The notes under the pieces: generated by a model | Seen by the model: the letters and a program-made list of their open reading frames with translations, nothing else | Told to the model about the DNA's origin: nothing | Databases searched by the model: none | NCBI RefSeq assembly: GCF_019649055.1 | Contig: NW_026570284.1 | Location: 744,001-808,000 of the forward strand | Length of the DNA: 64,000 nucleotides | DNA from: Paramacrobiotus metropolitanus | Lineage: Eukaryota; Tardigrada; Eutardigrada; Parachela; Macrobiotidae | Direction: 5' to 3' | Shown here: piece by piece, positions 1 through 64,000 of the stretch | Layout of the letters: the number at the start of each line of letters is the position of its first letter | Position numbering within the stretch: the first letter of the stretch is position 1 | Position numbers and translations under genes: made by a program

Positions 1-223
1 CACTGAAGTGGAATATTTTTGCAGTTTTTTTAACGTCGTATTTCATATTGGTTGTTGATAACGAACAACAGTAAGGGCCATTTGGAAACCAACTTTGGAA
101 CAAGTTAAGTATAAATTGGTACACTGTGATCTCTGCAGGCAGAATCTTGTTTTTGGTCGACTGAGCAAGGAGCTGTGCGAAGCACGACAAATATACACAG
201 TCGATCATCGCTCAACAATCGGT

Positions 224-3200
224 ATGGCGAAAGAGAAGGACTGGCACTCCAGCAAGAGGATCCACAAACGGACGGCGTACCTGCTTGACCATCCTGACTC
301 TGAGATTCCGAGCGATATCACCTTCGTGGTGGGGGATGGATGCAGCGAACCCAAGAAGACCTTCAAATGCCACAAGTCAGTACATCGATCGTGTTGCAAA
401 TTTATGATCTGGAGATGATTCTTTGACAGTAACTCCTGGACCCCTGGTGAACATGTCTGGCGATCAGAATTTAGAGCTTAGTGATTTTAAATTTTCAACT
501 TTTCGTGTTTGGCTACCCGGAATTCTGCGTTCGGTCAACCGGTCAGCTAATAATGTGATTTGAGTGATTTCCAAATTCCTGTTGTCTGCTCTTTTGCAAC
601 TTTTGCAGTTTTACGCTCACTACGCTGTATAGTATGTAAGGTTTGGGCACCGTTTTCCTTTGCAGATTCATCTTGGCGCTGGTTAGTTCCGTGTTCCAAG
701 CTATGTTTTATGGGAATTTCGAGCAAGTCGAAGTCATTGAATTACCCGATATTTCGCCATTGGCTTTCGACTATATGCTGCAGTAAGTCTGATTCTTTGT
801 ACATAATAGTACTTGTTACTCGTACAACTGCGTAATTACGTATTGTACATGTAGACCATAACTTATAGTCTTATGGTTAAAATTATTATTATTATTAAAA
901 CCATCTGTATTGTATCTAACTTGTAAATACTGTATATAATCAAATTGAAACGCAGAAAAAACTACAAAGCCCATCTCACAATAAATGCTGTTAGCCAGAG
1001 AAAATGGCAGCATGGGCTGCACTCACTATAATATACTGTGACACAGTAGCGCGCTGCGATATTTTTCGGCATTTTTGAATGCTGTCTGCATGTATATTAG
1101 AAAGGATGCGCAGAGTCAAAACGCGGACTTACTTACAACGTTTTTACCCTTGACATACAGACATCGAACGCAAAACCGCGCCCGTTTATAGGTCTTGCAT
1201 GTAAGTATGTACGGGCTAAACTCGACCGCATGCGCACAACTGTTACGACACACGGACTGACAATTTACTGTATGCGTGCTGACATTGTTCTACTAATTCG
1301 CAAAATTGTATCATTACATTTTATAAAATTGTATCATTACTTTTGAAAAGTTAATGCCATATAATCTGTTGGAGAACACCAAAACAAGGTCGATTGGGTA
1401 CATCTGCGCACTATTCTTTTAAGCTAAAATAAATGAAAGAAATACGGTAAACAATATTTCTGGGTAGCCAGAACAAAGCGGGAACCCGCCACGCGGTTAA
1501 GCAGAGTATACAATTTGCTGTCATAAATACAGACGAAACATCAAAAGTGAGGTTATTCGAACAAAATAAATCATTCCAGCTCATACATTGCTGAATTGAC
1601 ATGATAATAAAATAAATTCTGGCTTACCATGGAAGGCTGTACAGCAGTATAAATCGTAGTCGGATATGAAATCAGGTTAAGAACTCAAGCACAGTACGCA
1701 GTAAACTTCAAACAGCACCAACAGCTGGGTAGCCAGCCAGCAGGGTTCCCTGCGATACGATGGCAGCTATTCACGACAAGTATACCACAAATCGTTAGAG
1801 ACAGCCACAAGGATTTGTGAACCTTTGGCAAGCTCCGATTCAGTTTGTAGTACGCCAGTCAGGTGCAATAGGATATAAAATTAAATTCAAAGATAATCAG
1901 AAAACACACATTCAGTAAACAGAGGCGCACCTCGCAAAACACTGATACTGCTCAGGCTAATCTGGATTCCCAGAACTCAACTTCCAAAAGTCTCAGAGAT
2001 CATGGGACCTACCGCTCTGCAATGCGTCACTGTCAACATTGCTGGACGTTTTTCGTGACGATGAAATTAACAGAGCTCGTCTCCTTGCTCAATCTAAACC
2101 GGAAGCCGGCATCTGGTTAAATGCGCTGCCTTCGGCACACATTGGAAACCTCCTCGATGACGATACATTAAAGATTTCAGTTGGTCTAAGGCTGGGCGCA
2201 GTAATCTGTGAAGCACACTCATGTGCAAAATGCCGCAAACCAGTCGACGTTTATGGTCACCACGGACTGTCATGCTCCTTCTCTGCAGGTAGACACGCTC
2301 GCCATGGCGGGCTAAACAGTATTGTCTGCCGATCATTAGTTTCGGCGGGCATCCCAGCGAAGCTCGAGCCCCGCGGCACATCCCACACGTCCGATCGTCG
2401 CCCGGACGGGTGCACGACGTTCGCCTGGAAACGTGGCATGTGTTTAGCCTGGGACGTCACTTGCGTCGACACTGTTGCCCCATCGCATATCAAGTCCACT
2501 TCGGCATCCGCGGGATCCGCCGCTGCCCAAGCCGAAGACAGGAAGACCAGTCTGTACGCGTACCTCGATGGTAGATACATTTTCGCGCCGTTAGCCTTCG
2601 AAACACTCGGACCATGGGGCAAGTCGGCATCCGCTCTAGTGAAGGAAATCGGCAAGCGACTGCAGCAGCACACTGGTGAACCTCGATCACATGAATTTCT
2701 ACGCCAGCGTCTGTCTATCGAAATTCAACGGGGAAATGCGGTGTCCGTTTTTTGGAACTATGGATGTAACGGACAACTTAAGAGAAATTTTTCTGTTATA
2801 ATTATTCTTGGTTTATTAACAAAATTTGCAGTGTGACTGGCTTGTGCTAATAAAGACACATTCCCAGAACACATGCTTTCCTGCACTATAGATGCACATG
2901 CAGCGCATCAGTTTTCTATTTCTCATTTCAACAACAAACAAGAAGGCAAGAACTAAAAAAAACTTAAAAAAAGACGGAAAACCCTGTCGTTTTACTGTTT
3001 AACCGTCGCTGTCAGCCCAAAGTATGGAGAAACGATCACGTGGTTTTGAATTTTGCTATTGGCGGTGGGCAGCCTCGATCTAACTCAGAATTCTGACCCA
3101 CCAATAAAAATCGCGGAAATGCGAAGTTTGTAAGTACCTGGGCGTCGCTTAGACCCGTTACAAGGTACGCCCATGTTCGTAACGGTTTTCGTCGACGCCC

Positions 3201-5024
3201 ACCGACAGACATCGAGCGAAAAGCGACTTACAACGAAGCCCAGCCAATTGGAACTTGACACGCCTATTTCTCGCTTCGATGTAAGTCGCTGATGCTCGAT
3301 GTAAGTCCGCGTTTTGACTCTGCGCATCCTCTGGATTATAGCGTGACTTTGTACAAAGATGGGCTTGTGTGTTCAGTATTGTACATACTTATAATTGATC
3401 GTGAAAACTCACGTACACGATTACATCTGCTATTTGAATCTTTTATTCAGCGGTGCCGTTTGCTGCGGCTTAAGGAATCTTAGAATTTGACCAGGTTTCA
3501 AAATGTCCAGGTATGCATATGCTGATGATTGGACTTTCGCGGACTCGGAGCCTTTAGCCAACGTCATGCAAACGTTGTATTGCGCCAAGAAGTATCTGAT
3601 CAGAAAATTGATGCGTGCGTGTCGTGATCATGTCCAGTCTCATGTTAATTATTCGGATGCAGCTGATGTAATGCAACAGGTATTCATGCACATTGCAGAC
3701 ATGCAGCAGTGCCCGTATAAGACTGCCTAAGGTCACCGACGCTGTTTTCGACGCTTGACCGTAGTGCGTGTGCAGTGCGATAGTTTCCTAGACTGTGTGC
3801 AGTATTTCTAATTGTGCGGTAGATTTCGACTGTGCAACAGCCAATAGCAGATGTGCATCCCTGTCTGTTTTGATCTTCCAGGCACGCCTTTTGGGAGAGG
3901 ATGATCTCGCAGAAATTGCTCTGGAAGAGATCCGTCGGTGTACATCTCTTTTCTTGGATACAGAGGAATTTCTATCTCTTCCTTTGGACTCAGTAAAAGA
4001 AATTCTGGATCAAAATAACTTGGATGCTTCTGAGCCGAAAATTTATCAAAGTGTTTGCCGGTAGAATTGTTTCCCGTGTTTATATTCGCTGTTGCATGAT
4101 AATTATCAAACAACGTGCCTGATGTTCACAGGTGGATCAAACATAACGTCCCATCTGAAACCACTACGCTGCGTGAGCGTTTTGGTTCATTATTTCGTTT
4201 GATCCGTTTTCCGGCGTTCACTCCTGTGGAATTATCGGATGGCCCAATAAAGGTACGATGCAGCTCATACTCGACTTCTTGCCCTCTTTTCAAGTACATT
4301 TAAAAAGCACAACTCACAAGCATGTTCGAGCGTTACATGGTTATCATTAGTTCATTACTGCATTGCCTTCTTACGTTAAAATGTTGTCACAACAGTAAAA
4401 CTTACAAGTTAGCTTATTCATTAACGCTTTCAGTTAATTTGCTTTGTTTGACAGGATGGCTTGTTGACGACCGATGAAGTGTACAATTTATTCCAGTACT
4501 ATTTTGCAACGCCAAAACCGGCCGTGCCTTTTCTGACAACGCCACGTAAGGCTCCGGCTGAAGGAGGCGTTTTGCAGTTTACATTGGACATCCCACGCAC
4601 TGATAGGGACGCCCTTGCTCATGAGACTTTCAATGACCATATTGCAATTAACCTGCGTCCCGATCTGGCTCCTGAATGTGTTGCATTCTTAGAGGAGATC
4701 GTTGGCGGCAATTATGCTCTGGAGTTTAGGGAATATCCCAATGAGCACAGCAAGGAGTGCACGCGTATTCCCCCGGTGGTGGTCCAAGAACGGAATCCCT
4801 TCTCGCATACCATTGAGGGAGCTTGCTGGTTGGAATGGACAATCAAAGGCGGAAAGGTGTGCAACTTAAATATCGCAGCATGGAGGGAGCCCACCGCTTA
4901 CCATAGTGCGGTTTTTGGTTTCGTTGACAATAAAGACGCCGTGGATATATTTACGGGCTTTGATCTATGGGACAACTTCTGTCCTGGAGGTCGCGCAATA
5001 AATTTCTTTTTGAGTGATTTTTGA
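224..5024 (+). CDS. BTB-BACK domain protein, tandem copy 1 (BTBD3/6-like)
   Basis: Six coding exons: 224-375, 666-782, 3511-3679, 3882-4060, 4132-4252, 4455-5024. All junctions are GT-AG, phases agree, and they give 435 aa. The start at 224 matches the start of the neighbouring paralog; the frame is open upstream to 95, so a longer N-terminus cannot be excluded. Exons 1-3 encode a BTB/POZ fold (SDITFVVGDG, then KFILALVSSVF, then the YCAKKYLIRKL helix); exons 4-6 begin with a BACK-like region (LFRLIRFPAFTP, YNLFQYYFATPKP). BTBD3/6 proteins are usually Cullin-3 substrate adaptors, so this role is inferred. In BTBD1/2/3/6 the BACK is followed by a PHR domain; here the last 170 residues do not look like PHR to me. 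Intron 2 (783-3510) is ten times the length of its counterpart in copy 2 because of inserted DNA. Confidence 0.86.
1103..3330. mobile_element. 2.2-kb insert with 30-bp perfect terminal inverted repeats, in intron 2 of BTB copy 1
   Basis: Positions 1103-1132 and 3301-3330 are exact reverse complements over 30 bp (the left arm begins AGGATGCGCAGAGTCAAAAC). An imperfect match runs about 10 bp further out on both sides. The motif GCGACTTACA or its complement recurs inside both ends (near 1125, 3222, 3282), and ACAGACATCGA recurs at about 1158 and 3205, which looks like subterminal repeats. The paralogous intron in copy 2 is only about 260 bp (6425-6683), so this stretch is best read as an insertion. 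I see no transposase and no clear target-site duplication, so a non-autonomous DNA transposon or a composite is inferred, not shown. Confidence 0.6.
2039..2836 (+). mobile_element. Non-LTR retrotransposon fragment: C-terminal zinc finger and restriction-like endonuclease
   Basis: An uninterrupted reading frame of about 265 aa without a credible promoter or full-length element. It carries a CxxC-x8-H-x4-C type finger (CAKCRKPVDVYGHHGLSC), then GRHARH, then RPDG followed 14 residues later by WDVTCVDT. This order of finger, basic pair, PD and D is what I know from the C-terminal end of R2/NeSL/CRE-type retrotransposons with a PD-(D/E)XK restriction-like endonuclease. The reverse transcriptase itself is absent upstream (783-2038 shows no such frame), so this is a 5'-truncated or fragmentary copy. 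It lies inside the inverted-repeat-bounded insert. Which clade it belongs to cannot be settled by eye. Confidence 0.65.
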
Positions 5025-5948
5025 TTATACAAAATGCGCATACTAATAGTTTGTTAATTTTTCTAAAACAGAAACAGAAAATTTGTTCGTTTCTTTATCG
5101 ATTACTTACTCTGTCTCGTCTGTATACAGTTTTCGCTCTTTTCAGTATGTACCGCCTTGTAAATGCGTTTGATTATCGTTGGGAAGAACACTTCTGAAAA
5201 AGGGGTGCAAAGAAGTCTCAGTTTTTTGTCGTGCAAACCGAGGCAAATTAACTTTGTCATGTGTTGCTAACTTGCTTCTGTGGACACATGTTATTACAGT
5301 AATTACTTTTGAGCTTCGAAGGTTACAATTTCTCGTGTCACACACGTACCCATGAGCCGGTACTACTCATGATTCTATAACGATATACTGTACATGTACT
5401 CTAATCGTAGATATTTAAGTTTAAAATAATAATAGCCATAATAAAAATTTGCGAAACGCTTTCAAGTCGCAGTGTGTAAAAATCCCAATAATGGACTTTA
5501 AACATGGATTACTGATACCAATACCGTGTAATAAGGTTTACCACTTTTTTAAATGATTTTTGTAAAGGATGATTTAAGTGAGCTGTTAAAAAAACGGTTA
5601 CGGTACCCGAGTGTACCGGAAATTGCAATAAAAATAATTCTTTGGAAAAGACAGCAAGCACTGAGTATGTACGCTGCAAAAGCGACTACCACCACGAGAT
5701 GGCAGCGCCTTACTGAAGAATTTGTTTTTGTTACAGTACAGCCTTGGAAAGCAGCGTGCTGAATGCTCATTTTCATTTTTTTTGTCATTTTGTGTTTTTT
5801 GCAAGCTTTTCCAAACTATCCAGCGACATTCTACGTTGCTAACCTTCAGGATTTTTGTGTTTTTCAAAGTTTTCATTATCCGTTTCGTCAGTTTGAAATT
5901 GTGGTATGTGCTGTGACTGCTGCGTTTGAGATTCCAGGAAACTGCAGA
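5025..5948. other. Intergenic spacer between the BTB paralogs
   Basis: About 920 bp separate the stop of copy 1 from the start of copy 2. It should contain the 3' UTR of copy 1 and the promoter and 5' UTR of copy 2. The open frame from 5763 to the ATG at 5949 is not conserved in copy 1 and is phenylalanine-rich, so I treat it as untranslated. No repeat or RNA gene is visible. Confidence 0.6.
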
Positions 5949-8746
5949 ATGGCTCAGCCATCCGGATTGCCAATTGAAAATGACAAGACTTGGCGCTCCA
6001 GCAAGAAACTCCACAAACGCACTGCGTATTTGCTTGATCATCCAGACTCGGAGATACCCAATGATATCACGTTCGTGGTGGGAGATGGTCGGGACGAACC
6101 TAAGAAGACGTTCAAGTGCCACAAGTGAGTTTTGTCTCCGTAAACATTCGGCTGTCTGTACTCTGCAGTAACTGTTTAGTGTTTACTATGAGCACGGCTT
6201 CGCAAAACTACAGTACTTCGTGATCATACTTATTTTTTTCATCGTTCATAAGTTAAACCACTGAACGTGAGTTCTGTATCCTTTAAGTTTTGCTTTCGAT
6301 GCAACAGGTTCATATTGGCGCTGGTTAGTTCGGTCTTTCATGCCATGTTCTATGGGAACTTTGAACAAGTTGAAGTTGTCGAACTGCCTGACATCACGCC
6401 ATTTGCTTTCGAACGTATGCTTCGGTAAGTGTGGATTCTGTGTGGTTTAAGTCATGCGTGGCATTTAGTAACTTACTTACTGGTTAATAACTTATCCCTT
6501 ATGTTGAAGAATCCTATTTTCTTGGGCTTTGCAACCTTTGCTGCTTAATCAGCCTTTATGACTGTAACCACTAACCAGTAACAGTACTTACCTACTACAT
6601 ACAACTTTATTCACCTGTGGTACAACGTGTTATACAATAATTATTAAAAACAACGATTAAATAATTATTATTACTTACATTAGGTTTGCATACGCTGATG
6701 AGTGGACTTTCGAGGACAGTGTGCCGTTGGTCGACATTCTTAGCACTTTGTACTGCGCAAAGAAATACCTAATCAGCAAGTTGTTGCGCGCCTGTCGAGA
6801 TCATGCGCAGTCTCGTGTGGTCGGTTCGGACCCTTCGGATCCCATTATCGCTATTGAGCAGGTATGCCATGTCTGATGATGCCTGCTCGACTGATAATAA
6901 GTTAAAAAAATTGAGTAGGCAAAAAATTGAAATGTTTTAGTTACTGACTTTTTAATAATGGCGGACCGTATTCTGTTGATTGATGTCCTGGAGAAGCTTT
7001 TCTGCTTCCCAAAAGTATTGCTTGTAGTAGTATATTGTTTTTAAACTGAAAATCAAATAATACTAACTATTAAGGACAATTTATTAATATTAATAATTTA
7101 ATATTGTTACTATTGCACAAGAGCAGACAACCGATTTTCGAAAGGGGCTTAGGTATGCAGCGTTCTCTAACGTTGCTGTCTGGTCGAAAGAACACCAAAG
7201 CAGAGAATCTGTTATCCATCCAGAACTGATTTTAAGAAATAGAAAAGAATTATTATTTAGTCAGCTTACCCTGGTCAACCATTTTCAGCGCAAACCAAAA
7301 AAAAACCAACAGTTTCCGCATTTGAAATATCGACATTAATTTTTTATGCACGATGGTAAGTCTTTCATTCGCATGGCAAATGTAGGCTCCCCGATCTCCT
7401 TGGTCGCCTTTCCTTTAGTTCATGTATAAGAACAAGTGCAGTTTTTTTGCTATTCTGATTCAGTCATTAGATTTTATCCTAAGTACATGTAGTGTTTTGT
7501 AGTCACGCTTTTTGGATGAGGAAGATCTCTCGGATCTTGCAGTTGCGGAAATCCGTTATTATACCCCTTGTATCCTACGTACTGCCGCTTTTCTGCAGCT
7601 TTCCTTAGAGTCGGTAAAGCAGATCCTGGAACACAACTGCCTAGACGCTACCGAACCGGAAATCTATCGAAGTGTTTGTCGGTAAAAACTTCTAACGCTG
7701 TGCTGCTTGTGCATTCAACACCTTTTTATGCCGAAATATGCTAAAACACGTTAAAAATTCTAGTTGGGTGAAGCGCAATATGGATTCTGGCACCGTTACT
7801 CTGCGTGAAGGTTTTGGATCGCTGTTATATCTAATTCGCTTTCCTTTGTTCACTCCTGTGCAGTTGGCGGAAGGACCAGTGGAGGTATGGTGCAGTTCAT
7901 TAGAATCAACAAGGTTAAGTAAAGTGACGGAAACCACCTTACTTCTTCTTCCACACCAGTATGCTTGTTTTGTCATGGATGGGAGGATTTTACAGTAAAC
8001 TCAGTAAAGTGTGGTACCTATAAAAGACACCAATAAGGGCGGAAGAAGAATTTAAAAGGTTTTTTTGTCTTATTTTTATCCTCTGTCATATATACAGACT
8101 AGCCGTTGTTATTATATTATTGCTGGGGGTCGGGTCTCCTTTTAACGTGATACACTTTTCGTTGGAACAGGATGGTGTGTTCTCTCTCGAAGAAGGATAT
8201 AATTTATTTAAGTACGCCTTCGCACCTTCCAAGCCTGCAGTGCCCTTTGCCACAGTATCCCGTACTTCACCTGCTGAAGCAGTCGATGTGCTGGAGTTTT
8301 CACTGGAAATTTCACGCTCTTCTCGGGAATCGGCACCATTGAGGGCTTGCAATCAGATCATTGAAATTAATCTACGCCCAGATCTGGCTCCGGGGTGTAT
8401 TGCCTTTTTGAAAGAAATCGTCGGCGGCGAATATTTTTTGCAGTTTGGGGCTTATCCTAACGAGCACAACAAACAGTGCACAAACGTTCCCCTCACTATT
8501 AAAGACCGGAATCCCCTGTCGTTTACTGTTAAAGGAGCTTGCTGGTTCGAGTGGGACATCGATGACGGCAAGGTGTGCAACTTAAAAATTGCTGCATGGA
8601 ACAAGCCCGCAGTCTGTCACAGTGCGGTGTTTGGTTTTATCGAAAATAGTGATTTTGTTGAAAAACTGTTTCATAGTTTCAGCGTATTGGACGAACATTA
8701 CGCGGGGCTTTGCGCTGTCGGCAAGTTTCGTTTTAATGACGACTGA
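5949..8746 (+). CDS. BTB-BACK domain protein, tandem copy 2 (BTBD3/6-like)
   Basis: Six exons: 5949-6124, 6308-6424, 6684-6861, 7503-7681, 7764-7884, 8171-8746; phases agree and give 448 aa. Exon lengths 2, 4 and 5 (117, 179, 121 nt) equal those of copy 1, and all intron phases are the same, so the two genes are a tandem duplication. BTB lies at about residues 38-140 (NDITFVVGDG, HKFILALVSSVF, LYCAKKYLISKLLRACRDH), a BACK-like region follows to about 270 (RWVKRNMDSGTVTLREGF, LIRFPLFTP). The last 175 residues (INLRPDLAPG, CWFEWDIDDGKVCNLKIAAW) match copy 1 closely and do not resemble the PHR domain normal for BTBD3/6. A ubiquitin-ligase adaptor role is inferred from BTB-BACK alone. Confidence 0.88.
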
Positions 8747-8778
8747 AAGGAATAGTTATTGCATACTGGTGCTTTGTC

Positions 8779-8846
8779 CATTATCATTAACATTTTCCTA
8801 TTTTCATCATTAACATTAACATTTTCCCATTATCATTAACATTTTC
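8779..8846. repeat. Short tandem repeats of TCATTAACATTTTCC
   Basis: Three to four imperfect copies of a unit containing CATTAACATTTTCC lie just after the stop of BTB copy 2, directly before a long palindrome that shares the AACATTTTCC core. The repeats therefore seem related in origin to the palindrome arms. Confidence 0.75.
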
Positions 8847-8903
8847 AGGTAACATTTTCCTTCTACAGATAAAATTTTTATCTGTATAAGGAAAATGTTA
8901 TCT
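8847..8903. repeat. 57-bp near-perfect palindrome between convergent genes
   Basis: Arms 8847-8874 and 8876-8903 are reverse complements at 26 of 28 positions around a single central base. On RNA of either strand this folds into a long hairpin. It sits between the stop of BTB copy 2 (8746, +) and the stop of SEC24 (9176, -), so it falls in or near both 3' UTRs. Possible readings are a terminator-like or 3'-end element, a short MITE, or an inverted duplication of the adjacent repeats. Confidence 0.85.
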
Positions 8904-9175
8904 GAGGATTTTGATTGTTTTGGTGATCTCCTCTGTACGTCGGCTGTTTTCTTAATTCCTTGAAAATTTCCTGGAAGGAATGATTTCACAAACGAGTTTT
9001 CATTGATACCGGGACATAATAACGGAATGGCCACTTTAAAAGCACTGCATGAACAGCAACATAAAATCATGGCGATCAATAAAAACAAAACTCACAACTA
9101 TCATTCTGAAAGGATTTGTTAAGTGCGCAACTCGTGCGCAGTGAAAATCATACATTTAAATAACTAATCCGGGCT

Positions 9176-12100
9176 TCACGATGCTTTGATTTTTTGACTA
9201 AGCTGGGTTAAAAATTCGTAATAAGCACTCGTGGACTCCAAGCGATCGTCATGTAAATACTGCAGGAATATCAGACGGTCTTTACTATCTTCTTTGATAA
9301 CCTAAAAAGACAAAACCAATAAATATAAATAGTACTTAGATATTAAAGATTTTGTAACTGCTTTTCTCAATAAAAGAATCGAGACTGGTTTACGCAACTT
9401 CACCTCTAAAACAGGATGTAGCGGTCGTGCGGCATATCGGCTCAGGACAAACGATCTGACACGCCGCGATGTTTCATTGTCCAACTCCGGTAACACAGTA
9501 TTTCGATCAATAATCTGCTCATACGTCAGACAATCGAACACATCGCGACAGAATTCTGAACTGACGCCCTTCCCCACATACAGGATCATGTGCAGGGCCG
9601 CCTCCAGTAAATACACTCCGCGCAGATCAATCTGTTCGTAGCTCAACTGGAGACGCGGCAGTTTCGGGATGCCTTCATCCGCATTCAAGAATTCCGTGGC
9701 ATGGAGAATATCATGCACGGGATAGAGGTGCGGATAGATGAGGATCATTTCTTCAAACAGTGGAGCTGCTTTTATGTGCAACAGGAAATATGTCCGCAAA
9801 TCCAGGGTGGTGCTCACGCCGATACGCAGGCCGAAATTCTTGAGCAATGCTTGAGTGAAGAGGGGTACGAGACGCAGGGAATAAGGGGACAGTAGCTGGT
9901 TGCCTTGATTCCGGGCCACCTGGGTGAAGGAGGATAATGCGTCTTCGCAGGCGTACACTACGCCGTCGCGCACTTCGGCCATGGGATGGGAAAGTGCTCG
10001 CTCCGCAGCTTGAAAAAAAGAAAAATTATTACCCTCTCAAGAATTATCGACACTCAAAAGCATTGCCCGTCCAATAAATTCAAGCATTCTCAGTCATGTA
10101 ATACTGTATTTCAGAATTCTGGGATGCCTATAGTATACGCTATACAGTACCAATAATCACATAAAAATAAAACATACCTGATCGTGAATACTTGTCATAC
10201 CATACAACAACGATGCCGTAAGGCGTTATTGTCAATGAGCGATATTACATTTTCAACCAGTATTCATATATTCAAAACCAGTACTATTATTATCTTATTA
10301 ACCAGTATTTATTATCTTATTACCAACAGAATTTTATAGCCCAAAAGAAACTAAACAAGGAACGGATACGCAATACCAAACTTACCAATTTTTCCGATAA
10401 AACAAGCAATCGCTTCTTGATCGGCGCATGCAAAAACATCACCGATGCTGTCAGTCACCGGACAGTGCAATGTATGGACACGAATGCGACGCTCCCCTGC
10501 AAAACAAATGGGAAAATTAACAGTTTTCAGCTTTGTCAACTTTGATAACAGAAACAGCCAGCTGTAAATTTCAATAATTTGTTGACACTAACGCACCTTT
10601 GCTGGAGGTGTACAGCAAAGCGGCCTGGAAACACACAGAGTTGGTGTGATTTAAAGTTTCGTCCAGTTTAATTTGGACGGCAAAACCCGCATCCGGATTA
10701 ATGTTGGGTAATGACAGTAGGTCCGTGGAGCGCACGAAGAAATTCCCATGGAACGTATGCATCGACAGGCCGTTGGTGCATCGTACCCGCATAACCGCCT
10801 CGAAACCAATCTTCCTCTGCAGGTAGCGTGTCAACTCCACTTCAAAGCGTTCCAGTTGTGCGGGATTTGTCACGGCGTTGTATCCTGGGTAATAATGGAC
10901 ACAACCGGCAGAATAGCGTGAAATGCCACCTATGAAAAGAAAATACATGTTGCATTCGCGCAGTAGCAGCATTCCAGAAAAAGCAAATTATAATTCTTGT
11001 ACATGTCTACTTATTCTACCTGAAAAGAGAACAGCCTGAATGTATACTGCGTGCAGAATGAACAATGTGTATAAAAAAATCAAAGAAGCGAAATCGATCA
11101 GATTTTAGTTTGAGCAACCTCTAAAAGTGTAGCAGCGTTAGTACATGAACGAAACTGAATTGGCTGATCAAAGCTACAATTCCAATTAACAGTTTGATTT
11201 TCTCCCTGCCACAAATCTAGTTAGTTACCGACACAATTTCGCAGCAGCCGGAGAAACAGGCCAATTCTTACCTAACGAGGCCAGATCCGAGTATTGCCCA
11301 GCCAATAAAAACAAATCTACAGTGACTTGATGCTCCGAGCACTCTAGCGCCAGTGTCTTGTAAAAGTCGGTGGCCGGTGTGAGGTTTTTTATGTCCTTGG
11401 CGGCGCGCATATTAGGATCTTCTCGCGCTTTCAGAGCGCCGGGCCCGATCGTCGGTAAGCCCGTCTGCATGACGGTAATACGACCACCCGTCGGAGTAAG
11501 CAGTTTATAACCAGCTTGGATCGCCGCACCCGTACAAGAATGCGTATCCCGCTGTGTGCGGAACATTCCCGGCAAACGATTTAACAGTTCCCGAATCGCT
11601 GATATGTTTTCGTGGAGGCGGATCAGTATTCCATCAGTCGTTGGGAGGAAAACATCTGTCGGAACAAAGCAAAATAGTGCAGCGTGCCGCGTAGAAAATA
11701 TGACCATCGCAAATTTACTATTTCAATCGTATTTAAATGGAAAATAGACGCTGTACATTCGACAACTTCAGGATGTACTGCTTAGATTTATTCATAAAAA
11801 AGGCTATGACTAAAAAAGGCTAAAGACTGTTGTTAAACTGATGTGCAATAAAGCAAATAAATTACCCTCGATGTCCGCTACCGTTAACATTCTCCAATCC
11901 GACTCCAGTTGGAAAAAATGTATAGCACTATCGAAAGCGATAAAGGCAATCTGCGTCCGCGCATCACCAGGTAGTCGCTCCAAACATGTTGATAATCTTT
12001 CACAAAACGATTCCAAATACCGACTTTCGATAGCGTTGAAGGATATATCAAGAAGAAATACATAAATCGCTGGTTGAGGAGGACGGAGCTGCACAAACAA

Positions 12101-14916
12101 TAAACACATCATAAAGTCAAGCATCACCGACTCATAGGAGTGAACTATAGAAATCCATCAGAAGAAAGCTTTTCTACGATTCCAACGGAACGTACCGAAT
12201 ATTCCTGAGGAGCAATAAATTCAATGGTGGCTGTTCTTAGTTCTGGACGCCGCGACGCATCGCCAACCGTGTGCGTAACGGGATCATGAAAGAATTCGTG
12301 CGGGACTGAAAACAAAGAAAGAAATCATGCAAAACATAATTACAGAATCAGTTACAGCGATAACTCGTGTAAGTAATTACGCAAATTTTTCATTAATACG
12401 GAAAAACATGATTCCTATCTTAATTATCAGAATCTCTCAAAAATCTTTTAAAATCTTAGAAGAGCCGCCCATTGTGCAACTTTTCTTAATTCTGATTAAA
12501 CGACTGTAACGTACGGTCATTGGTGCGATCGCATAGATTGCACTTCCAACGCTGCTGATCCACGAACATCACAAACGGATTAATGTACGAACGACATGCG
12601 CGGCATCGAACGATCGTTGTGCAGGTCAGCACTTGAAGTGTCTGCAATTAATTCGTCTTTGTGCAAGGTTTCAACATCTACTCTGAACGATTAGACCAGG
12701 CACTTAGCTGTTGGAGGCAAGCCGCAAAACTGCTTACCGATAAATCTTTAAAGGGATGTATGAGAATTCCTAATGGTAATCTCGATTTCGATAACAATGC
12801 CGGACTTTTCGGGATGGCGTTCAAAGTGCACCGAAATATCCTGAAAAGCAGCGGAATAAATACCTAGCAAAGTTTTTCAGATTTAAGAAAACTCTTACTC
12901 GGGGCTGCAATTTTCCGGTGGTGCATAATCGCGGTTCCGCATCGGCTGTCGAGGAATTTCCGGACCGTCTGGCGGGAGAATATTCCGAGAATGCATCAGA
13001 TTAACTAAGCGACCACCTTCCGGATTTAAGCCTTCACCCATCGGACTCGTAGCGGGAGCTGCCGCACCTGGACCCTAAAAACCGAAAACTTAAACATTTA
13101 CTAAAGCAGATAGTAATGCAGAACACTACTAAAAAACAGCCTATTACAATACGCCAAAGAATTTACAAACAATGGCGCCTAAGAATTCTTTGCAGAATAA
13201 AATCTAAAGTCGGTAAAAACGTCAGTCAGTAAAGTGATTTTGTATCAAACTATCGACACAAGGCTGATAATTATATTAAGTGCACGAATGCAGACTAATG
13301 TACGTTAATTTAATACAATACTGGGATAAAATAAACGAACTGCAAAAACTCAAGCTTCAAACTGACCATAAACTGTGGTGGTCCATTCATCATCGGCGCA
13401 CCGCCAAACGTGTTCAGCGGAGAAGTGGCCGGGGCACCATACTGCTGTCCGCCAGCCTGTCCCGTTTGTGGAAACATTCCAGGTGGCGCACCCTGAAACT
13501 GGTTCTGCTGGCCCATAGCCCCGGGAGCCGCATACCCATCCGTGGCACCACCATACCCTGCCGGCTGATATCCTCCCGCCGCCGGCTGCTGCAGCGCGCT
13601 AAACGGCGACTGCAGACCCTGTTGATTTGGCGCTTGTGGTGCGTAATTCGGCACCGACTGCGGGGCTGTTTGGGTGGCTTGCGGCTGCGCGACGCCTCCG
13701 TACTGATAACGCATCAAGGGTCCCGGTGCAGGGGCGTTCGGCGCAGCGTGGGGTGGTGCAAAGGAAGGGGCTGCGTGTGGACCAGGGGCAGAAGGTGCGG
13801 AGTGATCGGTGTGGCCGTTGACGATGCCAGGTGGTGCCCAGGACTGGGCGGTTAAATCGGGTTGCGAGAACTGTTGGGGGAGTTTAGGGCCTGTCGGAGC
13901 AGGTTGGGGTAGTGTTGGCGAAGGGAGAACGGATGGACCGTTCGCGAAGCGGGGAGGCTGGGGGAATTTCACCGGCAACCCTCCGGGATTTGGCTGTAAA
14001 TAAAAATATTATACATGTGCATGTTTGTTTGCATAGAACTACATACAAGTTGTAATGGAACCGCTAAATAAGGTTTAAATAATGTACAAGTGTGTGAGTG
14101 CGTGTCTCACGGTATGTACTGGCTAAAAACATCCTATGCGAAACTGCGACTGATCGGTTTCGCAAATAAATACAACAGTTACACAGGCATAGGTAAGCCA
14201 TAAATTATCAGTAATTTTTGTCATTCACTGACATTCAGTAATATTTTTCATGATCTGTTCAAGATTTAATATCATCAGTCGATTCATTTTGCTGCAAATT
14301 ACGATCTAAAAATACACAATTAATATTTTTGAAATATTTTCACATGACTTTCCAGATCAAAGCCAAACCTTTTTTTTGCGTTGGCAAATTATAGCTAAGC
14401 GAAGATCAATTTTCAAAAACGATTGCTCAAGCCTCACGGTTTCAGCTAAAAAACTACATCTGTATTACAGCGTAGCCTGCAGAATAAACGTACTGTGCTG
14501 GGAAGTGACTGTGGTGCAGCGGCGTTAGGAAACGCTGGCATCGACGACGACGGCCGTATCGTGCCATTTCCATTGGTCTGCACCGGAGCGAACTGCGGCG
14601 CCCTACTCTGCTGCGGGAGGGGGACGTTGGACAGGGCAGGCGCAGGCTTGGATAACGGCGCTGCAGCGAACTGCGGTAGCGACGACGGAGAAGGCAATCC
14701 GGATGGACCGCGGGGCGCCTGCTGTACCAGAGGCATCTGGGGCGCGGAATCCGGGCGCATACTCATATTCCCCAACTGATTCCCCAGATTCTGCATGGCG
14801 GGCTGAAATTGTGAGTTAAACGACGGCGCCGTGGCGGACGCAAGGGGATTCTTGGGGAAACTCGGTGGCTGCGGCAGGCCGACGGGAGCGTTGGACGGCG
14901 GCTGCGCGGGATGCAT
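9176..14916 (-). CDS. SEC24A/B ortholog: Protein transport protein SEC24 (A/B type), COPII cargo adaptor
   Basis: Twelve coding exons read from the right: 14494-14916 (ATG at 14916), 13367-13993, 12899-13074, 12738-12840, 12515-12641, 12196-12305, 11866-12088, 11272-11655, 10597-10929, 10386-10496, 9404-10008, 9176-9301. Phases agree; 1115 aa, normal for the family. The first 350 residues are rich in Pro, Gln and Ala and unstructured. Then come the zinc finger (Cys 456, 459, 477, 480 in [14 protein letters not shown]...WKCNLC), the trunk ([33 protein letters not shown]), beta-barrel, helical region ([30 protein letters not shown]) and the gelsolin-like C-terminus. With Sec23 it forms the inner COPII coat and selects ER cargo. 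A good donor at 15269-15270 suggests an untranslated first exon ending at 15271. It converges on BTB copy 2. Confidence 0.95.
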
Positions 14917-16326
14917 GCTGAAGGGGTTGTGATAGCTGATTAAGCGGACAATTGCCAACGGGATGCAAAGATCACAGGCTGTGCAAAGATCAACGGGAGA
15001 TATGAATGGGGGTCGCGGATATCTGATGGTGACGTGTCATCGGTTCATTCAGCTTGCAGAATGCCCGCTGAAAATCCCAGGAAATCGCAGAACTTTCACG
15101 ACTAAACTAGGAAAATTAATAGAAACTATTTTGGCACATAAACGATGTCAAAAACGAATAAATTAATGCTTCCAAAACAAACGAGAAATGATAAATCTTT
15201 ACAAACTCGGGATTTACAACGAAGCTGAGGGCCGCAAAACGACCACTGCAGACAGGAGACGCAGACTCACCGTTGACACACTTACGTGTGTACAGGGAGC
15301 GTAATGATTTCCGGTCGAGTTTTATGCCGACCGGATGCACTTGATACCCAGTTTTTATTATCGCTTTCCCATTATTCGCAAAAAAAAAACGGTTTCAAGC
15401 TTATTGCACATTTTTTTTAAAAACTAATTATTAACAATTTAACGGTTTTGACAATTATTTCGAAAATGCCAGGTTGCTTGAGCTTGCTTCCAAGTAGTGT
15501 TTCTCACCGCCTGCCATGACGCTTGACCCAGGCAGCCTAAAATGTGGCGCGTGTCTTCGAAATCTAGTACTTCTATGGAATGGCAGCTACAAGCTCACCT
15601 GGATATGGACCAAATTGAGATTTGGGAATCACCGGATAGGATTTGTCGATCAATTACTTGTTCGTACTCATAGCGCAGCGTTTTGTTCGTGCAGAAATGA
15701 TGAAGACACGCTAATCAGTCCGTAAAAAACATGCATGTGCTAATAAAGCGCACGTTTTGATGTTGACGTCTGCGCACATGCGATGTAGCGGAGAAATGCC
15801 GCTGATTAAAATTACCGGTTTAACCGCAAGTAAGCTCACACATGAGGACGAGATATGACTGTAAAACGAACGCGTTGGTACAATTCAATTCTTTCGAATA
15901 TTTTGCATGTAGGTAGATCTAAATATTGCAGTTAATTTTTTAGGACATTTTGCTGAAAAGGTAATTTCATAACGCGCGTTCAAAAATTAATGATACATAT
16001 TTACAACTCAACATTTGATGCCGGCCGAAAAAAGACCCAGTAAAATGCATGAAAACCTGCGTCTGTATTTATAGCGCTCTCCCTCATAACGCGCTGCTAC
16101 CAGAATATTAAAAATTAACAAATACAACTAAAGTTAACAACAAATAACTCATTAATACTTCTTATGCAAAGTTCAATAAAAACAGAGAAATGTGAACGTG
16201 TGTTCCGGTTATCAGACAACCTGATATATAAAGAATTCAAAAGGTAAAAATTAACCGTAATAAAACCTTACAAACGTCCAAGGCAAAACTAAAAAGCTGA
16301 AAATGTTTCAAACAACAAATACTCGA
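14917..16326. other. Spacer: SEC24 5' region and DCAKD 3' region
   Basis: No protein-coding gene is supported here. A GTGAGT donor on the minus strand at 15265-15270 fits an untranslated first exon of SEC24 lying at about 15271-15330, spliced to the exon whose acceptor is at 14918-14919. The frame at 15516-15725 has no recognisable motif. The rest is AT-rich. Confidence 0.5.
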
Positions 16327-17624
16327 TCAAAAGATCCATCGTATTATCACAAGGACGAGATAGAGGGCGACGCAGAGTAATATAACGCCGGTCAGGAATA
16401 CACCGCGGACAACCCAGTGGAATTTGGATTTCATCAGAGCGGAATGCAGTTTCATTACCTGCTTATTGGTTTCCTGGAGGGAATGACTGTTGTTAATTAC
16501 ATGATCTGCGAAGCGGACTTTCTTCTCCTGCGGCATCTGTGCCGCCAGACGCTGCCGCATCTCCTCTTCCGACCACTGATTCCGCTTTCGGAGGCGCTCG
16601 AACTGCTTATCTTGGGAACTAAACATCGCTTACCGTTTAAATTCGCATACGAACCAAATTCAACAATTTAACATAGCATAGGCCAGAGTCATATCAAGGA
16701 AATTTGCAAATAACTAGTCCCAATGTAGAAATTCATCAATATCAATAAATAAGAAATAACATTAGTAAACCATTCCAGAGATCTTACCATGTGACAACAA
16801 CCACTTTATGGCAGAGCCGAAGTAACGGAGATCTCTCGAAAAGCAGCGGAACATCCAGAATAACAAACGGATAACCTACAAATATTTGCCAAAGCCGAAA
16901 CTTAAAACGTATCCAATTACAAAAAGAACTTCAGGAATATATTATGGATCAAATTGCACAAGAGGTGAATTTCATTTTAAGTCCGTAACTCCGTACCAGC
17001 TTTGGGTCAGTAAGCAAAATCTCCAAAATTAAATAATGAAAATCATATTTAATTCAAAAAAGCGTCTTGCGTTTATTTTGAACTTCATCAACAAATTGCA
17101 AAAATTAAAGACGTTCGTCTTGAATCACTAAAATTAATAAAATAATATATCATATATGTTTATAATTATTTTGTACCTGAAATGGCGTATCGCACAATCT
17201 GACGGATCATTTCCATTCTGATTTCGGGATGTGTGATGCGCTCCAGAACTCTCCGAGATTTTTCATTGCTAAACACTTCGGCGGCCATCGCGGCGCGATC
17301 CAGTTCACCATCCGCCGTGAAAAATCGCGAACCAAATAAGGGATTACTACGGATGGTTTTCCATGCTGTACTATTGGGAACCACCACTGCAAATATCAAG
17401 GAATTAAACAGCAATACGTAACTGCAAAGCCATCACTTGAAATGGTTATTGCCATAAAAAAACTCAAGAAAACCTGGTTAATCACGAAAATGATAAAATT
17501 AAGTAACTTTACCATCTCGTGCAATTTTATCAGCATCGATGATGGGAATTCCCAGATCGGCCAGCATCTGGCTGACCGTAGATTTTCCCGTTCCCACATT
17601 GCCAGTCAATCCCACCAGAAACAT
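16327..17624 (-). CDS. DCAKD: Dephospho-CoA kinase domain-containing protein
   Basis: Four exons: 17513-17624 (ATG at 17624), 17177-17386, 16788-16875, 16327-16618; phases agree and give 233 aa, close to the roughly 231 aa of vertebrate DCAKD. The P-loop [12 protein letters not shown] is at residues 5-16, followed by the [10 protein letters not shown] acidic motif, [11 protein letters not shown] and [10 protein letters not shown], all hallmarks of CoaE-type dephospho-CoA kinases, which phosphorylate the ribose 3'-OH of dephospho-CoA in the last step of CoA synthesis. The final 25 or so residues ([20 protein letters not shown]) form a hydrophobic membrane anchor, as in animal DCAKD. The gene is divergent from HADH, with 715 bp between the two start codons. 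Confidence 0.94.
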
Positions 17625-18339
17625 TCTTCCACAGCATCCACACTTCAGGCAAGCTATGAAATTCCGCTTATAAAAAGTACGAGTACAGATATAATTAATC
17701 GCCTATAGTAAAAACGTGCTTGGAAGTACTGTAGTGTTCAGTGTAAAAAAGAAAGCACGCAAAGAACAATTACCAAACTACGAAGAAATCCTGGAAAACT
17801 GGTGAAAGATTAGAACAGTTAAACATACATGCTTAGAGTTAAAAATATAGGAGCGTCCACTAACAGCCTAAAAAAGAGTGAAAAACATCGAATGAATTAT
17901 TTATTATGAACACCAAAAAAAAGCGAAAACTAAAAGCCACAGAAGCTTTAGTGGCGGGGCGAGCTGTTAACACCAACTAGTCGGGAAAGCCGCTTCGCCT
18001 CCGTACGCCCTCGATATTGAAAGTGTTACAACTTACCTGGAACTGCTTCAACCCGCCTCGACCGCAGAATTTTGTGAGCCGCAAAAACGGGAAAATATTT
18101 CTCGCTGACTCTCTCCCTGAAATCATACCATCTCCCGTTTCCCCGTGTGATCCGTTGGTATGTTAATTTAATTTTGAATTTTCAGACCTTAATGGCATAT
18201 TTCTGACAATCTTTCAGGACTCCCTCCCAGCCAACCCCTTTACATGCGCCGCTCTGGGAACAGCTGTTCATCGCTTGACGTTTAAACCGTCGTTTTCTGC
18301 GTTTCCCCAACCAGGACCTGGTTATCCGATTTTTTTATC
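17625..18339. promoter_or_regulatory. Shared divergent 5' region of DCAKD and HADH
   Basis: 715 bp separate the two ATGs, which point away from each other, so both promoters must lie here or in 5' UTR sequence. No TATA box is placed convincingly. The right half (about 17950-18310) is less AT-rich than the left. Co-regulation of a CoA-synthesis gene with a CoA-ester-using enzyme is an inference only. Confidence 0.45.
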
Positions 18340-20602
18340 ATGGCCACATCCATGTTTCTGCAGCCTGCGCGATTCTTCTCCAAGAAGGCCGGAATTAATC
18401 ACGTCCTGGTGATCGGCGGCGGGTTGATGGGCTCCGGAATTGCTCAAGTAGAGTCTTAGTAGACGCAGTCGCGAGTCGTATCTGCATCATTTTCCTGTTC
18501 CTGCATGCAGTTATCTGTCGTGTAGGTTACGGCGGCGGCGGGAATGAAAGTCACACTGGTGGATCAATCACAGGATATCCTGAAAAAATCCCTTACGGGC
18601 ATCGAGCAGAGCCTGAACAAGATCGCCAGCAAGAAATTCGCTGATGATCCCCAGGTACTAATCCGTTTATTTACACAGCACTTCTTTTTTTTTGGAAAAA
18701 ATAATAAAAATTATCTTTAAAACCTAATAAATAAAGTTTAGGAATATGAAACAATTTTAAAATTGATAACCATATAACTTTTATTTTAAATAGCATACGA
18801 TCGTATAATAATATATGAAATAAGTTACTTTGTAATTCGTGATCGTTTTGTTGATTAGAAAGGCAAGGAATTCGTCAAGAACACCGTGTGCCAGATTGAG
18901 ACGGTAACCGATCCGGAGCAGAATGCACGGCATGCTGATCTCATTGTGGAGGCCATTGTGGAGCGGATGGAGCCGAAACAAGCGCTGTTTAGTAAACTGG
19001 ATAAAGTCGCTGCCAAGTACGTAACTGCTGACGACACAGCGCTTCAGTTTCAAGAAATAAATATTAGTTATATTTTCAGTTTTCATATTTTCGAAATAAT
19101 TGTTTCTTAAAAAATAATCAAACGCCGATACGGCAAATAATTGGTGAATTCGATTTAACAAATGTTCTTGTCTTTTGCTGCGCCAGATTGTTTAGTTTTC
19201 GACGGTAGCGTAGTGTATGGGCTATACTATCACTATTTCTCCGATCGGGTTGCAAAGACATTTCATCAGTATTATGAATTTTGTGAGGGCATTAAGCGAA
19301 TTATTATAATTTTTGGTTACCTTTTTAACCTTTTTAGGGCACAGAAATGTTTTTTTTTCGGCATTTGACCGTTTTAGCTTGTCATCTTGTAAGAATTATG
19401 CGGGTACAAACTCTCCGCAGCCGATTTTTTCACAAATTGTTAACTTTTTTTCCATTTGCCATTAATTGGATTTAATAACCCAGATTCGATTTGCAGTCAT
19501 ACAATTTTCGCCAGCAATACTTCTTCGCTTTCCATTTCTGAAATTGCCTGCGCCACTAAGCGCAAGGATCGCTTTGGAGGACTGCATTTCTTTAGTCCGG
19601 TAGGTCTTAGGCTGCCTCCTTTCAAGATCTCGTGTTTGCTGAAGTTGGAACATTGAACATGATTGTCTGTTTACTAGGTGCCGATGATGAAGCTTGTCGA
19701 GGTACATACCTACATCTAAGTTTCTGGGCAAAAACTGTAACCGCCATAAATATAATTGTTGTGAGTGTCGCTCTGTTTGTTTAGGTGGTTAGGATCGCCG
19801 AAACCAGCGATGACACATTTAATCAACTGGCGGATTTTTCCAAACGCGTGGGAAAAGTGCCGGTTGCTTGTAAAGTATGGTCGAAACTTACACAGTTTCG
19901 CGTTAACAAACTGGCTACTTGGTTTTACGCGTTAACAAACTAATTATTCTTCATCTGATCTTTGTTGGTTATGTTTTGTAACCTTTTATTTTCTCAGTCG
20001 GCTTGGTTAGATGTGTAATTTATGCTCATTTGTTGCTTTGCTTACTTTTTAGTTTGTACCGAATCGCAGGCGATGGCAGTGCGCTTTTTTTGTGCCGTTT
20101 TTATTTCGTAATTAGATTTTTCTGTCTGTACAATGATGCAGAAAATTCTTGCACGTGTCATTTGAGCCTTCGCACCGTGGTTTGCGATTAATCCTCTTTT
20201 TCTGCGCAGGATACACCAGGTTTTATCGTCAACCGTCTCCTGGTGCCCTACATGATGGAAGCCGTTCGGATGTTGGAGCGCGGCGATGCCAAAGCGGAAG
20301 ATATTGACACCGCCATGAAACTGGGCGCCGGATATCCAATGGGACCGTTGGAATTGGCGGATTTTGTGGGATTGGACGTGTGTAAAATGATTATCGATGG
20401 TATGCGATGTCAGCGTTGACAACAGCGGATGCCGGTTTTAATTGTGATGCGTTTTTTAGGTTGGCACAAGGGCGATCCTAATCAGCCATTGTTCAGCCCG
20501 GTTAAGACGCTGGATAAGTTGGTGACGGAAGGTAAACTGGGCCGGAAAAGTGGGCAAGGATTTTTTGATTATAAAGCCGCACAACAAGCCAAAAAGAAAT
20601 AA
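18340..20602 (+). CDS. HADH: Hydroxyacyl-CoA dehydrogenase, mitochondrial (short-chain L-3-hydroxyacyl-CoA dehydrogenase)
   Basis: Eight exons: 18340-18447, 18526-18654, 18859-19016, 19497-19599, 19678-19701, 19785-19874, 20210-20399, 20460-20602. Phases agree and give 314 aa, the same length as the human protein. The first 17 residues ([17 protein letters not shown]) look like a mitochondrial presequence. The NAD-binding loop GGGLMGSG is at 26-33. The catalytic His-Glu pair is visible as [15 protein letters not shown] (His162, Glu174), and NTSSLSI and [11 protein letters not shown] supply further active-site residues. It oxidises L-3-hydroxyacyl-CoA with NAD+ in the third step of beta-oxidation in the matrix. 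Exon 5 is only 24 nt (eight codons) and carries the catalytic Glu as its last codon. Confidence 0.96.
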
Positions 20603-20983
20603 GATTTGTCGTCAAAAAATGATATATCAAATGAATGTTTTTCGACTCAGCAATAGTGTTTTCTTGCTGCCGCAATGCAGTATTCATTCATATTTAATTT
20701 AGGAATTTCGCGTTGCAGAAAACGTTTTTATCAATTGCTTTGTCTTGTTACTTCTTCCGCAGTGTGCGGGCTGCTGGCTCGGATTTGTTTGTTGATAATG
20801 CTAAATTAAATCATCGTCGATGTATTGAGGAATAGCGGATCATATGGCTGTGAGACTTGTGGCAGATTCTCCTTTCAGCAGTATCAACATTTTTGATTGC
20901 TACAGTACAAGACCGTTATCGACACGTATGGATACGTATCATCGTAGTACATGGGATACTTCCATAAGCGTGAAACTGTGTAA

Positions 20984-21038
20984 GTATTATTATTATTATC
21001 ATTATTATTGATAGATTATTATTATTATTATTATTAGT
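20984..21038. repeat. ATT trinucleotide microsatellite
   Basis: Imperfect run of ATT/TTA units interrupted by ATC and GATAG, within the gene-free region downstream of HADH. Confidence 0.85.
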
Positions 21039-21332
21039 ATTGCTATTGATTATCGTAACTCGTGAGTTTATAACTGGGCATTGTAATCCATATTTTTTTT
21101 GCAGTTTTGCTTATCGTAAATAGATATATATCCGTCAGTTTTTTTTAATGATAATAATTTCTTGTATAGCCTGTAAAGATATAGCATTATTTATATGAGA
21201 AAATCATGACGTGCAACCTTACTCACACACATACTTACCGTACCGTCTGCATTCTGTAGTACTTTGTATCTGCTTCATAGTGCGGAATCTGAGTATTTAC
21301 TATATACAAATACTTATGTATATAATATAGAT

Positions 21333-21376
21333 ATACTTATGTATATATATATTTGTAGATATATATACATAAGTAT
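21333..21376. repeat. 18-bp perfect inverted repeat, TA-rich
   Basis: ATACTTATGTATATATAT at 21333-21350 is an exact inverted match of 21359-21376 around an 8-base loop. A partial extra copy of ATACTTATGTATATA begins near 21310. This looks like a small cruciform-prone or MITE-derived element. Confidence 0.8.
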
Positions 21377-24300
21377 CTTACGTTTTGTGTTAGGTTACTG
21401 ATTAAAATTATTATCCAGCTTTCACGTTTACGGCCGCTGGTATTTATTCACCTTTGGTATAACGTACAATTAAACACTTTAAAACATCGCAAAAGTTTTT
21501 TACAACATTAAGATTTCATTAAACTTTTCCGCTGGTATTACCTGAACGGTGCCACATTTCTAGATGTCTAATAATAGTTTTGGGGCAATTTTTTCTGTCC
21601 TTGTGTTCTGAAAATTTTCTGTAATTATACAAAGCGAAAGGAATAAAATATTGCTATAGATTGCTGTTCTTATCTGCTTGACTTCGTGAATTTGGTAATG
21701 CCGTTTGTAAAAAAATTAAACTTACATTCTTAGTTCTAAACGAAAGTGTGACGCATCCTGCCGAAACCATGTTTTTTTGTTCCTTAAATGAATGCTTCGT
21801 ATGCACGGAAAGCGAGCGGAATTTGTTAACAAGCTGATAAATGGAATTCGCATAAATTACACAACAGTTACTGAATAGTCACGTGAGTATTGCCATGCTG
21901 GATTATTATAAAATAAATTCGATGTGAAAATGAATTCGATGTTGACAGGCATGAATTTATCTTGTAACTCAACGAGTCTGGGGTCAGCTCGGACACAGCA
22001 GGAAGCGCCACTGTACTCTTTCACTTTCGAAATTTCCGTCGCACATAATTTTTTTCGCAGCAATTAGCATAGTAGTTGTGGAAGATTCATCGCTAACAAC
22101 AGTACTTGGCGGACCACTTGAAGTTAGCGTTGTGCTTTTTAAAAACGTCTACGCTTTAACAGTGTGATACCGGCACCGTGTATATAGTGCCGATCAGCAG
22201 TGCGTGACTTAGCGTTTCCAGCCCCGGCATAATATTATATTATGTACATAAAGGTTCTTTGGTGCGATGACTATCTTGGTTAGAAAACCGGAGTTATAAC
22301 GACTGCCTGGGAGCCATATTTCAACGGTAGGAGATCTGCCATTAACTTTAAATTCCTTTACCTTTAATATACTGCACTTCGGCATTCCGCACTGGATGGT
22401 GCTGTCATGCACCTCGAACAGAGCTTATCCAAACCGGTCCTCAATATATTGTCAAAATCTGACTACTATTATTAATGAATTTTTATATTCGGTGTGGTGC
22501 AATAAGGGGAATAAGTTACCACATATTATGTGGAACATTAGCAATTCCAGTTAAGCGAGCCGATGCTTACCGAGTACTATATAACATAGATCTCCGCAGA
22601 AATAAAATTAGTTTCTAAGCTGGGAGGTCTTGTAATTATTTTTACTTGTTAGTTGTTTAATTAGCAGAAAATGAGATGCTCTGCACTTTATGCATGTGCA
22701 TATGCATTTGCAAACCCAGCCATGTAAAATCGGTAGTTTCTTTTGTCAACACAAAGCTTACGCTTCGCTTAATTTTAAAAGGTCAACAGCTAGTATATGT
22801 ATTTAAATTGCCAAGATTGTACATGTGGTATGCGCAAAAAAGTTGTAAGTGTTTATATGATCAAACTTTCGAAGAAATAATATTTCGCTTTGCAATGCTA
22901 GCAGTGCAGTTAAGTTTGTAATAAAAATTGTAGTACCAGTATTGTGCAGCTAGCCGGCGAACTGCATGGTAGTGTACTTGTACATGTGACAGAACTATTG
23001 AGTATTATAATCATATTATTGTTTGCTTTTGAATAATGTGGCCACTGCTTTCAGTTCATTACTGCCGTAGTTGTAAATGTTTCAGCTTGTACTTTTTAAA
23101 AATGAATAAGAATGTATAGCTAATAGTAATGCGAAATATGATAAATTACCAAAGGATACCGTTATCCAATCCAATACTACACACTGTTTAACGGTATATT
23201 TTGTATGGGGACTTCCCATTCAAGGATCTGACGAATGACGAGCATATTATGCATGGATCGAAATCATCGAATAGTATTGTAAGTTCACGACTTCACCCAA
23301 ACAAAATCGATGGAAAAAATACGAGTACAGTAATTCGCGTTTGCATCTAGACGTATTCATTTACAATTATGAAAATTACCGATTTAGGCCTCATACAAAT
23401 TGTACGACTCCTATGTGTACTATGTTTACTTGTATACATTGATTAATAAAGCAACAATTCATTCAAAAAATTACGCAAAGGATTTCGTTTTAATTGGAAC
23501 ATTTATCGAGCAAGTGGAAGTCTACTACCGACCCCGGAATATAATTTCTTCATGCCCAAGATCGATATCATCATGATTTTAGAAAAAAGTATGAATAAAT
23601 GCTATGTTGCACATACCGTAAGCGACACACTGCAGAATATCGATCCACGTCTCTGCAGTGCGACAGTGATCCTTGTAGTTTCGTGATGCGCATCTGATCC
23701 AAGATAACCGTGAGCACGGTATGAAGTTCCTATTGAACTCTGCTTCGGAATACCGAATAGGGGACCCATACCTGGCTTACGGTTGCTCTTGGTGATGCGA
23801 CTGCACAGACAGCTAGACAACACACCGCTGTTCCGCAGTCAAAGAAAGACGCTTTTGTCTAAAGGTCATTCCCACATATAAACCCATCCGATGACAATTG
23901 CACGATTATTTAATGGCGGATCAGCAAATGAATACGCATGTGCATATAATTAGGAAACATCGAATACAAACATGCAGACCATAAAAACGGCATCACGATC
24001 GCCGACACGCCGGCATATATAAAACAATCAACAACGATAAAGTGCCAATAGATCCGACGCCGAGTGCGTCTATACACAGGACACTGTATTAACCAAAAAC
24101 ATTTTATTGACGGATGATACGAAGAGGTCTGATAAAGCTGTGCGAAGAGGCTGATATTAACGCAAAGGATGGCAATGAAATGAGCATTTCTTGGCAGAAA
24201 GTCTCTCGGTTCGGGTGTAGTCAGTTATACGGTAGACGACGATCGCGACGGTAATATCTCTCGCGGCAGGTAAATTTCGAAGACAGTGCGCAGCAGCAGC

Positions 24301-26955
24301 CTGACAAAAATGCCTAATACATTAGAGTTGGTTTAAGGTGAGGCATAAGAAGCATATACCGGCTCCGAACTAAAATGACCTATTGCTTCCGGGCAATTTC
24401 GGCCCTTTATTGTGCGGCGCATAGATGTATATACGCGCTGTCCAAAACGCTATTGTACATTTACCGGGCGACGATAAGGACGCGACGAAAAGGCAACTGT
24501 GTATATAATATGCGTACTGTATATATACGTGTGTGTGTCTGCGACTGGCCAACGAACGAAATGTACCGAAACGGCCCGTCAATGTGCGATGGCCCGCTGC
24601 GTTCAAATCCGCAGGTAGAAAAATTGTCTAGGCACCGGGATGAAATAGATAAATCGCCATTCTGTCTCCCGGGTTTATGAAAGGGATTCACTCTACGGGC
24701 CAAGGCAGACAAAACGCGACAATTTTGAACGGCAATTATTTCTATCCCAAGGATATTAGTGGCTACTGCTCGCTTAAAGGCGCCTGTCTACTCTGGGTAT
24801 ATGGCGATCAGAACCGGTATTGATGGAGTTGACGATTAAGCACTGCACGTCCCATTAAAATCGCATTTTCCACCGGCAAAATCCGACACAGTTTTACCTT
24901 TGAGCTGAGATGTTCTGTAAATGTTCAACAAAGTTCTTGCATGAGAAGAATACGATGTATGCCCATATTTACTTTCATTGCTTAAAAATTAAGTGAAGCC
25001 CCATCTCATAAAAATTATTTCACTTGTAATAAATCGATAATCAGAACTTTTAATTATGTGGTATCTACAGATAATGTTGTTCTGATTCTGTTTTATACAA
25101 ATGCGCCTATAAGTCTATATCGACGATGGTGTTGTTGAGCAGCGACCGCTGATATTTGGCGGCAAAACCTATAATTTTATGTTCACTTGGAATCTGTATA
25201 ATTTTATTATTATTATTTTTGTACTTTATTGATTTTCTTATACAAATTTTATTCATTTTTATTAGATTTGAATACCAGTAGCTAACGTACGAACGATTAA
25301 GATATTATCCCAGATACGGCATAAGGAAAAAAAATTGTAAGCGAGAAGCGAGTACAAAATGTTTATAAAAAGCGAAACATCTGTATTTACATGACAAAAT
25401 TACCAGTATTCAGAATATACTCGTATATAAGCAGATCTATGGCAAGTTTTTTTGTTTGCTGATATCAAGTAATTAAGGCACTTGACACAGTTGTAAAGAA
25501 ATTCGACTTCAGCCCACCCGAAGCGCTGCTAGGCGCCGGTGAAATCTAATAATAACAAGTTACAAACGATGCTTTACTGACTTTTTTGAAACTGCCAGTG
25601 AAACACATTTTTTAATTTAAGCCATCAGGATATTTGTATTGCAAAACTAAGGCAAACAATTGCCTCAAAATTCTTTCAGAAAACTAGAAAGAATTACGAC
25701 AACTAGAAAGACGACAAGTGTATCTGTACCAGTTCGTTATTGCCGTATTTTCTCTCTTTCTTGGACTGGCACGTATTAGCTGCTTAAGTTAAGTGGGTTT
25801 TAATGTTCATTCCACCGATCGGAAAAAGGTCATTTTTATCGAATTTCATCCGATCAGTAGCAGTACATCGCTCGGTTGATAAGAATTCCACAGTAATCAC
25901 TGTCGCTAGATATTAGCTACTTAAAACAAGAATTCCGGTTATTAAACCATCGCTAATTTCGCTGGGCAGCGACGATCAGACTCGGATTAATACCGGTGAT
26001 TCAATACGCTGGAAGCGACAATTTCTGTGCAAGAGTTATGTGCACTGTGGTAATCAATGATTTCATATGAAAACCAGCAAAATCCTCGTCCATCAAAAGT
26101 AATAATTGTTCTCCTTGGCAGATCCCTCCAGCCATATATACACGATCAGACGCCGCTGTACGACCGTCCGGCTCCTTTTACACAACGACTGCACTGCACA
26201 AACAAAATTGCCAAAAATTACTGACAAGAAGCTATATGCTGTAATTTACTGTTATTGGCTTTCGAATCAAAAAACAATTTTGCTTTTCAGTTTTATGGAC
26301 AACACCCATTTTATTCATAAATTTTACGATATAGATTCTGTAAAATTTTGTTTGTCCAATCTCTGCTTTCTCGCGAGGGCGGTCACTCTTCTATCACACT
26401 TGCAGATAGAGTTATCAGTTGCCTAAGTTTCCACGTAAATTACAGGGCAATAAAAATATAATGTGTTTGAAATGCATATTTTCTAACGAACTCTTTAACT
26501 TGCGCGATATACAAATGTGTAAAGGGATCCGTTCCTCACATAACGTGGCATTCACTACCCCATCACGATTTACCTTTGACGTGTAACAGTTGTGCATGTA
26601 CAGAGTTGCAAAATTTTGCACAGAGTTGCAAAGTTGCAATACTGCGCATTGTAACTATTTTATTTTATATTACACTACGAATACAGTTTAAAACAGGATC
26701 AGTTCGGTGTAAGCATACACCAGAACACTGTTAAAATCAAAAGAATATTCGCTAATCCGATGACAGAGACAAACGAACACTCTCAACATCGTTAACACGC
26801 AATACTACCAGTCAACAGTCTCGGGAACCGGGAAAGAAGAATCACAGTCAAAACATGGCTGGTTACGCCCAGCAAGAGCACAGAACGAAAGGAGAAATCG
26901 GAAGGGTAAAAGAATAATCAACAGATCATCGAAGAAATACACCGGACGGTTTGTT

Positions 26956-29900
26956 TTACAAAGCCACAAAGATTTTCTGCCAGTACATCCAGACAGAAAT
27001 CAGCCACCACATTCCCGTTGTCCACAGCGCCATAAACAGCGACCCGGAATGCGTTTGCGGCATGCCCCACCAAAATGGAAACATGTTGTCCAGAATTTCA
27101 CTGCCGATGTACAACACCTACAAAGCGACGAAACAATAGCAAACCAAAAACTGAATAACACACAAAGGCGGCAATTTCCGGTCTGCGTCAAAAGTTTAGT
27201 ACGTCTACATCTAAAAACTGCAGTAAAACATTCAACATACCGTAAGTATGGCAAAAATATCGCACTGAATGATGTTACAAATAAGCGCTGCATTATAAAG
27301 ATTTTGTTCATGAAACTGTAATATTTGGATACGTTAATTCCCGAAAACAATTTTACAAAACTTTTTGCGCATAAAAAAACATGTACAAGTAAATTTCCAA
27401 ATATCAAAACAACCAATCCGACCTTTTGAAAAATAATTTTAATTGGGAAGGAAAAAAACATTATTAAAAGATCTGATTGCAATCTAAACCCCAACGACTA
27501 CAAGAAATCTTGTAAACTGGAAAAACCGGTTTGTAATTACAGCGCAAATACTCAAATTGGTCAATTTCGACAAGCGCAAAAGCATGATTCTTACAATGGA
27601 GTTGACGGAGGGATAATGGAAGGGCGTACCACTCCAGACGTTCTGCACATCAATCACGTAGTAGAGCAGCGCCAACAGGATCATACCGAAAGAGGCCGTG
27701 GTGAGGATGAAGGACAGCGACCAGAGATTCTTGTTCACCGGTATCCAGCCGTCGTTCTGCGAGAAGCCGCACAGACCACCGGCAATCAGGCCCAACACGA
27801 TGCCCCACACCACTAGACGGATCAACTTCTCCTTGTGATCGTCATATAGATATAAAATTCGTCCGGCCTGTTGAAAACAAACATGTGCACCGAATATTAA
27901 AGCTGTGTAATAAATCATTGACGAAAATCTTAAAATCTGTTCCCTTATCATATTTCAGGAGTGGTTGATAACTACAGTACATTCGAAATGCCTTTTGTAA
28001 CAATCAGCGTAAATTGCGAAAATAATTGCGAACCAATTGACTTCAATTAGCAAAACCATTTGCACCGATGTGGGTAGCAAAAAACTCACCTGAACGCCAA
28101 GAAACACAAGAAAAGTACTGTTGAGGTATCCCAGGATTCCTTCCGGATCAAAAGCGATACACTGGTAGACAGCCCGGCAGGTTGGCCACTGGTAAATGTG
28201 GTTTTCCCCCAGAATGTACCTATCGATATATCCCGCTGCTCCACCGGTACAATTTTCATACGCCCGGTTGTGATGCAGTCCACCTGGACCCATGTAGCCT
28301 CTGATAAACAAAAACATCTTCAAATTACCTTTAAATTCAGTTCCAAAATACTAACTTGAACTGCTGTAATCAAAAGAGGACAGTTACGTACATGTACGAG
28401 GTATATCTTCGATCAACCGATGATAAAGCTGCTAAAATTTAATTATTACTGTATAAAATTTTCATTTCTGAAGTAGGACAAAAAAGTTAAATTTTAACCA
28501 TTTAAATGTGCTACAATTATAACCGCTGAACAATGCAGGTCGAACTCCCTTTAGCCGCAACACTACGACACATCTTGCATGCATAGCTTTTATATCATCT
28601 CTAAATATGCCCGCATTGCACGTTAATTTTGGCGCCGGTTCAAATGATAAATCACGCGATGCATGAGCATGCCTATTTCTTAATTACCGTGGACAACCAG
28701 GAACTGGGAGAAGGAAGGTAAACAGCAGCTGACCAAGAGGAAACAGCATGCTGAACAACGCCGTCGGCCAGAACGGTACGATATCGCGCAAGAAACGCCA
28801 TCGCGTAACCGTCTGCGCGGTTTCCATTCGCTGCACGAAAATTAGTTCACATGCGGCCACGAAGAAATAAGAAATACTGAATCGCCCCAATACAGATAAC
28901 AGTCGCAGCTCCCAAACGGATTCTGAAAACACAACCAATTAAGGGGCAAAAAAAACACGCGGAAATGGCGAATGTTCCGTAATCAAAAGAATGAAAATGA
29001 ACATGCAGCATCAAAATGTGTAAACTTTTACCCTGAAAACATTTTACTCGTATAACTGGACATTAAACTATAAACAAATCCAAAATTATTTTATGCTGGA
29101 ATAAACTTAAAAGTAAAATATTTATACACGTGGAAATTATGGCATAATATAAATTCGCGAAACTTTAACGAATCCAGGTAATACTCACTATATCCGATAG
29201 AATTAATCATCAATCCAAACAGGAACAGCAAACACGTCCGGCGTATAATATTCCACCACAACGTTCTCATTTGGGCGGTTTTGCGGGCCGCTGATCGCAT
29301 GGATATATTAATGGCCACGCCCATAATGAACAAGAACCAAGGAAAAACTAAATCCGCCAAATTCAGCCCGTTCCACATGGAATGATTTAAAAACCAGTAG
29401 CCGCCCGCGCCGCAATTAACGAAGATCATCAGCAGAATCGTTAAACCCCGGAAACAGTCCAGCGATCGCAAACGCCGACTGGGCGGCGGAGCGGTCAGTG
29501 TGGCGTTGCTGCCATCGCTGGATGTGGAGGAGGAACGCTCGGAACTCTAACAGAAGAAAAATGAATTATTCCTGCAAATCTGCTTGAAAATTTTTATTAA
29601 TTTTTCAGTACTGCATTTCTGCGTTATTTATACGACTCGTAACCATTTTAAAAATTGCTCACAGTCGTTATTTTTGCAGGAGAAAATTCACAATTAAAGA
29701 AAGAATCGTTGCATGTTAATACTGTATACTTTATTACAAGCGTTTCTCAGATGACAAAGCGAAGACAACCCTTTACACTACGCTATCATTCCCGCAAATT
29801 AAAGTATCCCAAAATAACCAGCTGGTCGGACGACTGAGAATTCTCAGTACTTAATAATTTAATAATACAGACGTGTCTTCATCATAAGGTTGTCAACGTT

Positions 29901-31025
29901 ACATTTATTTATTCAATTTACGGAGGTCGTGAAAATTTCGCAACAGCTGTAAACAAACATTTAACTCTGAATATTGCATAAAAACTTCAAATTATTCACA
30001 TTGTACAGTAGTAAACCAACAACTTCAAATTATCAAAACGGGAAATTACAATGCCGCTCGATGGTGCAAAAATTTGTAGTAAAATGAAAAAAATCAAGAA
30101 AAACTTTCAAAAAACTGGAAAAATCAATGAACGCTTTCTCACCGAAACGAATGCAAAACGATGCTCGGACGGTAGGGATGAGCGGAATCTCCTCAGCAGG
30201 CGCTCTCCAACGTTATAAATAATTATTCCTCCCAATATTAACCCCAGAAGAACGTACAACGCTGTAAAATGAAAACCCACAAGACTGGCGAAATTTTCTC
30301 GAATTGTTGATGATAATAAAAGATAAAAGTCAATACTCACGCGTATACGCGCTGTGACTGTTCTCCTCTTCCACAACCGAACAGTTCGTTGCATTTAAGG
30401 GTCCCGTGGACACTGTCAGATGGTATCTTCCATATTCCCACAGCCGCCGCTCAAATCTTAAAAAGTAGAAAATTAAAAAAAATTAATTTAGAAATCACAG
30501 GAATTTATAATTTATTTTTCGATTTTTATTTATTTTTATTAATATTTTGATCGATTTTTTTAATTTTTGATTTATCGCACCTGCACAGATCTTGGATGCC
30601 GTTGGTCACGGCAAACTTCCAGCGATACTGTGTACCAACAAGGACCGAAGATTCCTTTCCAGGAGCCGCAGATGCAAGTGCGACCAATGGACACTTTAAA
30701 AAACAAGAAAATATTTTATCGGAATTTTCGCCCTGATGATTATGGCGATCCAAAAATGAAAATGTTCCCCACGTTCCCATACCTCCTCGCATTCCTCAAC
30801 CTGTCCCGTTAAAGTTACGGGAATTTTCAAGGAATTAACGATAAAAAACGACGCAGTATCCATGGCGGTGGTGTCGGGATAGCGGACGGCACCGTGGATA
30901 ACACCGTACTTCTTCGCTGTGATCAACTGCTGCGGTTCCGTGAATAATTTGGCAATACCAGCTGTACAGCATACAGCCACCAGGCCCACCACACTTGATA
31001 ACAGATTAAAATGCTGGGTCCGCAT
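26956..31025 (-). CDS. HGSNAT: Heparan-alpha-glucosaminide N-acetyltransferase
   Basis: Nine exons: 30783-31025, 30581-30693, 30341-30456, 30143-30261, 29189-29546, 28688-28922, 28090-28300, 27595-27867, 26956-27117. Phases agree; 609 aa. Residues 1-25 form a signal-peptide-like or first membrane segment, then a luminal domain, then many membrane helices. Family landmarks are RSLDCFRGLTILLMIFVN, FLNHSMWNGLNLADLVFPWF, LLPVPGCPRGYMGPGG, NCTGGAAGYIDR, FDPEGILG, VNKNLWSLSF and FHYPSVNSI. The active-site histidine expected in the luminal loop is present (His252, in NHSMWNG). The enzyme moves the acetyl group of cytosolic acetyl-CoA across the lysosomal membrane onto terminal glucosamine of heparan sulfate. 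It is transcribed in the same direction as MASK, 1.5 kb downstream of it. Confidence 0.95.
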
Positions 31026-32567
31026 TCAAAATATACACCACATGGATGCCAAAGTTCCTAATGAAAGAGGCAAAGTGAGATAAAAACCCTGGGCTAGAAA
31101 ACGTGATGCAAGAATCAAGTTCCAATTCGTACAAGCAGGAACAAAAGATGCAGAGCATAACAACACACCCGTGCCATCGAGTGACGTAAGCCACATAGTG
31201 TCACAACATCGTAGCGTAAAGGCAGAAATCTAAACGATATTATGAGCTTACGCACCATGCAATAATAACACAAAGAACTTGCCTTGTGCAGTTGTGTTGA
31301 TAAAATTAATGATAAATCATATTTGCTATTTTCAAAGGTTTTAAAATATAACATGATAATTGTTACAGAATACAGAAATGTTTTTATGCAGCTTTTAATT
31401 GCCGTTGTTCTGTGAAATTTTGTTAAGCCGCACGTTCCAAACTTCCAAGCTTGTCTGTTTTCTGACACTGTTTATTCAGAAACTGCTTAATTTGTTTAAA
31501 AGTACACCTAAAATTAACATTAAGCTGAGAAAATAAATCTTGGCTTTTTATTAGCGCTCAACGTTATCACTCAGATAGCGATTGTTAGTAAAAATCTGTG
31601 ATATATGAATAATGCAAGCCTTTCTTTTTATGATAAACCACATTAGGGTAGGATAGGATTATGTTATCAAGATAACCCATACCACCGGTTACAGAAACCT
31701 AATTATTTGAAGCGAGTACATGATTTCAGCAGCATTCGAATGTCAGTAAAGTTGCAAACTGACTTGCACGGTTGTAGACCGATTTGGTTAATTCCGTTGC
31801 GCTGACGGTTGTTTAAATTCATAATTAATCAAACTGACCCCACCGTACAAGGAGTAACTTTATTAAAATACCAAATACAATGTATATAATTAAGAAATAC
31901 AACCGTGCTACGATAGACAAGAATATTATCTGCAAATAATATTTCATCAAACAGGTATCTTGAAACTCTACCAAAGCACATCGAGTCAAGCATCAACCAA
32001 AAACGACAATTTCAATCAAAAAAAGAAGTCGGACAACTTCGTTCACTGCCACCGCACTGCTTAAAGGTAGAAGAATATGCGCATTCGAAAATGATATCGC
32101 AAAAAATCCAGAGAGAGAAAAACCGCCGCACCAATGCCGAAGAAAATGCTGCTTACAAATCGGGTAGTTTTCACGGTTTTGGTCGTATACCAGCAGTAAA
32201 CAACTTTCATCCATTTTTGTTTTATGACACACTTATATGGGCCGCACTGCAGGACAACGTTGTTTGTAAAGACGGGGATGATTTTGAAAAAAAAAATTAC
32301 GACGGGAACGGACACATCAGCGGGCGCACAATTAGCTGACATATTAAAGATATTAGGCTGGATGGAAAAAAATGTAACGCCAACGCCTACTTGTGAAAAG
32401 TGTTTTGAAAAAATTGCTTCAAGTCTTCGAATGTCAAGCTTTCATACAAACGATGTTAGTCTCCATTACATTACGCAAAAATTCAGGCAATAAGACGTTC
32501 AAAGGAAAAACTTGCGGTGAAAATTCAGTCAAAATCATGCAAAGTAGTGTCTACAATTTCCGGGATT
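31026..32567. other. Spacer between HGSNAT start and MASK stop
   Basis: 1.5 kb holding the HGSNAT promoter and the MASK 3' UTR. Short frames on both strands have no recognisable content. No RNA gene or repeat seen. Confidence 0.55.
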
Positions 32568-35500
32568 TCACATCGGCTGACGATCTCTTCCGGAATACTG
32601 TGGAGATGTTTTCAAATTAGCCGGAGTGTCCATAGCCGCGCCACCGGAACGGATGTTCGATCGGTTAGACATTTGAAACTGCAATAACAGGAGAACATTA
32701 CTGCGATTTTGTGGGTGAAATATACTCAATCCTAGCAATAGCTTTTCGCTGGAGAACCTGGGTTTCACCATATCTGTTACATGAACAGATTAATCACTCT
32801 ATGACACAAAAAGATCAGTCTGACCGTTACAACCGACCAAACTAAACATCTTTCCGCATCAAAAAATTGTGAAACCGACTAACAGCAGCTGCAAAAACTG
32901 CAGTTATTGTCAAAAGTTAATCATACCTGCAATGGCTCCATGTTATGCATCATATTATCGTTCATCATATTGGAACCATAGGAAAAGAATCCAGTGTTTC
33001 CATTCCATCCGTACGAATTATTACCAACGACGACAGGAGGTACGTCGTTATGGTATTTGTTCGCCAACAGGCGTGATCCATGGTGTTGTAAAGGTACATT
33101 TGGTCCCTGTAATTACAGCACACATCATTATTTTCGAATACTTTAAAACTGTAAAATAATTTTGAAATTTTTTCCGAATTTTCATAAATTTTAAAGCTAC
33201 TTTTGCAGTTTGTCGGAAGCCAGACTGAGAAAAATCTAGTAAAAACTTCCATATTAATTCACAACTGCCTCAGATTTTCAACCAGCACTTGCTTTGAACG
33301 TGAGTGATAAGAAATTCAAATTTTCTCATTTAACAAACTATTACATTATTAGATGAAACAGGAGATTAAATTACCTTATAATACGTATTACATGAAACTG
33401 CACACAAAACACTTACAGCATCCCCAAATCCAAGATCTGGCGCATCCATCATACCATTTCCCGCGAAGGGCATGCGTCGATACGGATCCATGTTGAACAT
33501 GGCGTGCTGACTTCCGTGCTCCAATTCCGCCAGTGTGGCCGCCAATCCCAGCAGCTTCTCATCCACCACCTCCTTGGGATAGTCCTCCATACCGCCACCA
33601 AATCCATTCTGCATCCACATCCCGTTGTCATTGTCCATATCGCCCAGATGGGGCATCGGGCGGAAGGCGGCTGAGGGATCACCGTTCGGGAACGCAATAC
33701 CGGGAAACGCGTTGAAATTATCCACACCTCCGCCGCCGCCGGCGGGATACCCGGTCGGGCTGATGAAGCCATTCATTCCACCATATCGACTGGCGTCTCC
33801 GTTATTCAGGACACCGCGGTTAACACGGGGTTCCGGTGGTAAAGAGGAGGGGCGCGTCGAAGGGAAGGGTTGGTAAGTGGAGGTCATAATGTCCGCTGAT
33901 AGATGATTGGAGTTCGGCCGGCCATCGCCTTGGAAGCTGGCGGCCGCGGCGTTGGCGTCAAAAGCCGCACGAAGGATTCGCGATTCTTTGGGAATCTGGT
34001 ATGTCTGAGCAGCAGCTTCCGGCTGAACCGGGACATTTGCCGGCGAATCCTAAATCATGTCATTATCACATTAATATAACTTTATTTCAAATTAATTCAA
34101 ATCAAATTAACGTACTTAATGAAATGCAAAACTCGAAAACCATAAAGTAAAAAACTGATTACGATATATAATTCCAGCCCAAAACTTAGCGGAACCTACC
34201 TTGGCAAAGAAGTCGACATCCACATTCCAATTATGACGTTCCGACACCAAATCCTTATACAAGGTACCAAACAAACCATGGCCTTCCTGTGGTTTAGGAG
34301 GCTGGGTGGGAGACGTCTTCGTCGGTTCCGTCGGCGGAGCGGGCGTGGCAACTGGCCGCGATGATGACGTCGAGCTTTGACTACCGCCATCCGACTGCGA
34401 CGCCGCGCGAGCCATCACGGTGGTCACCGTCCGATCCGTCTGGCTGGGAGAGGTCAACGTCGGTGCCCAGGAGCTGGTCGGCACCATCCCGCTGATGCTG
34501 GACGACGGGCTGCCCCGGTTCGACGTGGAGGCCGCCGAGTTGGCAGCGCTCAGCGCCGGGCTGATGACTTCCCGGTCGACGGTGGCAGAGACGGCCCGCT
34601 GTCCTCCGGATTCCTGACTGCTGGACTCCTTACTGGATGTCGAATGGACCGAGGAGCGCTTCTGATTATTAGCCAGGACACTGGAGTAGTTTTCCACCGG
34701 TGGCGGTGGCACGGGCGCCGCGGCCGGGGTCGCCGGCGTCGGTGCCGGAGGCGTACGGTGATGAATCTGGCTGTTGGTGAAGACCTGAGTGGACATGGTG
34801 GTGGATGCGCCATGATGATGACCGGCTTGTTGTTTGTGGCGGCGATCGGATTCCGCGTTGGCCGGGGGATGATGCTGCTGTGGGGGCGGTGGAGGGGGCT
34901 GCTGTTTCCCAACAATATTGGGCCCGGTTGGGACGGCGGCCGGCTGCATGTCGTTGCGCATCTGGTGCGTCAAGGCCGCGGAATCCCGCTTACTCTCGCT
35001 CAGCAGCTCATCCAAATCGCGATCCGGATGTGTGGAGAGGGTCTGGATGATGTAGCAGGCTTCCGCCACGGCTTCACTGGTGCCCTTCACCGTGATCAGG
35101 CGTTCATTGATACCGGGTTTGTTCTTCTCGATTTCAATGTGCGCTTGGGTGGACGCCCGGATGGCGTTGATGTTGTTGCCGCCTTTGCCGATAATGCGGG
35201 CAATGGCGGATGTCGGCACTTTGAAACGTTTGGAACGGCCCACCACTTCCTTCCATCCTTCCTGCTTCAGGGCGATCGTGGCATTGGCCGGGGCGCGTCG
35301 CAGCTCGATTTTTCGGTCTGGGGTCCATGGAAAGCCCCGGAAACCTAATTTAAAAAGGAACAATTAAAACAGAAATAAATAAATAATTAACTACATCTAC
35401 TCTTCATGATTATTATAATATTAACTGATACATTATATTAATTAATAAGTAAATACTGTTATTAACAAATAATTACCTTCTGTGATTTGGAACGCTGTTG

Positions 35501-38500
35501 CACCCATTCATCAGCGCTAACATCCACTCCTCGATCGCCAGCCCGGGCATCGTTTTCATCAGCACCACCGTCATCCGATTCCGCCGGTGGTTCCGGTACA
35601 TGCGTGGCTGGTGCCGTTGCTGGTCGCTTTCCGGTAACCGTTTCAGTCTTCATCATCGTCGACTCCTTGACCGGCGCGGAAATCACGGCCTTCCCTTTCT
35701 GCAGCGTTTTCACGTTCTTCTCAGTGTCCTGGAGGTTGATCTGTTTGATTAAGTTGGAGGCTGCAACAGCCAATTCCGGTATGCTGGCCTTGCGCGGAGC
35801 GGGCGCAATGGGAGACGGCTCGGGGATGGCGTTGGCCGCATCCGGGGCGGAGGTGGTTTTGGCTTTCTTGGCACGCTTCTTCTTACGTTTCTTCGCCTTA
35901 GCATCGTCATCGTCGCCGTCGTCAGGCTCTTCTTCAAAAGCTTTCCCATTCACCGCACTGTGAACGAGGGGAAGTGTTTCCGGTCGCATAACGCTCCCAC
36001 TGCGTGAGTGCGCCGCGCTGGGGGATTTGGAATTCGGCTCAGAATCGTTGGTACGTGCGTTGGATGTGCCCGTAATGGAGGAATCGTCACTACACAAACA
36101 GATCGCCAATTTAAACCACTGAATGTTGCAATCATAAAAGAATTAAGAAATATGACGAAGTGTTTCCTTCACACTTACTTGATACTTCACTTCCAGTATT
36201 ATAATTTTTTTCTAGCTTTGTTTCCATTTAATAGTAGCATAATTTATAATTTGCGTATTTTATTTACATTCACCATCCGTTAGTATAATAGATAACATAA
36301 TAGTTATCTTTGTTCATCTGCAATCCATTTTTGAATATCTGTAAATAGTTATTAATCGACTTTTCTATTAAACAGTGTTATACTCACTCGTCATTCTTGC
36401 CGGTCTTTTTCTTCTGCTTTTTCTTATCCCGCTTCTTAGCACGCTGACCTTCCTTGGTTTTCTGCTGTAAGTCCAGCTCTTCCAGTAGACTGCGCGCCTT
36501 AGCATCGGCTTCAGCTTCCTTCTTATGCTTGGCATCCAGGATGGCTTTCTTGCAGCGTTCGAAGACTGCCGACAGGTAGTTATTGTTTCCCGTCAATTTG
36601 ATATCCTTGCAGTAGCGCGTCATTTCCTCTTCCGAGGGGTAGCAGCGGATGTGATCGACTAGAATCTTCACAATGTTCTCGTGGCCGCGCTTAAAGGCCG
36701 TCAAAATGCAGCTCATTTGACGATTATCACGGGCATCCACATCGGCTTTACCGCTGGCAACTAATGCGCGCACACAATCCAGATGTCCATTTTGGCACGC
36801 TAACCATAGGGGACTGCAGCCTTTCTTATTACGGACATTAATGGCGGCATCGCTACAAATACAATCAAGATTTACTATAGTTAGAATCAGAAGTACTGTA
36901 CCTTATTACGCTGGTATTTCGGACATTGAAATGTAGGCAATATCGACAAGTAAGTGTTAGACCAAGAATCAAAATCTAGAAATTCAGAATGGATCATTCA
37001 AGAATTCGAAGAAATTAATCCAATTCTGCGTTACAAATTTGCTTACAACAACAATATTCTATTCAAAATCATTATTTTAATATTCAATTAATAATTAATT
37101 TTATCGATTGCCTTGAAGGTTAGATGAACTTACTTATCAATGAGAAGTTGCACGAATTTGGCATGGCCTTTCTCAGCGGCAATGGTTAAGGGGGTATCTT
37201 TCGTGCTGGGCACAGGAGCACAGTTGACTTCCGCTCCGTTTTCCACCAGGATTTTGCCGATCTCGAAGAAGCCGCCGTTGGCCGCCTCCATCAGGGCATT
37301 TAACCCATTCTGCAATCATCGAAGATAATCTCCCATTAGAGCGTTTTTTTTCAGTTACAAGAAAAAAACGCGGACAAACGCTGACCGACCTTTGATCGCC
37401 ATTCGAGATTAGCGCCTTTCTCCACGAGCACCCTAACACACTCTGTTCTCCCTTGGAAGCAGGCGAGGGTCAGGGCGGTGTTGCGGTTAGTCTCGATGCA
37501 TTGATTCACATCGGCACTGTTCTCGATGAGGAGCTTGACAATGGTCGTATGGCCATTCATCGCCGCCAGCATCAGCGGGGCAATACCGAGTTTGGTGCCA
37601 CTACACAAGATAAATACTCAATCAAACAAAAATCAGAATTACGCAGATACATATTCATACGGTTTATTAACTCCGAATTACAGCAATTTACCTGCCGTAA
37701 ATATCGAATTAAATAGAATACTTAACAAAATTATTGATATTAAAAATATTAAATAAATTTGTAATAGCGATATAATAAATAATAATAAAATAAAGTAGAT
37801 ACAAAGTGAGCGAAAAAAAACCCAAAAAAACATGTCAAGATTTCTTTGATTTTTTTGCAGCGAAGTAGTCCAATAAAATTTGGGTCATTAATATTAATTA
37901 TGCGGCAGTTTTTCCACCGCTATGTACGGGAACATGAGTTTAACGAAGCCCCCCACTACCCCTGCTGCTTGGGGCTGCCAGGGGGAACACTATTATAAAC
38001 GTTCTCCAGCATTTTGAGGCCCTTAAACCCCTGCTAACCACCTGGAATCTCCATACAGATTATCACCAGGATATTCCATGGACGCGGCCGCCGCGGCCCT
38101 CGCCTCAGCCATAAACCGTTCAATATCATATTGCGAACCAATATTCCCAATCAGATCAACCAGCCGTTTCTCCTTTCAATATTCCCCCACAGATTCCCCG
38201 ACCACAATGACATGAGCGACTCCATGGTCTGCGTACTAGACTCCACTTTGGCCATGACATTATCTAGCCGCGCTGCACAATCACTACGAACCCGGGCATC
38301 TAGGGCGCCCGCAGGGGCTTCATCATCACGGGCCATCTTCTGGCATTCGGAGCAATTGGTACAGGTATTCGGGCTGCCAGTACTACCATTGATACTGGCA
38401 GCCGCTGCCGTCGCCGCCGCGGCACGACTTTGAGCGATGGTGTCTTGAGCATGCTGACGCATATCCAGCATCAGCTTCTCATAGTGGAGGAAGAACTTTT

Positions 38501-41500
38501 CGAGATCACCGAGAAACCTGTGCAGTTCGTCCAGGGGCGAGGCGAGCAGATGGACATGGGCCACTGCTTTGAGAAAGACATGGAATTTGGACAGGAACAG
38601 CCCATCACCGTTGGGATAGTGCCAGAATTCGCACAGGACAAACGTCCGCATCTCGCGGACCCGCGCATCCAGCAGAAGCGCATTGATACTGCCATCGAGC
38701 GCGTGCAGACGCTCAATGAAGGGACTATCGAGATCCAAGAGGAAGCGCTCAAAGAGCGTAAAGGAATAGTCCACACGACTGACGCGCGCTGGCGGCGTGG
38801 TGGGGACGGGTGGAGATCCCATTTGGAAGATTGTTAGGGGGAGGGAGAATATGGGGGAATCAGATCAACAATAACAAGATTCGAAATTTAAAAACTAAAA
38901 AACAACATCAACAACAATGGGACGGAGAGTGTGAGGGACGACGCATGATGGTGGTGCGTGAATGAGTGCGTAAAGTGTGGAACCACACCATCGAATAGCA
39001 CAACACACACACAGCCAGCCGTCTGTTTGGAAACGAGCAACTGCATTCTGCTGCTGCTGGACGCGAGGTTTGTGAGTTTAGCGTGCTGTTCCGCGAATTT
39101 ACTGACCGGTCGGCTTCCAACCGGTACAAAGTCGAGCCGTTCCATAAACGTATTGAGTAACCCGTTAATAATCTTTCTCGCTACATCTTATCTCAAATTA
39201 TCATCTTGATTACCAATCTATTAGCATGAAATTTTTAAGTTCATTAATTTTTTTCTAAAAGTGGGTGTCAGTGGATTGAAATTATTATCCGCATTTTGTG
39301 TTTCGTTTGCGCCATTTATTTCGGCCAGTCGGCACGGCTTAGATTGAAAATCGGTTGGCCCAGATTCATCATCAGTCACCGAACTCGTGCGTACAACCAA
39401 TCAGAAGCCAGCGTTCAACAATGCCTGATCGAAGCACGCCTACGTCTGTTTAAACCGCAAGTAGCAAGCGATCAGACCCACCCACTCCTCTCCACCTGCA
39501 TTAGTTTTTTCTATTCAGCATTTTTTCTATTCAGCATTGGTTTCCGTTCGTAAAACTTAAACGGCCGTTTGTTTCTGTTTTGTCATACAAATACAACATC
39601 AGAATTTACTTGTTCCGTAACAAATTGTGCAAACTACAATTACTAGTTATTACAGAACAAACACAATTTTTTTCGCAACAGAAACTGATGAATTTTTCTA
39701 CAAAAGTATTTTAATATCGAAATCACAGCACCCGTACAGTAAAGTGCACCGTTCAGCAAGTAAAAATATCGCTACCACTTACGATTAGTTGCTTGGCAAC
39801 AGAATTTACTAAATTTATCCAAATAACTCGTGGGTATTTACCGTACAAATAAATCAGCACACATTGATAATTCTATAATCCCATGTGCCACAAAATAATA
39901 AGAAACAGCGCGATGTCATTGTACTCTCACTACTCTGCACATAATGCACGCTCGTTTCTAAGATTCAACATACGACAAACTATCCATTACCATAGGATAG
40001 AAATCTCGAAGTAATATTTTACCGTCCAATAAAAAACTCTAATGCTACAACCTTAGTAATCTAAGTTTATAAAGAACGCAATTTTATTATCTCTCAAAGA
40101 GGCAACAGAGACTCGTAACTGCAATTTAGGTTTGAAACATACCGGGCATTGATGTCTGCTCCTCGTTGAATCAGCAACTGTGCGACGCGATGATGTCCAT
40201 TCAAGCAGGCGACACATAAAGGTGTGTAATCATTGCTATTCCGATGCTCAATATTGCCCTTATGGTCCAGGAGAATGCGGACAATCTCCACGCGACCGTT
40301 GTAGCAGGCAATGGTCAAGGAGGAATCCCGTTTGGCTTGATTCGTATCCATAACGCCGTCCACATCCGCACCGTGGTCGCATAGCTCTTTCACGGCCTCC
40401 TTATGACCGCGCTCCACGGCGTAGCCCAGAGCAGTCCATCCTAATTAAACTCATCATTAGTCAACGGATCTTGATACAACGCCGGGCAGCCTTATACCTT
40501 TTTTATCCTTGTGATTAGGCTTGGAACCGGCATCACACAGCATGGCGATGATCTTCGAATTCCCGCGGATAGCAGCCTGGATGAGGGCGGTGCTGGCATC
40601 GCTTTCCTGCTGCAGATCGACATCGACCAGCGCCGGCTTCTTGGGTGGAGGCACCGTAGAGGTGACATTGGTCGAGGCATCGCGGGTATTGCGGATGGCC
40701 TTCTTGAGGATGCGGGGCATTTGCTGTTTGCAGGCAGCGGTTTTGGCTTCCGTGGGGGGAACATCATCACTTCCCTGGAAACCCTCTTCGGACGTATCGT
40801 CCGGTGTGGGTTCAGGTGTACGAGGGATTCGTCCATCTGTAAAAATCATGAATTACACTACAAGTACGGATCTAACGGATCACTGCAGAATTATTAGAAC
40901 GAGTCAGCAATGCGCGAATGACTGTTATTTCACAGTTACCTAACGTCTTCTTGGATGCGTATTTGTTACGCAGTTTCTCCAGTGGACGTGCGGCGGCCAC
41001 GAGCGATGCTGGCGGGGTGGTCGTGGAGAAGTTGAATGTGGATGGTACGCGGGTGGCTTCCAGAAAGCGTTCATCCTCTCGTGCGCCGCGCAAAAATGTA
41101 CTAAATGCTTCCATATTAAAGACACCTTTATTTCGGGCTTCGGCCATGACTTTAGCCAAATCTTCCGGCAAATTATCCAGTCCACCACCAATGGAGGGAT
41201 TAGCATCGGCGGCCGCGGCAATGGAACGGAGCAGTTCAAACTCCGTGCCCAGCGGGGCGGTGAAGTTGGTGTTGCTGCTGGTCATGACGATGTACTTCCC
41301 GTCCGGGCTCAGCGACATGCCGCGCTTAATTTCCTTTCCCTCACTGTCCACCAGCGGATGGCTACCGGGTGGGAACATGTCAGCATGACGCTGCAGAAGC
41401 AGCGATGAATAGTCCTGTAAACTTGGATTGGCTTGCAGAAACGACGCAATATCCGCCAGTGTCGGCTCATCGGATGCGATCGGCAAATCTTCTACAAACA

Positions 41501-44500
41501 CAATAAGATGTTTATAAAATACCGATCTTTTCAAAAGTGAAACAATCATGACATACAAAATGGCGACATCAGAAATAAAATCTATCGAGATTTTGCTACT
41601 ATATCGGAAACTTCTACATAAAAGCAACGGCAACGAAAACAAAAGCCAATAAATCGGTTTCAAAAACGGAAACCAAGAAAAATTTGACATGTCAATTTAA
41701 AACCCTATCCAAAAATTTTTTGTTTCAAATTGGCACTTTTCGAAAAATGTTGCTTAATAAGAACACGTCGTTTGTGCTACTTTTCACTGTTAACGTCTAA
41801 ACTGAAATGTATGGCCAACCTTCTCGACCAGCGGCCGATTCAGTACCAAGTTTCTCCATCAGATCATCCACATTTGAATTGCTCTGCAACTCATTTTGCC
41901 AGCGACTGATCTCCTCGCTGAAGCGTCGTCGCAGTTCCTCCGGTGTGTGATTGGGCAGGGATTTCTGTAGAAGGTCGGTTAAAATCTGCCTGAATGCGCC
42001 CATCACCGCCTGACTGTCACACACCTGCAGTTGTTCGGCTTTCTTCAGCATGGCATTCAGTATGCGGAACTCGAAGGACTGCGGCTGGAAATGCTCCAGC
42101 TGATTCCGGATAAAATCAATATCCGCATCCAGTCCTTCCTTGAGTTCATCCGATTCACCCTGCGGGAAATCCACCAAATCGGCCAGATCACCGGGCAGAA
42201 TGTCCGGTAATTCGTAATTCTCCAATTCTGTACCGACAACAAACATATCAAACATTTCGCCAACAATACATAAAAATGCCGCAAGATAACTACGTTTCGA
42301 TAAGCAGCGGAAAACAAGATAATCCGAAACTGACCTTTCTTGTCCTCGTCATTACTCTGGTCATCTGACGTGTAGTCATCCTCATCGTCATGCATTTCCT
42401 CGTCGTCTTCATCCCCGGTCTCGCATTCTTCGTCCATTTCCTCATTATAGACTCCCTCTTGATCGTCGTCGTCTTCTTCGTCCACATCGTCTTCGTCATC
42501 TTCGTCCTCTTCATCGGTACTCTCGTCCGATGCACGTAGCATCTGCTCGCCATGGAGTCCATCGCAGTGCTTGCATGCATAGTTACTATTACTATGGATG
42601 TTGTAGAATTCGTTTACCGGTGCCTGCGATCAATGACACTCTTACCGGACGGAAGCAGACAGTGCAGCGCTACGCCACTTACAATAAGTTGCCAAACCAC
42701 AATATACTCTCGTATGTTGGATACATTTTGCCGCATTATCATACTAGTACAGTATTGTCGAACATATAACCTACGGGCATATTCGGAGCTCCACGGACGC
42801 CTGGCTGTTGCACGGCGACATTCATGGGTTCACGGAAATTTTCGTTTTTCGGTTGATAATACAAGACCAAATCAGCAGCTTCGGAGTTTCCCGATTTTAC
42901 GGCTTCCAGCAGTGGCGTGACGTTGTCCTTCAGCTTGATGTGGCGATTGGCGCCACGTTCCAACAGGAATTCAATGATTTTAATCCATCCTTTATTACAG
43001 GCCAGTGACAGTGCGGTGCAGTCGTTAGTGGAAGACGCGCGATTAATAGATGCGCCGTTTGCTAATAAATATTCGATGATTTCTAATGATCCCTTCTTGG
43101 CGGCTCGCATTAAGGGAGTATAACCCTTTTCGCCCACACAATCCTAAAACAGACGATCTTGGTCTCCTTTCCCATTCATCAAAGTTTTGAACGAGTTTAA
43201 GTTTTACTATTTCGAGAAAATCGACTACTTACCACATCGCAGCCCAATCCGTGGAACCGCTTAACCAGGTCAAAATTCCCCACTTCCGCGGCGAAGGCAA
43301 GGGCAGTGTCATTATGGGAGGACTTTTGCACAGGATTGGCGCCTACCGAACAATCCACTATGCATACATGATCATCTTTAAGCAGAAGAACATGGACTAA
43401 CCATTGGCCAGGAGGTATTCCACCGCGTCGGCATTGCACATGCTGATGGCTAGTAACAAGGGCGGTGTTCCACCGAGATTAACATTGGCCTGAGCAGACA
43501 CCAGGGTGCGCACGATCTCCAGATTGCCTTTGCGTACGGCATAGCAAAGGGGCGTTGAGTTGTCCTCTTGGACGTTTTGGGCGTTGACGTTAGCTTCTGC
43601 AACAGCATGCGCGCCATGGTAGCGAAACTCAAAACTGCTAGACAACACTGCGAATTACGTACCATGATGGAGAAGGACAGGGACAAGATTGCCGTTGCCT
43701 TCATTGCAGGCGCGCATGAGAGGGGTAAATCCACTGGCATCCGACTCGTTAACACGGGCACCGCGGGTTAATAGATACTTGACGATATCGGCATCACCAC
43801 AGGCAGCGGCAGCGCAGAGGGGAGTTTCAATCACCGGTCCTTCCGGATTCACCTTGGCGCCGTAATCCTCCACGACGAGTCGGACCAGGTCCAGACGCTT
43901 GGAGTAGCAGGCGCGGCTGCAGGCCGCCTGGATTTCGGCTTCGCTGGCTTTAAATTGTTCTTTCTTGGCGAGGTACCATTTCACAAACTCATATTGCCCT
44001 AAAACATAAATCGTTATTTCCCGAACACAATAATAATGGATATTTATGGATGGATATCTGTACTGACTGTACATTACGAATACACGTCTAAAATGCGCAC
44101 ACATCATAAAAATAACGAAACCGCTTCCATTTAAAAAACCAAAAAAATCATTATTTGTGCTCTGATATTTGAATAAACAGAAATAATAGTAGGGATTCCC
44201 TTTTCTTACAAATTCTGCAAAATTTATCACTAGGAAAATGATTTATAACAAAAACATGTTTTAGTAAGTACTGTTACACTGAAATTAAATTGTTCATTAA
44301 AAAGCCACTATCCACCTTTTTGGGCGGCGATCGCAAGGGCAGATTCGGCAGCCGTTTCGGCTTCATCGTAATCATCCAACTCGTTGGGTTTGCCCTTCTC
44401 CTTGGTCTTCTTATTCCGCTTGTCCTCCTTCTTGACGACTTCCTTGAGGCGCTCCTGGGTTTCCTTGTCGTACTTGAGGTGGCGCATGACGACTTCGGCA

Positions 44501-46908
44501 CAGCGGACGTGTCCGTTGGCCGCGGCGTGGGTAAGGGAATTCCAGTTGCCGTTATCCGTATCGGCAACACATGAGCCGTGATCGATTAGCAACTGCACGA
44601 GATCATCCCGTCCAGCCGCACAGGCTTCCATTATCGCCGTTTTCCCTACAGTGAGCATACGCAGGGTAAAATTGTCTATCTAATCGAAGTGTCGGCAAAA
44701 AATCAATAGCCATTCAAAAAGTTTATACACAGTTACAGCTCCCATTCGTCCGGCAACTTTTTCGCAACATAGGAAACACTGCCAAAATTACTTAGCAGGA
44801 AATTTGAGTCAAGTTTAATTTAAAATAATTTGAGGAAAAAATGAATAACCGCTGCGATCCGTCTCTTCAACAAATACAAAGAAACGGTGATTTATAACAG
44901 TCACTAAATGCTCTGCCTCCCCGTAAATAACGAGACAACCAGTAAATGCATTGCCTCGATTATCGGAGAGACCGTGTGCAATCTGACGAAATTTTATTGC
45001 AAGGAAAAAATTCAAACACACCCTGAATCAATACAAACAGGTGAAACAACAACGCCGCACGTACCATCCTTATCACGCCGGGTAACATCGGCATCATAAT
45101 CCAGGAGGAGTTGGACGATTTCCTTTGATCCATCTCGCACAGCGAGCATCAAAGGGGTGCACAGGGTTTTCGGCTCGGCTTCATCCACATCACCGCCTTC
45201 CTCAAGGAGATTTTTCACATCGTCACGTTTGCTGTTGGTGACCGCCTGACGGACAAGGCCGTCTTTCGGGTTCCTAAAACAAACATTTCACGACTTGACA
45301 ACCTCACTGCGGCGCAGTCCGAGTACAGCGCGTCTAGTGCATACACTCCAATCAAAACATCATCGTAGAGGAGAGAAATCTGTGGCAGCGACTACTGCGC
45401 TGCTGCGTCGGCGCCGCACACGGTATTACTCAGCTTCGTGGTACTTAGATTATCGGGTAGACAGACGCGGGTAGGGTGAAAGTCAATTTAATAGCCGGCT
45501 CAGAGTGTGTAGTATGTACACTGCGTGCATACTTACTTTTCCGTATCACCCCAGTTTCGCAACGGTGTCTTGCTGGGCATGGCGGCGGCGGCGCGCATAT
45601 GCTGCGCGAGTTTACGCATGGTGGCAGCGTCCAGGGTTTGGCCAGCTTTCGGGAGGGGTCCGAAACCTGTAGGTAGCAGTAACAATCCAATGTTAGGCAT
45701 AATCCAAAAAATGGGATTATCTGCATATTGACAGAGATGGCAAAAAAGTGCATGCGCGCGCTTGATGGCAAAAAATGTTGGCAGACTCGTTTCCGTAATG
45801 GATCAATAACATCACCGCTCTTATTCATTTATTATGCATATAAACCCCAGAGCCGAAACACAGCTCGCGGCCGCGAGACGGTGATGTTGTCTACAATGTA
45901 CCGCGACGCACTGTCCCGTTTAGTGAAGAGCAAACAACCGCAATTAATGAATCTTTCGGTAAACACTTCTGCCCCACCTCACAGGGAATCCTTTTCAAAC
46001 CGTGAAAGATAAAAAATACATCACCAACACAATGTCACCGGTCTGCACAACATCCCCAGTATGCATTATGTATTGCGCGGGTGGGTGTTATACCGGCAAG
46101 CCGGAAGTCATTAGAGTGAAATATTGAATAACGATCAACGGCCATAAACACGCGCATTGTGTCAAATGGGGAAGCCAGCAACTTACCGCTGGATTTCAGG
46201 AAACTCTCCAATTTGGAGCGTTGTTCGGAGGAGAGCTGGGTGAGGTCGAGTGGCTTCCCGTCACCCGGCGGCCCACACGCGGCCGCAGAGCCCGCCAGAT
46301 TATGTCCGCAGGGCTTGAAGGAGCTACCTGCCTGGGCAGGTGGAGGGATCCCGCTACAAACGTGCTGCAAACAAGCACACACCATCCAATTAGATGATTT
46401 ATTTAGTTCCCACGCCCGCGCAATGTCAGGCGCGGGGAGAAAAAGCGCCAAATAACCCCGGCAAATTAGCGGTACAGGAGCGGAGCATTAACCCCGATTT
46501 TGGGCAACCGGAAAGGAAAACAATCACAAAGCGCTCAAGAGGTAATGTCATCTAAGGAAAACAGTTTTATCGATCCCGCAAGAACCCTCTGCTAGTCGTC
46601 GTCGTCGCCACCAATTAGCATAAAAACAGCAATCCATCATACAAACATGAATCCCGCACAATCGCTGCTTTGCGCCTGGGTCTCAGCATTTATTCGTACG
46701 CAATTATTTCCGGTCGTCCATTAAATTGTTCAGTGTTAATATCACTACTTACGTCGTCTCTTCCGTGTCGGGCACCTGCAAAAACGCCGACATTTAACAT
46801 TATTTTCAAGAAAAAATTCCCAGAATTTCGCAGTACTTAATTCGGCTTATTTGGTTGGAGAAACTTACGGGTAGCGTGTTTCCTGACGACCTTCCGCTGC
46901 GATGACAT
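32568..46908 (-). CDS. ANKHD1/mask ortholog: Ankyrin repeat and KH domain protein (MASK / ANKHD1 / ANKRD17)
   Basis: Exons from the right: 46869-46908, 46753-46775, 46187-46364, 45537-45666, 45065-45273, 44316-44645, 43663-43998, 43402-43596, 43233-43342, 42775-43143, 42335-42542, about 41829-42227, 40940-41491, 40498-40836, 40143-40440, 37390-37600, 37134-37309, 36388-36852, 35477-36089, 34200-35344, 33417-34049, 32927-33106, 32568-32678; about 2,415 aa. First ankyrin block at about residues 125-620 (repeats such as TPLMRACNEGNGNLVPVLLH), an acidic Asp/Glu stretch at about 640-700, second ankyrin block at about 1095-1400, a Lys-rich linker, then one KH domain with GKGG loop (VPTSAIARIIGKGGNNINAI) and a low-complexity tail. 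MASK proteins are large RNA-binding scaffolds acting in Hippo/Yorkie and receptor tyrosine kinase signalling. Phases agree at every join except 35477/35344, which is off by one base; the left end of exon 12 has three equivalent candidate donors. Confidence 0.93.
37956..38822 (-). CDS. Small intron-nested gene of unknown function, with two frame breaks
   Basis: It lies wholly inside the MASK intron 37601-40142, on the same strand. From ATG at 38822 about 200 codons read cleanly (FERFLLDLDSPFIERLHALD, FLSKFHVFLKAVAHVHLL, CTNCSECQKMARDDEAPAG), giving a helical, Ala-rich protein with a possible CxxCxxC cluster. Near 38160-38200 the protein-like frame shifts (KRLVDLIGNIGSQYDIERFM), and near 38030-38040 it shifts back (LKMLENVYNSVPPGSPKQQG, stop at 37956). 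The outer frames agree: 867 nt, 288 codons plus stop. I do not recognise the family. The breaks could be assembly indels, very short introns or decay. A 5' untranslated exon spliced at about 38898 is possible. The frame at 38888-39145 beginning MERLDFVPVGSRPV may be a related upstream exon. Confidence 0.55.
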
Positions 46909-49669
46909 TATACCTCGTGCTACAAAAGCAGACCATATTGATGACGTTAGTGATAGAAAAATTGGAAATAACAAGCACGGACTACGAGGCGTTTACGCTA
47001 CAGGTACCAATTTTACCGAAATGTGGCCGAATACAATACTGATTGCCGACAAAGAATAAGAAAGGACCCCTGACCGAAATCAACGAAGATCTCTCAAGAT
47101 CTATAACGCGCGATCACGTGCAGCACTAACGAAAGTAAGAAACAAACCACCACTTGCAAAAGGACGACAACAAGACATTCCGATGGTGTAAATCACACAA
47201 ATAAAATGTAGTTCAGCCATCAACATGATGCTCGACAGAATAACATCAGACAACCGTTTTCGCACACCGTGTGGGCGACACAACTGACCAATACCGAAAT
47301 GAAATGCTAATAAAACTGCAACACAAATCCTTGGACGAAAATTAATCGTAATGCGACAGTATGGACCGGAATTCTGCATAAATACAAAAGTGCAAAACAA
47401 GCTTGCAAAATTAAAAAAATATTTCAGAATAAACAATCATGATAACAGATCGCTGAAGAAATCTGTATTTCAAACCCTGATTGATTTCTCATATTTAAAA
47501 AAAATAATACTCCACAAAAACGCCTATTCCTGTTGGTAAAAATCGGGATTGCGTAAATTTCGGAATATCAACAACTTTATGAACCGAATTAACACTACTA
47601 ATCAGCAGGAAGCAAGGCTAAAAAACAACCCGAACCGCCTTCCCGTGGTAAGACAGGAGCACACACGAATAACGCTAATTTTACGCTGTTTAGTGTTGAT
47701 GCGTTGCATCATGATTCGCAGTAGTAAAAGCACGCTCAAACACATTTTATGCAAATCGGCAGCCGTTGAAAAAACTCAATTCATAACTATTTCAAAATCT
47801 TCTGATTCAGCAAATTTTCGAAAAAATTGCCATAATTCATCACGCGTCAGACGACCTCTAACCGACAATCGGGTAAACGGAAGGGCCAATTTTATAACCT
47901 TGATTCACAAGCACATGCTACACTGGAAAATTTCTTAATCATAAGCAAGCTTTCAAAAATCCCAACAAAACATTACCGAGTAAAAATCTTCATGAAAAAC
48001 AGGAAACAGAAATGGGTCATGAATACGTTTAATTCCAGCCGTAAAAACAGGTTTAAAATGCAGTCTGGCTCGTGCAGCAGCATAGCTGCGTTACTGCACG
48101 GCCAGCCTCTACACTAACGCTGCTGCCATGCAATGCAAACGCGCTTATGCTCGTATCCGCTCGAGTACGTGGTGGAGCATGAGCACTCCACACTGGAGAA
48201 TCACAAAATTCCCGCATCATCATCGAAATTCAGGGTAAAACAAAGTCGAAAACGGGATGGGTCGTCACCGAGGGACACGGGAAGGGAACTAGTGCTGCGC
48301 AAATTTTGGGACCCCAGTCTCACGCATAGACATTATATACGCTATTCAGCATGCGCTATATTTAGGGGAAGGTACTCGCTATGAAACCATACGGCAGGAT
48401 CACACACACAGCCCCGTTTAACACACCGTCCCCGCGCTGGAACTTACCAATTCCCAATCGAATGCGGATGTCATATATATCACAAATTAAAGGAAGAACG
48501 TCCCGTGAATATTCATGAGAGAGGTCAAATTCAAAGAGACTCCGTTGGTTGTCACAAAAATTACACACCAGTCTACCTACAAAATTCCTCACTGCAGATT
48601 CTCTGCATTAGCTATGATACTGATCGCAACCCACAGCATTAGCAACGTTAGCAAGTTGATTGCGTCGTGCACCAGGCGTACCGTGGCGAGCACGGCTGTC
48701 GGGCGGATGCGGCACTTACTAGTGTTGTATCACACTGCGCAAACGGTAGCCGCCCTCGGTCGCGACAGTCACCGGGAAATACCGGAGCACCTACTGTGTT
48801 TTGGCTACAACCGTGCCCCATTCAGTGCGCGACTGCGTTGTAAACGTGTGGTTCATATGAAAACTGAACTGTGCGTGAATGAGTGAATCATGCGCATACG
48901 TGTTCCACTAATACCGAGTATCCTCAATCGACCAAATTTAACCGCGCGGCATACGTTTCGCACGCGCAGGACCGTATCGACATGGAAAAAACAGCTATAA
49001 ATGTTTCATACCAAAAAGTTATTCTTTCTGACTTCAAAACAGGATAAAAATTACAATCTTATGGGCGCGTGCAATTAATTTTGAATACTGCGTAGCGAAG
49101 ATCTTTATTCAGCGCATTTTCCATTTTTTCTCGCTTCGCAACAAAACTAATGCACTGTACTCGATCTCGCCCAGTCGTCGGCAGTCGACGGTTTATACTT
49201 ACCGGGTGACCTTTTATACCTCCTTGAGCCTTGAGAAAAATATTATACAGCATCCTCCTAATCTTTAGGCAATGTTAGTAACTCAGTACGAAAAGAACCA
49301 ATCTCCAAATACAATCAAAAAGAAAACGTTAGCAAACGGAAGCGCAAAACTGAACACAGCACAGCCGATATCCGACAATCCATTAAGAAAATTCCTTAAT
49401 ACCAAGCGTCGTCGTCTTTACCACGACTATATAGCACGAAAGCTCATAAAAATTAAAACAAAAATTAAACACACCTCCAACACGTTCGCGATTGGTCGCA
49501 AGCAACACCAGCACTAAAAAATTCTGTCATAAATCGAGCTAGCTCAAAAATCACCGATCGGGACAAATTCCAATGCGAAAGCACGGCGGTCATCGCTTCG
49601 GCTACAGTCTCCACATGCATCCGATTCAATCGAAGTTCACCGAAAACTGAGAAGAGAAAACTTTCCCCT
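46909..49669. other. MASK upstream region
   Basis: 2.8 kb between the MASK start codon and the stop of the ZCCHC7-like gene, both on the minus strand. It should hold the MASK promoter and perhaps 5' UTR exons. Frames at 47549-47938, 48133-48384 and 48515-48886 have no recognisable motif or splice context, and I do not call them. Confidence 0.5.
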
Positions 49670-52186
49670 TTATCGATGTCCTTTTCGTTTGCGTTTGTTT
49701 GGGCTGGATAACAGCGAACTTCCTCCTCGCATGCGTTTTCGGGAAGACTTTTTGTGATCATACGTAGCGCTCATGAGTTCCGAATCCTCCTCACTCATCA
49801 TATCACAAACCATGCGGCTAAACTTCTCCATAGGTGATTCCACATCCCGTGGCGGATGGCGTTTCTTAGAATTTTCCCCAGCATCGTAGCGCTTCACGAA
49901 CACATTTGGCGAGGAAACGGCGTACTTGTTGTATCTTTTACGGCGACACTCCTACAATACAACGACAAACTAGAAAAAACAACCAAAAATTTGTCGACAT
50001 AAAATCAACGCTACAGGAATTTCGGCAGTGGTTCAGTTCAACTACACCGCTATAACAAAATACTTACATGGTATAAATGTCCAGGAACCGCGCAATTACA
50101 GCAGTGAAGAGTTTTCTTTTTAGTTGTTGACATGATGAAACCACAATTCGGTGTAATCTGAAATATGTCATAACTGAACGTCGTTTCACCGGAAACCGCA
50201 TTTCACCATTCATGTTTACCGTAGTGTGATACTGGCGCCAAGTGTCGGTGCAGACAATGTCCAGATGCCCCACAGACTGACAGCGCTTGCAGGTTAGAGT
50301 TGATACCGTCGTCTGGAATGGGCAGGCATGTTGCCAATGATCATAACTGTGGCATACCCCGCAGACGATCTGCGGACACCGGTGGTGCTTGGAAGATGTT
50401 CGCTCGCCGCAACGACAGCAGATTTTCGGTCTCTAATACACAAATCAAGCAAAGCCATTAATAATCAACATATTGGAACGACACTTAAAATAATTAGAAC
50501 AACAAGCATCGAAAAAGACTTACTTCTCGCGAATCTCGCGTTTGCAGATAAACTCCCTTCTCCCGCATTTTGTCGTAAGAACTAATGCTCCAAGCACCAG
50601 CATTATCTGCGATAGGACAACCTGGTTAAATTTCAATGGAATCTTTTTCCGTAAGGCGATTCCCACCTGGTAGAGAAGCCATAATTGTATCCAAACATAA
50701 GAATGCGGACGAAGAAGAATTCCGCAGTATTCCAGCAGGTTGCGCGGATGCCGGCGCAACGGGTACAGAATTCTTGGGACGGGGTGCAGCATCACCAGCT
50801 TTATTGTCCACGGGAATTCCTGGTTTCACTGTTAAAAATAAAAGCAAAATTCTCGTCAACAAATGAAAAATACTCGAGAAGCCGGAGTTTCTCTCAGAAG
50901 ACAAATTTATGGAATGAGGCTACTCATAACCATAACCATGTTATTTCGTTATTTATCGTTACTTGCAGTACAAAACTGCATAACACTAATGTCAGCGACA
51001 ACAGGCCTACGAATTTATTGCCAACATAAGATCCATGCCTCGATTCTACAGTACGAACAACGAAGTTACATAGTACGTAAATGTAGTCATTCCAAATTAT
51101 TTCCCAATGCACACGAAGAAAAAGTGATATTTCACTCTCGATTTTAAGTTTTAACTGAAATTCAGCTGTTATGAAGACTGACATTGTAGTGTATTTGTTA
51201 ACGAACATGCTGCTTCCAATTTCCATCGTACTACGTCGCTTCGCTTCTACAAGTACTTGTGTCAACTCATTGATTTTATGATTTTTATCACGGATAGAAT
51301 CGTGGAAATAATATTAACTGTCTAACCGACTCTAACGGCTTAAATTTTCAAGAGGAGGAAAATACTCTAAAAAAATTGTGCCAACAAAATCACGTGATAA
51401 TTTATCCAAAATCAGGAATTTTTTCACTAACGCTTGTGCATAAAGGCAAATTACGCAAAAGCAGCAATACCTGGTGGAATACCGTTCATATGAACCTGGA
51501 GTCCATCACTGGGATTTTTTACTGCATCCTTTTCTTTCACATGTCCAGCTGCCTCCTGCTCCCATTGAGAAAATATTCCACCCAACACATCTTTCTCCAG
51601 TGAACTGGTCAATCGAGGGAGCTTAAAACCCACCGTGCCGTTTTTCTGCGCTGGACGATTCGGTATGGAGGGTTCCTGTGAGGACAATTCCTCCGTTTCA
51701 GTATCTGTTTCGTCTCCGGAATCGGTATCGACATGCATCGCGCTGGAAGTCGCTGGCAAAGATTCCGTGCTCTCCGATAAAACACTGACGGTGGATCTTT
51801 TTGATGCATGATGCGAGACGCGCGCGTAATGCGATTGCACACTCTTTCCATTAAGCAGATTATCTGGGTTCCGATTGACAGAATTCTTCGCAGGCCGCGA
51901 TGGTTTCGTAATCGTCGAAGCAGGATGCGTTTTCCCGGATGCTTGATCCACAGGCTGTAATAATTTCCGGAAGAAGCTCGTTGGTTTCGCCGATGTTTCT
52001 GCCGTGTGTTTTCGCTTCGCAGCTTTCGCGCCGTACTTTGAATCATCATCATCACTGGCGACAGATTTTCGTTTGGATCTTGCTTTCGTCTGACGTTTGG
52101 TACCATCGTTCAGTACATCCTGATACGGATGAGCTGCAGGACGGGCTGCATGAAGGGCAGGGTTTTGCGCTTGTCCCGAGGACGAA
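49670..52186 (-). CDS. ZCCHC7-like: CCHC zinc-knuckle protein, ZCCHC7-like (TRAMP complex subunit family, Air1/2)
   Basis: Supported exons: 51471-52186, 50667-50828, 50524-50606, 50220-50432, 50068-50157, 49670-49951; phases agree from the first exon shown to the stop. The 5' end is unresolved: the 52186 acceptor needs two bases from an upstream exon I could not place. A disordered, Lys/Ser-rich N-terminal half is followed by the motif GAWSISSYDKM and serial zinc knuckles: ICCRCGERTSSKHHRCP, a central degenerate knuckle pair, CKRCQSVGHLDIVCTDTWRQ and CCNCAVPGHLYHECRR, the last split across the final intron. The block CTDTWRQYH is the strongest link to ZCCHC7. In known systems ZCCHC7/Air proteins bind RNA within the nuclear TRAMP complex, which hands RNA to the exosome. 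The C-terminus is basic (SSPNKRKRKGHR), consistent with nuclear localisation. Confidence 0.82.
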
Positions 52187-53166
52187 CTGCAGACCGACCA
52201 TCATCACGAGGATGATAGTCGACTGCCCATGGATAAACTGTGGATTCTGCGCGTGAGCCAGACGGATTACGGTCCATGTCCCGTGAATTACAACTGCAAA
52301 ATGATCCAATAAGAGCAATGTGACGGAAACTCAACTTGTAGTACGGGACCTTCGTGGACCGGGAAGAATGAAGAGGGAGAAAGCTGAAACACGCAGGATA
52401 ACAGTGGCGCAAAGCCTGCAAATGGATTTTAACTTTGACAGCACGTGGAGCCGTGGAAAATGTGATGTCGCAAGAGTGTGCATCCGGCTCCCGGGGAGGC
52501 TGCAACGCACACTGGCAGCATCGTTGGAAATGGAAATACCACGGACTGTAGTGGAAATGGAACTACCTGGTAGGGCGGCTGCATTGTGATGATAGGTTTC
52601 CTGTGCCCGATGCCCATTCTTGGGTGAGAATTGCCCAAAGGAAGTTTTGGTTTTGTTTAACTGATGCATGTAGTGGGAAAATTTTAATTCTGAATTCATT
52701 ATTGAATTCTGCAAAATGCGTTATAGTGTACTCTGCACAGTAATGTAATTCCAGTGCGGTCGATCCGCAGGACGCTATATCTGTTATATTAACAGGTGAA
52801 AATGCGGCGGCAGAGCACTTAATTAACATATACAAGAAACTTGATCTTTTTACAAATATGGAAAGGAGAATTGTGAGTTTGTCGATTGCGTTTCGCCTAG
52901 ACAATTTTATTTAATGCTACCCAAAGCTATACAACTGCACCTTGAATATTACTATCCATACAGGAGGATAAAGACGTAATACCAGAATGCAAGAATAAGT
53001 ATAGAACGGGTGAATAGACCGAGGGGGTAGGCACGGCTTGAAATGTGTCAAAAAGAAAAATTTATCCACGAATCTACAAAGCCGAAGGTACAGTGAATGT
53101 ACAATTATGGAAATCCGACATAGTATACGGATGCAGGGAGCTGCCAGAATACGACACACATAAGTA
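52187..53166. other. Unresolved region upstream of the ZCCHC7-like gene
   Basis: Several overlapping minus-strand frames occur (52331-52714, 52429-52638, 52110-52505), but none joins the 52186 acceptor in phase. One of them reads MQPPYQVVPFPLQSVVFPF, a low-complexity Pro/Phe/Val run. The missing 5' exon of the ZCCHC7-like gene and the 3' UTR of the next gene must be sought here or further right. Confidence 0.4.
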
Positions 53167-54008
53167 TTACATAACACTGCAATCTTTATCGCTCTTGGGC
53201 GTTTCCCGGCCTAAGCTGTCCCGGGGGAGATTATCACTGGGATCCCTGTCGCGATTCACATCCTCGGCGCGATTACTGTGACTACTGCGCCGGCGCGGCG
53301 ACCGCGGTGACGGATCGGCCGAGGCGCTGCGGCCGTTGGTGCGCACCTCGGGATTGAGCATGTGGGAGGTGCTCGTGGCTGCCAGGGGTGGCCAACTGGG
53401 GACGCCGGTGGAGCTGCGCGCCTCCAGCGGCTGCTTATTACGCACGGAGCTTCCGCGGCGATCGCGCAACCGTCCCGGAGACGGCAGTTCCTGCGACGAT
53501 TCCACATAGTCCCCTTCATAGTACACCCGCACCGACTGGACCCAGAATTTATCCTGATGACCCTGATCGTACAGATACCGGCTCTCGGCGGTGATGATGA
53601 TCTCGTCGCCGACGTACGAGCTGTAGCCGTGCGTCTCGATGCCGATGATGGGCGAGTGGTCGGCGAAGATCCATTCCTGGACTTTGCCGACCAGATCCTG
53701 GAGGTTGTTGAATTTCGGCTGGCGTTTCCCGTAGTGGGTGGTGTCACCGGAGCCCGGGGGGTGGGACTAACATCTTGAGGAACACGCACGGGAAGGTCGG
53801 CATCTCCGCGGAGACGAGGTGGGTCTGGCGGGCGTATATATATAGATCAGGCGGATGAAGCGCAGTAAATTCGTACAGGAACCGCTCCCCATCCCCCGAT
53901 GACATGTAGAAGGTGGTCTGTGTGACTATGTTTTTATTGTCGTTAACGTGCAGGACCACCGTCTGAATGTTGACGATACGCAGACCGGGATGTTCGTCCT
54001 CTTGGTAT
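53167..54008 (-). CDS. Unrecognised gene, 3' part, ending in a CAAX box; one frame break
   Basis: An exon starting at acceptor 54008 reads VVLHVNDNKNIVTQTTFYMS and then LYIYARQTHLVSAEMPTFPC. At about 53756-53761, a run of six G, the frame shifts by one and continues as THYGKRQPKFNNLQDLVGKV, IIGIETHGYSSYVGDEIIIT and KFWVQSVRVYYEGDYVES to a Ser/Arg/Pro-rich tail, with the stop at 53167. The last four residues are CSVM, a good C-a-a-X prenylation signal with Met favouring farnesylation, so the product may be membrane-tethered. I recognise no family. The break may be a homopolymer indel in the assembly, a short intron (acceptor at CGCCAG) or decay. The exons further right may belong to the same gene. 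Confidence 0.55.
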
Positions 54009-54010
54009 CT

Positions 54011-54245
54011 GTAATGATTTCCAAAAGGTCATCAGGAGAGTTCCGTAACGAAATAGAACAGCGCACTTCAACGTGTACCATCTGTAATGATATATTTTTT
54101 TGTAAGGTCTTCGGCCGTAATAATTTCTTATCGAAAAGATATGATTACGTACTTTGACGTGCACTATAATATGAATTTGTGATGGTTTTTCAAAGGTCAT
54201 CAGCATAATTTCGTAGCGAAATATGTACTAGCAACGTGTGCTAAC
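54011..54245. repeat. Local direct repeat, two diverged copies of about 70-80 bp
   Basis: Segments 54011-54092 and about 54178-54245 align along most of their length, sharing AAAGGTCATCAG, then TTCCGTAACGAAATA versus TTTCGTAGCGAAATA, then CAACGTGT. The left copy keeps one open minus-strand frame (SISLRNSPDDLLEII) behind an acceptor-like TTACAG; the right copy has a stop in the same frame. It looks like a duplicated exon or intron end, one copy degraded. Confidence 0.6.
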
Positions 54246-54996
54246 CTTACGAACCAATAACCGGCCAGGGTCAGAACTGAGTGACAGCGGCTCAGTTTGT
54301 GCTGTCGGGATGTTACCTGCTGTCGCATTATTTGTGGAACAAAGTGGGCAATGCCTGCAAAAGTACGGAATTACTCAGAATTATTTCGTTATACAGTAAT
54401 ATCATTGAAATGGGTTGCTAAATAAATTTTGTTATCTGGAATCGAGAAATTTATAAGTGATTCCGTGCATGAAAGCATCGATGACAGTTGTGTAGGTATA
54501 CGCATTACGTATATCTATATGGGTGCTTGCAGATATCGAAGATACAGCAATACAGCATGATGCGATAAAAAGGGCAATGTTACCGTTATGATAATGCCTG
54601 CCTCTACGTTCTAAGGTGTCACAAAGTCTCGAAAATGGGCAAAACATTTATGCTACAAGGTTTTCATTTCAAGAAAACTCTCAAAATAATTTTTAAATCG
54701 TTGGGAAATGCTGCACCTCTATGACGTTATTTTTGAGTATTACCGGAAAATCACGAAAAACAAAAATTTCCGGTTTGTCATTAGAAAAAAATACAATATC
54801 CGGTGCATTTCAACATCGATCGTTCTAATATTATATCGTACACAGATTTATTATTACGGCTTATTGCATTGTTTATAAAGTTAGCCAAAATATAATACAA
54901 CATCGAGGACTGAGTTGACAAAAACTGTCTTGCGTCGGTAAGTACTAGTAAAGCGATTGTTTCAATCTGCAGTGTGACACTAATTTGTTGACTCAC

Positions 54997-56156
54997 CAAC
55001 TTCCTCCATGCGTTCCACCCTCATCCCGGGAATCTCCTCACCAAAGTCCAAATAAAACACTCATAAAAAATACAGGCAAATTTTTTGCTTTTGGCCATGA
55101 AGAGAAGCAAGTGCGGTTGGAATCAACGGCTTCTGCAAAGAAACACTACCCGGGTACTTATATGTAGTACGATGCCGGTCTCAAGCAATATTGCCATATA
55201 AAAGGGAAAAACCACGTACAGCGCTTTCCGTATATAATGGAGCGGCACAAAATCATAATCTGGTACGAACCATTTGAATGGAATTTTAGTGGGAGTGGGA
55301 GTTGTCTGCACAGCCAGGATGGGAGTGTTCAGTACTAACAATTTACCGGCATGAGTGCATTCCGGGACCACATTAAAGTAGCGCAGGTAGTGGGATTTCA
55401 TCTGGCTATTACGACTCAGCGCCGGTATTAAGCACATTCTAAGGCCACGCACGAATTCCGTCCAATCTTTCATGGTTTCAAAGTAGGAAGCTGTGTAGAA
55501 AAGCAATAAACGGTCATTTGCTGGCATTTTATAATGACAAAGTGCGGTATAGTGCAGTAAAGTAACAGTCTTTGATAGTGTGTGTGCTTAAAAAAACAAA
55601 AACATTGTTCACAAAAGACAAAATAATATATTCACTAACACATCTTGGAAATATAATTACTGAATTTTACAGTTCTACTAATTGATCTATTTTTCAAAGG
55701 TCACATTTTACCCTGTGCATTCGACCGTTAGTTGGATCCACGGTTTTTGTGTTATGCTGCGCCAAAATGTCCAAGCACTCAATATTGAGATTCTCAAATT
55801 CCCAGCGTGACGACAGCCATTCACTGGCCTGTGCCAAGAGAATCCCGAATGCCTCATACGTGTGACTACTAAACAAAATGCCTACCTCCAGCATATGCGG
55901 AAAGAAATCGCGATAGGTCAGACTGCTATAAGCGAATTCCGGTGAGAAACTGACGTCCTCGTGGTTTGGTATCGGTGTGGCAGTGTTCGTCCGCTCTCGA
56001 GGTGAATTCACTGAACTGGAGCTACTCGGGCTGGCAGTGTACAGCCGGTTCTGTGTAAACAAACGGATCCTCCATTTCCTTCCAGTTATCCCGATATTGG
56101 TCTCATACCTTTGTGATCCATTTGATTTCGCCAGTTAAAATCTTTTAAACGTCCAT
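54997..56156 (-). CDS. Exons of an unrecognised gene, probably the 5' part of the CAAX-ending gene
   Basis: Candidate exons from the right: 56109-56156, about 55712-56050 (or to 55726), 55158-55490, 54997-55059. The joins 55158-55490 to 54997-55059 agree in phase; the two outer joins do not close cleanly by hand. The frame at 55712-56050 reads a Ser/Thr-rich start and then FAYSSLTYRDFFPHMLEVGI and SSRWEFENLNIECLDILAQH. The next reads MKDWTEFVRGLRMCLIPALS and LHYIRKALYVVFPFYMAILL, hydrophobic enough for a membrane segment, followed by MFYLDFGEEIPGMRVERMEE. I do not recognise the family. The region downstream (54.3-54.99 kb) shows no exon. Whether this joins the CAAX-ending part is inferred from strand and order only. 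Confidence 0.45.
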
Positions 56157-56849
56157 CTAGAAATGCAGTGGCAAACTAATACGCAGTGCTGAAGTCGAAA
56201 ATTTATAATGAAATATACTGTAATTTGCGTACTTTCCCACATTTTCGCCCTGCAATTTTATCTACGTTTAAACGAAAAGGTCACGAAACAACAAAAAACA
56301 AACCACATTATAGATCATCAATATTTGGTCATAATGTTATACGCTGCCAAATTTTAATAAGTACCATGGCCATAATATGAAAACGTTATGCTACCAGTTG
56401 TTATAAGTATAATTACTGTACGTATCGTGTCAGTGCTTAAATTAAAAAGCAGAATATAACAATTATAAAAGCGAAAGCCAAATCGACGGAATGTTGTCAC
56501 ATATTAATTATAAATCAACTGCGTTACGATAACTACAATATTTGTTATAGAGTAATTAAAGTCCTCAGTGATATTGACATTGTTAACCCATTCACAGGTC
56601 TTTCTAACCGTATGTGATCGGAGAACGCTGCAGACATTTACTCGTGATAATAACGCTGGTTGAATAAAGTCAAACGTTCATCAGTCTTCGTTGTAATAAT
56701 GATGAACTAAATACGTACTATATTTGCCCTGCAGTAGGCATAACAAAGTCAGCTAACCTGAAACCACTGCCAAAAAACAGCCCGAGATTCTAGCAATTCT
56801 TAACAAAATCTGACATCCATTAACAGGCTGTTATACGTGACGGAATGCT
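56157..56849. other. Spacer without a supported gene
   Basis: AT-rich, about 0.7 kb, between the unrecognised gene and the stop of the Tudor/F-box-like gene. Nothing further seen. Confidence 0.5.
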
Positions 56850-59800
56850 TCAGTCTTTGTAGTACAAATCAAGCGCGGCGAAAGTTAGCTTATTCATGCT
56901 TGATAAATCTAGCTGTCGCATGTCGACATTATCCCAGCGCTGCGGATTGCCGTTTGGATCGACACCGTTAAACCTAAATCCCAAGTACCACTAATTTATA
57001 TTTATATCAAAACACTTATCTGAAGTCCCGAAATAGCGGTTGGCAGTTACCATACTCACATATGGAAGAAGCTGCGAATCCCCGCCCACTGTTTAGGGTA
57101 TGCCAACACCTGCACCCAGCGCGCATGAATAGCGGTGACCTTTTCCAGTACTTGTTGTGTAACGGCCGGGCAACTGTCGCTAACAGCGGCTATGAAGCGA
57201 TGCCACTTCTCTGTTGCTGTCTCTGTGTCGCGGAAGCGCAGGAACGGAATCATTACATCCAGTTGGCCTTCATTTGATTCCCACATGATCGTCTTCTCTA
57301 TTTTCGGCCAGGATCTGCCGGCGTTGTAGAAGAGCTTCAGGAATAGAGAACTGCTACCGGTACCGGCCATCGGAAGCGCGGTAGTTAATCAGAATGAGCG
57401 TTTTACACATTCCGAACCACAATGACAAACGGGCGCATTCAAACGTATCACCGTAAACAGACGTTATTCCCATGAAAGGATTATGCATGAAAGTCTTGTT
57501 CTCGTAACCATTCTTGACAATGAGCAGCGGTAGGCGAATGCCCTTCCCATGTACGACGTTCAATAGCCGCAATATTTCTGCTCCAAAATTTTCTCCGCTT
57601 AAATTGCGGCTCTCTACTGGTGTTCTTTCGTCGACCAACGCCTCCGCTTGTGTCTCGCCGGAAATAGCGCGTTGTAACATCGTTACCATTTCGTATGTAA
57701 TGACATCTTGCAAAGCACGATATATCGAGCCATCCCAGTCTTCGAGGGTACATCGGGAGGGGATGATGAAAATAATGTGGCGATGAGAGACATTATCGCA
57801 CGAAATCAGCTGATGCCAAAGCGCGCACACCCTGTCAGCGACATCAGGGAATACAATATAGTCAAAATACTTGACTTGAGATACTGTGTTAACATTAGCA
57901 CTATGAAAGTGGTTTCCTAGCATGAACGTGTTAAACCGGAAAAACCTTCCGCCGCTCCAAGAAAACATCCGCCGTAAATTTCACCCACCAGTTCATTTTT
58001 GCTATTCAAAAATGTGAAGCCCTATGGTCAGGATTTACGTGCGGATGATTTTACCAGTTGAAAGCGTGTTCATATCATTTTGCTAGAACGCTTACCAAAC
58101 AACTGCGGTTAACTTACTGGCTCATCCGTAACTGAGAAATGATATCCATGGTCCAGAAAATAATTCCAGGTATTGCGGCCGGGAGAACTTGGATGCCTTT
58201 TTCTTCCACTTCTATAAAAACGTTCGCTTAACGATCGTTTTTTGTTCAAAGACAGAATAAGCACAGGGAGAACTTTGAAAAATACTTTTATCGGCAATGG
58301 TCAAGTTGGCGTCGCCAAACACGAATTTAAGGGTTAAAATTATTGTATATATGATATGCGTCATTTATCCTGCTGTTACTTATTATGTACAGGTTATAGT
58401 ACATTTCTCGATCATAATTTTACTACTTTTAAATTGTTGTTATACTTAAATAATCGCTGCGACATAACAAAATTCTTCTTGAAATGTGGAAGAAATCAAG
58501 CACAGAGATCTGTTTATTGCAAAAGTGCAGAGATGACCACGCATCATGTACGACTGACCACTAACTGAGATAGTTGTCAACAATTATGGAAGTCTTATTT
58601 TCTATACTTTCACCGTGCACTGGTTAGAGAAAGCATAAGTTAAGATGGGAAGATCGTACTTGATAATTTTACGCATCTAAACAGAAGTATAGACAAATCA
58701 AAGCTCAAATACTGTACCATTACATTTACATCAGTTTTTCAGATTTTCTCCGCGCCGGTAAAAAAAGCGGTGCAAAATCACAGATAATGTATAACAGAAC
58801 ACATAGAGTAGGTATCTGCCGTTATATTAATTCAACGCTTAACACTGTTGTTATTGTTGCAGTTTATTTATTCTTTGGACTGTCCTTTACGGTACGTAAT
58901 ACAATATGAGTACTTCGTAGAATACAATAGCAATTTTAGATCGAATAGTATCGAAGCGGCATTAACAAGTAAAGAAAAGTGAATTTGATAGTATTGCCGC
59001 ATAGCTTTATTTTGTTTTACTGTACAAAGCACTACTGGATACGTATACAGATACACATATTTTTATGTATGAAAGCAAGCGCATATAAGTATGAAAGAGA
59101 GAACCAGAAGCTTGTCCTTTGTATTCAGCTGCAGGTGAAACGATTTTGTGGCGCAAAACAGGGAAACATCTTTCAGTAGTTACTCAATTATCTGACACTT
59201 TATTTGATTACACCCTTATTTGAAGTTTATTTCTTCCTATCCTTCATGTTTCATTTATTTGCTGTCGCGCTCCAGCTGAGTGTCCAATAGAGTCAATAAT
59301 TTCTTGCATGAAACGATTTTTCTAACATGATGTGCAATGATGCATATTTTGCCACTCACCGTGTTGTAAGCTGAATAGTGGGGAGTTCGGTGGGACCAAA
59401 ATCATGTTTCCTCGTTCGATTCCTCGCGACTGTTGCTCGGTGAGGTAGTTTTGGCACGATTTTCTGAGACTATCTTCGTTCCAGAACAAACTGCGTCCCG
59501 CTGCGTCACCATGCACTTCGGCGCAAATGAATGTGACCGTGTCGATTTCCGCTCGCACAAACACACGACAATCTACCTCGAAATAGTACTCCGCGCCCGT
59601 ATGGTTTTTTTTATAACGAAAAATAAACCTCATCCGTGTTGGTTATCTTATTAAACCGGCAGCGGTCATTACACGGGTCACTAGAGAGTAAGAGTACTTG
59701 GCATGTGGGAACCAGAAACTTGGGCGCAACAGATGTGCCTGATTGAAAGACACGATGTGCTTCCGGTAGCTTAGTCCGTTAGGCCGTCGATGGAAACTTT

Positions 59801-60251
59801 CCTCGTCAGTTTGCAACGGCAGATGTTCGGTCAGGTGGCAGACCGGCACAACCCGGCATTCCGGTGAACTAGAGGATGTGTTTGGCTGATTTAAGCTGAC
59901 CGCACAGAACATGCAGTATATTGAGTTTCTATCTTCAATCACAGTAGCTGGTCGGAATATGAACGGTCCGCCGGGTTCGTCCTGTAGTGCTGCATGCAAG
60001 GAAATCTGAGGAACTGATGATGTAAGGCCACGATACCGGATCCTACGATGCGGGTATACAAATTTAGAATGGATCCATTCGATAGGGATGGTGCTGGCAT
60101 CGAAGTCAATGAAGAAGTAGTCGCCGTCAATATCTTGGACACTTCCTAGCCACCATTGGCCGTTGTCACGCATCACGAGCACTGTGTTTCTGTAATTTAC
60201 AGTCCGTCCATCGGAGCGCAGCTCCCGAAAATAGCGCGATAAGCCGGACAT
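56850..60251 (-). CDS. Tudor-like / F-box-like protein of a lineage-specific family; frame breaks present
   Basis: ATG at 60251. Exon 1 (about 59650-60251) has a Tudor/SH3-like start (NTVLVMRDNGQWWLGSVQDI, YFFIDFDASTIPIEWIHSKF) and the block DEPGGPFIFRPATV. Exon 2 (59360 to about 59620) reads GAEYYFEVDCRVFVRAEIDT and ends in NSPLFSLQH. Exon 3 (58118-58211) joins it in phase and reads VLPAAIPGIIFWTMDIISQL, like the start of an F-box. About 57360-57900 continues with DVADRVCALWHQLI and SHRHIIFII. From about 57370 to 57059 it reads VTAIHARWVQVLAYPKQW. The last exon is 56850-56973. From memory this architecture is repeated many times in tardigrade genomes; its function is unknown, and substrate recognition for a ubiquitin ligase is only a guess. 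The frame changes between exon 1 and exon 2 (near a run of eight T at about 59604), into exon 4, and by one base at about 57355-57372. Confidence 0.62.
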
Positions 60252-63001
60252 AGTGCTTCTGGAATGATTACTATGTAAACTACCTGCAAAAAAGGATGAT
60301 AATACGTTACAGTACAGTCGGATTTCACAGAGGCTATTGTATGATTTATGCCAAGATACATCCATGTTGCAGATGATTTACAGCTGAAACAGTTTTAATG
60401 AAAATACAACAATCAGTGCTCTCCTCATACATTACTTGAAAGGTTAAAGTGGACATCTATAGCGTGTTTTTACCACCGGAACGTCAGTCTCATCATGTGC
60501 GATGGCTTTTCAATCCCAGTAATTTCTCTCATGTTTTGCCCATCATTAACGTGCAGGTTGAATGGAGATTTCAACACAACATATTCATCCGCAACGTAAA
60601 AATAAAATACAACTGCTAATTATTGTGGGAAAGATCTGCAGGGGCAAGAAATGAAAAAAATGAGAAAATATTAATTTTTGTAATGCAAAATTACTTATTA
60701 TTAGCCTTGCAAGCGCAGAATTGGCAGTAGTACTTAATAAAAGCTAAAATTGCAAACTACAGAAAGAACTGCATAAATAAGGAAGACAAACTGTTTACCG
60801 CAAGATCTCAAGCACAGGAAACAGAATCCCGTCACACAGATTAGCAACTCTCTGGATCATCAAATTTTTCGGAAGAACTACTTTACGCATCATGCAAAAG
60901 GGCGAGAGAACTAACCTTCACGTGCTTGCTGTGCAGAGCGATAACATACGCATGCTAGCTGTCACTTCCGCATGCGAATCCAGATGGTCAGAAGGACATT
61001 CACTTATTCCACTGGATAATATATCAAAATAAACAAATCCTTCTCCGCGACGCTGGGAATATTAGGGCAGCACGCGAATAAGTAAATCCGTAATCAATGA
61101 GAAAGAAGGCAGTTCTCGAAATGGCGACTTTTTTCTTTTTGACAGCAGTACAGCATTCAAATGCCAAAACTAAAACGGCCGAACATAACCGATCATGGAT
61201 CCCGTGCTGTTGCACACATTATGCACCTGCAGCATCTGCATCGGCCCGCATTGTGCTAGGATTTCATCAATACTACCCTCACTTGATTCTGATTGCAAAA
61301 TTAGCACTCCTGGTTGCAAAATTAACACTCTTGAGGAAGAAGGTGTTTTAAAACTGCCAAGCGGGGACTGTATGTGCTATTGTCGGTGTGACGGTCAATG
61401 AATGAGCTAAGTGTGGGCCTGTGGCCACTACCAACTCTATACGTACAGAGTACGTACGACTGCGCACTTTTGTAGTAAGTACAGTCCATACAACGTGAAT
61501 TTTATTGACGCTGTTTTACCTGGATAGAAGGGAAGGTTCAATGCACCGGCGGCTGGCCCGTCGCACTGGCAAGTTTCCGGTTTACAACGTCCATTTGTTC
61601 GGGAGATGAAGCATCGGGGTACCGAAGATACATTTATATTATTTGTTTTTTCAACACCGAAATGTAGAAACAAAATTAATGAAAGTTTTTTTCACTCTTT
61701 AAACTTTTCATAGGTTGCATAATTCAGTACGTGCACGCTAACAGAAATCATTTACAATATATAGACAAGAACAGGTACAGTGCGCTCGCCTATTTTCACT
61801 GTCTTTCCGGTAAGCAAACCCGTTTAACAAATGCAGCCGCATTTAAACGTTTCCCTCAGGGCTGGCCTGTATTCCTGTGAAATTCAATTTTCTGTCAAGC
61901 TTTATTTTTGTTTCAAAACAAAATCTATCTGAAAATTGTAAATAAAGGAAATTCAAAGACTTCCGGCGCTTGAAACATTCACAACCGCCCGGTGGTGTAG
62001 CGCAATTCAGTTTTTCATCTTGCAAATTTCTGAATATTCCCGTACTTTTCCTTTTTGATTTTTCTCAACGAAAAGTGTTTTCTTTTGTCTTTCTTCGTTA
62101 AAAAATTAAGAACAAGAGGTTGCGAATAATTTTTGTTAAATATGTATCGATTAGAACTCGACCGGCGCGAAACCACTCTATCTGCCTTAACGGCCTATAG
62201 AAAAAAGCAAGGAACGTGACGTACGGCCAGTGTTAACCTTCGATAACTCGCTACAAAAATTTTCTGACATGTATATGATCATGTGACTTACCTACTTAGT
62301 TGTAATTGGGCGTTTTTTAATATGCTGCGATATGAGGAATGAGCATGCGAATCGGGGATGATCGGGTAACTGATCCGATAGAAAATTAATTTAAGTAGTC
62401 TTGCTGTTTTGGACTGTACTGGTATTGTTCATGGACGTCGCCCAGGCAAATTACCATGGATTACCTCGTATTTTATTACCGATGTTGTGCTACTATAAAG
62501 AAGAATCAATCTATGGTATGGAACATTCAGTTTATGGCTGTAAACTTATCAAGTCTCAAAAGCGTTAAAAATCAAGTGAGCAGCCAGATTCGGATGATAC
62601 AACAATAATTTTGATATTGTCCGCACACAGAAAGGTTGACCTTTGATAATGCTCATATACTGTAATTATAGCAAAATGTTTCACAGTTCATATGTATATA
62701 ATGTTATAACGTAGTAACTGAGCGCTCCCTTAACAGGCTGCGATAGAAATGCGAAGGATTGACCAATACCATGCATCCGGATGTGATCGCAGGCACTGCT
62801 AACAGAGAAAACAGCTCTATGTGATACTATGTAGTATATTTCTATTGTTATAAATCTTGTTTTTTGATACCCAGTCCGTACTTTTATGACGATAGAAGTA
62901 TGATTTAATGCGTTGTAAAAAAACAAGTTTCAAGAGTGCTGTTTGCAATTTATAAACAAATGGCAGAAAAACATACAAAGTATACCAGCACAATATACTG
63001 A

Positions 63002-63132
63002 CCCGAGTAAAACAACTTGCAGGAAAAACGTTAGTTTAACGTGTAACTATTGTTAGGTGAACGGAGGTGTGTAAATTTTAGCCGTCTACTAACGTTCAGC
63101 TAACGTTTTTTTTGCAAGTTGTTTTACTCGGG
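63002..63132. mobile_element. 131-bp MITE-like element with 19-bp perfect terminal inverted repeats
   Basis: CCCGAGTAAAACAACTTGC at 63002-63020 is the exact reverse complement of 63114-63132. Inward, AAAAACGTTAG on the left is matched by CTAACGTTTTT on the right, so the arms extend to about 33 bp with small gaps. It has no coding capacity. The size and hairpin shape fit a miniature inverted-repeat transposable element; a target-site duplication is not obvious. Confidence 0.75.
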
Positions 63133-63138
63133 GGATCT

Positions 63139-63172
63139 TGTCGCTTGCATACATAAATGCATGCAAGCGACA
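63139..63172. repeat. 12-bp perfect hairpin next to the MITE-like element
   Basis: TGTCGCTTGCAT at 63139-63150 is the exact inverted match of 63161-63172 around a 10-base loop. It begins seven bases after the end of the MITE-like element. Confidence 0.8.
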
Positions 63173-63890
63173 CCTACAGTAAATTTACATTTTAGCGCGA
63201 GTCATAATACCGTCATTCCCGCATCTGGCGATGGATCCGATGCTGGGTCAATCTAGAAGCCGATGTGATTCGCGCGCAGGAAATAACAGGAGACGCACTG
63301 GTTTATGTGTGCTGTGTACGATGCACTGGTTTATATACATGTGTGGTGACATCTCTTCATCTTTCTGATGTCACTTTCCATCTATCTCACATTAATCATT
63401 CCTGTGACCTTTATGCAACTGCCTTAACCAAAGACAAACGTGGGTAGATACTAGATAACAAGTAGGCGTTGGTTTTTGCTATACGTTTTAAGGGTTTTAA
63501 GGGGATTTTACGCAACACCCTTTTTCTCACGGTGAGTTAAGTACAGCATTCTGTGCTCTGTGCCAATCTGTGGTAACGATTAATTCATATTCTACGTTAT
63601 GCGAATGCTTAAGCTTCCAGCTTCGTCCTTCATATTTCGTAACCAACAAACGCTCGACATTTCTTAACGGTACAATTACAGAAACAAGAATTAACAAAAG
63701 ACAATAAGAATAAAACAAAAAAAAATATTGCCACTCTAACAAACAATTACCATAATCAGCTAATATATATCCCATTATCAGCAATAATAACAAAAAACGG
63801 AACTCTTCGACGAAGAATGCATTATAAATAAGTCAGCCGCTGCAAAAGATACTAAAATTCTATAATCTTGTTGCTTCGTTGACATGGGCC

Positions 63891-64000
63891 TTAGTCTGCC
63901 AAGTATTTGTCCAACATGTGCAGAGATAATGGACTTAGCAGCGACACATCCATTTCCTTCAGGTCAACGCCATTCCAACACTGTGGCTGTCCGTCAAAGC
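63891..64000 (-). CDS. 3' end of a second Tudor/F-box-like family member (cut by the window edge)
   Basis: A minus-strand frame enters at 64000 and ends with TAA at 63891-63893, giving 36 codons: FDGQPQCWNGVDLKEMDVSL, then a Leu-rich end. It aligns along its length with the last exon of the gene at 56850-60251 (GNPQRWDNVDMRQLDLSSMN), including the spaced Trp, Val-Asp and Leu-Asp. So the next gene to the right is a tandem paralog on the same strand. Only its final exon is inside the window. Confidence 0.75.
   Translation of the reverse strand, partial: FDGQPQCWNGVDLKEMDVSLLSPLSLHMLDKYLAD

Follow-up and report, generated by a model that had tools for sequence, protein, structure and literature searches.

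The right end of the 64,000-nt stretch of tardigrade DNA analysed here (the window) carries two neighbouring minus-strand genes with similar C-termini, and it raises the question whether these genes represent a family that joins a reader domain to an F-box. A first-pass annotation had proposed exactly this, namely a tandem cluster combining a Tudor/SH3-like reader with an F-box-like core. We assessed the gene structure, the paralogy of the two genes and the two proposed domains separately, and then weighed the readings that the locus allows.

A predicted five-exon gene and the last exon of a neighbour

A gene model was predicted from the DNA alone, with splice sites picked by frame and consensus. 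In this model gene 1 lies on the minus strand and has five exons, with its start codon (ATG) at 60251 and its stop codon at 56850. Joining the exons gives an intact frame of 566 codons, and none of the exons contains an internal stop; the four introns measure 84, 1476, 55 and 86 nt, each with GT-AG borders. Every peptide that the first-pass annotation quotes was found on the minus strand. Exon 1 encodes WWLGSVQDIDGDYFFIDFDA, exon 3 RVCALWHQLI and exon 5 WDNVD/LDLSS, while WNGVD/MDVSL lies within 63894-63998. The features are as follows.

59673-60251, minus strand: gene 1 exon 1, open frame with 193 aa counted from the ATG; residues 14-76 likely a Tudor/Agenet-like segment
59360-59588, minus strand: gene 1 exon 2, in frame with exon 1 via an 84-nt GT-AG intron, donor ACG|GTGAGT
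57409-57883, minus strand: gene 1 exon 3, in frame with exon 2 across a 1476-nt GT-AG intron; at its start the putative degenerate F-box-like motif FDYIVFPDVADRVCALWHQLI, followed by about 130 residues of unassigned fold
57354-57408, minus strand: candidate intron of 55 nt between exons 3 and 4, obtained by enumeration of in-frame GT-AG pairs and from the full model
57060-57353, minus strand: gene 1 exon 4, open frame that outscores all 46 background ORFs in the codon test
56850-56973, minus strand: gene 1 exon 5, C-terminal signature WDNVD..LDLSS and stop; paralogous to 63894-63998
63891-64000, minus strand: gene 2 (paralogue), last exon, FDGQPQCWNGVDLKEMDVSLLSPLSLHMLDKYLAD and stop; truncated by the window end

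Exons 3 and 4 are in different frames, a point absent from the first-pass annotation, and the candidate 55-nt GT-AG intron at 57354-57408 reconciles them. The frame change may alternatively reflect a frameshift, and the joint is the weak point of the gene 1 model. The intron preceding exon 5 (86 nt) is in phase 2.

Coding potential was addressed by codon usage. The training set comprised eight other stretches of the window with 1658 codons in total, and at least one of these stretches lacks a Pfam match; the background consisted of the 46 ORFs between 54000 and 64000 with 50 codons or more. The joined gene 1 frame, as well as every exon alone, scored above all 46 background ORFs, and in the joined model the coding frame scored best of the six frames. 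The values of single exons are weak, because an antisense frame outscores the coding frame in exon 2 and likewise in exon 5. The last exon of gene 2, with 35 codons, likewise exceeded 46 of 46 background ORFs. The longest frame spans 244 codons from stop to stop; when the region was simulated 300 times with a Markov model, 1 simulation reached this length.

The gene 1 protein matched no described family above the curated cut-off in Pfam. The Pfam scan returned no match for exon 2 and a single sub-threshold match for exon 4 (NIPSNAP, E 0.13), which was absent when the stretch was cut differently.

The C-termini of genes 1 and 2 are related

The visible part of gene 2 consists of 35 codons plus a stop (63998-63891) and is located upstream of gene 1 on the same strand. 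The C-termini of both genes align without gaps over 34 residues, 13 of which are identical (38%), with a Smith-Waterman score of 78. None of 20,000 shuffles matched this score (maximum 47), and among the 1308 stop-terminated frames of at least 30 residues in the window the third-ranked C-terminus scored 33. Searches by tblastn within the window recovered the two tails in both directions (E 1.4e-6 and 9.7e-7). Judged from these alignments, the tails are those of true paralogues, adjacent and in the same orientation, with gene 2 represented by its last exon only.

Thus, the C-terminal signature that the first-pass annotation had ascribed to two same-facing members is borne out by the shuffles and by the tblastn values of about 1e-6. 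Its tandem cluster holds up in so far as two adjacent members face the same way, but it amounts to one gene plus 35 residues, because only the last exon of gene 2 lies in the window. A third member could not be found in the window by tblastn with family queries (best other match E 0.41). The ORFs within 55126-56134, considered as further members, showed no relation to the family in blastp and tblastn.

The surrounding window

Outside the locus, six of ten other scanned ORFs, on the minus strand, gave Pfam matches (Sec23/Sec24, gelsolin-repeat, HGSNAT/DUF5009, KH and ankyrin), and the window looks eukaryotic and animal-like. Downstream of gene 1 there are two open frames on the minus strand, 55126-55527 and 55697-56134, of 134 and 146 codons; neither has a Pfam match, and each is equalled by 1 of the 46 background ORFs in the codon test. 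Between genes 1 and 2, at 63002-63132, lies a palindromic element with 41-nt arms that are 90% complementary and 49 nt apart. It resembles a small inverted-repeat transposon (MITE); inspection by eye showed no obvious target-site duplication. A direct repeat of 49 nt is present at 54007-54055 and 54175-54223 (78% identical, spacing 168 nt). At the other end of the window we observed a second same-strand pair of paralogues from an uncharacterised family, 4452-5021 and 8168-8728 on the plus strand, which are 53% identical over 188 aligned positions; Pfam returned nothing at E up to 0.01 for the copy at 4452-5021. Finally, a 291-codon open frame without Pfam match occupies 1961-2836 on the plus strand and may represent the tail of a retroelement protein.

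Exon 1 likely encodes a Tudor/Agenet-like segment

The Pfam family Tudor_4 matched exon 1 as a whole with E 0.021 and the 566-residue protein with E 0.065. The isolated 63-residue segment reached E 0.0026 and 17.8 bits, under the curated cut-off of 25.8; this E-value is optimistic, since the segment was chosen after the first Tudor_4 result. When the segment was compared with the PDB at E up to 10, Tudor-type proteins accounted for 8 of 10 matches: six chains of FMRP, FXR1 and FXR2 (best E 0.029), which belong to one family and are therefore not independent, and one chain each of ZGPAT and a Polycomb-like protein, where we take the matches to be to their Tudor domains. The two other matches were the SH3 domain of intersectin-2 and a sugar-binding protein. 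For the three PDB alignments displayed, single stretches reach E 3.5-9 at best, and the reported values of 0.03-0.09 are sums over two stretches. A 427-residue query returned only two SH3 matches from the PDB (E 1.1 and 1.5) and no Tudor match.

Shuffled versions of the segment served as controls. In Pfam, 3 of 10 gave any match (best E 0.01, an unrelated family) and none of the 10 matched Tudor or SH3; in the PDB, 2 of 3 gave matches (best E 0.24), and a Tudor match occurred in 0 of 3. An AlphaFold2 prediction of exon 1 alone, run without an alignment, was uninformative on the barrel (mean pLDDT 35.1). Residues ~95-145 of exon 1 look beta-rich by eye. A second barrel at this position was considered and dropped: Pfam gave no match, and the PDB returned two unrelated matches for residues 95-153.

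Taken together, the N-terminal segment of gene 1 likely forms a Tudor/Agenet-like barrel. The reader domain of the first-pass annotation thereby gains moderate support from Tudor_4, the Tudor-type PDB matches and the clean shuffles, but the segment stays below the curated cut-off.

The F-box-like core is without significant matches

The second domain proposed for the protein, an F-box-like core around RVCALWHQLI, received no significant support from Pfam, the PDB or a home-made profile. No F-box family was detected in Pfam for single exons or the whole protein (E up to 10) or for the joined exon 2-3 stretch (E up to 5), and the PDB search of the core gave one unrelated match (E 1.6). The home-made profile was built from 12 F-boxes. 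It assigned 3.4 bits to the 70-residue core, aligning only 12 residues (RVCALWHQLI and its neighbours). This score was reached by 20 of 2000 shuffled cores and exceeded by 9 of 856 ORFs in the window. Uncut sequences scored -0.2 (exons 1-3), 0.8 (exons 2-3) and 1.1 (exon 3 frame). AlphaFold2, applied without an alignment to the exon 3 frame up to its stop, yielded an uninformative model (mean pLDDT 34.8), whose last ~17 residues fall within the proposed intron and which leaves out the part of the motif encoded by exon 2.

By eye, LQHVSQVKYFDYIVFPDVADRVCALWHQLI would fit an F-box minus its LP(xE) start and two residues short before RVC, and the RVCALWHQLI region displays the pattern VCxxWxxL preceding a hydrophobic run. 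An alternative F-box start, PLPIKVFFKVL in the second intron (58109-58300), was rejected; it is preceded by a stop, scores -1.5 on the profile and has no acceptor by eye. F-boxes usually stand before the substrate-binding parts of a protein, a position that counts against an F-box in gene 1. One study describes fast-evolving, clustered F-box proteins in Caenorhabditis tropicalis whose F-box is invisible by sequence (PMC12680543), and another reports that F-box genes in Caenorhabditis multiplied chiefly via tandem duplication (PMC8665587). Divergent F-boxes can thus escape sequence detection, and the F-box of gene 1 is a putative one.

Possible functions of the gene 1 protein

We tentatively consider gene 1 to encode an SCF-type substrate receptor joined to a Tudor-like reader. 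Its F-box-like motif would bind SKP1-CUL1, the substrate-binding body would be built from the shared C-terminus and the region that follows the motif, and the Tudor-like barrel would bind a methylated or otherwise marked partner and thereby contribute to the choice of targets or to location. In this reading we infer the F-box itself, the binding to SKP1, the turnover of substrates and what the barrel binds. We name it first since it explains a larger part of the sequence; equally likely is a reader without F-box. In that case a Tudor/Agenet-like protein would bind methylated or RNP/chromatin partners via the barrel, the remainder would be a family-specific scaffold and RVCALWHQLI an ordinary amphipathic helix. 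Such a protein commits to less mechanism than the SCF receptor, and it agrees with the Tudor-type PDB matches (mostly FMRP/FXR), with Tudor_4 and with the lack of a significant F-box. Against it speak the F-box-like VCxxWxxL before the hydrophobic run, with a profile score so seldom reached by shuffling, and the weaknesses of the Tudor matches, which apply here as well (the 427-residue query and the E-values of single stretches).

Less probable, though still to be reckoned with, is a Tudor likeness by chance in a protein of altogether uncharacterised fold. The E-values of the whole protein are indeed weak (Tudor_4 0.065) and improve only when the segment is cut out, the 427-residue query finds no Tudor in the PDB, and both structure predictions are empty; however, chance does not readily explain why one fold class makes up 8 of 10 PDB matches of the segment as compared to 0 of 3 shuffled controls. 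We regard it as improbable that gene 1 is a decaying copy, in which a frameshift instead of an intron would separate exons 3 and 4 and residues would have been lost from the F-box-like region. The exon 3 frame runs on to a stop (57354-57356) and is overlapped by the exon 4 frame, the reconciling intron measures a mere 55 nt and its acceptor context GGTACCGGTAG has no pyrimidine tract, and the second intron is long (1476 nt). Decay is opposed by the GT-AG intron itself, which restores a single frame of 566 codons, by exons devoid of stops and by codon usage, which speaks for the coding frame in the joined model. Going beyond the SCF receptor considered above, one may speculate, as a long shot, that a lineage-specific tandem family combines a divergent F-box with a Tudor/Agenet-like reader of marks and provides rapidly diversifying SCF receptors for the destruction of proteins that are marked, foreign or selfish. 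Such receptors would act like the nematode KSS F-box antidotes, from which the preceding reader domain would set them apart.

Relatives and significance

The collections searched for relatives were non-animal ones. No relatives of exon 1 were found among viral contigs, where a degenerate DNA search pattern encoding D[IMV]DGDxFx[IMV]DF[DE] also matched 0 stretches. Among prokaryotic genome contigs a sole stretch carried the motif, in a Gemmatimonadaceae MAG (L001); it runs antisense to an ORF, presumably that of a peptide chain release factor, and was taken as chance. The first 427 residues of gene 1, compared with plasmids by tblastn at E up to 1, gave no match. In the tardigrade literature, the titles and abstract beginnings among the matches listed contained no description of the gene 1 family, the scope of this search excluding preprints and most subscription-journal papers. 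Tardigrade genomes may hold many such proteins, which provides a lead. A comparison of two tardigrades reports 1,486 clusters exclusive to them (PMC5531438).

Should barrel and F-box both be real, the locus would be a candidate for an animal family acting in proteostasis or defence. Should only the barrel be real, it would represent an uncharacterised reader family, a useful annotation but an unsurprising one. To our knowledge, there is no described example of a substrate receptor that combines a Tudor-like barrel with an F-box.

Comparison with known systems

Gene 1 resembles the Tudor/Agenet domains of FMRP, FXR1 and FXR2 (PDB 3kuf, 3h8z, 2bkd) and Pfam PF18358 (Tudor_4) in a short pattern, WWL..V.....GD...I.., over ~22-33 residues, but it scores under the thresholds of these families. 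FMRP/FXR proteins carry KH domains. These are not seen in gene 1, as the rest of its protein has no Pfam match above cut-off. SH3 domains (Jouberin 4esr, intersectin-2 1uhf) match the same segment weakly (E 0.13-1.5); with the 63-residue query they fall behind the best Tudor-type matches, whereas with the 427-residue query they are the only matches. With SCF F-box receptors, including the nematode KSS/KSL and fbxa proteins, gene 1 shares the VCALWHQLI stretch, an adjacent paralogue on the same strand and an uncharacterised C-terminal body. It differs from them in lacking a significant F-box in Pfam or the small profile, in its Tudor-like N-terminal segment and in a link to SKP1 that is putative. 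If the architecture holds, gene 1 would be a variant on Tudor-type readers and F-box receptors, both of which are known kinds.
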